Below, in pieces: positions 1 to 38,439 of a stretch of 38,439 nt of DNA (positions are counted from its first letter, which is position 1; every line of letters starts with the position of its first letter). Both the position numbers and the translations under genes were made by a program. Location: the IMG/VR virus record IMGVR_UViG_3300042890_002106, positions 1-38,439 of that record; one strand, written 5' to 3'. Below the pieces are notes generated by a model, which made no database searches, was not told where the DNA came from, and worked only from the letters and a program-made list of their open reading frames with translations. This DNA comes from a virus.

Positions 1-259
1 ATAGGTGCTCGATGTCTTCCTTGAGCACAAACGAGTCGTAGTCGAGGGTCAGAATGTATTCGTATTCGTCGAGCACCTGCTCAAAGATGCGGGTGTTTAC
101 CTGCGACCAAAACGCCCCGGTGCCCATCGTCGGCTCAATGCCAAGGGGCATCAACGCCTTCCACCAGCCGAAATGGTTGCTAGTGAACGACAGCCGCGGC
201 ATCGACAGAACGGCATGTACGCGGATGTCGCAAGATGTGCCGCCGACCTTGATGAGCAT
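1..259 (-). CDS. putative glycosyltransferase, N-terminal part (continues at right end)
   Basis: This is the 5' part of a gene that runs off the left edge and resumes at 38439..37839, giving a 243-aa protein once the 126-bp overlap is collapsed. The start ATG at 259 follows a GGAGGA Shine-Dalgarno 5 bases upstream. The protein opens with a short beta strand and then a motif ending VLSMPRLSF, followed by FGWWKAL and, further on, ILTLDYDSF. DYD is a likely DxD metal/nucleotide-sugar motif of a GT-A fold. Such proteins recur in tailed phages as putative glycosyltransferases. The gene sits between the decoration-like protein and the head-tail connector genes, so glycosylation of a virion protein is a reasonable guess. 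The sugar and acceptor are unknown. Confidence 0.75.
   Translation of the reverse strand, partial: MLIKVGGTSCDIRVHAVLSMPRLSFTSNHFGWWKALMPLGIEPTMGTGAFWSQVNTRIFEQVLDEYEYILTLDYDSFVLKEDIEHL
3..128. repeat. terminal repeat, left copy
   Basis: These 126 bases are identical to 38314..38439; the flanking base at position 2 differs (t here, g at 38313). The repeat lies inside a single glycosyltransferase reading frame that continues correctly across the join. It is best read as the overlap of a circular assembly and not as a biological terminal repeat. Confidence 0.95.
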
Positions 260-340
260 CGCTCCTCCATGAAACGCGAAACGGGCGACGGGGGCTACCC
301 GCCGCCCGCTTGGGCGTTCAGATTGGCTGAGGCGTCAAGC

Positions 341-781
341 TCAGCCGGCGACAGCGACCGACGCACCCTTCTCGGCGGCGGTGTCGGGGCCGTCTTCGGG
401 CTTGCCGAGTCGAGCCACGGAGTAGACCGAGCCGGTGGCGTTGCCGGTGGCGAGCACCTTCACGTACCGCTTCTTCCCGCGGAGGTCGACATCGAACCGC
501 ACCACCACGTCGGAGCTCGTGTTCGCCGGCGTCGGGATCGTGAACGACGTGCCGCCCACGTAGCCCGAGATGTCGGAGTAGGCCGACGTGGTGTCGCCGT
601 GCTGCAGCTTGCAGACGAGGGCGACGGCCGAGTTGGTGCCGGCAGCGGCGACCTTCTCGAAAGCCACGTCGATGCTCGCGTACTTGAAGCCGAGGGTGTC
701 GATCTCGTGCGAGTGGGTCGCAGACGACGTGATGTCGTCCGAGAGGCTCGCCAGCGTCTTGGTGTTCTCGAGACGGTTCAT
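341..781 (-). CDS. putative head decoration/capsid-associated protein
   Basis: A 146-aa protein directly downstream of the major capsid gene, with start ATG 781 preceded by GGAGAACG. It has no cysteines of note, no membrane segment, and a beta-rich composition with Thr/Ser/Gly/Val strands. The end is Ala/Gly rich. A motif VKVLATGNATGSVYSVARLG resembles strands seen in small phage head or tail proteins. Position after the capsid gene suggests a decoration or stabilisation protein, which is inference from synteny. Homology to a named family is not recognised. About 80 bases separate it from the glycosyltransferase start at 259. Confidence 0.6.
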   Translation of the reverse strand: MNRLENTKTLASLSDDITSSATHSHEIDTLGFKYASIDVAFEKVAAAGTNSAVALVCKLQHGDTTSAYSDISGYVGGTSFTIPTPANTSSDVVVRFDVDLRGKKRYVKVLATGNATGSVYSVARLGKPEDGPDTAAEKGASVAVAG

Positions 782-833
782 GGAAGCGTTCTCCGGGGCA
801 TGTCAGGAGTGAGTGAAGGACGCCGGCGGGTCA

Positions 834-2132
834 TCAGGCACCCTTGATCGCCACGATGGCACCAGCCGTGGTTGCATCGCCAGCCGAGTGCCAGACCATG
901 GTGCCGCGGGCGACACCGGTGAACAGCGTCTGGTCGAACTCGACGTACCGCTCGGTGCTGATCCGGGTGGCGAACTGCGACCGCAGGCCGAACATCCCAC
1001 AGAGGTCGGGCCGGCCGAAGTAAGCGATGGTCTCGCCGGTGAAGTCGGTGTCGGTCGAATGGGTCTGGTCGGTGATCTCGACCGGGAACCCAGCGAACTG
1101 GAGCCCCGTGCCACCCTCGACCGAGACCCGGCCGCCAGCGGCCATGTCGAGCCGCTGCATCGCCAGGGCGAAGCCGAGGCTCGAGATGTACCAGCGGGCA
1201 CCGTTAAGGGCGTAGCGGGGGAGCTTGCCGAGCGCACCGAGGAAGTCGGCCGCGACGAGCTCTTCCCACGTGTCACGGCCTGCGCCGGTCGTGTGGACGG
1301 AGCCCGCACCGATCTTGGCCTTGAGGCCGACGATTCCGCCGTAGGTGCTCGTGCCGTCGCCGGCAATCGCCGCGGCCTCGAGCTTGCCAGAGATGGCCGT
1401 GGCGAACTCTTCGGTGATGAAATCTCCGAGGTTGATTGCCGAATCGGCAAGCACCTCATTGGAGACCTTCGTGCCGACCGTCAGCTTGGACGCGACCAGC
1501 TGCACCTGGTTGACTGCCGGATCGCTCGTGGTGATTTCGGCGTTCTCGCCGGTCCAGTTGGCAGTGACGCCGGAAACCCGCTTCGGAAACAGGACAGCGT
1601 CACTGGCCATTGGGACCTGTTGCATCGAGCTCGACCAGACGGAGTAGACGTCGACCAGGCGGATGAGGTTGGCAATCATCACGTCGGGGACGAGGGCACC
1701 GCCGGCCGCGTTGGTCGCTTCGCCCATCGTCCGCACCTCGACGCCGTGATCGGCACACCACTGGCGTGCGTCGGCGTCCCCGGTGTACTGAGCCTTGATC
1801 CACTGGCCCACCGTGAAGGCCTCGGCGGGATCCTTGTAGGCACGGAGCTTGCCGCGGTAGGCGACGGGCTCGATGCGGGCACGCTGGGCCTTGGCGGGCT
1901 CGACGGCCGGGGTGCAGCGGTCGACCACCGCTCGGAGGCTCTTGGCCTGCTCGACGACGGCGTGCTCAAAGCTGAGCTTCTTGGTGAGGTTGCCGGCCCG
2001 GGTGGAGAGAGACTCCAGCTCGAGGTCGCGGGCCGCGACGGCGTCCGCGTCGACGCACTCCATGGAACGAACGGCGTCCATCCGGTTGGCGACTTCGGCC
2101 GACTCGTCGGTGAGCTGCTTGATCACGTCCAT
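834..2132 (-). CDS. major capsid protein, HK97 fold
   Basis: A 432-aa phage major capsid protein. The chosen start ATG 2132 follows an AGGAG motif and begins MDVIKQLTDESAEV; a longer in-frame extension upstream has shadow-like composition. Residues 1 to about 110 are charged and helical (a delta/scaffold-like domain normally removed by the prohead protease). The body then begins near GGALVPDVMIANLIRLVD, the usual start of the HK97 capsid core. Later segments such as TWEELVAADFLGALGKLP and the C-terminal RYVEFDQTLFTGVARGTMVW match the family. The order portal, protease, capsid is the classic HK97 head module. Confidence 0.93.
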   Translation of the reverse strand: MDVIKQLTDESAEVANRMDAVRSMECVDADAVAARDLELESLSTRAGNLTKKLSFEHAVVEQAKSLRAVVDRCTPAVEPAKAQRARIEPVAYRGKLRAYKDPAEAFTVGQWIKAQYTGDADARQWCADHGVEVRTMGEATNAAGGALVPDVMIANLIRLVDVYSVWSSSMQQVPMASDAVLFPKRVSGVTANWTGENAEITTSDPAVNQVQLVASKLTVGTKVSNEVLADSAINLGDFITEEFATAISGKLEAAAIAGDGTSTYGGIVGLKAKIGAGSVHTTGAGRDTWEELVAADFLGALGKLPRYALNGARWYISSLGFALAMQRLDMAAGGRVSVEGGTGLQFAGFPVEITDQTHSTDTDFTGETIAYFGRPDLCGMFGLRSQFATRISTERYVEFDQTLFTGVARGTMVWHSAGDATTAGAIVAIKGA

Positions 2133-2184
2133 GGTCTGCGTCTCCTGGGACAGCAAGGGGTTGCCGCGGTGCGACAAACGCAGA

Positions 2185-2364
2185 CTAGGACCGCCCTCCG
2201 TGCCCCTTGAAGAACGCGACCGCGGAATGTGTTGTTTGCACAACAACACGACCGCGGGCACCGCACCTGGGGCAGCGGACGTACCGCAGCTGCTCCACGC
2301 CGCAAGCGCGGCTGGAGCGTGTCCGCATCGTCTCGCCACACTGGCACCGCGGTCGGTCAGCCAC
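2185..2364 (-). CDS. small zinc-ribbon protein between protease and capsid genes
   Basis: A 59-aa reading frame starting at GTG 2364, overlapping the last codons of the prohead protease and ending with TAG at 2185..2187. A GGAG lies about 9 bases upstream of the GTG. The protein has a CQCG knuckle near residue 7, and a CPRCG knuckle near residue 33, with CxC/CxxC spacing like that of small phage zinc ribbons such as Mu Com. It fills most of the otherwise empty 220 bases between protease and capsid. The frame, the two cysteine knuckles and the coupled start support it as real. A role as translational or transcriptional regulator of the head genes is only an analogy to Com. Confidence 0.6.
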   Translation of the reverse strand: MADRPRCQCGETMRTRSSRACGVEQLRYVRCPRCGARGRVVVQTTHSAVAFFKGHGGRS

Positions 2365-2992
2365 GCATTTGGCTCCGCAGGCGAAGGGCAGCGGCGATGG
2401 CCGCGTAGGGCACCAGGGAACGCGGCTCGGGCTTTGCCTGAGCCTCCTGCAAAGCCAGCCACACTTGGTACGACCGCATGGCCACGCCAGCCGTCGACGC
2501 TGGGTAGGCCGGCACCAGAACCGGCCCCACGTCGTACAGGCCCGACACCTCGCGGATGTGGCGGATCGCGCCCTTTTCGTCGGCCACGAACGCCTCGCCC
2601 TTGGGGTCGACCGTGAACGCGAAGCTGCTGCCCTTCACATCGCGTCGCTGGATCAGCTCGAGCACGTCGGCTCGGCTGACGGGAGGTGTGACGACGTAGC
2701 GGAGGCCCTTGTCGTCGCTCGACAGTTCCAGCGTGCCGCTCGACGTGCGGCCGAGGACGATGTCGGAGTTGTGGTTGAACAGCGCCACAACGTCCTGGCG
2801 GCCCCGCTCCCGGCTGAGCACCTTGTCAAAGGCTCCCGGCAGGATCATCTCCCGAAAGCCTCCCAGATCGAGCGACAGGCGGTTGTAGACCGCGGCATAG
2901 CCGACGATGGCGGCGCGGCCGTCAGCCCGGCTCTCAACGACCAGGTCGTCGGCGGCGTCGAACTCAAAGTCGCGGCGTTCAATTTCGCTCAT
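2357..2992 (-). CDS. HK97-family prohead protease
   Basis: A 211-aa maturation protease, start ATG 2992 overlapping the portal stop (ATGA). The N-terminal part reads GYAAVYNRLSLDLGGFREMI and LPGAFDKVL, typical of the Peptidase_S78 family. The catalytic pair is visible as His74 in the FNHNSDIVLGR segment and Ser122/123 in KGSSFAF. It cleaves the N-terminal delta domain of the capsid protein and probably itself during head maturation. Its 3' end overlaps the small zinc-ribbon gene. Length is normal for the family. Confidence 0.93.
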   Translation of the reverse strand: MSEIERRDFEFDAADDLVVESRADGRAAIVGYAAVYNRLSLDLGGFREMILPGAFDKVLSRERGRQDVVALFNHNSDIVLGRTSSGTLELSSDDKGLRYVVTPPVSRADVLELIQRRDVKGSSFAFTVDPKGEAFVADEKGAIRHIREVSGLYDVGPVLVPAYPASTAGVAMRSYQVWLALQEAQAKPEPRSLVPYAAIAAALRLRSQMRG

Positions 2993-4671
2993 GGCATAGC
3001 CTCCTGAGGCGTGCGGTCGGTGATGGTGTGCGGGGAATCGTCCACCCAGACATCGACGGCGATCTGGGCATCTCGGGCGGCGGCTTCCTTCAGCGTTTCG
3101 GTGCCGATCAAGAGCACGCGGGAAAAGAACTCCCGCCACGCACCGAGGGTCTCGGTGATCGTGGCCAGATTCTCTGGCGTGTCCTCGCGGCGGCTGATCA
3201 TCACGACGGTGTTTCCGCCGGCCACAGCCTGCCGGGCAAACATGCCCCACAGGCCAGGGTCGGCAGAGAACGTGGCGTCGAAGTCGATGCTGATGGTGAG
3301 GGCTCGCGTTTCCACGTCTTCGGCCTTGGCCTTGCGCTGGCCGTTGCCCTCGAGCTCGTCTTCGGTGTCGTCGGCCGGTGAGTCTTCGACCACAGGGGCA
3401 GGCTCGGGGGCCGGCTGCATCGCCGGTGGCTGTGGCGGGCCAGCCGTAGCAGCTGCCACCGTCTGCATGTTCAGCGGCACAAGCCGCAGCTTGCCTGCCT
3501 CGGCAGGGAGCGGAGCCATCCCGAGGTACGAACGCGCCTCGTCAATGTCGAAAATGCCGCGGTCGAGCATCGATGTGAGGAACGACGACTGTGCCGCCGA
3601 ATCCCCGCGGAGCAGGCCGTTGACGTTGTGCTCAGCAAAGTACCTGTCGTCGTCGGCAATGAGGTCGCGCGAGATGGCCGCCTCCCACCGCTTGAGGTGC
3701 GGCAGCAGGCAATGCTGCACGAACTCGGTGCCCTGCACCTCAATGTTGCTGTAGGTGCTGCGGGTCAGGTCTTGGATCATGTGCGGGGGCATGCGGAAAG
3801 CCCGGCAGATCTCGATCACTTGGTACTGCCGCGTCTCAAGGTACTGAGCCGCTTCGTTGCTGCCGCTGAGCTCCTTGGCCTTCACGCCGTTGGGCAGCAT
3901 GGCCGTGCGAAACGCCCGGTCTGCCCCGCGGTGCATCCGCTCCCACGCGGCCACCAGACGCTCGGCCGCTTCGGCCGGCACCGGGTTGTCGCTCTCGAGC
4001 ACGACGCCGGGCCGGGCACCGTTGCCGAAGTAGGCACCGCCGTGCTGCTCGAGGGCCCGGGCCAGGGCGATGGCATCGCGGCAGACCGTGGCCGGCACCA
4101 CGCCGTTGATCCCGTCGAGCGACAGGAACCGAAGGTGAAAGATCTGGTCCTGGCGGTAGATGGTTTCCTTGCCAGTGCCGCCCGGCTCCCGGTAGCGGTA
4201 GCGAAGGGCACCGTTTTCCACACGCTCGACGATCATGTTGGCCGGGTGCAGTGGTCTCATCTCAGCCACGGCACCGACACGCGAGGAGCCGATCACCTCG
4301 GCGAACGAATGCCCGTACATGAGGTAGAGGGCCGTCATCTGCTCGCGGAACTCAAACGCCGTCTGCCAGGAATTGGGCTGTTGGTGGAGGAGCCTGTACA
4401 GCGGAGAGGCCTCGGCACGAACGCGGTCGCCGTTGCCGAGCCGCTCAAACAGATGCAGCGGCAGGCTGGCCACGCTCTCGGAGATCACGCGGACGCACGC
4501 CAGAAACGCCGAGCATTGCAGGGCGCTTTCCGGTGTCACACGCACCCCAGCCACCGTGCGGTTGCTGTTTCCCCAGTCGACGCCTGCGTATTCCGTCCCG
4601 CGAAGGTTGAGCATCCGCCAGTCGCGGTCGGACGGCGTGTCGAACATGCCGCTGTGGATGATGTCGCTCAT
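2989..4671 (-). CDS. HK97-type portal protein with C-terminal HAD-like domain
   Basis: A 560-aa protein, start ATG 4671 overlapping the TerL stop (ATGA). Residues 1 to about 400 are a phage portal of the HK97 family, with landmarks ALQCSAFLACVRVISESVASLPLHLF, SLDGINGVVP and RAFRMPPHMIQDLTRSTYSNIE near residue 325. A Pro/Ala/Glu-rich linker follows (about 415-450). The last 106 residues then form a complete set of HAD-superfamily motifs: DFDAT (Asp463, Asp465, Thr467), Ser493 in VVMISRRED, Lys528, and the VDD pair Asp544/Asp545. The reading frame is continuous, so the fusion is not an obvious artefact. Most HK97-type portals end near 400-450 residues. A phosphatase activity is inferred from motifs only. 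Confidence 0.92.
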   Translation of the reverse strand: MSDIIHSGMFDTPSDRDWRMLNLRGTEYAGVDWGNSNRTVAGVRVTPESALQCSAFLACVRVISESVASLPLHLFERLGNGDRVRAEASPLYRLLHQQPNSWQTAFEFREQMTALYLMYGHSFAEVIGSSRVGAVAEMRPLHPANMIVERVENGALRYRYREPGGTGKETIYRQDQIFHLRFLSLDGINGVVPATVCRDAIALARALEQHGGAYFGNGARPGVVLESDNPVPAEAAERLVAAWERMHRGADRAFRTAMLPNGVKAKELSGSNEAAQYLETRQYQVIEICRAFRMPPHMIQDLTRSTYSNIEVQGTEFVQHCLLPHLKRWEAAISRDLIADDDRYFAEHNVNGLLRGDSAAQSSFLTSMLDRGIFDIDEARSYLGMAPLPAEAGKLRLVPLNMQTVAAATAGPPQPPAMQPAPEPAPVVEDSPADDTEDELEGNGQRKAKAEDVETRALTISIDFDATFSADPGLWGMFARQAVAGGNTVVMISRREDTPENLATITETLGAWREFFSRVLLIGTETLKEAAARDAQIAVDVWVDDSPHTITDRTPQEAMP

Positions 4672-6278
4672 AGGATGACCATGTCCCAGTTTTGTTCGGG
4701 CGGCTTGCCGGTTGCCGCCGCGTGGATCCCGAGCCCCATGACCAGGGCGACGATGCCGTCGATGCGTTCCGTGCTCTTGGCCTTGCTCGGCTTCAGGTTG
4801 CCCATGTGGTCTGTCTGCACAGCGACGTTGCCGGCCATCCAGTCCATCACCGGACTCTGGCACCGAATCCGCTCGGACAAGACGAGGTTCTCTAACTGCT
4901 TAGACGGGCTCGACATCGAGCCGAATCCCTGCCCAAAACCTACGACTTGCAGGCCCTCTCCTTGAAGTTGAGTCGCTAGCTGGGTGGCGTTCCAACGGTC
5001 AATCGCCACTTGGCGGATGTTGAATTGCTGGGACAGGGCGACGATGTCGCGGCGGATCACGTCATAGTCAGTGACGTTCCCATCCGTGGCGCGTATGTGA
5101 CCGTCGCGGATCCAGCCAAGATAGTCGATCTTGTCGCGGGTTGCCCGCTCGGCGGCGTTGTTCTCTGGCACCCAGAAGTAGGGCATAACGTCAAAGGATC
5201 CGTCTTCGGCCTGCGACACCATGACGAACGCTGAAAGATCGTAGGTGCTCGCCAAGTCGAGCCCTGCGTACCACTCGCGGCTGGCCAAGTCCTCGCGGAG
5301 TGGTTTGGAACACTTCGACCAGGCCGCTGGCGACAGCCAACGAACGTCGGATGTTGTCCAGACATTGAGCCTGTACCGCAGGAACGCGTTGAGCTTCGAC
5401 GGGCTTGCATCTGCCTCGCGGGCGTCGGCCGCGAACGACTCGACCGTGATTGTCTCCCCGAGTGACGGGTTGGCCTTCTTCCAAACCTTCTCATCCTTCC
5501 AAGTGCCGTCCGATCCGCACTCGGGAGGAGCGGCGTAGATGCACCCAAAGAACGCTGGGTCGGTCTCTGGCTTGGCGATGCATCGCTCGGCGTAGGCGTG
5601 TTGCTCCCAGCAGATGCTCTTCCTGTCGTACCCTGCCGTCGTGATGGACAGGATCAGTGGTTGCCGACGAGCTGCACCGCCGTAGCGAAGAGCGTCCCAC
5701 AGTCTCCGGTCGCGCTGTGCGTGGAGCTCGTCGAAAAGGAGAGCGTGTATATTCAATCCTTCGGCCCTAAACGCGTCGGCAGACAGCACCCGGTAAAACG
5801 AGTTGCTTGCCTTGTGCACGATGGTCTTGCGGCTGTCGATCACCTCGAGGTGCTTACTCAGGGCCGGCGAGGCCCGCACCATCGACGCGGCTTCTCGGTA
5901 GATGATGCCCGCTTGCTCGCGGTCGCAAGCCGCGCCGTACACCTCGGCCCCTGGCTCGGAGTCGAACATCGTCATGTACAGCGCGATGCCGGCCAGCGTT
6001 GTCGACTTGCCCTGCTTCTTTGGCAACTCGATGTAGCCGACCCTGTGCTTTCTCGTGCCGTCAGGATGCACTTGGCCGAACAGCTCACGCACCACGTGGT
6101 GCTGCCATGGCAAAAGCAGGAACGGCTTGCCGGCGTTCTGCCCTTTGGAGTGCCGAAGGATTTTCTCGAAGAACGACACCACGCGAAGGTACTTCGCCTG
6201 GCCATCGGCCGTGAGCTTAGGCCCCGTGGATCTTGAAGAACTCTTCGACTTCGTCTGTCGGCTTGGTTTCTTTGCCAC
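4668..6278 (-). CDS. terminase large subunit (TerL)
   Basis: A 536-aa DNA-packaging motor. The ATPase part has a Walker A-like PKKQGKST (Lys91, Ser92) and Walker B LLFDELH (Asp183, Glu184). The RNase H-like nuclease begins near residue 336 with YAGLDLASTYDLSAF, continues with AIDRWNA near 425, and has a C-terminal acidic position in IDGIVALVMG. This is the Terminase_1 (lambdoid/HK97-type) class. The start ATG 6278 lies 62 bases inside the end of the small subunit gene, and the stop overlaps the portal start. It cuts concatemeric DNA and pumps it into the prohead through the portal. Confidence 0.95.
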   Translation of the reverse strand: MAKKPSRQTKSKSSSRSTGPKLTADGQAKYLRVVSFFEKILRHSKGQNAGKPFLLLPWQHHVVRELFGQVHPDGTRKHRVGYIELPKKQGKSTTLAGIALYMTMFDSEPGAEVYGAACDREQAGIIYREAASMVRASPALSKHLEVIDSRKTIVHKASNSFYRVLSADAFRAEGLNIHALLFDELHAQRDRRLWDALRYGGAARRQPLILSITTAGYDRKSICWEQHAYAERCIAKPETDPAFFGCIYAAPPECGSDGTWKDEKVWKKANPSLGETITVESFAADAREADASPSKLNAFLRYRLNVWTTSDVRWLSPAAWSKCSKPLREDLASREWYAGLDLASTYDLSAFVMVSQAEDGSFDVMPYFWVPENNAAERATRDKIDYLGWIRDGHIRATDGNVTDYDVIRRDIVALSQQFNIRQVAIDRWNATQLATQLQGEGLQVVGFGQGFGSMSSPSKQLENLVLSERIRCQSPVMDWMAGNVAVQTDHMGNLKPSKAKSTERIDGIVALVMGLGIHAAATGKPPEQNWDMVIL

Positions 6279-6690
6279 CGATGCGGGCCCTCGAGCTCGG
6301 CGTCAGTCCAAACTCGCTCATTAGCGTGGACTGCAGCGCCACTAATCCCCGGTACAACGGGCCGGCCGGGTTTGGTTTCACGCCCCCAAGGTCGGTGTGC
6401 ATCACAGCGCCGCCGGCGCGAAAGGCAAGCAGGCACTGCTGCGCCGATGAAAACACTTCACACAACGTGGCAAGCGCCTCGCCATCGGACATGGTCAAGG
6501 TGCCGAGCGACTGCAAGATCGGCACCAGCTCCCGCCACTTGTCGACGGCAACAGGATCCGGCAAAAGTCGTGCCGGCATGTCTGGAACGCCGGGCGGCGA
6601 TGCGAGGTCTGGACGGATCTTGCGCTTGCCCTTGTTGCCGAGCAGGTTTTTGACGGCGGCGGGTTGCGGGGGTCGGCCGGTGCGAGCCAT
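6217..6690 (-). CDS. terminase small subunit, P27 family
   Basis: A 157-aa protein with the P27-type opening MARTGRPPQPAAVKNLLGN and the downstream blocks DPVAVDKWRELVPIL and GLTPSSRARIG, which are signatures of this family. The N-terminal part is the DNA-recognition end and the C-terminal part is the TerL-interacting end by family analogy. Its 3' end overlaps TerL by 62 bases. An HNH endonuclease gene lies just upstream, as in cos-packaging phages where HNH proteins assist terminase cutting. Confidence 0.92.
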   Translation of the reverse strand: MARTGRPPQPAAVKNLLGNKGKRKIRPDLASPPGVPDMPARLLPDPVAVDKWRELVPILQSLGTLTMSDGEALATLCEVFSSAQQCLLAFRAGGAVMHTDLGGVKPNPAGPLYRGLVALQSTLMSEFGLTPSSRARIGGKETKPTDEVEEFFKIHGA

Positions 6691-6743
6691 GGGAAAACCT
6701 TGCGGACTTCTGCGGACACGTGACTGCCTCTAACGACAGGGGT

Positions 6744-7100
6744 TTATTGTGGGATTTCAGGCCGTGATGCCGACCGCCCCCCCACTGCCGCATTTTGCGA
6801 CACCTGCTCGGCCTTCGTCTTCCTGCCGTGGCATCGCACGCACAGGCATTGGCCGTTGGCCACGTCGTACCGCTCGCCGCCGCTGGTGATTGGCTTGATG
6901 TGGTCAGCGTGGGCCTCACGTCTGCTGCTGCACACTCGCCCGCACTGCTGGCATTGCCATGCGTCACGCGTCAGCACGGCCCGCCTCCAGGCTTTGTGCG
7001 TCTTGTCACAGTAGCCACGCTGGTGGGCGTTGGGCCTGCCTTCCTCCCGCGGCCGTGACCGCAGGCGTGGAGGCTTGAACACCGGCAGTCTCTCTGGCAT
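6744..7100 (-). CDS. HNH endonuclease next to terminase
   Basis: A 118-aa HNH nuclease. The zinc knuckle is Cys50/Cys53, the active site ADHIKPI gives Asp66-His67, Asn82 sits in VANGQCLC, and Cys87/Cys90-His91 complete the finger (LCVRCHGRKT). The N-terminal region is basic, and the motif RDAWQCQQCG is typical of the small HNH proteins encoded beside terminase genes in cos-type phages. Such proteins are required for correct terminal cleavage in HK97. The position immediately upstream of TerS supports the same role here. Confidence 0.92.
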   Translation of the reverse strand: MPERLPVFKPPRLRSRPREEGRPNAHQRGYCDKTHKAWRRAVLTRDAWQCQQCGRVCSSRREAHADHIKPITSGGERYDVANGQCLCVRCHGRKTKAEQVSQNAAVGGRSASRPEIPQ

Positions 7101-7109
7101 CTGCTTACC

Positions 7110-8415
<1,306 letters not shown>

Positions 8416-8419
<4 letters not shown>

Positions 8420-9246
8420 TTCCAAACTCCCGAGACGTTTAGGCTCGCCTGCCCCAGCTTCCATGTTCCGCCGACGTTGATGTAGGCATCAGACGGTCGC
8501 CACGTTCCGCCGACGTTGACATTCAGCTTCCTCGGCAACCCCGCCGCACGATCCGGCAGCGGCGACAGGCCGATCCCGCGACGGCTGGCGAGAAGGTAAA
8601 TCTCGGATGGAGTCAACGAGCGGTTGTAGAGGCGCACGTCGTCGAGCGAACCGTTGAGGAATTGCCCTGTACCGGAAAGCGATCCGAGCCACACAGACTG
8701 TCGCACGTAGTTCGCCGCCACGTTTGCAGCATTCGCCGGGCTTTCGGAGACGGTTCCGAGTCGCACTCCGTTCTTGTAGTAGATCGTTTCGCGGATGACG
8801 GTTCCTGGGTAAACAAACACGCCATGCGTCCATTTCCCTGAATCGAACGCATTGCCGATTGTGCAATTCGTTGTTCCGCCGGAATACTGCAAGCCTCCCG
8901 AGGTGCCCAATCGAACGAGAATGCCGAGCCCAGCCGATGATCCACCGCCGGAGTAGATCACCGTGCCGCCTGTAGCGCTGCTGTATAACCAGAACGCCAC
9001 AGACCAAGGCACGTTTCCGGCAAGCCCCGTGCGATCAGACGACAAAGAAAAATCATTCGTGCCGTCGAGCGTTACCGCCGGCGCACCAGCCACGGGCTGC
9101 CACGAGGTCTGGCCACCCATGTTGGTCAACGTCCCGTGCGCGTTTCGCCCGCTCCTGTCGATCAGCGACAAACCGCTTGCACCGAGCGACGGGCACCACG
9201 CGCCGACAAGCCCCTGACGCAGTGATGGGTATTCGTGGCGTGGCAT
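8416..9246 (-). CDS. LamG/concanavalin-like tail adhesin
   Basis: A 276-aa protein, start ATG 9246 overlapping the upstream stop as TGATG. Residues about 10-215 form a concanavalin-like/LamG jelly roll: GLVGAWCPS at the start, VTLDGTNDFS, VPWSVAFWLYS, WTHGVFVY and LDDVRLYNRSLTPSEI at the end, the standard strand order. The tail of the protein has three short repeats with NVNVGGTW, YINVGGTW and LNVSGVW, a motif seen at the tips of phage tail proteins. The role is probably binding of a host surface glycan. An alternative is a structural stabiliser of the tail tip. Confidence 0.82.
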
Positions 9247-9746
9247 CAGTTGATGGTTTGATAGACGGGCTGGAGCCGAATCTGGTGATTCCCGGAGGTG
9301 CTGTTGAGCGCTACGCCGGTCGAGTGCGTGATAAACAACACGACCTTCGGCGGCAGCACGCCCCCAAACGCAGCCGCAAGCGACACCGGGCCAAAATGGT
9401 AGACGCGGTCGGTCGTGTTCGCTGTTGCCATTGCAGCAAGAAACCGGCAGACGCTCGCCTTGATGTCGGCAGACGTGATCGTCTCGCCGGACTCTGTGCC
9501 GTCGAATACATCCGGCCAGTTGGTTCCGTCCCAAGAGCCCACCGCCCACACCTCGATTGACCGTGCGGCAGTTGGCGAGGTGCCCGCGGCGATCTTGCCC
9601 GACACCAGATAGTCCAGGACGAGCAGCGATGTGTTGTCGATCACATCGGATTCTCGGCCGGTCAAAAGGTTTGTGTCGCTCGCAAGGCTCGCCAGCGTGA
9701 TCGTCACATCGCTCGCGGTGCCGTATGCAAGTTTTAGATCAGCCAT
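9246..9746 (-). CDS. putative tail-associated structural protein
   Basis: A 166-aa protein, start ATG 9746 with GGAGAAACC upstream, overlapping the previous gene by 8 bases. The opening MADLKLAYGTASDVTITLASLASD and the block NTSLLVLDYLVSGKIAAG resemble a family of phage proteins found beside tail fibre and adhesin genes. Composition is beta rich with no signal peptide. It contains SWDGTNWPDVFDG in the middle. The function is not known; the context between fibre-like and adhesin genes supports a tail-tip or fibre role. Confidence 0.65.
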   Translation of the reverse strand: MADLKLAYGTASDVTITLASLASDTNLLTGRESDVIDNTSLLVLDYLVSGKIAAGTSPTAARSIEVWAVGSWDGTNWPDVFDGTESGETITSADIKASVCRFLAAMATANTTDRVYHFGPVSLAAAFGGVLPPKVVLFITHSTGVALNSTSGNHQIRLQPVYQTIN

Positions 9747-10188
9747 TGGGGTTTCTCCGTGCGTTAACAATAAGCCCCACGCCGATCTCCGGCAGCCCCA
9801 CCGATTCCGCCCACGGGATCGAGTGATCGGCCAGCGCCGATAACGCATCGGCCTGAGCCTGCGAACAGATCCTTGCCTGGACGAGCGCGGCCCGCATCCC
9901 GATCACCGCGGGCCGGTCCATATCGACGGACTGGATCGTGCCCGACTGGTCGTCGATCCACGCCAGCACGGTGATCGCCAAAGCCCTGAGCTGGTTCGTA
10001 CCCGTCTCCCGAGCCTCGATCAGCGACGGCCAGTACCCGCCCTCGATTGCTGTCTGCCGGACTTGCCACGTCGGCACCGGGCGACGGACGGAGACGCGGA
10101 GCCCGTTGACCGCGTCGGCCAGGAGCTGGTCGGAAAGGCCGCGGTACTGCGGTTCTGCGATCTTCGCGGCGAGAGCGGCGAGGTTCAT
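9739..10188 (-). CDS. putative tail-region protein
   Basis: A 149-aa mostly helical protein, start ATG 10188 overlapping the fibre stop (ATGA). The N-terminal segment AEPQYRGLSDQLLADAVNG resembles phage proteins that begin with a repeated A-E-P-x-Y-x-G-L-S-D pattern and are found next to tail fibre genes. No catalytic motif or membrane segment is visible. The molecular role is not known. Confidence 0.65.
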   Translation of the reverse strand: MNLAALAAKIAEPQYRGLSDQLLADAVNGLRVSVRRPVPTWQVRQTAIEGGYWPSLIEARETGTNQLRALAITVLAWIDDQSGTIQSVDMDRPAVIGMRAALVQARICSQAQADALSALADHSIPWAESVGLPEIGVGLIVNARRNPNG

Positions 10189-10985
10189 GCGGAATACCTC
10201 AGGTAGATGTCGCCGGACGATCCGCCGGTTGCTGCAGCCGTGCCGCTTGTAATGTTGACGCCAGAGAGAACGCCGGCCGTAGCCGTCAGGCCAACGCCAA
10301 CTTGGATAACGCCGAGGGCTGTAGTCGTCGCAGCGTTGATGTCGGAGCCTGCCAGCGTCACCGCTCCCGTTCGCCCAGCCACGCTCGTCACAGGAGGCGC
10401 TGCGTAGCCAGAGACGTCCGAGGTCGTGAGCGTGACCGCCCCCGTCCTGCCGGCAACGGACTGAACAGGGGCAGCAGACGCAGCTGCGGTCGCAAAACCT
10501 GTTACGTCGCTGGTAGAAAGTGTTACGTCACCGGTTCTGCCCGCAACGCTTGTTACTGGCGGGGCTTGGTAGCCGCTCACATCTGCCGTGGTGAGCGTGA
10601 CTGAACCAGTGCGGCCGGCCACAGACTGCACGGGAGCGGCAGCCGATGCCGCGGCCGAGAACCCGGAGATGTCCGCTGTGCTCAGCGTCACGGTGCCGGT
10701 GCGGCCGGCGACGCTGTAGACCAGGTCCGGCTTGCCTGTCAGGTCGTCCCAGCTTGAGGCACCGCCGCCGCCGCCAATCGTGATCGTGCTACCAGAGGCC
10801 GTTACGCCACCGGCCGAGGCAATCGTGAGCGTGCCGGTGAGGCCGTTGAGCGATGCAACGCCAGCGCCGCCGTCTTTGCCGGCCGGGCCTTGCGGGCCAA
10901 CGCCCGAGCTCACGGACACAGACACCGTGCTGCCGCTGACGCTGACAGAAGACGGTGAGTTGCCGCTCACAGAGATGTCGGTCAT
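10185..10985 (-). CDS. tail fibre with SVAGRTG repeats and a collagen-like segment
   Basis: A 266-aa fibre-type protein. Residues 1-28 are a Ser/Val/Gly strand region, followed by a short collagen-like GPQGPAGKDGG (29-40), an SWDDLTGKP motif near 78-86 typical of phage fibres, then five SVAGRTGxVTL repeats beginning at residues 91, 121, 146, 176 and 201. The C-terminal part ends SGDIYLRYSA. Spacing alternates 30 and 25 residues, so the unit is really a 55-residue double repeat. The start overlaps the previous stop (ATGA). It probably forms a trimeric fibre shaft for adsorption. Confidence 0.85.
   Translation of the reverse strand: MTDISVSGNSPSSVSVSGSTVSVSVSSGVGPQGPAGKDGGAGVASLNGLTGTLTIASAGGVTASGSTITIGGGGGASSWDDLTGKPDLVYSVAGRTGTVTLSTADISGFSAAASAAAPVQSVAGRTGSVTLTTADVSGYQAPPVTSVAGRTGDVTLSTSDVTGFATAAASAAPVQSVAGRTGAVTLTTSDVSGYAAPPVTSVAGRTGAVTLAGSDINAATTTALGVIQVGVGLTATAGVLSGVNITSGTAAATGGSSGDIYLRYSA
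10332..10715 (-). repeat. tandem repeats coding for the SVAGRTG fibre units
   Basis: Five copies of the coding unit for SVAGRTG-x-VTL lie in this interval. Start-to-start distances are 90, 75, 90 and 75 bases, so two 165-base units are arranged in tandem with a partial third. Bases have diverged between copies, but the encoded motif is well kept. Such repeats allow length change by recombination. Confidence 0.8.
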
Positions 10986-11302
10986 GGCTTCACCTCGAGC
11001 ATGCCATCGGTGATGCGCCTCGTGACCGTGCCAGGGGCCACACGGATGACACGGAGGCCGTAGGTGCCAGCCCCGCGGTTGGCCGTGTCTGACTCGGTCA
11101 GAGTGATCGTGTGTTGGCCAGCCGTGGCAGAGACCGTGGCGATGGCGGGCGAGTAGAGCGTCGAGCCGTCGACGAGCGAGTAAACCTCGCTGGTGACGGT
11201 GTAGTCGGTCGTGTTGTCGGAGAAGTCAAGCGTGGCAACGAGCTCCGTGCCCTTGGGCACCGTCAGGTTGAGCGTGCCGCTTTCCAGGCTGAATGTGGCC
11301 AT
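10982..11302 (-). CDS. beta-sandwich tail or baseplate-type structural protein
   Basis: A 106-aa beta-rich protein, start ATG 11302 overlapping the upstream stop (TGATG). Strands such as GTLNLTVPKGTELVATLDFSD and YGLRVIRV suggest an Ig-like or BppU N-terminal-like fold commonly placed before fibre genes. It has no membrane segment. It is coupled to the fibre gene (ATGA), so it may anchor the fibre. The assignment rests on composition and position only. Confidence 0.6.
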   Translation of the reverse strand: MATFSLESGTLNLTVPKGTELVATLDFSDNTTDYTVTSEVYSLVDGSTLYSPAIATVSATAGQHTITLTESDTANRGAGTYGLRVIRVAPGTVTRRITDGMLEVKP

Positions 11303-11595
11303 CAGTTCCTCGTGCCTTGGGCTTCCATAATCGTGGCAATCTCTTTCTGCCCGACTGCGATCTCTTGAAGCGTCTCGGCCTGTTGGCGTTGCGTTGTGCC
11401 GATCTCCTCTAGGTTTCTAGACGTGCTGTCAAGAAACTTGCCGTGAGCCTCGACAATCGGCACCACGGCTGTGGAGTAAATCGCCACGCCGGCCTCTCGG
11501 GCCATGTACAGAACTGCTGCGAGGATCAGCAGCGGCACACCGAGCCGCTCGCCAACCCGCAAGACGATATCGAGCGTCGACCGTTCGTCACTCAT
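11302..11595 (-). CDS. one-TM, coiled-coil protein (XhlA-like, holin accessory candidate)
   Basis: A 97-aa protein with an N-terminal hydrophobic helix at about residues 18-35 (LGVPLLILAAVLYMAREAGV) and a long amphipathic C-terminal part rich in Glu and Gln (LEEIGTTQRQQAETLQEI), likely a coiled coil. This architecture resembles phage haemolysin/holin-accessory proteins, but the order (TM first) is reversed compared with XhlA. It overlaps its upstream neighbour by 8 bases and has GGGAG before its start. It lies in a run of small membrane proteins downstream of the peptidase, so a lysis role is plausible. Confidence 0.6.
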   Translation of the reverse strand: MSDERSTLDIVLRVGERLGVPLLILAAVLYMAREAGVAIYSTAVVPIVEAHGKFLDSTSRNLEEIGTTQRQQAETLQEIAVGQKEIATIMEAQGTRN

Positions 11596-11899
11596 CTGGT
11601 AGCTCCCGTTGGTAGCCCATCAGCAGGCAGCGATTGGCGTGGCTGTCCCTCCACCATGCAGCGATCAGACGGACGATTTCGGCGATGAGGGCACTGAGCA
11701 CGAACGACAGGATGACTCCCATCTTGGCGTCGTGCCGCTCGTCGAGCTCGACGTTGGCGGCAATCGCATCGGCGTCGGGCGTGTAGTTCCAGCGGCGGAT
11801 CACCCGTTTCGTGATTCGCGAAACGCGAACACGGCCAGCCGCGAACTTCCGCGGGCCGAGGTGCTCCCACACGTGTCGCTCGAGGGCGGCTCTGCTCAT
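11588..11899 (-). CDS. small membrane protein in lysis-like cluster
   Basis: A 103-aa protein beginning ATG 11899 (ATGA overlap). A basic N-terminal half (RVRVSRITKRVIRRW) is followed by a hydrophobic helix at about residues 60-78 (MGVILSFVLSALIAEIVRLI). The topology could suit a holin-type or anchoring protein. No family is recognised. Context is a string of four short membrane-linked genes after the papain-like peptidase. Confidence 0.6.
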   Translation of the reverse strand: MSRAALERHVWEHLGPRKFAAGRVRVSRITKRVIRRWNYTPDADAIAANVELDERHDAKMGVILSFVLSALIAEIVRLIAAWWRDSHANRCLLMGYQRELPDE

Positions 11900-11997
11900 C
11901 GCTTTCTCCCAGATTCAACGAGGCCCCACATGAACCACGCCACGACAGCCGCAAACATCACCAACGCACCGGCGAGGAATGAAAGAACGTGGCTCAT
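11896..11997 (-). CDS. 33-aa single-TM peptide (holin-like candidate)
   Basis: A very short frame, start ATG 11997 overlapping the preceding stop (ATGA) and its own stop overlapping the next start. The peptide is almost entirely one hydrophobic helix (SFLAGALVMFAAVVAWFMW) with a short basic tail GRKR. Both coupled junctions argue that it is translated. It could be a minimal holin or a spanin-like helper, which cannot be decided from sequence. Confidence 0.55.
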   Translation of the reverse strand: MSHVLSFLAGALVMFAAVVAWFMWGLVESGRKR

Positions 11998-12248
11998 TTC
12001 TTGCCTCCGTCGCAATCGGGGCAGGGGATGACCGCAATGCCGTCGCCGCTTTTGACCTTGCCTGTCGGGTTGCACTTGACGCACTTGGCCGGCGTGGGCT
12101 TCGGCGGGGCCGGCAGCGGTTTGGCCTGGAGCCTGACCATCTCCCGGGCTGTCTCGCAGGCGAGCTCGGCGTCGAGCGTGGACCGCGAATCGCCAGCGGC
12201 GACGATCACCGCTAGGACGAACGCGCCGAGGGCTGTGGTTGTTCTCAT
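11994..12248 (-). CDS. small exported protein with CxxC zinc-ribbon-like pairs
   Basis: An 84-aa protein, start ATG 12248 overlapping the peptidase stop (ATGA). The first 18 residues form a signal-peptide or anchor helix (TTTALGAFVLAVIVAAG). A Pro-rich spacer follows, then CVKC and CPDC pairs separated by 15 residues, the layout of a DnaJ-like zinc ribbon. It may be anchored to the membrane with the metal site outside, or the site may be structural. Its neighbours are small membrane proteins and the papain-like peptidase. Confidence 0.6.
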   Translation of the reverse strand: MRTTTALGAFVLAVIVAAGDSRSTLDAELACETAREMVRLQAKPLPAPPKPTPAKCVKCNPTGKVKSGDGIAVIPCPDCDGGKK

Positions 12249-13150
12249 AGGACGCCTCCAGTCCAGTCGGGGAGCGAGCGCGGCTTGAAGCCTTGGAATC
12301 CGGCGAGGGCGAATGAGTCTTCGCCCTTGAGCATTGACGTGCACACGTCGGCGTCGACCCAGCCGCCTGACCGCTGGAACACGGCCGGCAGGGTCTCGTC
12401 GTAAGTGCCGCTGTAGCAGTCGCCCCAACTGTTGGCCAGATACAACTGTGGCTTTGGCTTCCACCTCAGGCCGCAGAAAAGCATCGCGTGGGCCCACTGG
12501 CCGCTGGCTGTGAGGACGCCGTTTCGCAGCGTCATGTCAAAGCCGCGCATCGAGCACACCGCCACAGGATAGGCGTTTTGGATCGCCGTGGCTGCCTGCT
12601 GGAAGTTGGTGCAAAGCGTCACATCGGCGACTTTGCGTTCGGCCGCGTAGGGCTCGAGCTTGTCGGGCACGCCGTTGCGGCCCCAATCCTTTTCGATGCT
12701 CGCCGATGTCTCGTGGAACACCGTGCCGCCGTAGTCTTGGCCAAAGTGCAGAGTGCCGTAGCGCGTGACGGCCTTGGCGGCAGCGCCGCCATAAGATCCG
12801 TCGCCTCCGTGGTTGGGCCCGCCCCTGACTTCCACGCGCGAAAACCCGTAGACGCTCGCCGGGAACACTTCCCCGCCGTATGCCTCTGGCTCGCGGCGGA
12901 TGACTACGTCACACGCAGCGAGGATGTCGACGGCCATGGCCCATGCGTAGCCGACACAGCTGCCGATGGGCTGGTTCAGCCGCCGCCACCTCGGGCTGCA
13001 CTGCAGGAGGGCGTGGCCGAGGAAGACATCCCGCCCCTCGTCCAAAACAAGGTCGGGCCCGGCCTGAGCCAGCGAGCGTGCGGCCAGCGTCGAAACAAAC
13101 GCGGCCGTGCCGGTCGGATTGGGCTCGTAGCCGAAGAGCGGATCAAACAT
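12245..13150 (-). CDS. papain-like (C1-type) cysteine peptidase, candidate endolysin
   Basis: A 301-aa protein with papain-fold landmarks in order: Gln60 and Cys65 in NQPIGSCVGYAWAM, His221 in GQWAHAMLFCGL, and Asn240 in LANSWGDCYSG. The segment between contains a Gly-rich GGPNHGGDGSYGG. No signal peptide or propeptide is present. C1 peptidases are rare in phages. The position next to several one-TM proteins suggests a role in lysis (peptide cross-bridge cleavage), but a virion-associated or host-targeted protease is also possible. Start ATG 13150 has AGGGG upstream. The catalytic triad is directly visible, while the lysis role is inference. Confidence 0.85.
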   Translation of the reverse strand: MFDPLFGYEPNPTGTAAFVSTLAARSLAQAGPDLVLDEGRDVFLGHALLQCSPRWRRLNQPIGSCVGYAWAMAVDILAACDVVIRREPEAYGGEVFPASVYGFSRVEVRGGPNHGGDGSYGGAAAKAVTRYGTLHFGQDYGGTVFHETSASIEKDWGRNGVPDKLEPYAAERKVADVTLCTNFQQAATAIQNAYPVAVCSMRGFDMTLRNGVLTASGQWAHAMLFCGLRWKPKPQLYLANSWGDCYSGTYDETLPAVFQRSGGWVDADVCTSMLKGEDSFALAGFQGFKPRSLPDWTGGVL

Positions 13151-13153
13151 CGG

Positions 13154-13762
13154 CTAGCCCCTCCCTGCGCCACACCACGCCAGGGCGTTTGAGAGCTCGA
13201 CGTAGGCGGCACGGAGCTCGGGGGTGACTGGTTGCACGTCGGTGCCGATGATGGCCGCAAAGGCCCGCTCTGTGGCTTCAGCGAGGCCCGGGTACTTGCC
13301 CTTGGCGTTCTCGCCGAGCCGCCTCCATCCGATCCGCAGGGCAAGGACGTTGTAGGCCCGCAGTGACCGGGTGTCGGTGAAGACGATCTCGGTGTCGGCG
13401 GCATCGCCAGCCACGACTCGGCCGGCCTTTGTCCAGAGTTGGGCCCACACCGCGCGGTCAACGGCGTTGGCCCCTCTCAGGGCGGTGTGGACATCGGCCA
13501 CAGCGGCTTGGAGCTTCTCGCTCGGCGTGGACACGACGACCTCGGGGACGGCGGGTGACGGGCGGGGCAATTCGGGAACGCCGAACGCGGCGACGTAGGC
13601 CAGGCCGAGCCCGAGGGCAGCGACCGGCCAGCCGCTCACGGAGGCGCGGATCTGCTCCGAGTGGGCGCGGACCCAAGCCACCACCACGGGGACGGCAGGC
13701 CGGCAGACGATAGCCACCGCCGCCAGCCCCGCGACCGCACGAACGACAAGATCCGCACTCAT
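13154..13762 (-). CDS. two-TM protein upstream of the peptidase
   Basis: A 202-aa protein, start ATG 13762 overlapping the upstream stop (ATGA). Hydrophobic helices lie at about residues 5-33 (AGLAAVAIVC, then VPVVVAWV) and 45-65 (WPVAALGLGLAYVAAFGV). A Pro-rich link and a soluble C-terminal domain of about 125 residues follow, with helical segments (LQAAVADVHTALRGANAVDRAVW). This domain resembles nothing I can name. It immediately precedes the papain-like peptidase, so it may be a membrane partner in lysis. Confidence 0.65.
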   Translation of the reverse strand: MSADLVVRAVAGLAAVAIVCRPAVPVVVAWVRAHSEQIRASVSGWPVAALGLGLAYVAAFGVPELPRPSPAVPEVVVSTPSEKLQAAVADVHTALRGANAVDRAVWAQLWTKAGRVVAGDAADTEIVFTDTRSLRAYNVLALRIGWRRLGENAKGKYPGLAEATERAFAAIIGTDVQPVTPELRAAYVELSNALAWCGAGRG

Positions 13763-14046
13763 GCAGCCCCCGACTTCGCAAGGGCCCAGCGGATCAAGTC
13801 TTCGCCTTCCTTGGTTCTGGCGATGGCGACGACCTTGCCGACGAGCTCGTCGTCGAGCCGGCTGCGAGTCTTGCTCGCCACCCACTCGAGCGCCTCGCTC
13901 ACAACCACGCTGCGGGCGTAGGCGTCTTTCTCCAGCGTGAATCGCTGGGCGAAGCCGATCAGAGGGCTCCACTCCTGAAACAGCCGCAGCTGCTCCCAGA
14001 TCGAGAGGCCGGCACCAAACTGGTCGAGCTCTTCGGGCGTTGGCAT
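13759..14046 (-). CDS. small helical phage protein, unknown function
   Basis: A 95-aa protein with start ATG 14046 preceded by AGGAGAAAC. It is helical and amphipathic (LSIWEQLRLFQEW, ALEWVASKTRSRLDDELVGKVVAIA) with no cysteines or membrane helix. It is the first gene of the block that contains the putative lysis genes and is coupled to the two-TM protein. No family is recognised. Confidence 0.6.
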   Translation of the reverse strand: MPTPEELDQFGAGLSIWEQLRLFQEWSPLIGFAQRFTLEKDAYARSVVVSEALEWVASKTRSRLDDELVGKVVAIARTKEGEDLIRWALAKSGAA

Positions 14047-14104
14047 GGGAGTTTCTCCTGTGCCTCAATTTCACCCGAGAAAACGCACTCCTTGAACACA
14101 GGGC

Positions 14105-14497
14105 CTATTCGGCTTCGGGCTTGGGCACGGCCGACCGAATTGCCGAGATGCTGACGATCTTCGGCAGAGCCTGGCTCGGGCCGCCAGACGACGTGCCGCG
14201 GCGAGAGTGCTCGAGCTCCAGCGTCCACTTGCTGCGGATCAAGGCCGCCCGGGCCTCCACGCCAGGGGCGAGCGACAGGCTCTGGCCCGAGGCCCGATCC
14301 TCTGCGACGGCCGGATCCTCCAGCCGGCACCGCTTCCTGGCTCGGTCGTGCCGCAGCGGCAGTTCCCAAACGGCTTTTAGCCGGATCAGCTGGTCTTTGG
14401 TAATCGTCCAGTGGCTGCACATGACAGCCATCGGCACACCCGCATCCCACTGGAGGCGAAACGCCTGCACGTCGATAGTTGCGGTGTTGCCGGCCAC
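14105..14497 (-). CDS. putative DNA-binding protein with an HWTITKDQL motif
   Basis: The preferred start is GTG 14497, one base after the glycosyltransferase stop, giving 130 aa; ATG starts further in would give about 108 aa. The central block MCSHWTITKDQLIRLKAVW followed by a basic LRHDRARKR looks like a helix-turn-helix DNA-binding unit of the type found in phage regulators. The C-terminal half is Ser/Arg/Pro rich. It lies at the boundary between the middle genes and the lysis block, so a late regulator is a possible role. The exact family is not recognised. Confidence 0.55.
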   Translation of the reverse strand: MAGNTATIDVQAFRLQWDAGVPMAVMCSHWTITKDQLIRLKAVWELPLRHDRARKRCRLEDPAVAEDRASGQSLSLAPGVEARAALIRSKWTLELEHSRRGTSSGGPSQALPKIVSISAIRSAVPKPEAE

Positions 14498-14498
14498 G

Positions 14499-15368
14499 TC
14501 ATAGGTACTCGCCGAGCCAGTGCATGACGACACGCGACGCGGGGTTTAGGTAAATCTCCCCGCCGGCATCGCGGATGTTCTTGTGGAATCCGGCGTGCTC
14601 AATGTCGCCGTCGATGCTGACGTATTCCGCTTCATAGAACCGCTTTGCATCGTAAAGGGCACACGCTCCAAACGCTGAGTAGACCTTGATCGGCTGAGCA
14701 CCTGGCGGCGGAAGCCAGAGCGGAAAGTAACGGTCGAACCTTGCAACCTCGCCCCACGCGCGAAATGCCCATGCATCGTAATGCGCCCACACCTTCGTTT
14801 TGGCGTCTGTGATGCCCCGGTAGATCGAGGTGCTGGCCATGCATGCCGCGGCAGGCATGGTGTGCATCCAGCCGAGGCTGTTGGAGATTCCGCTTTCGGA
14901 AAAACCGCCCCACGGATCCATGTCGACAGCCAGGACGTAGTCGGCATCCGGCCACCGGTCGCGGGCGAGCTCGCGGTAGCGGTTTCGGTACGTGGCATAC
15001 CGCTGCACCCTTGTCGCCTCAAAGCCCCGCTCGTCGCTGTGGCCGAGGTCGCGGCAGTCCGCCAGGACGTTGCCGCCGCTCGACTCGGCCCACGATTGCA
15101 ACACGGCCTTGGTGTCGTCGGTCGAGTCGTTCTCCACGACCACGGCAGTCCATCGGCCGAAGCCAGAGCCGATCTCCTGGAGCCGGGCTATTGTGACCGG
15201 AAGGATGTTCCCAATGTCTCGGGCCATGCCGACAATCACGACCTTTGACTCTCTGGCAATGGCCTCGCCGAGGGCGGACATTGCGTGGTACTGCTCGGCA
15301 AACTCCGGGTCGACTGGCAACACGACTTCCGGCGTGAACTCGTTAAGGTTGATCGTCACATCTTCCAT
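14499..15368 (-). CDS. glycosyltransferase, CAP59/GT69-like
   Basis: A 289-aa protein. VVVENDSTDDTKAVL near residue 75-90, an ATYRNRYRELARD segment, and DYVLAVDMDPWGG (probable DxD motif) match the CAP59/mannosyltransferase-like group of GT-A enzymes. Later, AFGACALYDAKRF and the acidic DGDIEHAGFHKNI fit the acceptor half. Start ATG 15368 overlaps the methyltransferase stop by 13 bases. The likely donor is a nucleotide sugar, with a GDP-mannose-derived donor attractive because the phage carries gmd. The acceptor is unknown. Confidence 0.8.
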   Translation of the reverse strand: MEDVTINLNEFTPEVVLPVDPEFAEQYHAMSALGEAIARESKVVIVGMARDIGNILPVTIARLQEIGSGFGRWTAVVVENDSTDDTKAVLQSWAESSGGNVLADCRDLGHSDERGFEATRVQRYATYRNRYRELARDRWPDADYVLAVDMDPWGGFSESGISNSLGWMHTMPAAACMASTSIYRGITDAKTKVWAHYDAWAFRAWGEVARFDRYFPLWLPPPGAQPIKVYSAFGACALYDAKRFYEAEYVSIDGDIEHAGFHKNIRDAGGEIYLNPASRVVMHWLGEYL

Positions 15369-15880
15369 GCGATTGCCACACCGTGGCCCTCCAGAATCTC
15401 GTGCCTGAGGCCACAGTCGGGCTGGTCATCCATGAAGACGTGGAACAGCGACCGCAGGCCTGGATGGGCCGGATGGCGGATGTCGTGGAACACCAGCTGG
15501 CCGCCGGAAGCCACCAGCCCCCAGCAGTTGGTCAGGTCGGCCAAAGCCCCGGCTGGCGAATGGTCGCCGTCGACGAGCACGACGTCGAATTGCTCGCGGA
15601 GCGTCGGCACCGTTTCCTTGCTGTCGCCGTCGAGGAACAGCCGGGAGCCCGTGTACAGCAGTCCGTTCAGCATCCACTGAATGTGATCGCTGTTGCCGCG
15701 GCCAGTTCCGCCGTACATCGGCCCCCACACATCGCAGACCACCACTCGATCAATGATCACCGAGTTGGCGACGATCTGCCGCAGGCTGTCGCCCTCGCGG
15801 CATCCGACCTCGAGGTAGCTACGCACGCCGGGGGCCAGTGCCACTTCCCGCAGGTAGTCGTGCAGGCTTTGGTCGTTCAT
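15356..15880 (-). CDS. class I SAM-dependent methyltransferase (Methyltransf_24-like)
   Basis: A 174-aa protein. Motif I is SYLEVGCREGDSL near residues 21-33. Motif II-like acidic residues lie in VVVCDVWGP, FDVVLVDGDHSP is motif IV, and LVASGGQLVFHDI is motif VI-like. This pattern is typical of small-molecule or sugar methyltransferases of the Methyltransf_24 type, not of DNA methylases (there is no NPPY/DPPY). It overlaps RusA (ATGA) and the glycosyltransferase, so sugar O-methylation is a plausible task. Confidence 0.82.
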   Translation of the reverse strand: MNDQSLHDYLREVALAPGVRSYLEVGCREGDSLRQIVANSVIIDRVVVCDVWGPMYGGTGRGNSDHIQWMLNGLLYTGSRLFLDGDSKETVPTLREQFDVVLVDGDHSPAGALADLTNCWGLVASGGQLVFHDIRHPAHPGLRSLFHVFMDDQPDCGLRHEILEGHGVAIAWKM

Positions 15881-16272
15881 GCGATCACCACTTTCGTATG
15901 GGCCACGTCGCCGTAGCTTTTGGAAACCTGAAGAGACTCCACGAGCGTGTCGTCGAAGAAGTCACCGAGGGCGTCGAGCACTGCTTTGGCAAGGTTGTCG
16001 ACGTCGGGCCGCGGCAGTCGCGGGGCTGTGGCTTTGATCACCCCGCGGCCGGTCATGTGAGATTTTGGACGCTGAAAGACCGATATTACGCACACTTGGA
16101 TCGGCTCTGTGATCGGGCCGAGGCCGGCAATCGTGGCCGACAGTGCCACCGCCTGGCGGAAGGCATGCACGGGATGCGAGGCCGGGACATAGGCCCGAGC
16201 AAAGCCGCCTCTCGTCGACACTCGCGGGCGGGGTTGTGGCACTGGATCGCCGGGGACGGTGAATGCGATCAC
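15877..16272 (-). CDS. rusA: RusA-type Holliday junction resolvase
   Basis: A 131-aa endodeoxyribonuclease of the RusA family. The opening VPGDPVPQPRPR and the catalytic block RPDVDNLAKAVLDAL (Asp90, Asp92, Lys96) followed by FFDDTLV (Asp107/Asp108) match the conserved acidic triad and lysine of the family. It resolves branched DNA made during phage recombination and replication before packaging. Start ATG 16272 overlaps the GNAT gene stop (ATGA). Confidence 0.92.
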   Translation of the reverse strand: MIAFTVPGDPVPQPRPRVSTRGGFARAYVPASHPVHAFRQAVALSATIAGLGPITEPIQVCVISVFQRPKSHMTGRGVIKATAPRLPRPDVDNLAKAVLDALGDFFDDTLVESLQVSKSYGDVAHTKVVIA

Positions 16273-16679
16273 GCTTTCACCTCTTTCCAGTCGCCAATGT
16301 CAGTCCTTTGAAACAGCCGAACGTCGTCAAAGCCGCACTGGTAGGCGAGCTCAACGCAGGCGGGGGCAAATACCGCCACTGGCTTTGTAATGTCGATGTG
16401 ACCGCAGGCCTTCAGCCATAACACGCCGATGCGGGCGATGCCCCGGCGTCGGAGCTCAGGGGCGACAAATCCCTCGAGCGTCTGGATGCCACGCCAGACG
16501 TGGGTGGCGATCCAGGCACAGGGGTCAGCGTCTTCGCCGTAGATCACGCACAGAGGGGTGCGAGCCCGGCACAACCGGAACTCGCGGGCCATGTCCGAGC
16601 CCGGCTTACAGAGGAACTGGGCGCAATGCCGGGCCAGGTCATCGTCGAGCTCGTGGAGTAGCAGCACTTCGGAAATCAT
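16269..16679 (-). CDS. GNAT-like acetyltransferase
   Basis: A 136-aa protein with the GNAT pattern: a strand WIATHVWRGIQTLEGFVAPELRRRGIARIGVLWL, in which RRRGIAR fits the acetyl-CoA pyrophosphate loop (R/Q-x-x-G-x-G/A), and a C-terminal VAVFAPACVELAYQCGFDDVRLF resembling the family's last helix and strand. The substrate is unknown. It might modify a host protein or a phage metabolite. The Shine-Dalgarno sequence is weak, so initiation may rely on coupling. Confidence 0.75.
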   Translation of the reverse strand: MISEVLLLHELDDDLARHCAQFLCKPGSDMAREFRLCRARTPLCVIYGEDADPCAWIATHVWRGIQTLEGFVAPELRRRGIARIGVLWLKACGHIDITKPVAVFAPACVELAYQCGFDDVRLFQRTDIGDWKEVKA

Positions 16680-16701
16680 GCCGCCAATCGTGGCGACTTG
16701 G

Positions 16702-17082
16702 TCAAGCCTGCCACTTCTGACACTTCAGGCACCGTCCGTTTCGGCGGTGCTCGCAGTGCTGATCCTCCATGGTCTGCATGGCTAGCACGTTCCTGGCTCG
16801 CCAGTACGCTGCCAGTTCTGCGATCTCCTCTGGAGTCGGATCTCCCCACTCAGGGCCATCGTCGACAGGCTCGCAGTGGTTCTCTTCGGCCTTGAGCACG
16901 ATTCGCGGCGCGTTGCTCGGCGTGCGGAATCCGCCTGCCGGCCGCGGTGCGAGCCCGAATCGCCGTGCCCATGCTTTCACTGTCGTGTCGGAGACTCGAT
17001 ATCGCAGGCAGAGGTCTTGAATCTTCACGTTGCGGTCGAGGTACGCGGCGCTAAACGCCTCGCGGCTTGGCTTCGTTGTCAC
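16702..17082 (-). CDS. HTH DNA-binding protein with C-terminal zinc knuckle
   Basis: A 126-aa protein from GTG 17082, which overlaps the DUF551 stop and has GGAGG 7 bases upstream. The N-terminal HTH reads KIQDLCLRYRVSDTTVKAWARRFGL (residues about 19-43), a transposase-like or resolvase-like helix-turn-helix. A Glu/Asp-rich helix follows, with PTPEEIAELAAYWRARN, then a C-terminal HCEHRRNGRCLKCQKW zinc-binding motif common in small phage regulators. The role is probably transcriptional or packaging-related recognition. It is not specific enough to name. Confidence 0.75.
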   Translation of the reverse strand: MTTKPSREAFSAAYLDRNVKIQDLCLRYRVSDTTVKAWARRFGLAPRPAGGFRTPSNAPRIVLKAEENHCEPVDDGPEWGDPTPEEIAELAAYWRARNVLAMQTMEDQHCEHRRNGRCLKCQKWQA

Positions 17083-17525
17083 CCCTTTCCCTCCGGCCCC
17101 GGCGGCAGCGGCATCCAGTGGGTGACTTCCCACATCGAAATCATTCCTTGCCACTTCCACCGTGGCTGCCTGTTTCGCTCCTGCTTGGCGAACGTGTTGA
17201 TCTCGTAGACCATCTCGCAGACGTTGCCCGTCTGGCATCGGACTAAGCATGTGAAACGGAAGCCGTTCGCCTCGTTCAAATCAGGCAACCTCTCTCCCAC
17301 CGGCACCCACCGCCGATCCTCGCGGAGCCGGGCGATCTCTGCCTCCAGGCTCTCAACCTTGTGGTGCAACGTCGAGATAGACCGCCGATCCTCGACCAAC
17401 TCGTCCAGCCGCGTCGCCGTTTCCAGCAGGCAGGCATTAGCACATCCGTCCCCGCTCTGGATGTCGCGGGCGAGGATTCGCAGCGCGGAGATCAGCGTTG
17501 CGTCGGGTGTTCGTCGATCACTCAC
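17079..17525 (-). CDS. DUF551-domain protein
   Basis: A 148-aa protein starting GTG 17525 with GGAGG upstream. Residues 1-70 are a coiled-coil-like part (LDELVEDRRSISTLHHKVESLEAEIARLRED). The C-terminal 80 residues are a DUF551 domain, with WVPVGERLPDLNE at its start and WEVTHWMPLPPGPEG at its end. DUF551 proteins are common in phage genomes and have no proven function. A second DUF551-like segment occurs at 19261..19464 in this genome. Confidence 0.82.
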   Translation of the reverse strand: MSDRRTPDATLISALRILARDIQSGDGCANACLLETATRLDELVEDRRSISTLHHKVESLEAEIARLREDRRWVPVGERLPDLNEANGFRFTCLVRCQTGNVCEMVYEINTFAKQERNRQPRWKWQGMISMWEVTHWMPLPPGPEGKG

Positions 17526-18165
17526 GCCCCACCTCCTTCACCGCCACGCCCGCAGAGGCCTCCAACTCGGCAACGCGGGCCTTGAGCGTGTCCGCCTCCA
17601 TGACCGCGGCCGCAAAACGGTCGGCCGTGAGCGCCTGCGTGATTCTCTCGGCTCGCAGGGCATCACGCTCGCGGATCGCGGCGTCACGCTCTTGCGTCAG
17701 CCGTTCCGCTTTGATGAACGCCTCGTCGCATTCTCGATCCAGCGCCGCCACGGCGCATTCACGCAGCCGCTCTGCCTGCCGTTCCTCGTCGCTCACGACG
17801 CGGACGGACTCGCCGGGCCTGAGATTTCCGCTCTGGCGCAGAGCATTGTGCCACTGACCAGGGAAGAATATTCTCCGCGGGTCAACCGTCACCTCCAGCG
17901 TCACCCGCTCGGTGCGCATGCCGTCCCCCTTGTTTTCCTGATCCACCGCCGATGATGCCGAAACACTTTTCGGAATCATCGCCCGCCCCAATCCGTCGCA
18001 CTCCTTGCACGATTCCCGGCATCGGTGATCCATGCCGTACCCCCCGCAAGCAGTGCAGGCAAACGGTGCCGCAATCGCCTCCCCCAGCGTTGGCAGCGGC
18101 CCCGTCCGGTTGTCCTCTGCCGCTCGGACGGCGGCGTCCCTTGCTGTGTCCTTGCACCAAGTCAC
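17518..18165 (-). CDS. zinc-finger and coiled-coil protein, unknown
   Basis: A 215-aa frame starting GTG 18165, directly after the upstream stop with GGGAGGGG ahead. Residues 37-60 hold CTAC, CRESC and CKEC pairs in a DnaJ-type zinc-ribbon arrangement. Residues about 110-210 are a long charged coiled coil (EERQAERLRECAVAALDREC, ERLTQERDAAIRERDALRA). A second start at ATG 17919 (Met83) has its own strong AAGGGGGA site, so the region may encode both a full-length and a shorter coiled-coil product. The function is unknown. Confidence 0.7.
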   Translation of the reverse strand: MTWCKDTARDAAVRAAEDNRTGPLPTLGEAIAAPFACTACGGYGMDHRCRESCKECDGLGRAMIPKSVSASSAVDQENKGDGMRTERVTLEVTVDPRRIFFPGQWHNALRQSGNLRPGESVRVVSDEERQAERLRECAVAALDRECDEAFIKAERLTQERDAAIRERDALRAERITQALTADRFAAAVMEADTLKARVAELEASAGVAVKEVGRE

Positions 18166-18372
18166 TCACCCCTCCCGCGGCGTTGCCGCTTCCTGTTGAT
18201 CCGCCAGATAATCCCACCAATCCGCCACTTGCCTGAGCCACTTCGCGGCCTTGCGCCACTCTTGCGGCTGGCCCTTGATGCCGTCCGCAATCGGCACTTC
18301 CACAGACGCCTCCAGCGGCTGGGCCTCGCCGCGAATCGATCCGCGGTGCCGAAGGTCGCGTGGTTTCTTCAT
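18166..18372 (-). CDS. small hypothetical protein, 68 aa
   Basis: A 68-aa protein from ATG 18372, overlapping the upstream stop (ATGA). It contains a basic N terminus (KKPRDLRHRGS) and an amphipathic aromatic helix EWRKAAKWLRQVADWWDYL. No family is recognised. The coupling and the downstream GTG start suggest it is expressed. Confidence 0.55.
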   Translation of the reverse strand: MKKPRDLRHRGSIRGEAQPLEASVEVPIADGIKGQPQEWRKAAKWLRQVADWWDYLADQQEAATPREG

Positions 18373-18731
18373 AGCCCCGTCGCCGTCGTGCCGGGCTTGT
18401 ACGGGCCGTTGCTGTAGCCGAGATCGAGTTGAATCAGCCTGACGGTAGCGCCCCGCAGTTCCGCTTGCGACAGCAGCCGCCACAACGATCCGCTGCCAAC
18501 GAACACCCAGGTGGTCGGGTCGCCGGTCGGCACCGAGTCGGGAAAGCCCCGCCAGTCGGCGTAGCCGGGGAACGTTTGCCCGTTGATCGTGACCGTCACC
18601 CAGCCCCTGAACAGCGTCGTCCGTGGGATCACCGCCGGGACCGGCGACTTCCGAGGGGCCATCGCCCCCTCGCCGGACGCACCAACAAGAACCAAAGCCG
18701 CCACCGCTACCAACGTCGAGAGAAAACGCAT
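18369..18731 (-). CDS. small exported protein of unknown function
   Basis: A 120-aa protein with a clear signal peptide: MRFLSTLVAVAALVLVGASGEGA, with a likely cleavage near residues 20-24. The mature part is beta rich with Trp and Gly (RGWVTVTINGQTF, WVFVGSGSLWRLLSQ). AAAGGA lies 10 bases before the start. Export of a phage-encoded protein from the infected or lysogenic host is unusual and fits a lysogenic-conversion (moron-type) gene, although the region is in the lytic-direction operon. Confidence 0.65.
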   Translation of the reverse strand: MRFLSTLVAVAALVLVGASGEGAMAPRKSPVPAVIPRTTLFRGWVTVTINGQTFPGYADWRGFPDSVPTGDPTTWVFVGSGSLWRLLSQAELRGATVRLIQLDLGYSNGPYKPGTTATGL

Positions 18732-18791
18732 CGAGAAGAATCCTTTCGAAAAAAGTCGTGGCCGCCGTCGTGACGCACCACCCGAATCAAG

Positions 18792-18856
18792 ACGCGATGG
18801 AGGAATCGAACCTCCGTTTCCCGCAAGGCGGGATCCTGCCACTGGATGAATCGCGT
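18792..18856 (-). tRNA. tRNA-like element with collapsed anticodon loop
   Basis: This 65-nt minus-strand sequence folds as a tRNA. A perfect 7-bp acceptor stem is formed by ACGCGAT and ATCGCGT. A 4-bp D stem (ATCC/GGAT) encloses AGTGGCA, and a 5-bp T stem (GGAGG/CCTCC) encloses TTCGATT. The anticodon arm is abnormal: CCCGC and GCGGG leave only a 3-base CTT loop, or a 3-bp stem with a 7-base loop GCCTTGC that has C instead of U at position 33. Four or so loop bases seem lost, so no sure anticodon can be given. No CCA is encoded. It may be a decayed tRNA, a tRNA mimic or a processing site. It lies between two secreted-protein genes. Confidence 0.6.
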
Positions 18857-18897
18857 GCGCACCGTCGGCCGCAACCGGCTGGGTGACGGAATGTTGT

Positions 18898-19260
18898 TCA
18901 CCGCAGGCTGTAGCGCCGGCAGGCATACCACCGGCCATCCCGCCCCTGTGCCGTGCCCTCCTCAAGCACCGTGCCGCCGTTGTTGCAGCAGGCCGCCAGA
19001 GCCGAGGCCGGACTGCCGCCAACGCCGACGCCTTCGTAGGTCGCGCCGTGGCTTGCAGCGTGAACCATCGAGCCGCTCGCCGCCATCGCCTCGGCGTGGC
19101 CTTGAGCCCCGCGGGTCACCGTCCTGGTGCTCGCGGACGAGCAGCTCCCGCCCGTGCAGGTGCTCGCCCTGGTCGTCGTCACCGAGCGTTTCCAGGGGCC
19201 GGCGTGAGCCGAGGTCGAGAGGATCACCAGAGCCACCACCGCAAGAAATCCATTTCGCAT
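18898..19260 (-). CDS. exported Cys-rich protein (internal start of the DUF551 frame)
   Basis: A 120-aa product starting at ATG 19260, seven bases after a GGAG. It begins MRNGFLAVVALVILSTSAHA, a textbook signal peptide with AHA cleavage. The mature part has a Cys/Ser/Gly stretch, AQGHAEAMAASG, a GVGVGGSP motif, a CC pair and a WYACRRY ending. The pattern of a Gly-His block followed by CC and W-Y-x-C-R-R-Y recalls small secreted proteins I associate with planctomycete genomes, which is recollection and not a search result. Confidence 0.65.
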   Translation of the reverse strand: MRNGFLAVVALVILSTSAHAGPWKRSVTTTRASTCTGGSCSSASTRTVTRGAQGHAEAMAASGSMVHAASHGATYEGVGVGGSPASALAACCNNGGTVLEEGTAQGRDGRWYACRRYSLR

Positions 19261-19464
19261 CGCATCACTCCGTTGAGGCAGTCGCGGCATCGGCATCCAC
19301 CACTCTGGTGTGTACCCAGCCTCGACCAATTCCGGCCGTGGATAAATCCACGTCACCGTGTCGAACACATTGGAAATCGCACACACGGGCCACGACTTGC
19401 CGTCGCTCACCAGACAGTTCTGGTAGTGCTCAGGCAGATGTTCGTCGATCCGTTTCCACATCAT
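18898..19464 (-). CDS. DUF551-like domain fused in frame to an exported protein
   Basis: The full frame of 188 aa starts at ATG 19464, overlapping the clamp stop. Its first 64 residues are DUF551-like: WKRIDEHLPEHYQNCLVSDG at the start and EWWMPMPRLPQ at the end, the normal W-x-P-x-P finish of that domain. There is no stop between the domain and the signal peptide at residue 69. The same bases in the next frame contain TGA just before the internal ATG. Either a single-base change has fused two coupled genes, or both products are made. The exported part is described separately. Confidence 0.6.
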   Translation of the reverse strand: MMWKRIDEHLPEHYQNCLVSDGKSWPVCAISNVFDTVTWIYPRPELVEAGYTPEWWMPMPRLPQRSDAMRNGFLAVVALVILSTSAHAGPWKRSVTTTRASTCTGGSCSSASTRTVTRGAQGHAEAMAASGSMVHAASHGATYEGVGVGGSPASALAACCNNGGTVLEEGTAQGRDGRWYACRRYSLR

Positions 19465-20600
19465 TCCGCCGCCAGAGGCATGACGACAGCGAGGGCTTCT
19501 TCGTGACGCAGAACCACCGCAGACTCCGCGTCGGCGGCGAACACTTCGATGATGGCACCCGGGTCAACATTGCGAAGCCAGCCGCCCACGAACGTCGGAT
19601 CGAGCCGAACGGTGGCCTTGATGCCGGCCATGGTGAGCTCTGCAGTCACCGTCGACTCGCCGTAGTCAGCCGAACGCGCCGCCAGCATCAGCCCGTTGTC
19701 GACGAACGTGAACTGCACGCCGCGGCTGGTCTCGTTGACGACGATGGACGCCTGCCGAACAGCCGCGAGCAGCTCGCCGGCCGTCACCTCGGCGTGGGCC
19801 GGTGGTGCCCGAAACACCTTGTCGGTGCCCGTGCCGAACTCGGGCCGGATGTTGGCCGGGATCACCTCCTGCCACCGCGGAAAGCGCCCGTCGAGCAGTC
19901 GGGCCCAGAGCGTCACGCCGTCCATGTCGGCCACGAGCTCGTTGCCACTGAGGCTGAGCTGAATGGCGTCGTCGGCGTTGGTCGCGGCGAGCTTGGCCAG
20001 CGTGTTGATGGCCTGGGCCGGGATGATGCATGACGCGTCGTCCACCGCCTGATCCACCTCGGCGTAGGCCACGTGCAGCCGCCGGCCGTCCGTAGCCACA
20101 AACGCCACGTCGCCCTTCTTCTGCTCGACCAGCACCCCGCCGAGGGCGTATCGGCTTGAGTCGTCGTCGGTGGCTCCGACGACGCTCTTGACCGCGCGGC
20201 AGAACTGGTCGACCGGGAGCCTGAGGAATGGCTTGCCGGCGTCGACGACACGCTCGGGCCATTCGCCGTCGATCACCGGCAGCGTCCACTGGCCGCGGCC
20301 GGCTGTGATCCGCACGTTGTTGCCGTCGCGGGCAAACGACACGTCGCCCACCGCCATGCCCGCGATTGCCGCCAGCCGGCCGTGCGGCACGACGTACGGT
20401 TCAAAATCGGCCCCCTCGAGGTCGACGAGCACCCGCAGCTCCCCGTTGAACGCCTCAGCCCCGTAGGCCCCGAGGCGCACGCCAGAGAACGTCGCGTGCT
20501 TCGCGTTGATCGCCGGTGCCACCGCGGTCAGAGCCGCTCGCAGATCCGGTGCCGAAATTGTCCAGGCCGTTGCCGGCCGTCTCTTCGCTGCTGTCGTCAT
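19461..20600 (-). CDS. dnaN: DNA polymerase III beta-clamp homologue
   Basis: A 379-aa sliding clamp, normal length for DnaN. Recognisable segments are SSRYALGGVLVEQ and ATDGRRLHVAYAEV (middle domain), DGRFPRWQEVIP (third-domain entry) and a C-terminal VVMPLAAE that matches the M-P-x hydrophobic end of beta clamps. The clamp tethers the polymerase to DNA. A phage-encoded copy with no polymerase gene nearby suggests that the host replicase is recruited to viral DNA or that clamp-dependent processes are redirected. It lies downstream of replication initiation genes. Confidence 0.92.
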   Translation of the reverse strand: MTTAAKRRPATAWTISAPDLRAALTAVAPAINAKHATFSGVRLGAYGAEAFNGELRVLVDLEGADFEPYVVPHGRLAAIAGMAVGDVSFARDGNNVRITAGRGQWTLPVIDGEWPERVVDAGKPFLRLPVDQFCRAVKSVVGATDDDSSRYALGGVLVEQKKGDVAFVATDGRRLHVAYAEVDQAVDDASCIIPAQAINTLAKLAATNADDAIQLSLSGNELVADMDGVTLWARLLDGRFPRWQEVIPANIRPEFGTGTDKVFRAPPAHAEVTAGELLAAVRQASIVVNETSRGVQFTFVDNGLMLAARSADYGESTVTAELTMAGIKATVRLDPTFVGGWLRNVDPGAIIEVFAADAESAVVLRHEEALAVVMPLAAE

Positions 20601-20609
20601 GTCTTCCTC

Positions 20610-21155
20610 CTAGAGAATCCCGTTCAAGGCGTTTCCGCCACCGTTCCCGTTCTTCCGTTCCATTGCCATCACGATCAGCCTGTGGGCCGAGTACATCCCC
20701 AACTGACCCTCGCCAAGTCGATTCAAGATCCTGCCCTTGGTGTCCTCGAGGTCGTCCGGCGACATCACGCCAATCAGCGCCACAAACTCGTTGAACGTCT
20801 CGGCGTCACTCTCGGGAGGCTTTTCCCTGAACGCCTTGCGAAGTGCCCCAACGGCCGCGCCGCTGACGTAGTTGCCGTCACCGGTCCGCTCCTGCTTCCC
20901 AGACCCAAGCGGTCGGCAGTGGGCAATCACCACCGCCGGCAGAGAGCTCCAGTCGTTGAACTCCACCAGGGGGGCAACGCCCCTGAGCATCCGGTCGGTA
21001 GCGTCAGAGGCGTGAGCGGCCGCACACGTCGCCATGGCCGATGCCCACGCGTCGAGGATCACCCCTGGCTGCTCCTGGTCGCCGAGCCAGTCGGTGAGCT
21101 TGGGGAACAGTGCTTGGTGCCGTTTCACCCACACGTTGAACTCGCTGCGCGTCAT
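20610..21155 (-). CDS. putative accessory replication protein
   Basis: A 181-aa protein from ATG 21155, overlapping the initiator stop (ATGA) with AGAGG upstream. The N-terminal segment EFNVWVKRHQALFPKLTDWLGD, then VILDAWASAM, resembles the C-terminal or companion helical domains of phage helicase-loader systems. No ATPase motif is visible, so it is not a DnaC-type loader by itself. Location between the winged-helix initiator and the sliding clamp supports a replication role. The identity is uncertain. Confidence 0.5.
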   Translation of the reverse strand: MTRSEFNVWVKRHQALFPKLTDWLGDQEQPGVILDAWASAMATCAAAHASDATDRMLRGVAPLVEFNDWSSLPAVVIAHCRPLGSGKQERTGDGNYVSGAAVGALRKAFREKPPESDAETFNEFVALIGVMSPDDLEDTKGRILNRLGEGQLGMYSAHRLIVMAMERKNGNGGGNALNGIL

Positions 21156-21919
21156 GTCGACCTCTCTTCCAGTTGGAACGCCTTGGCCTTTGGCTTGCCT
21201 CGCCGCTGAGTCCTGCCGTCGAACTCGCCAGCCAAAACGCGGCTCCAGTTCCGAATGAACCACGTCACGGAGGCTGGATCGGTGAAGAACGTGGATTGAC
21301 CAAGCCGCTCCAGAGCGGCTGTGTAGCCATCCGTGAAGGCTGGCTCCAGCACCAGGCCGAGGGCCTCAGACGGGCATCCCAGGGCGTTGTAGGGCTTTGT
21401 GTTGGGTGTGGCGTTCCAGGCCTGCCGGAACGTCTCCCACGTCCCATGAGCATCAAAGCCATCGGCTTTCGCGGGCGTGTCGGCGGAACACACACGACCG
21501 TAGGGAGTGTGTGTTTCTTCTCTTCTCTTCTTCTTCTTCTTCTCTTCTTCTGGTTGCGCTTCTGTTGCGCTGTCAGCGCAACGGATGCGTTTCATGCGGG
21601 ATTGAGCGAGGGCGCGGACCTTTGCGGACTGCCCGTTGTGGCGGTCAAAGTTGGCAAAACGCACGCCCCGCTCGGTTTCCTCAAGCCAGCCGGCGGCGAG
21701 CATGGCGGCGCCGAAACCCGGGACACCGGCGGTCTCGTCCACCCACTCCAAATCGAGCCCCTCGGCGGTCCCGTCGATGGTGTGAGCGTCGGCCCACGAC
21801 CACAGACGGTGGAGCTTGCCGACCACGGCATCGACGTCCAGGCCAACGGCGCGACGGATTCGGATCACCGCCGGATCGGAGCCGAGGTCGAGTCGCATTT
21901 TGATCCACTCACCGGACAT
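21152..21919 (-). CDS. winged-helix replication initiator-type protein
   Basis: A 255-aa protein (ATG 21919 chosen because the family opens with W-I-K-M; an upstream ATG at 21943 would add 8 residues). The N terminus MSGEWIKMRLDLGSDP, followed by VVGKLHRLWSWADAHT, DGTAEGL and GWLEETERGVRF, is a winged-helix domain of the phage replisome-organiser type. A lysine/glutamate tract encoded by a pure pyrimidine run on the plus strand lies mid-protein. The C-terminal TFFTDPASVTWFIRNWSRVLAGEFDG matches the last helix block of such initiators. It probably binds the phage origin and brings in host helicase. The origin is not located. Confidence 0.72.
   Translation of the reverse strand: MSGEWIKMRLDLGSDPAVIRIRRAVGLDVDAVVGKLHRLWSWADAHTIDGTAEGLDLEWVDETAGVPGFGAAMLAAGWLEETERGVRFANFDRHNGQSAKVRALAQSRMKRIRCADSATEAQPEEEKKKKKRREETHTPYGRVCSADTPAKADGFDAHGTWETFRQAWNATPNTKPYNALGCPSEALGLVLEPAFTDGYTAALERLGQSTFFTDPASVTWFIRNWSRVLAGEFDGRTQRRGKPKAKAFQLEERST
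21514..21551. repeat. 38-base polypyrimidine (CTT-rich) tract inside the initiator gene
   Basis: An uninterrupted C/T run on the plus strand, mostly CTT units, is purine-only on the coding (minus) strand and encodes a charged EEEKKKKKRREE segment. Such low-complexity tracts are prone to replication slippage, and AT/CT-rich blocks inside initiator genes are sometimes part of origins. Nothing else here proves an origin. Confidence 0.7.
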
Positions 21920-22007
21920 CCGTGCCCCCGATCTTCGGTCCATCCCAAATCCAATCCGCCCCGCCGCGTCGAAGCGGCACCGTGCCTATCACGGGGGCGG
22001 CTGCAGC

Positions 22008-22886
22008 TCAGCCGAGATACCGAAACGGGTCGCACTTCGGCGACCGCGACAGCATCGCGCTAGGCGACTTCACCCAGCGGTCAATACAAGCCAGCCCAAT
22101 TCGGCACGCCTCATTGAACGGCTCAAAGCCAGACGAGCCGACGAGACGAAACCCCTCCATCGCATCAGCGAAAAGCTGCACGCAGTCCTTGTTGCGACCG
22201 TCCTTCACTCCAGCGTCGTTCACATAGCGCGCGAAAAACTCGTTGATTTGGTCCCCGTGCTTCCTGTAGGCCAAGAAGTAGCAACAGACGACCGTTCCGT
22301 ATGCTCTTGACTTAGTCAGGTCAATGGCATCAAGAGCCATGATTTCCCTACGAAACTCATCGACAGCCGCGTAGACCGAGCACTGTAGAAACTTGCATCC
22401 CGTGTACTGCCTGTCGGCACCAGAGGAGGCACCGCACATGTACCCGTAGGCCGTTCGGACAGCGTTAGAAAACTTTGCGGTACGAACAAGCGTGCTGCTC
22501 GGCGTGATCTCAGACTCACGCATCGCGCCAAACAAGCGGTCGGTTGATGTCTCGCCTTCCTCTCGACTGTTAAAATGGCCGTAAAGACGCTTTGCATCAT
22601 CCTCGCTTGCGACCACGTACACCCGAACATCGATCTGCTCTGGGGCAACGTCAGGGCGGTCGCACCACACCTTAGACCGCGTGTGCCCCTCAAGCTTGCA
22701 CCGCCCTCCGCTCCACTCGGCCATGTGCACAAGAAGGTGCGCGGCTTCAAGATTGTAAAGGTGCTTCGCGTGCATAGCACGTTTCTCGGTGTCCCGCTGC
22801 CGTGGGTTGTCTGGCACTTCGGCCCACTCGACTGGCGTCATCGTCGTCATGTAGATCTCGTGTCCAATCACAGATTGCATTTCCAT
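22008..22886 (-). CDS. ParB/sulfiredoxin-like domain protein
   Basis: A 292-aa protein with GGGGAC upstream of ATG 22886. The N-terminal half is laid out like small phage ParB-type proteins: VEWAEVPDNPRQRDTE, an L-E-GHTRSKVW motif near residues 66-73 corresponding to the ParB-fold G-H/N-x-R box, and a strand VRVYVVASEDDAKRLY followed by FNSREEGETSTDRLFG. The C-terminal half is helical with several cysteines. Similar proteins are common early phage genes. A nucleotide-binding or nuclease role is likely by fold but unproven. Confidence 0.68.
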   Translation of the reverse strand: MEMQSVIGHEIYMTTMTPVEWAEVPDNPRQRDTEKRAMHAKHLYNLEAAHLLVHMAEWSGGRCKLEGHTRSKVWCDRPDVAPEQIDVRVYVVASEDDAKRLYGHFNSREEGETSTDRLFGAMRESEITPSSTLVRTAKFSNAVRTAYGYMCGASSGADRQYTGCKFLQCSVYAAVDEFRREIMALDAIDLTKSRAYGTVVCCYFLAYRKHGDQINEFFARYVNDAGVKDGRNKDCVQLFADAMEGFRLVGSSGFEPFNEACRIGLACIDRWVKSPSAMLSRSPKCDPFRYLG

Positions 22887-22952
22887 TTGCGTCCCCTTTG
22901 CTTCCTCTCGGTTCCACCACCATCGGCCAGCAGCACCTTGCCGCAGCCGCCA

Positions 22953-23279
22953 TCACCCCACCCTCCACACCATCTGCCGCCTTGCATGGCTCTTCACGGC
23001 CTTGCTCTTCTCCAGCCGGCCCGTCTCAGTGATGGTGCCTGCCCTGGCAAGCGCCATCGTCAGGGCCCCCCAGCCGTTGTGATGTTCAGGCCCGATCCCG
23101 TGCCGCTCGCAGACGACGCGGAACGATTCGGCAAGCACCTCCTGGCCGGCGAGCTCGGCCCGCACGACCGCGGAGGCCCGCTCGATCCAGTCGGCACCGC
23201 CGACAGCCGCCAGGGCCACGTCGCGGGCACGTTCGCCGGCGTCTAGATCGAAATAGGTCTGGCCATTGAATGTGGTCAT
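22953..23279 (-). CDS. small conserved phage protein with an HHNGWGAL motif
   Basis: A 108-aa protein from ATG 23279, coupled by ATGA with GGAGG upstream. The motif GIGPEHHNGWGALTMALARAG followed by ITETGRLEKSKAVKSHAR matches a widespread family of short phage proteins of unknown function that look like winged helices. The amino half is charged and helical. It lies in the early operon. The family is recognised by pattern only. Confidence 0.7.
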   Translation of the reverse strand: MTTFNGQTYFDLDAGERARDVALAAVGGADWIERASAVVRAELAGQEVLAESFRVVCERHGIGPEHHNGWGALTMALARAGTITETGRLEKSKAVKSHARRQMVWRVG

Positions 23280-23596
23280 GCTTTGCCTCCCGTAATCACA
23301 GTGAAGGCTTTGGAGACACAACCAATGCACAGCCATGCCGTATTCGACTCGTAGTCCGGCTCTTGCCCGAACTCCATAACGGTCCCGGCTTGTACCCCAC
23401 ACTCACTGCATGACGGAGGCCTAGTCCACGAATCGTTTCCAATCGCTTCATTTACTTGGCTGGGAGTCGGGTTGTCGCCGAGCGACAGAAGTTTGGCACG
23501 CACGGACGCGACGAAGTAGTAGTCGCCGTGTTCGTACTGCTTCTCCCATCGCTGACGTGCAGTCGCCGCTAATGATTCTGGCGTGATCAGTTTCAT
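23276..23596 (-). CDS. small zinc-ribbon protein, early region
   Basis: A 106-aa protein from ATG 23596, overlapping the upstream stop (ATGA). It has an N-terminal helix LITPESLAATARQRWEKQYEHG and two metal-binding CxxC pairs, CSECG and CIGC, about 30 residues apart, a zinc-ribbon layout. There is no membrane segment and no enzymatic motif. The function is unknown. Confidence 0.6.
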   Translation of the reverse strand: MKLITPESLAATARQRWEKQYEHGDYYFVASVRAKLLSLGDNPTPSQVNEAIGNDSWTRPPSCSECGVQAGTVMEFGQEPDYESNTAWLCIGCVSKAFTVITGGKA

Positions 23597-23829
23597 GCCA
23601 AAGCCCTCCGCTCCGACATGAAGAACGCATAGACCCACGTGTGGCCGCGCCGCTCAAGGGCGTAGTAGTGCATGTGCTCGTTGCCGGGCACCTCGAGGTG
23701 GTCCGGAAGTTCCTCGCACGATCCGATCTCAACTGTGTTGCCGTCGTCGTAGCCGCCGATCAGCGGTGCCATCACCTGCACCGGCTCAGGCGATCCGTGC
23801 GGCACGTAGTGCCAGCCGTCTGGAATCAT
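23593..23829 (-). CDS. small hypothetical protein, 78 aa
   Basis: A 78-aa protein coupled to both neighbours by ATGA overlaps. It opens with MIPDGWHYVPHGSPEPV and ends GHTWVYAFFMSERRALA, with no conserved domain recognised. Aromatic and acidic residues dominate, so it could be a small soluble inhibitor or regulator. No further inference is justified. Confidence 0.6.
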   Translation of the reverse strand: MIPDGWHYVPHGSPEPVQVMAPLIGGYDDGNTVEIGSCEELPDHLEVPGNEHMHYYALERRGHTWVYAFFMSERRALA

Positions 23830-24197
23830 TCCGCACCCCTTGATTGCAGGATCACAGAGAACGCCTCAGCCGCCGCCTTCTGGTAACGGATGTGGCAGGC
23901 GTTCAACGCCTCGCTCACCATCCGCCGAGCGTGTGGACGCTCCCTGTTTGCACTCGCACGGCCGAGGTAAAACGCCTTTACCAAAAGCTCTGCCGGATGC
24001 TCGTTGGAGCTGAGCAATTGTTTCAGGCCGACCGACTCCCAATCACGCTCGTGAGCGAAGCACCCGAGCTCCTCGTCTCGGATGAAACGGGCCTTGCGGT
24101 CCTGCTCGGCCTGGTCCTCCATGTAGTGATGCCAAGGTCCGTTTGCTGGATCGCCCTCGGGCCGCGGCCGGACGCGGTCTTCTTCAACCTTGGACAT
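23826..24197 (-). CDS. small hypothetical protein, 123 aa
   Basis: A 123-aa protein with start ATG 24197 inside the RecT end, preceded by GAGGAG. It is helical and strongly charged (EDQAEQDRKARFIRDEELGCF, AELLVKAFYLGRASANRER). It follows RecT and could be a recombination partner. A nuclease motif, as expected for a RecE or exonuclease partner, is not visible. Confidence 0.6.
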   Translation of the reverse strand: MSKVEEDRVRPRPEGDPANGPWHHYMEDQAEQDRKARFIRDEELGCFAHERDWESVGLKQLLSSNEHPAELLVKAFYLGRASANRERPHARRMVSEALNACHIRYQKAAAEAFSVILQSRGAE

Positions 24198-24996
24198 GGA
24201 TGGGCTCCTCGTAGGCATCGCCCTGGATCAACTCGCTCTTGCCGTTGGCGAGGTTGAGCAGCTCGTCGACGTTGGCCGCGGTAAAGAGCCCGTCAGCGTG
24301 TCGCTCGTTGACCGCTCGCACAATCTGGTCGAGCTGGGCCATCGACTTGGCCGCGTTGATGGCCAATCTGGCCTTGCCCATGCGGTCGTCTGTCGCCACA
24401 GCCTTGGCCTCTAGGCGGGGCTGCTCGGGCTTCTGCGGGGCCGCGGGAGCCACCGTGTCAGCCGGGTAGTCCTGAGCTTCCTCAGCGGTCACGAGGCCCT
24501 TCAGAACGTCTGGGAACGCGTCACGCAGGGCAAAGCCTCGAGCACGAAGCTGGAGCATCCGTTTCGGATACTGCGTCCAAGGGCCCGACTTGCCCCACAG
24601 CCCGGCCCGGACGGCGTCGGCAACGCTGAACTGCGTCACCGAGGGGGCCGGGTAACCGCGCCGCTTGGTCTCGCAGACGGCGACCATCTTGTCGCCGTCG
24701 CCAGCTACAGACTCTTTGACGTACTCGCAGACGGGCGAGCCCATCACGAGGGCCAGGGCGGCATCGCCCCAGATCGAGGGCCGGCCGTTGATCACGGCCA
24801 CGCTCTGGATCGACTGCATCGGCCCGAGGCCGATCTCAGCCCCGTGCTGGATAGCCAGGATGCAGCTCTCGGGCTTGTTCTGAAAATCCTTGGGTGCGAA
24901 CTGGCTGGAGGCCAGCATCTTCCCGAATCGCATCGCCTCATCGACCGTGTGGAGCGTCAGGCCCCGCGGCTCGGTCGTGGTCAGTCCTGTTGTCAT
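24184..24996 (-). CDS. recT: RecT-family single-strand annealing protein
   Basis: A 270-aa protein. The core LGPMQSIQSVAVINGRPSIWGDAALALVMG, YGKSGPW-like GLWGKSGPWTQYPKRMLQLRARGFALRDAFPDVL and GLVTAEEAQDYP are signature stretches of phage RecT/Bet-type annealing proteins. The C-terminal 90 residues (Pro/Gln rich, then helical) are variable as in other family members. It anneals complementary ssDNA in recombination and replication repair. No exonuclease partner is recognised in the window. Confidence 0.9.
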   Translation of the reverse strand: MTTGLTTTEPRGLTLHTVDEAMRFGKMLASSQFAPKDFQNKPESCILAIQHGAEIGLGPMQSIQSVAVINGRPSIWGDAALALVMGSPVCEYVKESVAGDGDKMVAVCETKRRGYPAPSVTQFSVADAVRAGLWGKSGPWTQYPKRMLQLRARGFALRDAFPDVLKGLVTAEEAQDYPADTVAPAAPQKPEQPRLEAKAVATDDRMGKARLAINAAKSMAQLDQIVRAVNERHADGLFTAANVDELLNLANGKSELIQGDAYEEPIHVQG

Positions 24997-25025
24997 CGTC
25001 TCCCCCTCTTTCCAGGTTCTGGAAT

Positions 25026-25058
25026 CAAGAAAACCCGCTCCGCGTCCTGCTCGGCGGG
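25026..25058 (-). terminator. possible attenuator hairpin before RecT
   Basis: On the minus strand a short CCCGC stem (paired with GCGGG across a 15-base loop) is followed by TTTTCTT. It lies in the 165-base gap between the 71-aa gene and RecT, so it could partly stop early transcription. The stem is short and the T run imperfect. The rest of that gap shows no convincing coding frame. Confidence 0.25.
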
Positions 25059-25161
25059 GTGGTTGTTGCGTCCTTGCTACTGGTGCTCCGCACCACTCCT
25101 TCCGGCCTGCGGCCTCCTGCCGCCAGCCGGTCCTCTCATCACGTGCAGAATGCGCCCGGCG

Positions 25162-25377
25162 TCAATCGAGCTCGAGGTCCGCAGCCGGGACGGTCACAAA
25201 CGACTCGGGGTCGATCTCCACGATCAGCCGGAACTGGTCGGAGTGGACGCAGGTGCCGCTCCACCTCTTGCCGGCACTGACGCCGCGGACAGCCTCGCCC
25301 CGCTCTGGCAGCGGCCGGCCGTAGATGTCGGCCATGCCGGCGACGGCGGCTTCGTACTCGTTCTTGTGTGCGTCCAT
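25162..25377 (-). CDS. first gene of the leftward operon, 71 aa, unknown
   Basis: A 71-aa protein with GGAGGAGGAAC upstream of ATG 25377. It reads MDAHKNEYEAAVAGMADIYGRPL and then ESFVTVPAADLELD, a soluble acidic protein without motifs. It is the first sizeable gene downstream of the predicted early promoter, about 200 bases away. The function is unknown. Confidence 0.6.
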   Translation of the reverse strand: MDAHKNEYEAAVAGMADIYGRPLPERGEAVRGVSAGKRWSGTCVHSDQFRLIVEIDPESFVTVPAADLELD

Positions 25378-25555
25378 CTCGTTCCTCCTCCGAACGGGTT
25401 GGTGAACAGGCGTTCAGTTCTGTTTAGGCAGGATATTCCGGTCGTGCGGCCATGCAAGCACCGCTGGCAAAACAAGGTGTCCCCTTCAATCGCAGCCTCA
25501 TTGGCAAGGCTGGCTTGAAACTTCCTGAGAGTCAGGGGATAGCCTCAAGCACCGT

Positions 25556-25607
25556 CTGGTTCCTATGTCGGAACCAGTGCGGCGAAGCATAGACAGCGTC
25601 GGAACCA
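25556..25607. promoter_or_regulatory. operator repeats over the early promoter
   Basis: A perfect 8-bp inverted repeat with a 6-base centre (CTGGTTCC, then GGAACCAG) covers 25556..25577. The 10-base GTCGGAACCA present in its right arm (25567..25576) recurs at 25598..25607, 31 bp away, about three helical turns. One copy lies in the promoter spacer and the dyad at the predicted start site, which fits a repressor or activator site. Confidence 0.6.
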
Positions 25608-25615
25608 ATCGTCAA
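25586..25615 (-). promoter_or_regulatory. predicted early leftward promoter
   Basis: On the minus strand TTGACG (25610..25615) is followed after 18 bases by TATGCT (25586..25591), a good sigma-70-type match. Transcription would start near 25579 and lead into the 25377 gene. It would then cover the whole leftward operon. The operator repeats overlap it. Confidence 0.55.
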
Positions 25616-25671
25616 GGGGTATTCAGCAAGACGCTGGAAAGAACGATTTCAGGCCTATAAATGGCTAGAAA

Positions 25672-25908
25672 TCAGTTGGCAGAGAACCGCTCGGAACGCT
25701 TTTGTTCTCGCCCTGTGGCGTTGCGTTCGGCGATGTCGAGCACTTCCGCCAGGTCCACGACGCTGGCTCGGTCGTGCACTTTCTTGGAGAACACGCGGCC
25801 GGTGCGGATCAGCTTGCGGATGTACGACATCGAGCACGGGTACTTCTCGGCTGCTTCACGCACCGATACGAGAACTCTGCCCTGTGTGTCTTCGATAGCC
25901 ACGACCAT
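25672..25908 (-). CDS. excisionase/MerR-type HTH protein
   Basis: A 78-aa protein with a helix-turn-helix typical of phage excisionases and small repressors: LVSVREAAEKYPCSMSYIRKLIRTGRVFSKKV, then DRASVVDLAEVLDIAE. The acidic VVDLAEVL helix matches the C-terminal half of the family. It may be the excisionase partner of the integrase or the lysogeny regulator that binds the dyads beside its own gene. No other repressor is seen in the switch region, so the latter is open. The chosen ATG 25908 is preceded by a G-rich run and, 12 bases up, GGAGG. Confidence 0.75.
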   Translation of the reverse strand: MVVAIEDTQGRVLVSVREAAEKYPCSMSYIRKLIRTGRVFSKKVHDRASVVDLAEVLDIAERNATGREQKRSERFSAN

Positions 25909-25927
25909 CCCCCCATGCTACCTCCGC

Positions 25928-25941
25928 TGCACAGATGTGCA
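25928..25941. promoter_or_regulatory. dyad operator candidate TGCACA-GA-TGTGCA
   Basis: A perfect 6-bp inverted repeat with a 2-base centre lies just upstream of the HTH gene ribosome site. A similar element (GTACA-AG-TGTAC) lies at 26019..26030, 91 bp away. Both sit in the divergent control region between the HTH gene and the integrase, so they may be sites for one regulator. Confidence 0.5.
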
Positions 25942-26018
25942 ACGGAGTGCCTCGGATGAGCCGGTCGCGGCCTGCGTACAGTACCTAGACCGGCCAATTT
26001 GGAGCGGAGGGCATGGGA

Positions 26019-26030
26019 GTACAAGTGTAC
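26019..26030. promoter_or_regulatory. dyad operator candidate GTACA-AG-TGTAC
   Basis: A 5-bp inverted repeat with a 2-base centre, 104 bases before the integrase start. Shared half-site features with the 25928 dyad (T-G-[CT]-A-C-A type) suggest a common binding protein. Confidence 0.45.
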
Positions 26031-26080
26031 ACCCCTGCTAGCTTCTTCTGTTGTCGGTCGCGCGGAGGAGCCGTTTACCC

Positions 26081-26137
26081 GTGGGCATCACGGGGCGGAA
26101 TCGCGCACAGATTGCTAAGCAGAGGGCATCTCAATGA
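26081..26137 (+). CDS. possible 18-codon leader peptide before integrase
   Basis: A frame from GTG 26081 to TGA 26135..26137 overlaps the integrase ATG at 26134 (ATGA). GGAGGAG lies 10 bases upstream of the GTG. The peptide MGITGRNRAQIAKQRASQ is basic and shows no motif. It may exist to couple integrase translation. The long spacing makes it a weak call. Confidence 0.35.
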   Translation: MGITGRNRAQIAKQRASQ

Positions 26138-27042
26138 CAGTCCGTGAACTGCTGGTGTCGCGGTACGCACCGCTTCATCAGCTCACACCACGCAGCGTGG
26201 TGATCTACAAGGGAACCATCGACCACTGGGCCAAGTTTCTTGGCAGGGAACCGTTGCTTTCCGATTTTGACGATCTCGAGGTATCGCGGTTCCTTGCGGA
26301 TCGCGCCACCCACCAGTGCGGCGGCAAGCCTATCTCCGCGAACACCGTGTCAAAAGACAAAGCCCAAATCTCCACGCTGTGGTCGTGGGCCGCGAAAAAG
26401 AGGCTGGTGGAACAGTTCCCCAGCCTCCCCCGGACCAAAATTGTCCACCGCACACCCAAGGCAGCGACGGTCGATGCGATGCAGCAACTGATGGCCGCGG
26501 CCGCGACCGGCAAGCGGAAGATGTACGGCGATCTGCCGGTGGCGTGGTTCTGGTCGACGCTGATCCGTGTGGCCTTTGAGACCGGTGAGCGGCGAGGGGC
26601 CCTCATGGCGCTCCGCTGGTCTGAGGTCGACCTCGAGGGGCTTCAGGTGACGTTCCTGGCAGAAACCCGCAAGGGGCGTAGCCGCGACATCGTGCGAGCC
26701 ATCAGCCAGGGCGTGGCCGACCAGCTGCGAGAGCACCGCGGTGCGCCCGGCGAGCTCGTCTGGCGATACCCCGGCAAGCAGCACTCGCTCTACGCGTCGT
26801 GGGATCTGCTCCGCAAGCGGGCCGGCGTCGAGGTGCGGGGCCTGCACTCGATCCGCAAGTCGTCGGCCTCTTACCTCGCCGCGGCCGGGGGAAACGCCTC
26901 GGAGCACCTCGGGCACTCCAACCCGCGGACCACGGCGGTGTACCTTGATCCATCCATCGTGCGGCCACGCGAAACGGCCGTGAGCCGGTTGCCAGAGCTT
27001 GTCAGCCAGGACGCTGAGTTTGTCCCAGAGGAGGCCCCATGA
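26134..27042 (+). CDS. int: tyrosine recombinase / phage integrase
   Basis: A 302-aa integrase. The N-terminal SAM-like core-binding part covers residues 1-100 (VVIYKGTIDHWAKFLG, ANTVSKDKAQISTLWSWAAKK). The catalytic set is visible: Arg153 in FETGERRGALMALRW, Lys180, His238 and Arg241 in LHSIRKSS, His261 in HLGHSNPRTT and nucleophile Tyr270 in AVYLDP. The lone plus-strand gene of normal size in the window, it would integrate the phage DNA at an attB site. The attP core could not be identified. AGAGGG precedes its ATG. Confidence 0.95.
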   Translation: MTVRELLVSRYAPLHQLTPRSVVIYKGTIDHWAKFLGREPLLSDFDDLEVSRFLADRATHQCGGKPISANTVSKDKAQISTLWSWAAKKRLVEQFPSLPRTKIVHRTPKAATVDAMQQLMAAAATGKRKMYGDLPVAWFWSTLIRVAFETGERRGALMALRWSEVDLEGLQVTFLAETRKGRSRDIVRAISQGVADQLREHRGAPGELVWRYPGKQHSLYASWDLLRKRAGVEVRGLHSIRKSSASYLAAAGGNASEHLGHSNPRTTAVYLDPSIVRPRETAVSRLPELVSQDAEFVPEEAP

Positions 27043-27116
27043 CCGTCCGCCAGACCCTTGCGTGGCTTCCAGTGACGATCCCCGTGGCACTGCTGCTGCG
27101 GTGGCTGGCTGGGTAA
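27039..27116 (+). CDS. 25-aa hydrophobic peptide coupled to integrase
   Basis: This frame starts at ATG 27039, overlapping the integrase stop (ATGA), with AGGAGG a few bases upstream. The peptide MTVRQTLAWLPVTIPVALLL continues to RWLAG and is one transmembrane-type helix. The strong ribosome site and coupled start support translation. It is too short for ordinary gene finders. A function as regulatory membrane peptide or toxin-like peptide is speculation. Confidence 0.5.
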   Translation: MTVRQTLAWLPVTIPVALLLRWLAG

Positions 27117-27122
27117 ACGCAA

Positions 27123-27154
27123 CCGCCCCCACCGGGAGGAGACGGTGGAGGCGG
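27123..27154. terminator. hairpin between convergent integrase and late operon
   Basis: CCGCCCCCACC (27123..27133) and GGTGGAGGCGG (27144..27154) pair over 11 positions with one mismatch around a 10-base loop. It lies between the ends of the rightward and leftward transcription units, where a bidirectional terminator is expected. There is no clear T run, so it is a candidate only. Confidence 0.4.
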
Positions 27155-27185
27155 CGCGGCCGGCGGAAAGGGAGAAAACGCCAGG

Positions 27186-27377
27186 CTATTTGTCGGGGAG
27201 CGGTCTGCGGTTTTCCATGTGCGACAGCTCGCAGAGCAACCTACGCCGCTCGGCAAGCAGGCGCATCACGTCGGCCGCGAGTGTGCCGCTGGTTCCGGTC
27301 CAGGCTCCCTGAAATCGACGTGCTCGATGCTCGATCCGCACAAGGTCGTTTTCGGTGAGGGGCTGGAGCTCTGGCAT
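27186..27377 (-). CDS. last gene of the late operon, 63 aa
   Basis: A 63-aa helical protein from ATG 27377 with GAGGAAATC upstream. It opens MPELQPLTENDLVRIEHRARRF and has AADVMRLLAERRRLLCEL, resembling the short phage proteins that begin with an L-T-x-x-D-L-x-x-I pattern. It overlaps the upstream DUF1599 frame by 112 bases in a different frame. The function is unknown. Confidence 0.6.
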   Translation of the reverse strand: MPELQPLTENDLVRIEHRARRFQGAWTGTSGTLAADVMRLLAERRRLLCELSHMENRRPLPDK

Positions 27378-27682
27378 GATTTCCTCGACTCGCGGTAGAG
27401 CACCAGGGCGATGACTGCGTAGGCGGCGATGTCCATCAGCGTGTCTTCGATGCCGTCGAACTCGACGCGGCCGCGGCGGAAGTAGCTCCGCAGGCGGTGC
27501 ATCTTGTCGCTGATCCGCAGGATGCAGCCGGCCCACGGGGAGACGTTGATCACGTCTGAGCTCAAGCGGATGTTGCTCAGGGCATCTTCATCGCAGCCGT
27601 AGTCGAGCGTCTTTCGCAGGTGCAGATGCTTGATCTCGTCGAGCACGGAGCAGAACTCAGCAGAGCCGGGGCGCAGGTTCAT
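27266..27682 (-). CDS. DUF1599 (Nmad1) nucleotide-modification-associated protein
   Basis: A 138-aa frame from ATG 27682, overlapping the phosphoesterase stop. Its first 100 residues match the DUF1599 pattern: LRKTLDYGCDEDAL, GCILRISDKMHRLRSYFRRG and DGIEDTLMDIAAYAVIALVLYRES. The domain is described as nucleotide modification associated domain 1, of uncertain activity, possibly handling modified nucleotides or MazG-like pyrophosphate hydrolysis. The last 37 residues are low in family likeness and lie over the next gene, so the frame may originally have ended near 27377, or a frameshift extended it. Confidence 0.8.
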   Translation of the reverse strand: MNLRPGSAEFCSVLDEIKHLHLRKTLDYGCDEDALSNIRLSSDVINVSPWAGCILRISDKMHRLRSYFRRGRVEFDGIEDTLMDIAAYAVIALVLYRESRKSCQSSSPSPKTTLCGSSIEHVDFREPGPEPAAHSRPT

Positions 27683-28746
27683 TTCTTCCTCAGATCGCGG
27701 TCGCAGAACAGGGGGAACGCCTTCGTGGCCTCGTGCCGCTCGTGGTCGATCACCACGCAGGCTTGGCAGGGCGGCTCGTAATTGGCCTTGATGCGGACAG
27801 CGTATGCGGAGTGTCCAATCACCGAGCCGTTGCTGACGTAGCGGCCGGATCGGCCCCAGCTGAACTGGTGCCAGTGACCGAGGCACGTGAGATCGGCACG
27901 GAGCGTCGCATCCCATGCGGCGATGCTCTTGTTGAGCGGCACGTGGATGCCGCCGATGCCGCCCTGAAACTTCACGGCGTGCCCGTGGTGGAAGCGGACG
28001 CGGAAGCCGTCGAGGTCGAGCACGTTGAGATAGCCGGTGCCGACGTGCCAGCGGACGTTGGCTTTCGTCTCGGCCGCGGCAAGCGTCAGGTAGAGATGCT
28101 GCTCAAACGAGTGCTCCATCTCGGTGCCGATGCGCAACTTGTCGGTGCTGCGGCCGTGGTTGCCAGAGTTTGTCGCCACGATCACCTCGTCGGCCTGGCC
28201 GGCGACGGCGTCGAGGAATCCGCGGATCCGCTCCCCGGCCCAGCGGGTGGCTGCAAGCGGGGCCAGCTGGGCGAGCTCGGCGGTGTCGTCGTGGATGTGG
28301 CCGCTGAGAAAGTCGCCACCGAGCCAGACCACCACGCGGCGGATGTCGGCCAATCTCCTCTCGTGCTCAAGCATGACGGCCAGCCGCTCGCCGAGCTCAG
28401 CGATCCGCTGGTCGGCCACGTCCAGGCTGTAGTCGTTGAGGCCGTTGACCGTCGCCGGGTCGACGCGTTCCTCGACGTGCCAGTCGGACAGCAGCACCAG
28501 CATGGTGGCCGCGTGCCGCTTGGCCTTGCCGGGCCTCTGGCGTGCCCTGTGCGGGGCGATGCCGCGGAGGCCTGCCATCGCGTCGGCCCGGGCCCGCTCG
28601 GCGTCTATGCGGCCAAGAGCGGCCTTGTACTTGCTGCGGAGCCCAGCGGCCTCGGCACGGAGCCGGGCAAGCTCTGCATCGCGGTCGAGGTTGTCTTGCT
28701 CGAGCGCACCCTCGCGGACGGCGTCGATCAGCTTTTTCTGAGCCAT
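27679..28746 (-). CDS. calcineurin-like metallophosphoesterase
   Basis: A 355-aa protein from ATG 28746 with AAGGAG upstream. A charged coiled-coil start (residues about 17-56) precedes the metallophosphoesterase core: LLSDWHVEE (Asp88, His90), WLGGDFLSGH (Asp145), TNSGNHGRS (Asn196, His197), HHGH near 253-256 and GHWHQF at 290-295. All five metal-binding motifs are in order. Substrates of this group include nucleic acids, nucleotides and phosphoproteins. It lies in the last part of the late operon together with DUF1599, so a nucleotide or DNA end role is a reasonable guess. Confidence 0.9.
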   Translation of the reverse strand: MAQKKLIDAVREGALEQDNLDRDAELARLRAEAAGLRSKYKAALGRIDAERARADAMAGLRGIAPHRARQRPGKAKRHAATMLVLLSDWHVEERVDPATVNGLNDYSLDVADQRIAELGERLAVMLEHERRLADIRRVVVWLGGDFLSGHIHDDTAELAQLAPLAATRWAGERIRGFLDAVAGQADEVIVATNSGNHGRSTDKLRIGTEMEHSFEQHLYLTLAAAETKANVRWHVGTGYLNVLDLDGFRVRFHHGHAVKFQGGIGGIHVPLNKSIAAWDATLRADLTCLGHWHQFSWGRSGRYVSNGSVIGHSAYAVRIKANYEPPCQACVVIDHERHEATKAFPLFCDRDLRKK

Positions 28747-29006
28747 GCGGAAACTCCTTGCAGGCCGACTTCGGACAGGCCGCGGAGCCGCAGCTGCTCG
28801 GAGATGGTCATGGCCAACGCCACGCGAGTGCCGGGGAGCTTGCCAGCCCGGTGCTCCCGCTTCAGCTCCTCGAGCTCGGCGAGCACGTCGGCCGGGAGCC
28901 GCTCGTGCCAGGGGAGCGTGCGCCGGGGCGGGGGCGGGATGGCCGCGCGGATCGCGTCGGAAAGCGAACTACTTGCCGGCCGGCTTGTCGGGGTGCTTTT
29001 TGCCAC
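28728..29006 (-). CDS. small HTH-like protein, 92 aa
   Basis: A frame from GTG 29006 (weak ribosome site) whose C-terminal half WHERLPADVLAELEELKREHRAGKLPGTRVALAMTISEQ, then LRLRGLSEVGLQGVSAWL, suggests a DNA-binding helix pair. A Pro-rich stretch PPPPRRTLP precedes it. It overlaps the phosphoesterase start by 19 bases and the end of the 56-aa gene. The function is unknown; the start is uncertain. Confidence 0.55.
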   Translation of the reverse strand: MAKSTPTSRPASSSLSDAIRAAIPPPPRRTLPWHERLPADVLAELEELKREHRAGKLPGTRVALAMTISEQLRLRGLSEVGLQGVSAWLRKS

Positions 29007-29139
29007 GCTTGGGTTCCTTGGTCTTGCGGCCGAACTCCATCGGCATGGCGTCTTCAGCTTCGTCGGCGCCCGTCACGTCGTCATCACTCAGGCCGTCCCA
29101 CGTCCGACGCTCTGGCTTCGGCCTCGGCTTCTTGGCCAT
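28969..29139 (-). CDS. small basic-acidic protein, 56 aa
   Basis: A 56-aa frame from ATG 29139 with GGGAGC upstream and its 5' end inside the zinc-binding gene. It reads MAKKPRPKPERRTWDGLSDD and ends with a Lys-rich GKKHPDKPAGK. The composition is disordered with charged ends. It is probably a short virion or regulatory peptide. No family is recognised. Confidence 0.5.
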   Translation of the reverse strand: MAKKPRPKPERRTWDGLSDDDVTGADEAEDAMPMEFGRKTKEPKRGKKHPDKPAGK

Positions 29140-29491
29140 TGGATTGCTCCCGCCTTGCGGCGTCGATGGCTCGGGCAACCAGGATTCTCGCGGCCGTGGC
29201 AAGGAACGGCAGGCCCTTTTTTTCCGCGGCACCGCGGAGGTGCTCAACGATCTCCTCAAGGTGGTCCCAGCAACTCTGGCCCCATGCGTCCATCTGCGCG
29301 GCGAATGAGTCGCACCCGCACGAGCCGTCGTCGCGGATGCCCCACCATGCCAGCGTCCGGCGGAGTTGGCAGCCGGGGCCGCAGGTCGTCGGGGCCGGCT
29401 TGCGGCATTGGCGGATCGCGTTGCGGTACTTCGACACAAAGCCGCAGCGGGGGCATGTGGCGTCAGCGGCGGAGAGGTCGCAGCGGGTCAT
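29084..29491 (-). CDS. Cys-rich zinc-binding protein, 135 aa
   Basis: Start ATG 29491 overlaps the upstream stop (ATGA). Residues about 11-40 contain CPRCG, a lone Cys, and CGPGC, consistent with a metal-binding domain. The middle part has CGCD and an aromatic W-x-x-S-C-W-D motif. The C-terminal half is helical (ATAARILVARAIDAARRE). This arrangement is seen in small tail-associated phage proteins that bind metal. The function is unknown. Confidence 0.6.
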   Translation of the reverse strand: MTRCDLSAADATCPRCGFVSKYRNAIRQCRKPAPTTCGPGCQLRRTLAWWGIRDDGSCGCDSFAAQMDAWGQSCWDHLEEIVEHLRGAAEKKGLPFLATAARILVARAIDAARREQSNGQEAEAEARASDVGRPE

Positions 29492-30567
29492 ACGGATATT
29501 TCCCAGTCGAACGAACCCGACACGATGTCCTCCGGCAGAGCCCCCCATAGACGAGTATGCACGTAAATCACACCCTCTCCCGAGTGAAGGACGCCTGTTC
29601 CACAGTACGATTTATTGACCGAAGAATTGCTGTATGCGACGAGGAGCAGAATCTTGCATTCGCCGTTAATAATCTGCCAGCTTCCGGCGGAAATGAAGTT
29701 CTTCGTCGCACGAGTGTCGTCGTAACCACCCCTGAAAGAGCTCAATCCCGCCAGTGGGTCGCAGTCCCACGGCCAGCCTCCCAAAAAAGCATCGCAGAAA
29801 CCTGGCGATCTCTCTAAAACGTAGGTGCCGTTGGGGCTGCCGCTTGCCGGCTCCGGTCCGGTGTAGTTACTGATCGTTAGGTACACAACATTTGGCGGCG
29901 GGCTTCCGCTACAAAACTCCGAGCAAGGCGTCCCGATCTCATAGCACTCCCGCACGATCCCATACAAAACGTGCTGCCGCTTCTGCGTGTTCCATTCAAT
30001 TCTTGCGCGAACGGAGAACGAAGCCGACTCGCATTGCGGCGCGACAGAGATCGAACCTTCGTAGAACCGCGGAATGTTTTCGCTCTGATCGCCGCCGCCG
30101 GAGACAAGCGGTATAGACGCCGTTTCTATTTCTACTTCTCCGTCTTCAGGCGTTATGACATTGTCCCCGATGAAGACGGCCCCGGTTTCCACCTCGATGT
30201 ACACCTTCTCGCTCGTCAGCGCCGTAGACGCCGGCGGGATCGTGGCAGCCCCGAGCGTGTAGCTGTTGCGCCAGAACGACACCGTGACTCGGCACGGATG
30301 CCGTGTCTGCGTCGAGTTCAGCGTGAACCCGCCGGTGATCTGCTGAAACCACGGGCCGAGACCGTCCATGCCGTTGTAAGGATCGGACGTGTCGGAATCG
30401 CCCGACGCCGAGAGGTATCCGTCGGATGGATCGCCAGCTTCGACGCCTTCAAAGAAACGAGTGTAAACGACCTCAAACGGTTCGCCGGAGTGAGGTTCCG
30501 TGCAAGTGCGTGTGCATTCTTCGCACGGCGGCGCACAACACGGCGAGCACCCAAAGCCGCCTTTCAT
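29488..30567 (-). CDS. tail-tip region protein with Cys-rich N terminus
   Basis: A 359-aa protein from ATG 30567, overlapping the upstream stop (ATGA) with GGGGAG upstream. Its first 25 residues hold eight cysteines (GFGCSPCCAPPCEECTRTC). The remainder is beta rich with aromatic and acidic residues (FFEGVEAGDPSDGYLSA, WEISV at the end). The cysteines could form a metal cluster or disulfide knot. The position among tail genes suggests a tail-tip or baseplate role. It resembles no family I recognise. Confidence 0.65.
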   Translation of the reverse strand: MKGGFGCSPCCAPPCEECTRTCTEPHSGEPFEVVYTRFFEGVEAGDPSDGYLSASGDSDTSDPYNGMDGLGPWFQQITGGFTLNSTQTRHPCRVTVSFWRNSYTLGAATIPPASTALTSEKVYIEVETGAVFIGDNVITPEDGEVEIETASIPLVSGGGDQSENIPRFYEGSISVAPQCESASFSVRARIEWNTQKRQHVLYGIVRECYEIGTPCSEFCSGSPPPNVVYLTISNYTGPEPASGSPNGTYVLERSPGFCDAFLGGWPWDCDPLAGLSSFRGGYDDTRATKNFISAGSWQIINGECKILLLVAYSNSSVNKSYCGTGVLHSGEGVIYVHTRLWGALPEDIVSGSFDWEISV

Positions 30568-30917
30568 GTCACGCACTCCCCTTGGATGGCAAACCACGCC
30601 GTGCCCTCACGGATGATGCAGCAGTCGTAGGTGCCGGTCGCGGTCGAGCCGGCCACGCTAAACACGTTCTGCACCGACACTGTGGCTGTGCCATTGCGAA
30701 GCGTGACCACCCGGGCAGTGTCTTTGGCCCACTGGCCAGTGAAGGTGCCCATGCGAATGAACGGCCCTTCGTCGAGGTGAGCGCCGTACCGAAGCGCCGC
30801 CCCATCCCGCGGGCCGGCCTCGACTTGCCGCACCACCTTGGCGATCCGCTCGGCAGAGCTACGCGTGAAAACGATGCGGTCGCCGCGGTCGGCTTTGCCG
30901 TTTGGCTTTTGTGCCAC
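30564..30917 (-). CDS. small tail-region protein, 117 aa
   Basis: The start is GTG 30917 with GGAGG just upstream; a longer upstream extension has shadow composition. It opens with a basic segment and RIVFTRSSAERIAKVVRQVEAGPR, a motif common in phage structural proteins. It then has beta strands (ARVVTLRNGTATVSVQNVFSV) ending CCIIREGTAWFAIQGEC. The function is unknown; it is probably structural. Confidence 0.6.
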   Translation of the reverse strand: MAQKPNGKADRGDRIVFTRSSAERIAKVVRQVEAGPRDGAALRYGAHLDEGPFIRMGTFTGQWAKDTARVVTLRNGTATVSVQNVFSVAGSTATGTYDCCIIREGTAWFAIQGECVT

Positions 30918-30918
30918 G

Positions 30919-31287
30919 TCAGCCCTCCGTGATGGTGACCACCAGGCGGGAGCCGGCCACGGCAGCGTTGGCGGCGTAGTTGCCGGGGGCCATGCGGAAC
31001 ACCGCGGCCTCGCCGCCACGGAGTTCTACGCACCCGTGCAGCGTTGCGCCGTCGAGCCGGCCAATCGTCACCACGTGCGTCTCGGCCGTTGCCAGCGACC
31101 GGGCCATGCAAAGGCCCACGCTCGACATCGAGGCCGTGGAGATGGCCGTGGTGGCCGTGGAAAGGTTGAGAGTGACAGCGATCATGCCTGTGGTCGACAG
31201 GTCGGCCGTCACGCCTGAGGCGTTGAACGAGTGGTTCAAGGCACCCTTGGAGAGCTGCGTCTGGATCGAATACGTAAGGTCGGCCAT
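30919..31287 (-). CDS. tail-region structural protein, 122 aa
   Basis: A beta-rich protein beginning MADLTYSIQTQLSKGALNHSF. Strands such as GMIAVTLNLSTATTAISTAS, THVVTIGRL and GGEAAVFRMAPGNYAAN suggest a small Ig-like or tube-like fold. It has a GTG-coupled downstream neighbour. The precise role is unknown. Confidence 0.6.
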   Translation of the reverse strand: MADLTYSIQTQLSKGALNHSFNASGVTADLSTTGMIAVTLNLSTATTAISTASMSSVGLCMARSLATAETHVVTIGRLDGATLHGCVELRGGEAAVFRMAPGNYAANAAVAGSRLVVTITEG

Positions 31288-31296
31288 AAATGCTCC

Positions 31297-32169
31297 TCAG
31301 AACGGCGGGGTGCCGAAGTAGGTTGTGAAGTTGACCTCGGGATAGATCCGGCGGGTGAGGATGTCGGGGGCAACCGAGCTAGTTTTCTGCGTGCCGTCTG
31401 TGTTCAGGGGCTGCGGCGAAGAGGCTCGGTACGTCAGCCCGTCATCGCCCACCACTGTCACAGGCTTTTTGGAGCTACCTGAGTAGTAGTGCCAGCCGAC
31501 GTGCGGCAGCAGGAGATCGTGGCCGGATCGCCGGTAGACGAGCTCGGCACCGACTTGCCAGTAGTTCACCACCAGGCCGTTGACGACCTCGCTGCTCTGC
31601 CGGCCGCTGATGCCGGCACAGAACCACTGGTGAGCCGTGCCAAACAGGAACGCACCGGTGTTGACCGAGTTGGTCACGGCCGCGGCGAGCGAGGCCGGGA
31701 ACGTCGGCCGGTTGCCGCTGATCGTGAGGCGCACTTCGCCCTCGTTGACCGTCAGCCCCTCAAAGTAGTCGTTGGCACCGTTGATCAGCGGCTTGAGGTT
31801 GGTGTTGCCGCTGCCGTCGTAGTAGACGAGGCAAGGCACCTGAGAGCCGCCGGTCGTGAACTCCCACACGTCTGGCCGCACCAGCGGGTTCGGCTGAAAG
31901 CCGCCCTCGGAGCCCGGCGGCGGCACCTCGAAAGAGTAGGCAATCTCGACGTGGTGCCGGTCAGGCTCGGTCACCTGAGCGTCGGTGCAGACGAGGTAGC
32001 TGTACTCGGGGTGCGACGAGCCGTGGAAGATGCCGATGGTGTTGAGCGAGGCTTGGTGCGTGATCGGCTCGGTGACGGTGATCACCCACCGCGTGCCGGC
32101 GCGGGGCGGCTCGCCAAGCTTGTGGCTGAAGGTTCGCGGGAGCACTTCGCGGTAGGAGACAACGCTCAT
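31297..32169 (-). CDS. tail protein downstream of tape measure (tail-tip candidate)
   Basis: A 290-aa protein from ATG 32169 overlapping the tape-measure stop (ATGA). It is beta rich with GTRWVITVTEPI, HHVEIAYSFEVPP and LYRASSPQPL-type segments and has no metal or nuclease motif. Proteins in this position often form the distal tail or baseplate hub. Here the identification is by synteny only. Confidence 0.65.
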   Translation of the reverse strand: MSVVSYREVLPRTFSHKLGEPPRAGTRWVITVTEPITHQASLNTIGIFHGSSHPEYSYLVCTDAQVTEPDRHHVEIAYSFEVPPPGSEGGFQPNPLVRPDVWEFTTGGSQVPCLVYYDGSGNTNLKPLINGANDYFEGLTVNEGEVRLTISGNRPTFPASLAAAVTNSVNTGAFLFGTAHQWFCAGISGRQSSEVVNGLVVNYWQVGAELVYRRSGHDLLLPHVGWHYYSGSSKKPVTVVGDDGLTYRASSPQPLNTDGTQKTSSVAPDILTRRIYPEVNFTTYFGTPPF

Positions 32170-34079
32170 GCACCACCCATGATTTCGGCCTTCTGGGCTT
32201 GCAGCTCACGCAGGTCCTGCCGCAGGCCCACGATCTCGTTGGTCTGCTTGCGGGCCTCAGCGACAGCGGGATCCTCGCGGCCGGTGGCCAGTGCCAGGAA
32301 CTGGCCGATGCCCTCGCTCGAGCGGATGTCTGCGGCCTTGAGCGGCTCATTGTTGCGGCCGCTCAGGCCGCTGAGTCGCTGAGCCTCGACATCGGCGACA
32401 CGCTGCTCGATCTGGGCCTGGGCCTCGAGCTCGCGGCGGGTGATTTCGTCCACCCTTTGCCGTTGCTCTTCCTTGAGCCGCTTTTCGTATTCCTGAGCCT
32501 GCCGAACGCCGTCGACAACGTCGTCGATGCGGGCCTTTTCCTCTTGGCGGGCAGCGTTGATCTCTTCGGTGATCCGCAGCACCTCGCCGGCAGAGTCAGC
32601 GATCAGCTGCTGTGCGAGGGCGGCATCTTTGGCACCGTCGTTGGCGCTCTCGATGTCGAACTTGAGAAGCTCAAAGGCGTCGAGCAGCTCCTGCGGCACG
32701 AGCTCGACGGTGCCGAGGTCGGCAGCGAGCCGGCGGAAGGCCTGGCCGGCCTCGTCAACCACGCCCTGCGTCAGCGAGGCGTTGGTGACATCAAGGGGGA
32801 CTTTGAAGGCAACGCTTAGTTCTTTCCCAAGGCCTGCGGCCCCCTGAGTGGCTTTTGTGATCTGATCCTCAAGCTTCTTCGCCTCATCGGTTGCTGCTTT
32901 CGTAGAGTCGGCAACCTCTGCATTGGCTTCCTTCGTCTTGAACGAGTATTCAATTGCAGCCGCACCAACGGCACCCAAAAGCACAACGAGCAGGCCGATG
33001 CCAGTAGATGCCAGGAGGCCCTTGATGGCGAGAGACAATCCGGCTGTTGCCGCCGTAGCCGACACAGCGGAAAGCCGATACGCCAGCAGCGCCGCGGACG
33101 CAGCGGCAGCGCCGACAGCGGCTCCGTTGAGGTTGGTGACGAGAAACCCTACTGCTGTGGAGATCACAGAAAAGAAGCCGAACAGCAGCGAGACAGTGCC
33201 CTTGATGATTGCAAAAATGCTCTGCAGATTCTGGGTGGACAACGTCAGCTCATTGAACGACGCAATGAGCTGATCCGCGATCTCTCTTTCGTTCAGAGAA
33301 CCCAAGAACTCTGCAAACGAATTGGCAGCTTGAGTGAGGGCCGGTGCCAACTCGCTAATAATTCTTGACGTGAGGCCCTTGAACGATGCCGAGACCTTGG
33401 CAATCGAGTCGTCGAGCCCGGCGAGGGCCCCGACTTGGTCCTCGGAGAGAACCGTGCCGAGCCGTTCGGCCTCTTCCCGCATTTCCTGCAGGAATCCGGC
33501 CCCCTCTTGGAAGACGGGCACTAGGTCGACGCCGCTCTTGCCAAACAGGCTGACCGCGGCCGCGGCCTGCTGGGCAGGGTTTGGGAGGGCGGCGATGGAG
33601 GCGGCAATCTTCTCAAACGCCACCTGCGGCGAGAGCGTGGAAAGCTCTTGGACAGACAGCCCGAGGTCGGTAAAGGCCTTGATGGCCGCGCCGTTGCCGG
33701 TCTGGGCCTCGCCAAGGTTGATCGTCAGTTTCTGGAGCGACTTGCCAAAGGTATCGATGCTTACGCCGGACTGATCCGCCGCAAACTGGTAGGCCTGGAG
33801 AGCGGTGCTCGAGACGCCGGTACGCTTCGACAGGTCGTCGATGGCAGCGACAGCCGAGGCAGACCCGACGACCATGCTCTGGAACGAACTGGCGGCGCTC
33901 GTCACGGCCGACAGGAACGCCCGGGAGATCTCGATGGTCTTGAGCACGCTGAGGTCGGAGGCGGCTTGCTTGCCGGCCCGGCCCATTGAGTCAAGCCGCG
34001 TGTTGACATCGCGCACGGACGCAGCCAGAGAGCTTGTGCTCGCTGAAATCTGCATCGACAGTGCGAGTGGCGTGCTCAT
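32166..34079 (-). CDS. tail tape measure protein
   Basis: A 637-aa protein of mixed coiled coil and hydrophobic segments. It opens with MSTPLALSMQISASTSSLAASV and VNTRLDSMGRAGKQAASD. Two long hydrophobic regions lie at about 285-375 (VSLLFGFFSVISTAVGFLV, LLVVLLGAVGAAAIEY). The C-terminal third is a charged coiled coil (AEVADSTKAATDEAKKL, RRELEAQAQIEQRVADVEAQRL). These features and its place after the tail chaperones identify it. Using about 1.5 Angstrom per residue, the tail would be near 95 nm, an estimate only. Confidence 0.9.
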   Translation of the reverse strand: MSTPLALSMQISASTSSLAASVRDVNTRLDSMGRAGKQAASDLSVLKTIEISRAFLSAVTSAASSFQSMVVGSASAVAAIDDLSKRTGVSSTALQAYQFAADQSGVSIDTFGKSLQKLTINLGEAQTGNGAAIKAFTDLGLSVQELSTLSPQVAFEKIAASIAALPNPAQQAAAAVSLFGKSGVDLVPVFQEGAGFLQEMREEAERLGTVLSEDQVGALAGLDDSIAKVSASFKGLTSRIISELAPALTQAANSFAEFLGSLNEREIADQLIASFNELTLSTQNLQSIFAIIKGTVSLLFGFFSVISTAVGFLVTNLNGAAVGAAAASAALLAYRLSAVSATAATAGLSLAIKGLLASTGIGLLVVLLGAVGAAAIEYSFKTKEANAEVADSTKAATDEAKKLEDQITKATQGAAGLGKELSVAFKVPLDVTNASLTQGVVDEAGQAFRRLAADLGTVELVPQELLDAFELLKFDIESANDGAKDAALAQQLIADSAGEVLRITEEINAARQEEKARIDDVVDGVRQAQEYEKRLKEEQRQRVDEITRRELEAQAQIEQRVADVEAQRLSGLSGRNNEPLKAADIRSSEGIGQFLALATGREDPAVAEARKQTNEIVGLRQDLRELQAQKAEIMGGA

Positions 34080-34324
34080 TCGAAGTCAGCCTGGAGGCGT
34101 CTTAGGGCGTCAGCATCTTGGGTGGCGTGACGCGGTGCGTGGTCATCAAGGCCGATGATTTTCCGGGGGTCCAAGGTCGACTTGCTGTAGGGGGCGAGGG
34201 ACGCCGCAGCGAGGATCCCTGTCTGCAACCAGTCGTCACCGATCCGCTCGTAGTACCGATCCACCGCGATCCACTCTGAGAACTCGACCGAATCCATCCG
34301 GTCGAGCAACTCGCCAACCGTCAT
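34076..34324 (-). CDS. T-type tail chaperone frame (reached by frameshift)
   Basis: The frame has an ATG at 34324 but lacks a good ribosome site in front (CTGAAG). It encodes EFSEWIAVDRYYERIGDDWL and TGILAAASLAPYSKS, the sequence pattern of minor-tail T-type C-terminal domains. Expression most likely comes only from -1 frameshifting of the upstream frame. Its stop overlaps the tape-measure start (ATGA). Confidence 0.75.
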   Translation of the reverse strand: MTVGELLDRMDSVEFSEWIAVDRYYERIGDDWLQTGILAAASLAPYSKSTLDPRKIIGLDDHAPRHATQDADALRRLQADFE

Positions 34325-34719
34325 CTTCAGATGCCCGGCGAGGCGGAAGGCGAATCGCCGTTCTGGCCGGGCGTTGAGTTTTTTGCCAGATCCTGAATGT
34401 CGGTCTCGGTCATCCGGTTGTGCTTGATCGCCGCATCGAACAGCCGCGAGCCGATGGACGCGTCGAGGGCCTGCAGCGTCTCGACTCCTTCAGGGCCCGG
34501 GAACATCAGCTTGCCGTCGATGTCGCACAGGCACCGCGACAGGTACTGGCTGCGGAAATCGTTGGGCAGCTTGCCGCCGCCGTCCACCGAGGCTTTTTCG
34601 TAGCTGTCGCGGTCGCGGAGCGTCATGGCACGGATGCAGACCTCCCCGAGACCGGGGATGTTCACCGTCGTAATGTTGGGCCGGCAGGCCCGTTTTAGAT
34701 CGTCGGCTGTGAGCGGCAT
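34076..34719 (-). CDS. predicted frameshifted tail assembly chaperone (G-T type)
   Basis: This span is the predicted fusion product of the two tail chaperone frames. Ribosomes read 114 codons from ATG 34719 to the AAC of the slippery site, slip back one base at A AAA AAC (34378..34384, minus) and read 100 more codons to the stop at 34076. The joined region LNARPERRFAFRLAGHLK is followed by TVGELLDRMDSVEFSEWIAV, matching the conserved L-x-x-x-L-G-x-x-x-x-E-L and E-F-x-E-W pattern of phage gpGT C-terminal domains. The product is about 214 aa. It would be the tail-assembly chaperone that loads the tape measure. Confidence 0.85.
34327..34719 (-). CDS. tail assembly chaperone, unshifted (G-type) product
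   Basis: A 130-aa protein, start ATG 34719. It reads MPLTADDLKRACRPN and then RAMTLRDRDSYEKASV, with a beta-alpha layout seen in short tail assembly chaperones. The last 16 residues after the slippery site (STPGQNGDSPSASPGI) are disordered and probably just the product of termination in the zero frame. It is the more abundant partner of the frameshift pair and lies between the tail tube genes and the tape measure. Confidence 0.82.
   Translation of the reverse strand: MPLTADDLKRACRPNITTVNIPGLGEVCIRAMTLRDRDSYEKASVDGGGKLPNDFRSQYLSRCLCDIDGKLMFPGPEGVETLQALDASIGSRLFDAAIKHNRMTETDIQDLAKNSTPGQNGDSPSASPGI
34378..34384 (-). promoter_or_regulatory. programmed -1 ribosomal frameshift site A AAA AAC
   Basis: The minus-strand heptamer AAAAAAC lies in frame as GCA AAA AAC, the exact X XXY YYZ register. 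Slipping one base puts ribosomes into the downstream frame, which is open from here to 34076. The downstream bases are GC rich and could form a stimulatory structure. This is the usual signal of siphoviral tail chaperone genes. Confidence 0.88.
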
Positions 34720-34722
34720 GGA

Positions 34723-35043
34723 TCACCCATCGAGGAGTTTGAAAGACACGGAGTAACGCGTGACGCCGTTGAGCTCGGGCGTCTGCGTGAACCCCAGATA
34801 GAGTGCTTGGGTCGTCAAGCTGACACCCGCGCCGCTGATCACCAGCTGCTTGCGCAGGCCGTACTCGGCCGACGAGACATTCGCCGTGCCGTAGCACTCG
34901 ACGGTGCACGTGCCGGCCTCATCGGTCCAGACCACGGAGCGGCCCTTGCTGGGCCCGCCTGCGTAGCTCGGGGCCGCGGCGGTCACCTCGAGGAACGAGA
35001 CACCACCCCACGTGACGGAGATTCCGGTGGAAAAGGTGGCCAC
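34723..35043 (-). CDS. tail tube-type or tail-completion structural protein, 106 aa
   Basis: A beta-rich protein with MATFSTGISVTWGGVSFLEV, VVWTDEAGTCTVECYGT and YSVSFKLLDG at the end. Small proteins of this kind sit between the major tail gene and the chaperones. It is probably a second tail tube or tail-associated protein. Start ATG 35043 has GGTGGAAAAGG upstream. Confidence 0.6.
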   Translation of the reverse strand: MATFSTGISVTWGGVSFLEVTAAAPSYAGGPSKGRSVVWTDEAGTCTVECYGTANVSSAEYGLRKQLVISGAGVSLTTQALYLGFTQTPELNGVTRYSVSFKLLDG

Positions 35044-35059
35044 GGGAGCCTCCCGCGGG

Positions 35060-35449
35060 TCAGACTCGGGCGATGCGGATAGTGGCAGAACCCTTGATCA
35101 CGTCGTTGGTGGCGAGCGTGATCGTCGAGGAACGCACCGTGCCGGCAGCAGCGATGGCCAGCCCGCCGGTGATCGTCAGAGTGCCGGTCGTCTTGTCGGC
35201 CAGCGGCGTCTTGCCGATGAAATCGAAGGAGATCTCGCGGCCCGTGTCGGTGGCCGATCCCGACAGCGGCCGAGACTGCGACAGCACTTCGGCACCGGTC
35301 GTAAGACCGAGGTGCGAGATGTCGATTGTGTCGTCGGCACCGGGGTCGGTGAGGTTGTAGACGATGTTTGTGACGACGTAGGCATTCGACGCGGCAGTGT
35401 TGGGAAACTTGAGCGTCGTGCCACTGGAATCATGGGGAGTGTCGGCCAT
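35060..35449 (-). CDS. probable major tail tube protein
   Basis: A 129-aa protein with AGGAG before ATG 35449. It has tail tube-like beta segments: NAYVVTNIVYNLTDPGADDTIDISHLGL, then GREISFDFIGKTPL and GTLTITGGLAIA. Its place after the tail terminator and before the chaperones is that of the major tail protein. It is shorter than many. The 106-aa protein downstream could share the role. Confidence 0.7.
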   Translation of the reverse strand: MADTPHDSSGTTLKFPNTAASNAYVVTNIVYNLTDPGADDTIDISHLGLTTGAEVLSQSRPLSGSATDTGREISFDFIGKTPLADKTTGTLTITGGLAIAAAGTVRSSTITLATNDVIKGSATIRIARV

Positions 35450-35452
35450 GCG

Positions 35453-35869
35453 TCATGTCTCCTGCCAAAGAACTTCGTAGGTCTGACGGACGATGTACAG
35501 GTCGGGCATTTCGGCACCATTGAGGGACGCGAACTGATCGCTTTCATCCTCAAGGCTCGTCTGCCGTACCGTCGTATTGTCGGCGGTGCCGTTGTAACCA
35601 TCCAGAACGCCGCGAATGGCGTCTGCCAGCGTCCTGGCGGCCTCGTAGGTGGTGGCCACGATGTCGTATTCGATCACAACATTGGGCACGCCCATTGGCC
35701 CCGACAGCGTTGCCTGCCGGCGGATGGCTGAACGTCGCCACGTCACCCACGGCAGCGTGACATCGGCGTCGGCTGCCAAAGGGTAAATCTTGGTGCCGAG
35801 TAAACCAGACACTGTGGCATTGGCCACTAGGGCGGCCCGCAGGACAGACTCTGGGCTTTTGAGTGCCAT
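35453..35869 (-). CDS. tail completion/terminator protein (DUF3168-like)
   Basis: A 138-aa protein with MALKSPESVLRAALVANATVSGLLGTKIYPLAAD, ADVTLPWVTWRRS and VIEYDIVATTYEAARTLADAIRGVLDG, the pattern of DUF3168 tail terminators, which cap the tail tube and join it to the head. The position after the gp10-type gene is the classical one. Start ATG 35869 lies 12 bases after the preceding stop. Confidence 0.8.
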   Translation of the reverse strand: MALKSPESVLRAALVANATVSGLLGTKIYPLAADADVTLPWVTWRRSAIRRQATLSGPMGVPNVVIEYDIVATTYEAARTLADAIRGVLDGYNGTADNTTVRQTSLEDESDQFASLNGAEMPDLYIVRQTYEVLWQET

Positions 35870-35881
35870 GGGGCGAGGATC

Positions 35882-36724
35882 CTAGAAGGGGGTGGCTGGC
35901 GCACGGCGGGTGCCGGGCTTCGGCGGGAACTTGTCGGCCAGGTCGCGGAGGGCCGCACGGACGCTCTTGGCCATCTCGACAGGCAGGGTGGCCCGCATCT
36001 CGGGCAAGGCTCGCTCGTAGGCCGTCCTTACCGGGGGCTGGCCGCTGCTGCCGCCGATGGGCATGGACGACAGGTAGACACGCTGGCCGCGGGCGGCTCG
36101 CTTGAAAAACGCCAGCGGATAGGCCGGGGACGTGCGCACCTGAGCTGCCTGCCGGAACTTGGCCCCAGCCTGCGAGAGCTTGCCTTGAGCGCCCCTCCGC
36201 AGGAGAGCTGCTGCCGAGGCCTCGTCTTGGAATCGCTGCCGGCTGGCCCGCAGGAGCATCCGCTGGGCTTGGCCGGTGAGCCGGCGGCTCTGGCGGAAGA
36301 GGCTTGCATTGCTCTTGAGCTTGAACGGCCCGAGCCGCTTGAAGCTCGAGGCAATCGGCCCCTTGGTGTGCCGCTCCCGGGTGCCGAACTCCAGAAACCC
36401 CATGTGGTAGCCGAGGTTCTTGCCCTTCTTCACGGTGCCCGAGGCCGCAGGCTTGGTCTTGCCGCTGCCGGCGGCCGTGTAGCCAACCAGCCCGACAGCG
36501 CCGCCGTTGGAGTAGGTCTTCACCTTCGACGCAATCGCCCGGCGAAGGTTGCCTGTCGGCCCTTTTGGCGTGGTGCTGCGGAGGGCATCGACGCCTGGCT
36601 TGAGGGTTTGACGGATCGCCGCACCCATGTGCTTCTTGGCAAGGCTTGGGCGCAGGTTGTTGAACGCCCGCTTCAGGTTGTTGAGCTCGGGGAACTCGAC
36701 TGTCACCTCGACGCCTTTACGCAC
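35882..36724 (-). CDS. HK97 gp10-like tail completion protein
   Basis: The start GTG 36724 has AGGAGG five bases upstream and overlaps the joining protein stop by 8 bases, giving 280 aa. The N-terminal VTVEFPELNNLKRAFNNLRPSLAKKHMG and the block HMGFLEFGTRERHTKGP (near residue 130) are characteristic of HK97-gp10-type proteins. The C-terminal half carries a longer basic extension than usual, rich in Arg/Lys, ending RRAPATPF. It sits between joining and tail terminator genes. Confidence 0.82.
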   Translation of the reverse strand: MRKGVEVTVEFPELNNLKRAFNNLRPSLAKKHMGAAIRQTLKPGVDALRSTTPKGPTGNLRRAIASKVKTYSNGGAVGLVGYTAAGSGKTKPAASGTVKKGKNLGYHMGFLEFGTRERHTKGPIASSFKRLGPFKLKSNASLFRQSRRLTGQAQRMLLRASRQRFQDEASAAALLRRGAQGKLSQAGAKFRQAAQVRTSPAYPLAFFKRAARGQRVYLSSMPIGGSSGQPPVRTAYERALPEMRATLPVEMAKSVRAALRDLADKFPPKPGTRRAPATPF

Positions 36725-37040
36725 TGCGTCCCTCCTGGCAAATGGCCTCGTGCTCGGCCCGGTTGTTCCGCTCGAGCAGCGACACGATCTCCAGGGTGCG
36801 ACCGCGCCACGCAAACCGGTGCGACTGCGTCAGGCCCGGGAGGTAGCGGAGCCGCACCCGGTGGGTGATGCTCACCTCCTGCTGGCCGGCCACAAGGGCC
36901 TCGCGGACGCTCACGCCCTCGACGCTGGCCCACACCGAGGAGCTGTTGGCCCACGTCAGCACGGTCTCGCCGAGGGCGTTGGTGGCACCGCTGGCCACTT
37001 GCACCGTCAACCGCTCGCGGAGCGTGCCAAAGTCGATCAT
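36717..37040 (-). CDS. head-tail joining (head closure) protein
   Basis: A 107-aa protein with MIDFGTLRERLTVQVASGATNALGE, VWASVEGVSVREAL and HRVRLRYLPGLTQSHRFAWRGRTLEIVSLLE, matching the Phage_H_T_join family (SPP1 gp16-like). It seals the connector after packaging and accepts the tail. It overlaps the connector stop (ATGA). Confidence 0.88.
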   Translation of the reverse strand: MIDFGTLRERLTVQVASGATNALGETVLTWANSSSVWASVEGVSVREALVAGQQEVSITHRVRLRYLPGLTQSHRFAWRGRTLEIVSLLERNNRAEHEAICQEGRSA

Positions 37041-37636
37041 CGGTAGGAGCCCCACTTGATTGAGTCGAGCAGGGCATGGACGCCGAATGGCACTTCGTTG
37101 GCCGAGGCCTGGTCGGCCGCCAGCCGCCGCTCGTACCAGAAGCCCACGAGCATAAGGATCGCCGACTTCACGACCCGCGGCACCTTGGTGCCGTCTTCGC
37201 CGTAGCCGGCCCACCACGTGACCGTGATGCTGTTGCGGTCGATGAGGTGGCTTGGCCAGGTGCCGGCGTAGACCGTGCGGATCACGCCCGGCTCCGCGTT
37301 CCTGTCGACGCGGTACTCGCTTGTCGGCAGGGTGGCGGTGCCGCCGGTCTCGCGGACGTAGGCCACGGCCGTGGCCGTGTAGCCAGCTGCCACCGCGACC
37401 GGGGGGCGCGGCAGCTCGATCTCCCACGGAAACGTGTCCATGGTCATGGCGTACTGGGTGTGCACGAACGTGCGGTCGGTGTAGACCTCGCACCACTCCC
37501 GGGCCGCGGAGATCAGCCCGGCGATGTAGGTGTCGTCGGTCTCGCTGTCGACGCGAAGATGCAGCTTTGCATCGGCCACGCTGACAGGCTCGACCTCGGG
37601 GCCGCTGGTGCGCCTCAGGCTGCGAACGTGTTTCAT
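37037..37636 (-). CDS. head-tail connector, gp6/gp8-like
   Basis: A 199-aa protein with ATG 37636 overlapping the previous stop. It reads VEPVSVADAKLHLRVD, AGLISAAREWCEVYTDRTFV and PRVVKSAILMLVGFWYERR, the signature of phage DNA-packaging/connector proteins (phiE125 gp8 / HK97 gp6 type). These form a ring under the portal. Length is normal for the family. Confidence 0.88.
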   Translation of the reverse strand: MKHVRSLRRTSGPEVEPVSVADAKLHLRVDSETDDTYIAGLISAAREWCEVYTDRTFVHTQYAMTMDTFPWEIELPRPPVAVAAGYTATAVAYVRETGGTATLPTSEYRVDRNAEPGVIRTVYAGTWPSHLIDRNSITVTWWAGYGEDGTKVPRVVKSAILMLVGFWYERRLAADQASANEVPFGVHALLDSIKWGSYR

Positions 37637-37839
37637 CGCGTCTTCCTCCGCTTGGGTGTCCGGTCGGCGGTCTCGGCCACGACCTCGAGCGAGGCGGTCT
37701 CGATCTTTGGCTCTGCAGTCGGCACAGCCACGGCCCGGCCCATGCGGATCCACGCGTCAGCCACGCCGCCGCCGATGGTGACAATCTGGCCTTTGACGTA
37801 GCGGCCGAAGCCGCGAGTGATCTTGATGGTCTGTGGCAT
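37633..37839 (-). CDS. small protein before the connector gene, 68 aa
   Basis: A 68-aa protein from ATG 37839, overlapping the glycosyltransferase stop (TGATG). It opens MPQTIKITRGFGRYVKGQIV and ends in a basic RTPKRRKTR tail. Similar short proteins precede connector genes in other siphoviruses, often annotated as unknown head proteins. The function is not known. Confidence 0.6.
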   Translation of the reverse strand: MPQTIKITRGFGRYVKGQIVTIGGGVADAWIRMGRAVAVPTAEPKIETASLEVVAETADRTPKRRKTR

Positions 37840-38439
37840 CAGCCAGCGCTCCAGATGGTGTCCGGCTTCTTGCTCTCGCCGTTGTATTCCGTGGTGTACT
37901 GGTAGACCGGCTTTGCAAGATCCTTGCCGGGCCATGTGATGAGGTACTCACCATGGCCGATCACGACTCGAGGGCTGACGTAGCACCGGTTGCCGCTCGC
38001 CTTCCACTGTTGCCAAAAGTAGATGTCGTCATCAATGCGGCCATCGCCCCAGCTGCCCTTGGCATCGGGCGTCGACCAGAACCAGGGCTTCTTGCACCGC
38101 CGCAAGGCCGCGGTCGAAATCACCGTGCAGCCGAAGTGAGCCGCGTCCACCTGCTGCACAGGCTCGGAAAACCACTCACGCGGCACGTGATTGGTGCCGT
38201 CTGATGGCGGGTTGTCGAGCGTCCCGAGCATCGTGAACATCGGCCGGCCGTCTTCCCGCTTGGTCTGGATCGGGGCGAGTGCGTCACACCCGAAAGTCAT
38301 GGCCAGGGCGAAGAGGTGCTCGATGTCTTCCTTGAGCACAAACGAGTCGTAGTCGAGGGTCAGAATGTATTCGTATTCGTCGAGCACCTGCTCAAAGATG
38401 CGGGTGTTTACCTGCGACCAAAACGCCCCGGTGCCCATC
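37839..38439 (-). CDS. putative glycosyltransferase, C-terminal part (starts at 259)
   Basis: The 3' part of the 243-aa gene whose start is at 259. It contains ILTLDYDSF, CDALAPIQTKREDGRP, AHFGCTVISTAALRR, the acidic DDDIYFWQQWKASG and PRVVIGHGEYL. These are the donor, metal and C-terminal segments of a GT-A-type phage glycosyltransferase family. Reading across the 126-bp overlap keeps the frame. It stops directly before the 68-aa gene and the connector, deep inside the head gene cluster. Confidence 0.8.
   Translation of the reverse strand, partial: MGTGAFWSQVNTRIFEQVLDEYEYILTLDYDSFVLKEDIEHLFALAMTFGCDALAPIQTKREDGRPMFTMLGTLDNPPSDGTNHVPREWFSEPVQQVDAAHFGCTVISTAALRRCKKPWFWSTPDAKGSWGDGRIDDDIYFWQQWKASGNRCYVSPRVVIGHGEYLITWPGKDLAKPVYQYTTEYNGESKKPDTIWSAG
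38314..38439. repeat. terminal repeat, right copy
   Basis: The copy of 3..128 at the right end. Together they show that the sequence closes into a circle. The glycosyltransferase frame passes through it without a break. Confidence 0.95.

Follow-up and report, generated by a model that had tools for sequence, protein, structure and literature searches.

In mammals, anticodon-less RNAs with the shape of a tRNA serve as processing signals, and in plant RNA viruses, they form the 3' ends. To our knowledge, no conserved, gene-like tRNA element lacking an anticodon is known from DNA phages, and the open-licence literature that we searched contained no description of such a phage element. The mammalian RNAs mascRNA and menRNA, which are placed 3' of another transcript (MALAT1 and MEN-beta), combine an acceptor, a T arm and an elbow with a compact-looped arm that is equivalent to the anticodon arm but carries no anticodon; RNase P and RNase Z recognize the elbow of these RNAs and cut them (PMC11693755). 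The tRNA-like structures (TLSs) of plant viruses are also viral tRNA mimics, and an N-1:N73 pair makes them substrates of HisRS (PMC9976931). A tRNA-like domain without an anticodon is present in tmRNA as well. Finally, some phage-encoded tRNA bodies have a modified anticodon region but keep a working anticodon and decode (PMC10264068).

Here we describe an element from an uncultured phage lineage that, judging from comparison among its relatives, is a selected, anticodon-less tRNA mimic. It resembles the known mimics but lies outside every tested family because the definitions of canonical tRNA, tRNA-His, tRNA-Sec, tmRNA and TLS each fail on a tested feature. With canonical tRNAs, the element shares the acceptor, D and T arms, U8-A14-A21, G18-U55, G19-C56 and the Levitt pair, but it lacks the 7-nt loop, U33 and the anticodon, and about half of its relatives have a D-loop hairpin. 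A G-1:C73 pair, a hallmark of tRNA-His, is frequent in the family, but the window copy has C.C at this position, and the GUG anticodon is absent; an 8-bp acceptor, as in tRNA-Sec, is found in many relatives, although there is neither a long variable arm nor a UCA anticodon and the tRNA-Sec score is far under the gathering threshold. Unlike tmRNA, the 67-nt element has no mRNA-like domain or tag, and its D arm is intact; unlike TLSs, which form the 3' end of an RNA virus genome and whose acceptor is pseudoknotted, it is internal to a DNA phage operon and has a plain 7-bp acceptor. The likeness to mascRNA and menRNA is one of anatomy only, with no homology claimed, and the D arm that is reduced in these mammalian RNAs is intact in the phage element. 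In contrast to a tRNA pseudogene, structural constraint is present among the relatives.

A tRNA-shaped element in a phage genome

The window, that is, the whole stretch of DNA that was analyzed, is a 38,439-base IMG/VR virus record. It encodes capsid, portal, terminase and tape measure proteins, RecT, RusA, a replication initiator and a sliding clamp and thus comes from a tailed phage. On the minus strand, positions 18857-18791 encode a 67-nt RNA (tRNA positions -1 to 73) with a cloverleaf fold. C-1 (18857) is followed by the 5' strand of the acceptor stem, ACGCGAT (18850-18856), and, after TC, by the D arm, ATCC-AGTGGCA-GGAT (18833-18847), with A14, G15, G18, G19 and A21 in place. The reduced anticodon arm, CCCGC-CTT-GCGGG (18820-18832), has 5 bp and a 3-nt loop; a 4-nt variable loop, AAAC, leads to the T arm, GGAGG-TTCGATT-CCTCC (18799-18815), and to the 3' strand of the acceptor stem, ATCGCGT (18792-18798), with the discriminator, C73, at 18791. 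All pairs form in the acceptor (7/7), D (4/4) and T (5/5) stems, which had been called perfect from the sequence of this locus, and the D and T loops are canonical. The potential eighth pair, -1:73 (18857:18791), is C.C in this copy, compared with G-C in 19 of the 25 aligned elements. CCA is not encoded, as C73 is followed by TTG.

The distance between the D and T arms in class I tRNAs is 22-23 nt, compared with 17 nt in the window, so that 5-6 bases are missing rather than about four as had been estimated in the earlier note. An assembly error as the origin of the short arm was ruled out because the same short arm, including the identical sequence CCCGCCTTGCGGG, is present in independently assembled contigs from other metagenomes.

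The RNAfold minimum free energy of the element is -27.3 kcal/mol (z -2.25), with a cloverleaf-like fold, and a strict cloverleaf scan returned one match in the window compared with none in 300 dinucleotide shuffles. ARAGORN detected no tRNA or tmRNA in the window, and Rfam found nothing there at gathering score; the top permissive match, tRNA-Sec, reached 20.1 bits against a cut-off of 47. A covariance model (R2) scores the element at 80.9 bits, a value that is not independent since the training set of the model includes the window copy.

Relatives and conserved structure

A search with the sliding clamp identified two relatives. In both, the corresponding position holds a similar element that has a hairpin inserted in the D loop and an eighth acceptor pair. 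Pattern scans of IMG/VR, together with the covariance model, brought the number to about 25 distinct elements, so the same element does recur in related phages, as the earlier note had proposed to check. A scan that permitted normal-length anticodon arms returned short-armed members only, the new ones being L132, L141 and L116. When IMG/VR loci were fetched via the upstream exported protein alone, the element lay downstream of that gene in 26 of 26, including 9 contigs missed by the element scans (L191, L192, L193, L195, L200, L201, L203, L213 and L214). Because the loci behind the protein alignment all had the element, more distant relatives of the protein may lack it. Phages that encode related terminase or ParB-like proteins but not the exported protein also lack the element, which may therefore travel as a cassette.

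DNA similarity searches against phages and plasmids yielded short matches only, mostly, to the T arm. The pattern scan of genome_contigs gave three matches, two of them in Thalassococcus halodurans, that were judged to be due to chance, so that scan revealed neither a cellular host nor a prophage. The short-arm form may exist outside this phage lineage as well, since two other phage contigs of larger size (L181:971-1037, 50 kb, and L189:2278-2344, 105 kb) contain a relative with the short arm CCTC-AATT-GAGG, close to a further tRNA-like T arm. The more distant L116 element (7868-7952) comes from a lower-GC phage, in which it adjoins a nuclease-like gene; this tRNA-like element has a D-loop hairpin, its anticodon loop is 6 nt long, and A-1 pairs with U73.

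In a MAFFT alignment of 25 distinct elements with 22 pairs, 97.6% of the paired cells are indeed paired, and compensatory changes, on both sides, occur in 14 of the 22 pairs. In 500 shuffles, pairing, double changes and covariation score all stayed below the values of the real alignment, and shifting the partner by 1-3 columns reduces pairing to 38-50%. An alignment of 19 that includes more distant copies shows double changes in 16 of the 22 pairs. All 25 elements are identical at U8, A14, G19, A21, G53, U54, C56, G57, A58 and C61. The Levitt pair 15-48 is G-C in 12 elements, A-U in 12 and A-C in one, and thus covaries in 24 of the 25; kinship inflates such covariation counts, and the switch from G-C to A-U at this pair perhaps represents only a few events. 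L003, the sole element with a changed position 18, is also the only one in which the tertiary partner, position 55, is changed. A coding explanation for the element was rejected because its lengths, 64-97 nt across the family, differ by non-multiples of three. For single type B copies, RNAfold often prefers non-cloverleaf folds, so that the case for this type rests on comparison. The shared short arm, the covarying arms and the invariant tertiary core indicate that the family is not a product of decay. Constraint may be relaxing in the window copy, with its C.C at -1:73, and in the elements nearest to it, L192 and L200, each of which has one extra base in the T arm.

Between the D and T arms, 24 of the 25 elements have a spacer of 17, 15 or 14 nt; the sole spacer of normal length (23 nt), in L203, forms an irregular stem and lacks U33. 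The anticodon arms have 5 bp with a 3-nt loop (CCCGC-CTT-GCGGG, CTCGC-CAT-GCGAG, CCGGC-TCT-GCCGG), 4 bp with a 3-nt loop (TCCC-AAT-GGGA) or 3 bp capped by UUCG (CCC-UUCG-GGG), with CCC-TGCG-GGG as a further short form. A canonical 7-nt loop with U33 on a 5-bp stem is found in none of the 25, and U33 itself is absent throughout, which bears out the proposal that this is a tRNA shape without decoding ability. The arm appears to act as a capping hairpin. In about half of the elements, a variable hairpin is located inside the D loop, between A14 and G18G19. ARAGORN calls of tRNA-Pro and tRNA-Ala, which take the type B hairpin for the anticodon arm of a class II tRNA, were rejected because GTTC/GAAT, with A14, G18G19 and A21, clearly forms a D arm and because the loops of the inserted hairpins vary in size and contain no consistent anticodon.

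Of the 25 elements, 20 carry G-1 and 23 carry C73; position -1:73 is G-U in L213 and A-U in L091 and is mismatched in L192 and L200 (C.C, as in the window) and in L093 (A.C). The type B D arms (TAGTTC...GAATC) resemble that of the phage tRNA-His of L143. In L190 and L191, the upstream proteins are near-identical, whereas the element types and D-loop hairpins differ, which suggests, from sequence comparison, that the element is exchanged or remodelled fast; the protein tree of the upstream gene is too weakly supported to date the changes of element type.

Gene neighborhood

In the window, the element lies between the stop codon of the 18898-19464 ORF and the start of the 18369-18731 ORF, both, like the element, on the minus strand. 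The upstream ORF (18898-19464) encodes a small exported protein, the exported form of which probably starts at the ATG at 19260 (MRNGFLAVVALVILSTSAHAG...). The protein belongs to a conserved orphan family that is closely linked to the element, ends in CCNNGG...GRDGRWYACRRYS and showed no match in Pfam, PHROG, phage or plasmid searches. The DnaN-like phage sliding clamp that served as the query for the first relatives is encoded at 19461-20600, also on the minus strand. The 40-nt spacer between the upstream stop codon and the element (18858-18897) includes CCGTC...GACGG complementarity. The downstream small ORF (18369-18731), with no match in Pfam or PHROG, has a translation with a signal-peptide-like N terminus. 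The leader between the element and this gene (18731-18790) contains a block, GTGCGTCACGACGGCGGCCACG, that is conserved in the window and in many relatives. No intrinsic terminators were found on the element strand in this region of the window.

The element is intergenic and in the sense orientation in all loci. The distance from the stop codon to the element is 6-8 nt in most of them and about 40-130 nt in the rest, and the long spacers contain further hairpins, except that L003 has a second tRNA-like unit there. That unit (L003:7724-7802), just upstream of the element, has an intact acceptor and T arm, a 3-bp D stem and a long 'anticodon' stem, made up of 7 bp and additional inner pairs, in which no anticodon is evident. 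In L178 (5806-5878, minus strand), an initiator-like tRNA-Met(CAT) with a C1xC72 mismatch is located 5 nt downstream of the element, and L002 ends inside apparently the same tRNA-Met gene (7614-7640). Placement between two exported-protein genes, as originally described, holds for the window and most relatives, but either neighbor is replaceable while the element stays: the downstream gene is swapped for the tRNA-Met in L178 and, by gene names read from translations, for a C5-methyltransferase-like gene in L090 and for an SSB-like gene in L213 and L214, and the upstream gene is replaced in L089, L094 and L141.

A candidate processing signal and its alternatives

The existence of the element, its conservation, covariation and tertiary core, and its place in the gene order are observed. 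Of the functions suggested in the earlier note, the one that fits this anatomy best is a putative RNA processing signal between exported-protein genes; a decoy for aminoacylation or RNase P, also named there, is possible too. We assign a probability of roughly 45% to a mimic within a phage operon that is cut out by host RNase P and by RNase Z or 3' exonucleases, separating messages; co-transcription, cleavage, and cleavage as the selected function are all inferred. Under this scenario, the element would fold into an L-shaped tRNA core within a polycistronic phage mRNA, its anticodon arm cut back, for want of any need to decode, to a minimal capping hairpin. RNase P would then cut the 5' side, and RNase Z or 3' exonucleases would cut the 3' side, recognizing the elbow and the acceptor rather than the anticodon, which would free the message for the upstream exported protein, typically, 6-8 nt past its stop codon, from the downstream message and release a short tRNA-like RNA. 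In the 25 elements, the features used by tRNA-maturation enzymes are all kept and the decoding part is gone, which makes proteins that bind via the elbow and the acceptor, such as RNase P and RNase Z, the likely readers. The sense, intergenic placement just past a stop codon, the lack of a detected intrinsic terminator and the 26/26 linkage favor this explanation, and persistence through changes of either neighbor gene is as expected of a general punctuation mark. The C.C at -1:73 in the window and the extra T-arm base in L192 and L200 count against it, as does the possible spread of the element as a cassette. Whereas processing by RNase P and RNase Z is demonstrated for mascRNA and menRNA (PMC11693755), for the phage element, we infer it.

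The complete tertiary core, the variable D-loop hairpin and the -1:73 pairing exceed the strict needs of RNase P and would suit a trans-acting RNA too. The main rival to a processing signal is, accordingly, an RNA that works in trans, either histidylated or as a decoy. One possible, although unlikely, form of it is a dedicated anticodon-less phage tRNA with an 8-bp acceptor, histidylated by the host HisRS, that would serve as a synthetase sink, as an amino-acid donor outside translation, as a stable charged RNA or as protection from tRNA-targeting immunity; the D-loop hairpin would then be a contact that evolves fast. HisRS is the candidate synthetase given the frequent G-1:C73, it charges 8-bp microhelices and 13-bp minihelices with this pair (PMC9976931), and the likeness of the type B D arms to a phage tRNA-His points the same way. 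However, the window, L192, L200, L093 and L091 lack G-1:C73, CCA is not encoded, and mascRNA, a similar mimic, is not aminoacylated (PMC11693755). It is somewhat more doubtful that the element is an anti-defence decoy, that is, a tRNA body that anticodon nucleases cannot attack and that ties up host proteins sensing or cleaving tRNA. The variability of the D-loop hairpin could then be the mark of an arms race, and hairpins and arms do differ among viruses with nearly identical upstream proteins, such as L190 and L191; phage tRNAs are known to evade tRNA-targeting defences via altered anticodon loops (PMC10264068). The published evasion route is, however, replacement of the cleaved tRNA, which an RNA without an anticodon could not provide, and a decoy has no known defence partner and leaves the link to a single upstream gene unaccounted for.

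The remaining explanations treat the element as a tRNA or a part of one. A decayed tRNA gene drifting without function, as had been suggested, would account for the absence of an anticodon, for the -1:73 mismatch in the window and for the extra T-arm bases, but is very improbable in view of the compensatory changes, the invariant core and the presence of the element in all 26 loci; for the family as a whole, covariation refutes it. We give equally little credence to the idea that the element decodes as an unusual tRNA, with an anticodon stem of 3 bp and GCCTTGC, including C33, as its 7-nt loop. This alternative to the 3-nt loop had been put forward for the window, its base count works for the 17-nt forms, and the outer three pairs are those that covary; nevertheless, the putative anticodon varies (CTT, CAT, TCT, GCT), U33 occurs in 0 of 25, and the UUCG, TCCC-AAT-GGGA and CCC-TGCG-GGG forms (the 11-nt arms among them) leave almost no stem for a 7-nt loop. 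The few type B copies called by ARAGORN need other anticodons and other folds. An attP remnant of integration, copied from a host tRNA, is the least credible origin. Pieces of tRNA are common in phages, but no integrase was found among the subset of window proteins tested, and attP sites hold the 3' part of a tRNA rather than a complete, covarying cloverleaf inside an operon.

The element is probably under-counted because standard tRNA finders overlook it or assign false isotypes. Evolution keeps the tRNA shape in these phages for some non-decoding job. If the element is a processing signal, the host tRNA-maturation enzymes would be the scissors of phage mRNA; if it acts in trans, it would represent a phage RNA of a new class, with tRNA-handling proteins as its targets. 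The family also provides a natural experiment on which tRNA parts remain necessary in the absence of decoding.

Follow-up and report, generated by a model that had tools for sequence, protein, structure and literature searches.

A programmed −1 ribosomal frameshift very probably yields two tail chaperones, a short G-type protein and a 214-aa GT-type fusion, from one start codon on the minus strand of the window, the whole 38,439-nt stretch of viral DNA analyzed here. Frameshifting of this kind in tail-chaperone genes has been known since phage lambda. We draw this reading from a slip site in the correct register, a −1 frame that is coding upstream of its own ATG, the conservation of the site and of a hairpin behind it, and the family and fold of the two halves, all as read from the sequences. 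The features concerned are:

34327–34719, minus strand: G-type tail assembly chaperone of the zero frame, 130 aa in total, with 114 aa as far as the slip site and a tail of 16 aa
34391–34394, minus strand: AGGA, 6 nt ahead of the slip site, tentatively an internal stimulator resembling a Shine-Dalgarno sequence
34378–34384, minus strand: slippery heptamer A_AAA_AAC (zero frame GCA AAA AAC, then TCA)
34375–34377, minus strand: codon TCA directly after the heptamer, a zero-frame stop (TGA, TAG or TAA) in nearly all relatives
34333–34372, minus strand: downstream hairpin, presumed frameshift stimulator, outer stem GCCCGGC/GCCGGGC, ∼5-nt spacer from the heptamer
34322–34324, minus strand: internal ATG of the −1 frame, unlikely as a separate T start and missing in 12 relatives
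34076–34378, minus strand: T-type domain in the −1 frame, 100 aa when translated following the slip, stop at 34078–34076
32166–34079, minus strand: 637-aa tape measure protein, matching PHROG families for tail length tape measures (best E 1.1e-35)
35060–35449, minus strand: likely tail tube (major tail) protein, from position only
35453–35869, minus strand: tail completion/terminator protein, gp17-like (PF11367, E 3e-11; PHROG 347, tail terminator)

The heptamer, its register, the open downstream frame and the 214-aa fusion were all as described in the original prediction, which had been made from the letters of the window. The first A of the heptamer is the third position of a codon, the correct register for a tandem −1 slip, and reading after the slip would continue CTC AAC GCC CGG and on to 34076. 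By itself the heptamer is unremarkable and proves nothing. AAAAAAC occurs once in the window against 1.25 occurrences expected by chance (both strands), so that the case rests on position, register and relatives. In-frame X_XXY_YYZ patterns are found at 46 of 17,164 codon positions in the long minus-strand ORFs of the window, a rate that predicts ∼0.05 such sites for the final 19 codons of the G gene.

Two scans of IMG/VR gave 81 related loci, and both halves could be placed in 79 of these plus the window; a search of the GTDB representative genomes found no relatives. Many of the loci are near-identical, with the 60 nt 3′ of the slip site present in 45 distinct versions. Every one of the 79 IMG/VR loci, like the window, has its second half in the −1 frame, and a canonical X_XXY_YYZ heptamer occupies the same place and register in 78 of the 79 loci. 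It is because of this conservation that we accept the slip site as real; homologs lacking it had been named beforehand as a finding that would overturn the prediction. With the window counted, the canonical sites are A_AAA_AAC (66), G_GGA_AAC (10), G_GGA_AAA (2) and G_GGA_AAT (1). The sole exception, L054, has A_AAA_AUC, one base off canonical, which is either a near-canonical site or a sequencing error. This locus (L054:3261–3270) nevertheless keeps the hairpin, an abutting TAG and the −1 frame. The distant chaperone relatives in phages Madraxi (L082) and REQ1 (L085) have two adjacent ORFs, but the final 30 codons of the first contain no canonical heptamer, which would mean a non-standard slip site or another mechanism. 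The off-canonical site of L054, the lack of a canonical heptamer in Madraxi and REQ1 and a weaker hairpin in the window (below) are the points that we count against frameshifting.

The breadth of this set of relatives also bears on whether the frame change could be a sequencing or assembly error or the mark of a broken gene. The A6 homopolymer is indeed a place where some sequencers err, but 79 loci drawn from many metagenomes share the frame change, most of them with a zero-frame stop abutting the site, and phage genomes have been annotated with a joined CDS at this place. The relatives refute this explanation, and its probability is vanishingly small.

Both halves of the fused protein could be assigned to tail protein families. 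An HMM search, the check suggested at the outset, matched the G half to PHROG 344 (tail assembly chaperone, E 7.6e-16) and the T half to PHROG 337 (tail protein, E 6.8e-08). The latter match begins at fusion residue 119, ahead of the one nearby ATG able to start T alone (residue 133), and scores 33.9 bits on the fusion versus 22.0 bits on the ATG-started ORF. The Pfam family Phage_tail_T (PF06223) matched the window's own sequence below the Pfam cut-off (E 0.0033–0.0055) and was matched at E≤0.05 by 43 of 43 aligned sequences (best E 2.1e-08). Pfam TAC families gave weak matches to the G half in relatives, and NCBIfam gave no match for the G half or the T half. The E-L...E-F-x-E-W pattern expected of tail T domains is present in the T half, as had been claimed (GELLDRMDSVEFSEW); the invariant columns in the 43 aligned second halves include M28, S30, E32, E35 and W36, with L24 nearly so. 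The first half is homologous to known tail assembly chaperones and the second half to the lambda minor tail protein T.

Structure predictions, for which the G and T halves were modelled separately, gave a similar picture. The AlphaFold2 model of the G half, built on the 43-sequence alignment (pLDDT 87), had the HK97 tail assembly chaperone 2OB9 as its top PDB match (Foldseek E 0.0098, prob 1.00, TM 0.57–0.62). The same entry was the only PDB profile match of the G half (E 0.13); it is the best solved-structure match to the G fold, but at 16–20% identity and modest E-values. Viral fold matches of the G model include named tail assembly chaperones. The T model is helical (pLDDT 82, pTM 0.55) with weak fold matches, the top BFVD match being a ‘Minor tail T domain-containing protein’ (E 3.7e-03), and its first helix spans residues 5–16 of the T half, before the ATG.

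In most relatives the zero frame ends at the slip site itself. A stop codon abuts the heptamer in 72 of the 79 canonical-site sequences, window counted (TGA 35, TAG 25, TAA 12); those without are the window and L001–L004, which have TCA, and L019 and L020, which have one extra codon before TAA. In these last two (L019:3333–3345 and L020:2473–2485), G_GGA_AAA is followed by GGC TAA, one codon farther from the stop than in the others. With the preceding C, TCA, TGA, TAG and TAA all give Leu in the −1 frame (CTC in the window, CTG or CTA in relatives). A T-frame stretch upstream of the internal ATG, LN(A/L)RPxRxFxFRLA, is conserved as protein, and columns P5, R7, F9, L13, A14 and L17 at the T-frame start of alignment A4 are invariant. 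Because the zero frame ends right after the site in 72 of 79 sequences, this stretch can be reached there by a shift only. In the window's near relatives, 11 of the 15 variable columns in the pre-ATG stretch are third codon positions of the −1 frame.

These observations weigh heavily on the alternative that G and T are two separate genes, with an 82-aa T started at the ATG at 34324 by re-initiation after the TGA 2 nt upstream. In the window's clade the zero-frame stop (TGA, 34329–34327) adjoins this ATG (34324–34322, residue 133 of the 214-aa fusion), a geometry that permits coupled re-initiation, and the 82-aa ORF alone still weakly matches Phage_tail_T. However, no Shine-Dalgarno-like stretch was seen by eye at a usable distance before the ATG. 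The original statement that the second frame has no ribosome site was therefore right by eye, although it left unmentioned the ATG lying 2 nt after the TGA, which formally allows re-initiation. Moreover, the ATG is missing in L007, L008, L012–L018, L050, L080 and L081; the zero frame of most relatives stops ∼50 nt upstream of it; coding conservation and the PHROG 337 match have already begun before it; and a T protein started there would lack the first of its predicted helices. We judge separate translation of T to be very improbable.

The hairpin downstream of the heptamer is a presumed candidate for a stimulatory RNA structure, its ∼5-nt spacer falling within the 5–9 nt usual for stimulators (PMC7618472). 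The hairpin of the window folds at −21.8 kcal/mol (z −2.28 versus dinucleotide shuffles), and energies are about −30 to −34 kcal/mol in L005–L008 and L012–L018. When the 48-nt downstream stretches (45 distinct sequences) were folded against a background of −1 frames recoded at random with synonymous codons, the mean z was −2.6 and 34 of 45 stretches fell below −1.64, versus mean z values of −0.53 to 0.25 for control stretches farther down the −1 frame. The window's own hairpin gave z of −0.85 to −1.3 in this comparison, weaker than its nearest relatives. We also examined covariation in the named seven-pair outer stem on 39 sequences, where 90% of cells were paired and both sides had changed in 24 cells versus a shuffled mean of 9.9. 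The covariation score was 0.238 versus 0.120 for shuffles (0 of 500 reached it) and at most 0.115 for slid versions of the stem; the shuffles are not a strict probability, since the sequences are related, and the slid controls retain that relatedness. The strongest compensatory case is the column pair 15–50, which is G-C in 20 sequences and C-G in 13. The hairpin is thus conserved beyond synonymous recoding, with compensatory changes. On the other side of the slip site, AGGA is present in 19 of 24 distinct upstream 13-mers, which is suggestive of an internal Shine-Dalgarno-like stimulator, but this conservation may simply reflect conserved Glu/Gln codons.

A conserved hairpin of this kind fits slipping by the ribosome. 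With six consecutive A at the site, transcriptional slippage at the run could instead generate mixed mRNAs, some of them encoding the fusion, but the close relatives L005–L008 and L012–L018 make the same frame change at G_GGA_AAC or G_GGA_AAT, where no homopolymer exceeds 3. Slippage during transcription is accordingly exceedingly improbable. Taken together, family, conservation, frame, stops, ATG loss and hairpin favor −1 ribosomal frameshifting by a wide margin over separate translation, slippage during transcription and errors of sequencing.

Around the chaperone, a tail terminator gene is followed by that of the probable tube protein, then by the chaperone, the −1 frame and the tape measure gene, whose start overlaps the stop codon of T (ATGA). 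The probable tube protein matched nothing in Pfam, PHROG or NCBIfam, and its gene stands where phiSASD1 and Dubu have their major tail protein. Between it and the chaperone lies a 106-aa ORF (34723–35043, minus strand) for which Pfam, PHROGs and NCBIfam gave nothing convincing; the Rhodococcus phages Madraxi and REQ1 also have an unnamed gene between the major tail protein and the chaperone. Judged from gene content, with the tube gene assigned by position only, the locus appears to be of the lambda G/GT type, a G-like gene followed by a −1-frame T-like domain between the tube/terminator genes and the tape measure gene. The order of the genes, the HMM matches of G and T and the predicted fold support the G-T type tail chaperone originally proposed.

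With lambda G/GT, which has the slip site G_GGA_AAG, the locus shares its gene order, a −1 shift late in the first gene and a T-like C-terminal domain (PMC5009743; PMC7618472). In contrast to lambda, the site here is A_AAA_AAC, a conserved downstream hairpin was found and relatives have a stop directly after the site; sequence similarity is weak, with Phage_tail_T below cut-off for the window's own sequence. The Streptomyces phages phiSASD1 (gp35/gp35.1) and Dubu (gp13/gp14) have joined CDSs annotated at the same place and are ∼50% identical to the window at the start of the T half. Their site is G_GGA_AAC followed at once by TGA, whereas the window has A_AAA_AAC and, like the rest of its clade, no abutting stop. 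For tail-chaperone genes, the lambda-type mechanism and the use of either heptamer are on record (PMC5009743; PMC5313236): in Acinetobacter phage Loki (gp12/gp13), AAAAAAC adjoins the stop codon of the chaperone gene (PMC5313236), and G_GGA_AAC and A_AAA_AAC are among the slip sites of the haloarchaeal viruses HCTV-1, -2 and -5 (PMC5009743). Reporter tests of two genes of an HK97-like chaperone cluster gave 6 and 7% (PMC3711429). The locus is an ordinary example of this already known mechanism.

From these data we infer that slipping occurs, that it involves a minority of ribosomes and that G and GT have distinct roles. Most ribosomes would stay in the zero frame, terminate at 34327 and release the short G-type protein. 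The rest, a minority paused at A_AAA_AAC by the hairpin 5 nt downstream and perhaps aided by AGGA on the upstream side, would move back by one base and continue in the −1 frame as far as 34076, producing the GT-type fusion of 214 aa. In lambda-type systems the fusion is a low-level product, tails need both proteins and virions contain neither. If the two parts work as in lambda, G would bind the tape measure protein of the adjacent gene and T would recruit the tail tube protein, so that the G:GT ratio would matter for tail assembly.

The window's clade is sister to the G_GGA_AAC clade in the tree. The zero-frame 16-aa tail after the slip site (STPGQNGDSPSASPGI) is special to this clade, and the lone difference within it (Asn/Ser) is synonymous in the −1 frame. 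The missing abutting stop is the only local peculiarity of the clade, and a small one. Conceivably, without that stop, G termination has moved beside the T-frame ATG, providing free T by coupled re-initiation besides the fusion, with the slip signal re-tuned (A_AAA_AAC, weaker hairpin); we consider this a long shot. The locus adds a well-supported case from an uncultivated phage to the lambda-type frameshifts of tail chaperones. With its relatives (∼80 sequences) it also provides natural variation in the slip site, the abutting stop and the hairpin, suited to comparison in reporters. Annotation should join the G and T ORFs.

Elsewhere in the window, an integrase-like gene lies on the opposite strand (26134–27042, plus strand), and genes for an exonuclease and a RecT-like annealing protein are found on the minus strand (27679–28746 and 24184–24996, respectively). 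Because these genes are present, the phage may be temperate and carry its own recombination genes. A nucleotide-sugar epimerase-like gene (7110–8075, minus strand; PHROG 540, E 1.4e-78) lies near the terminase and portal genes.
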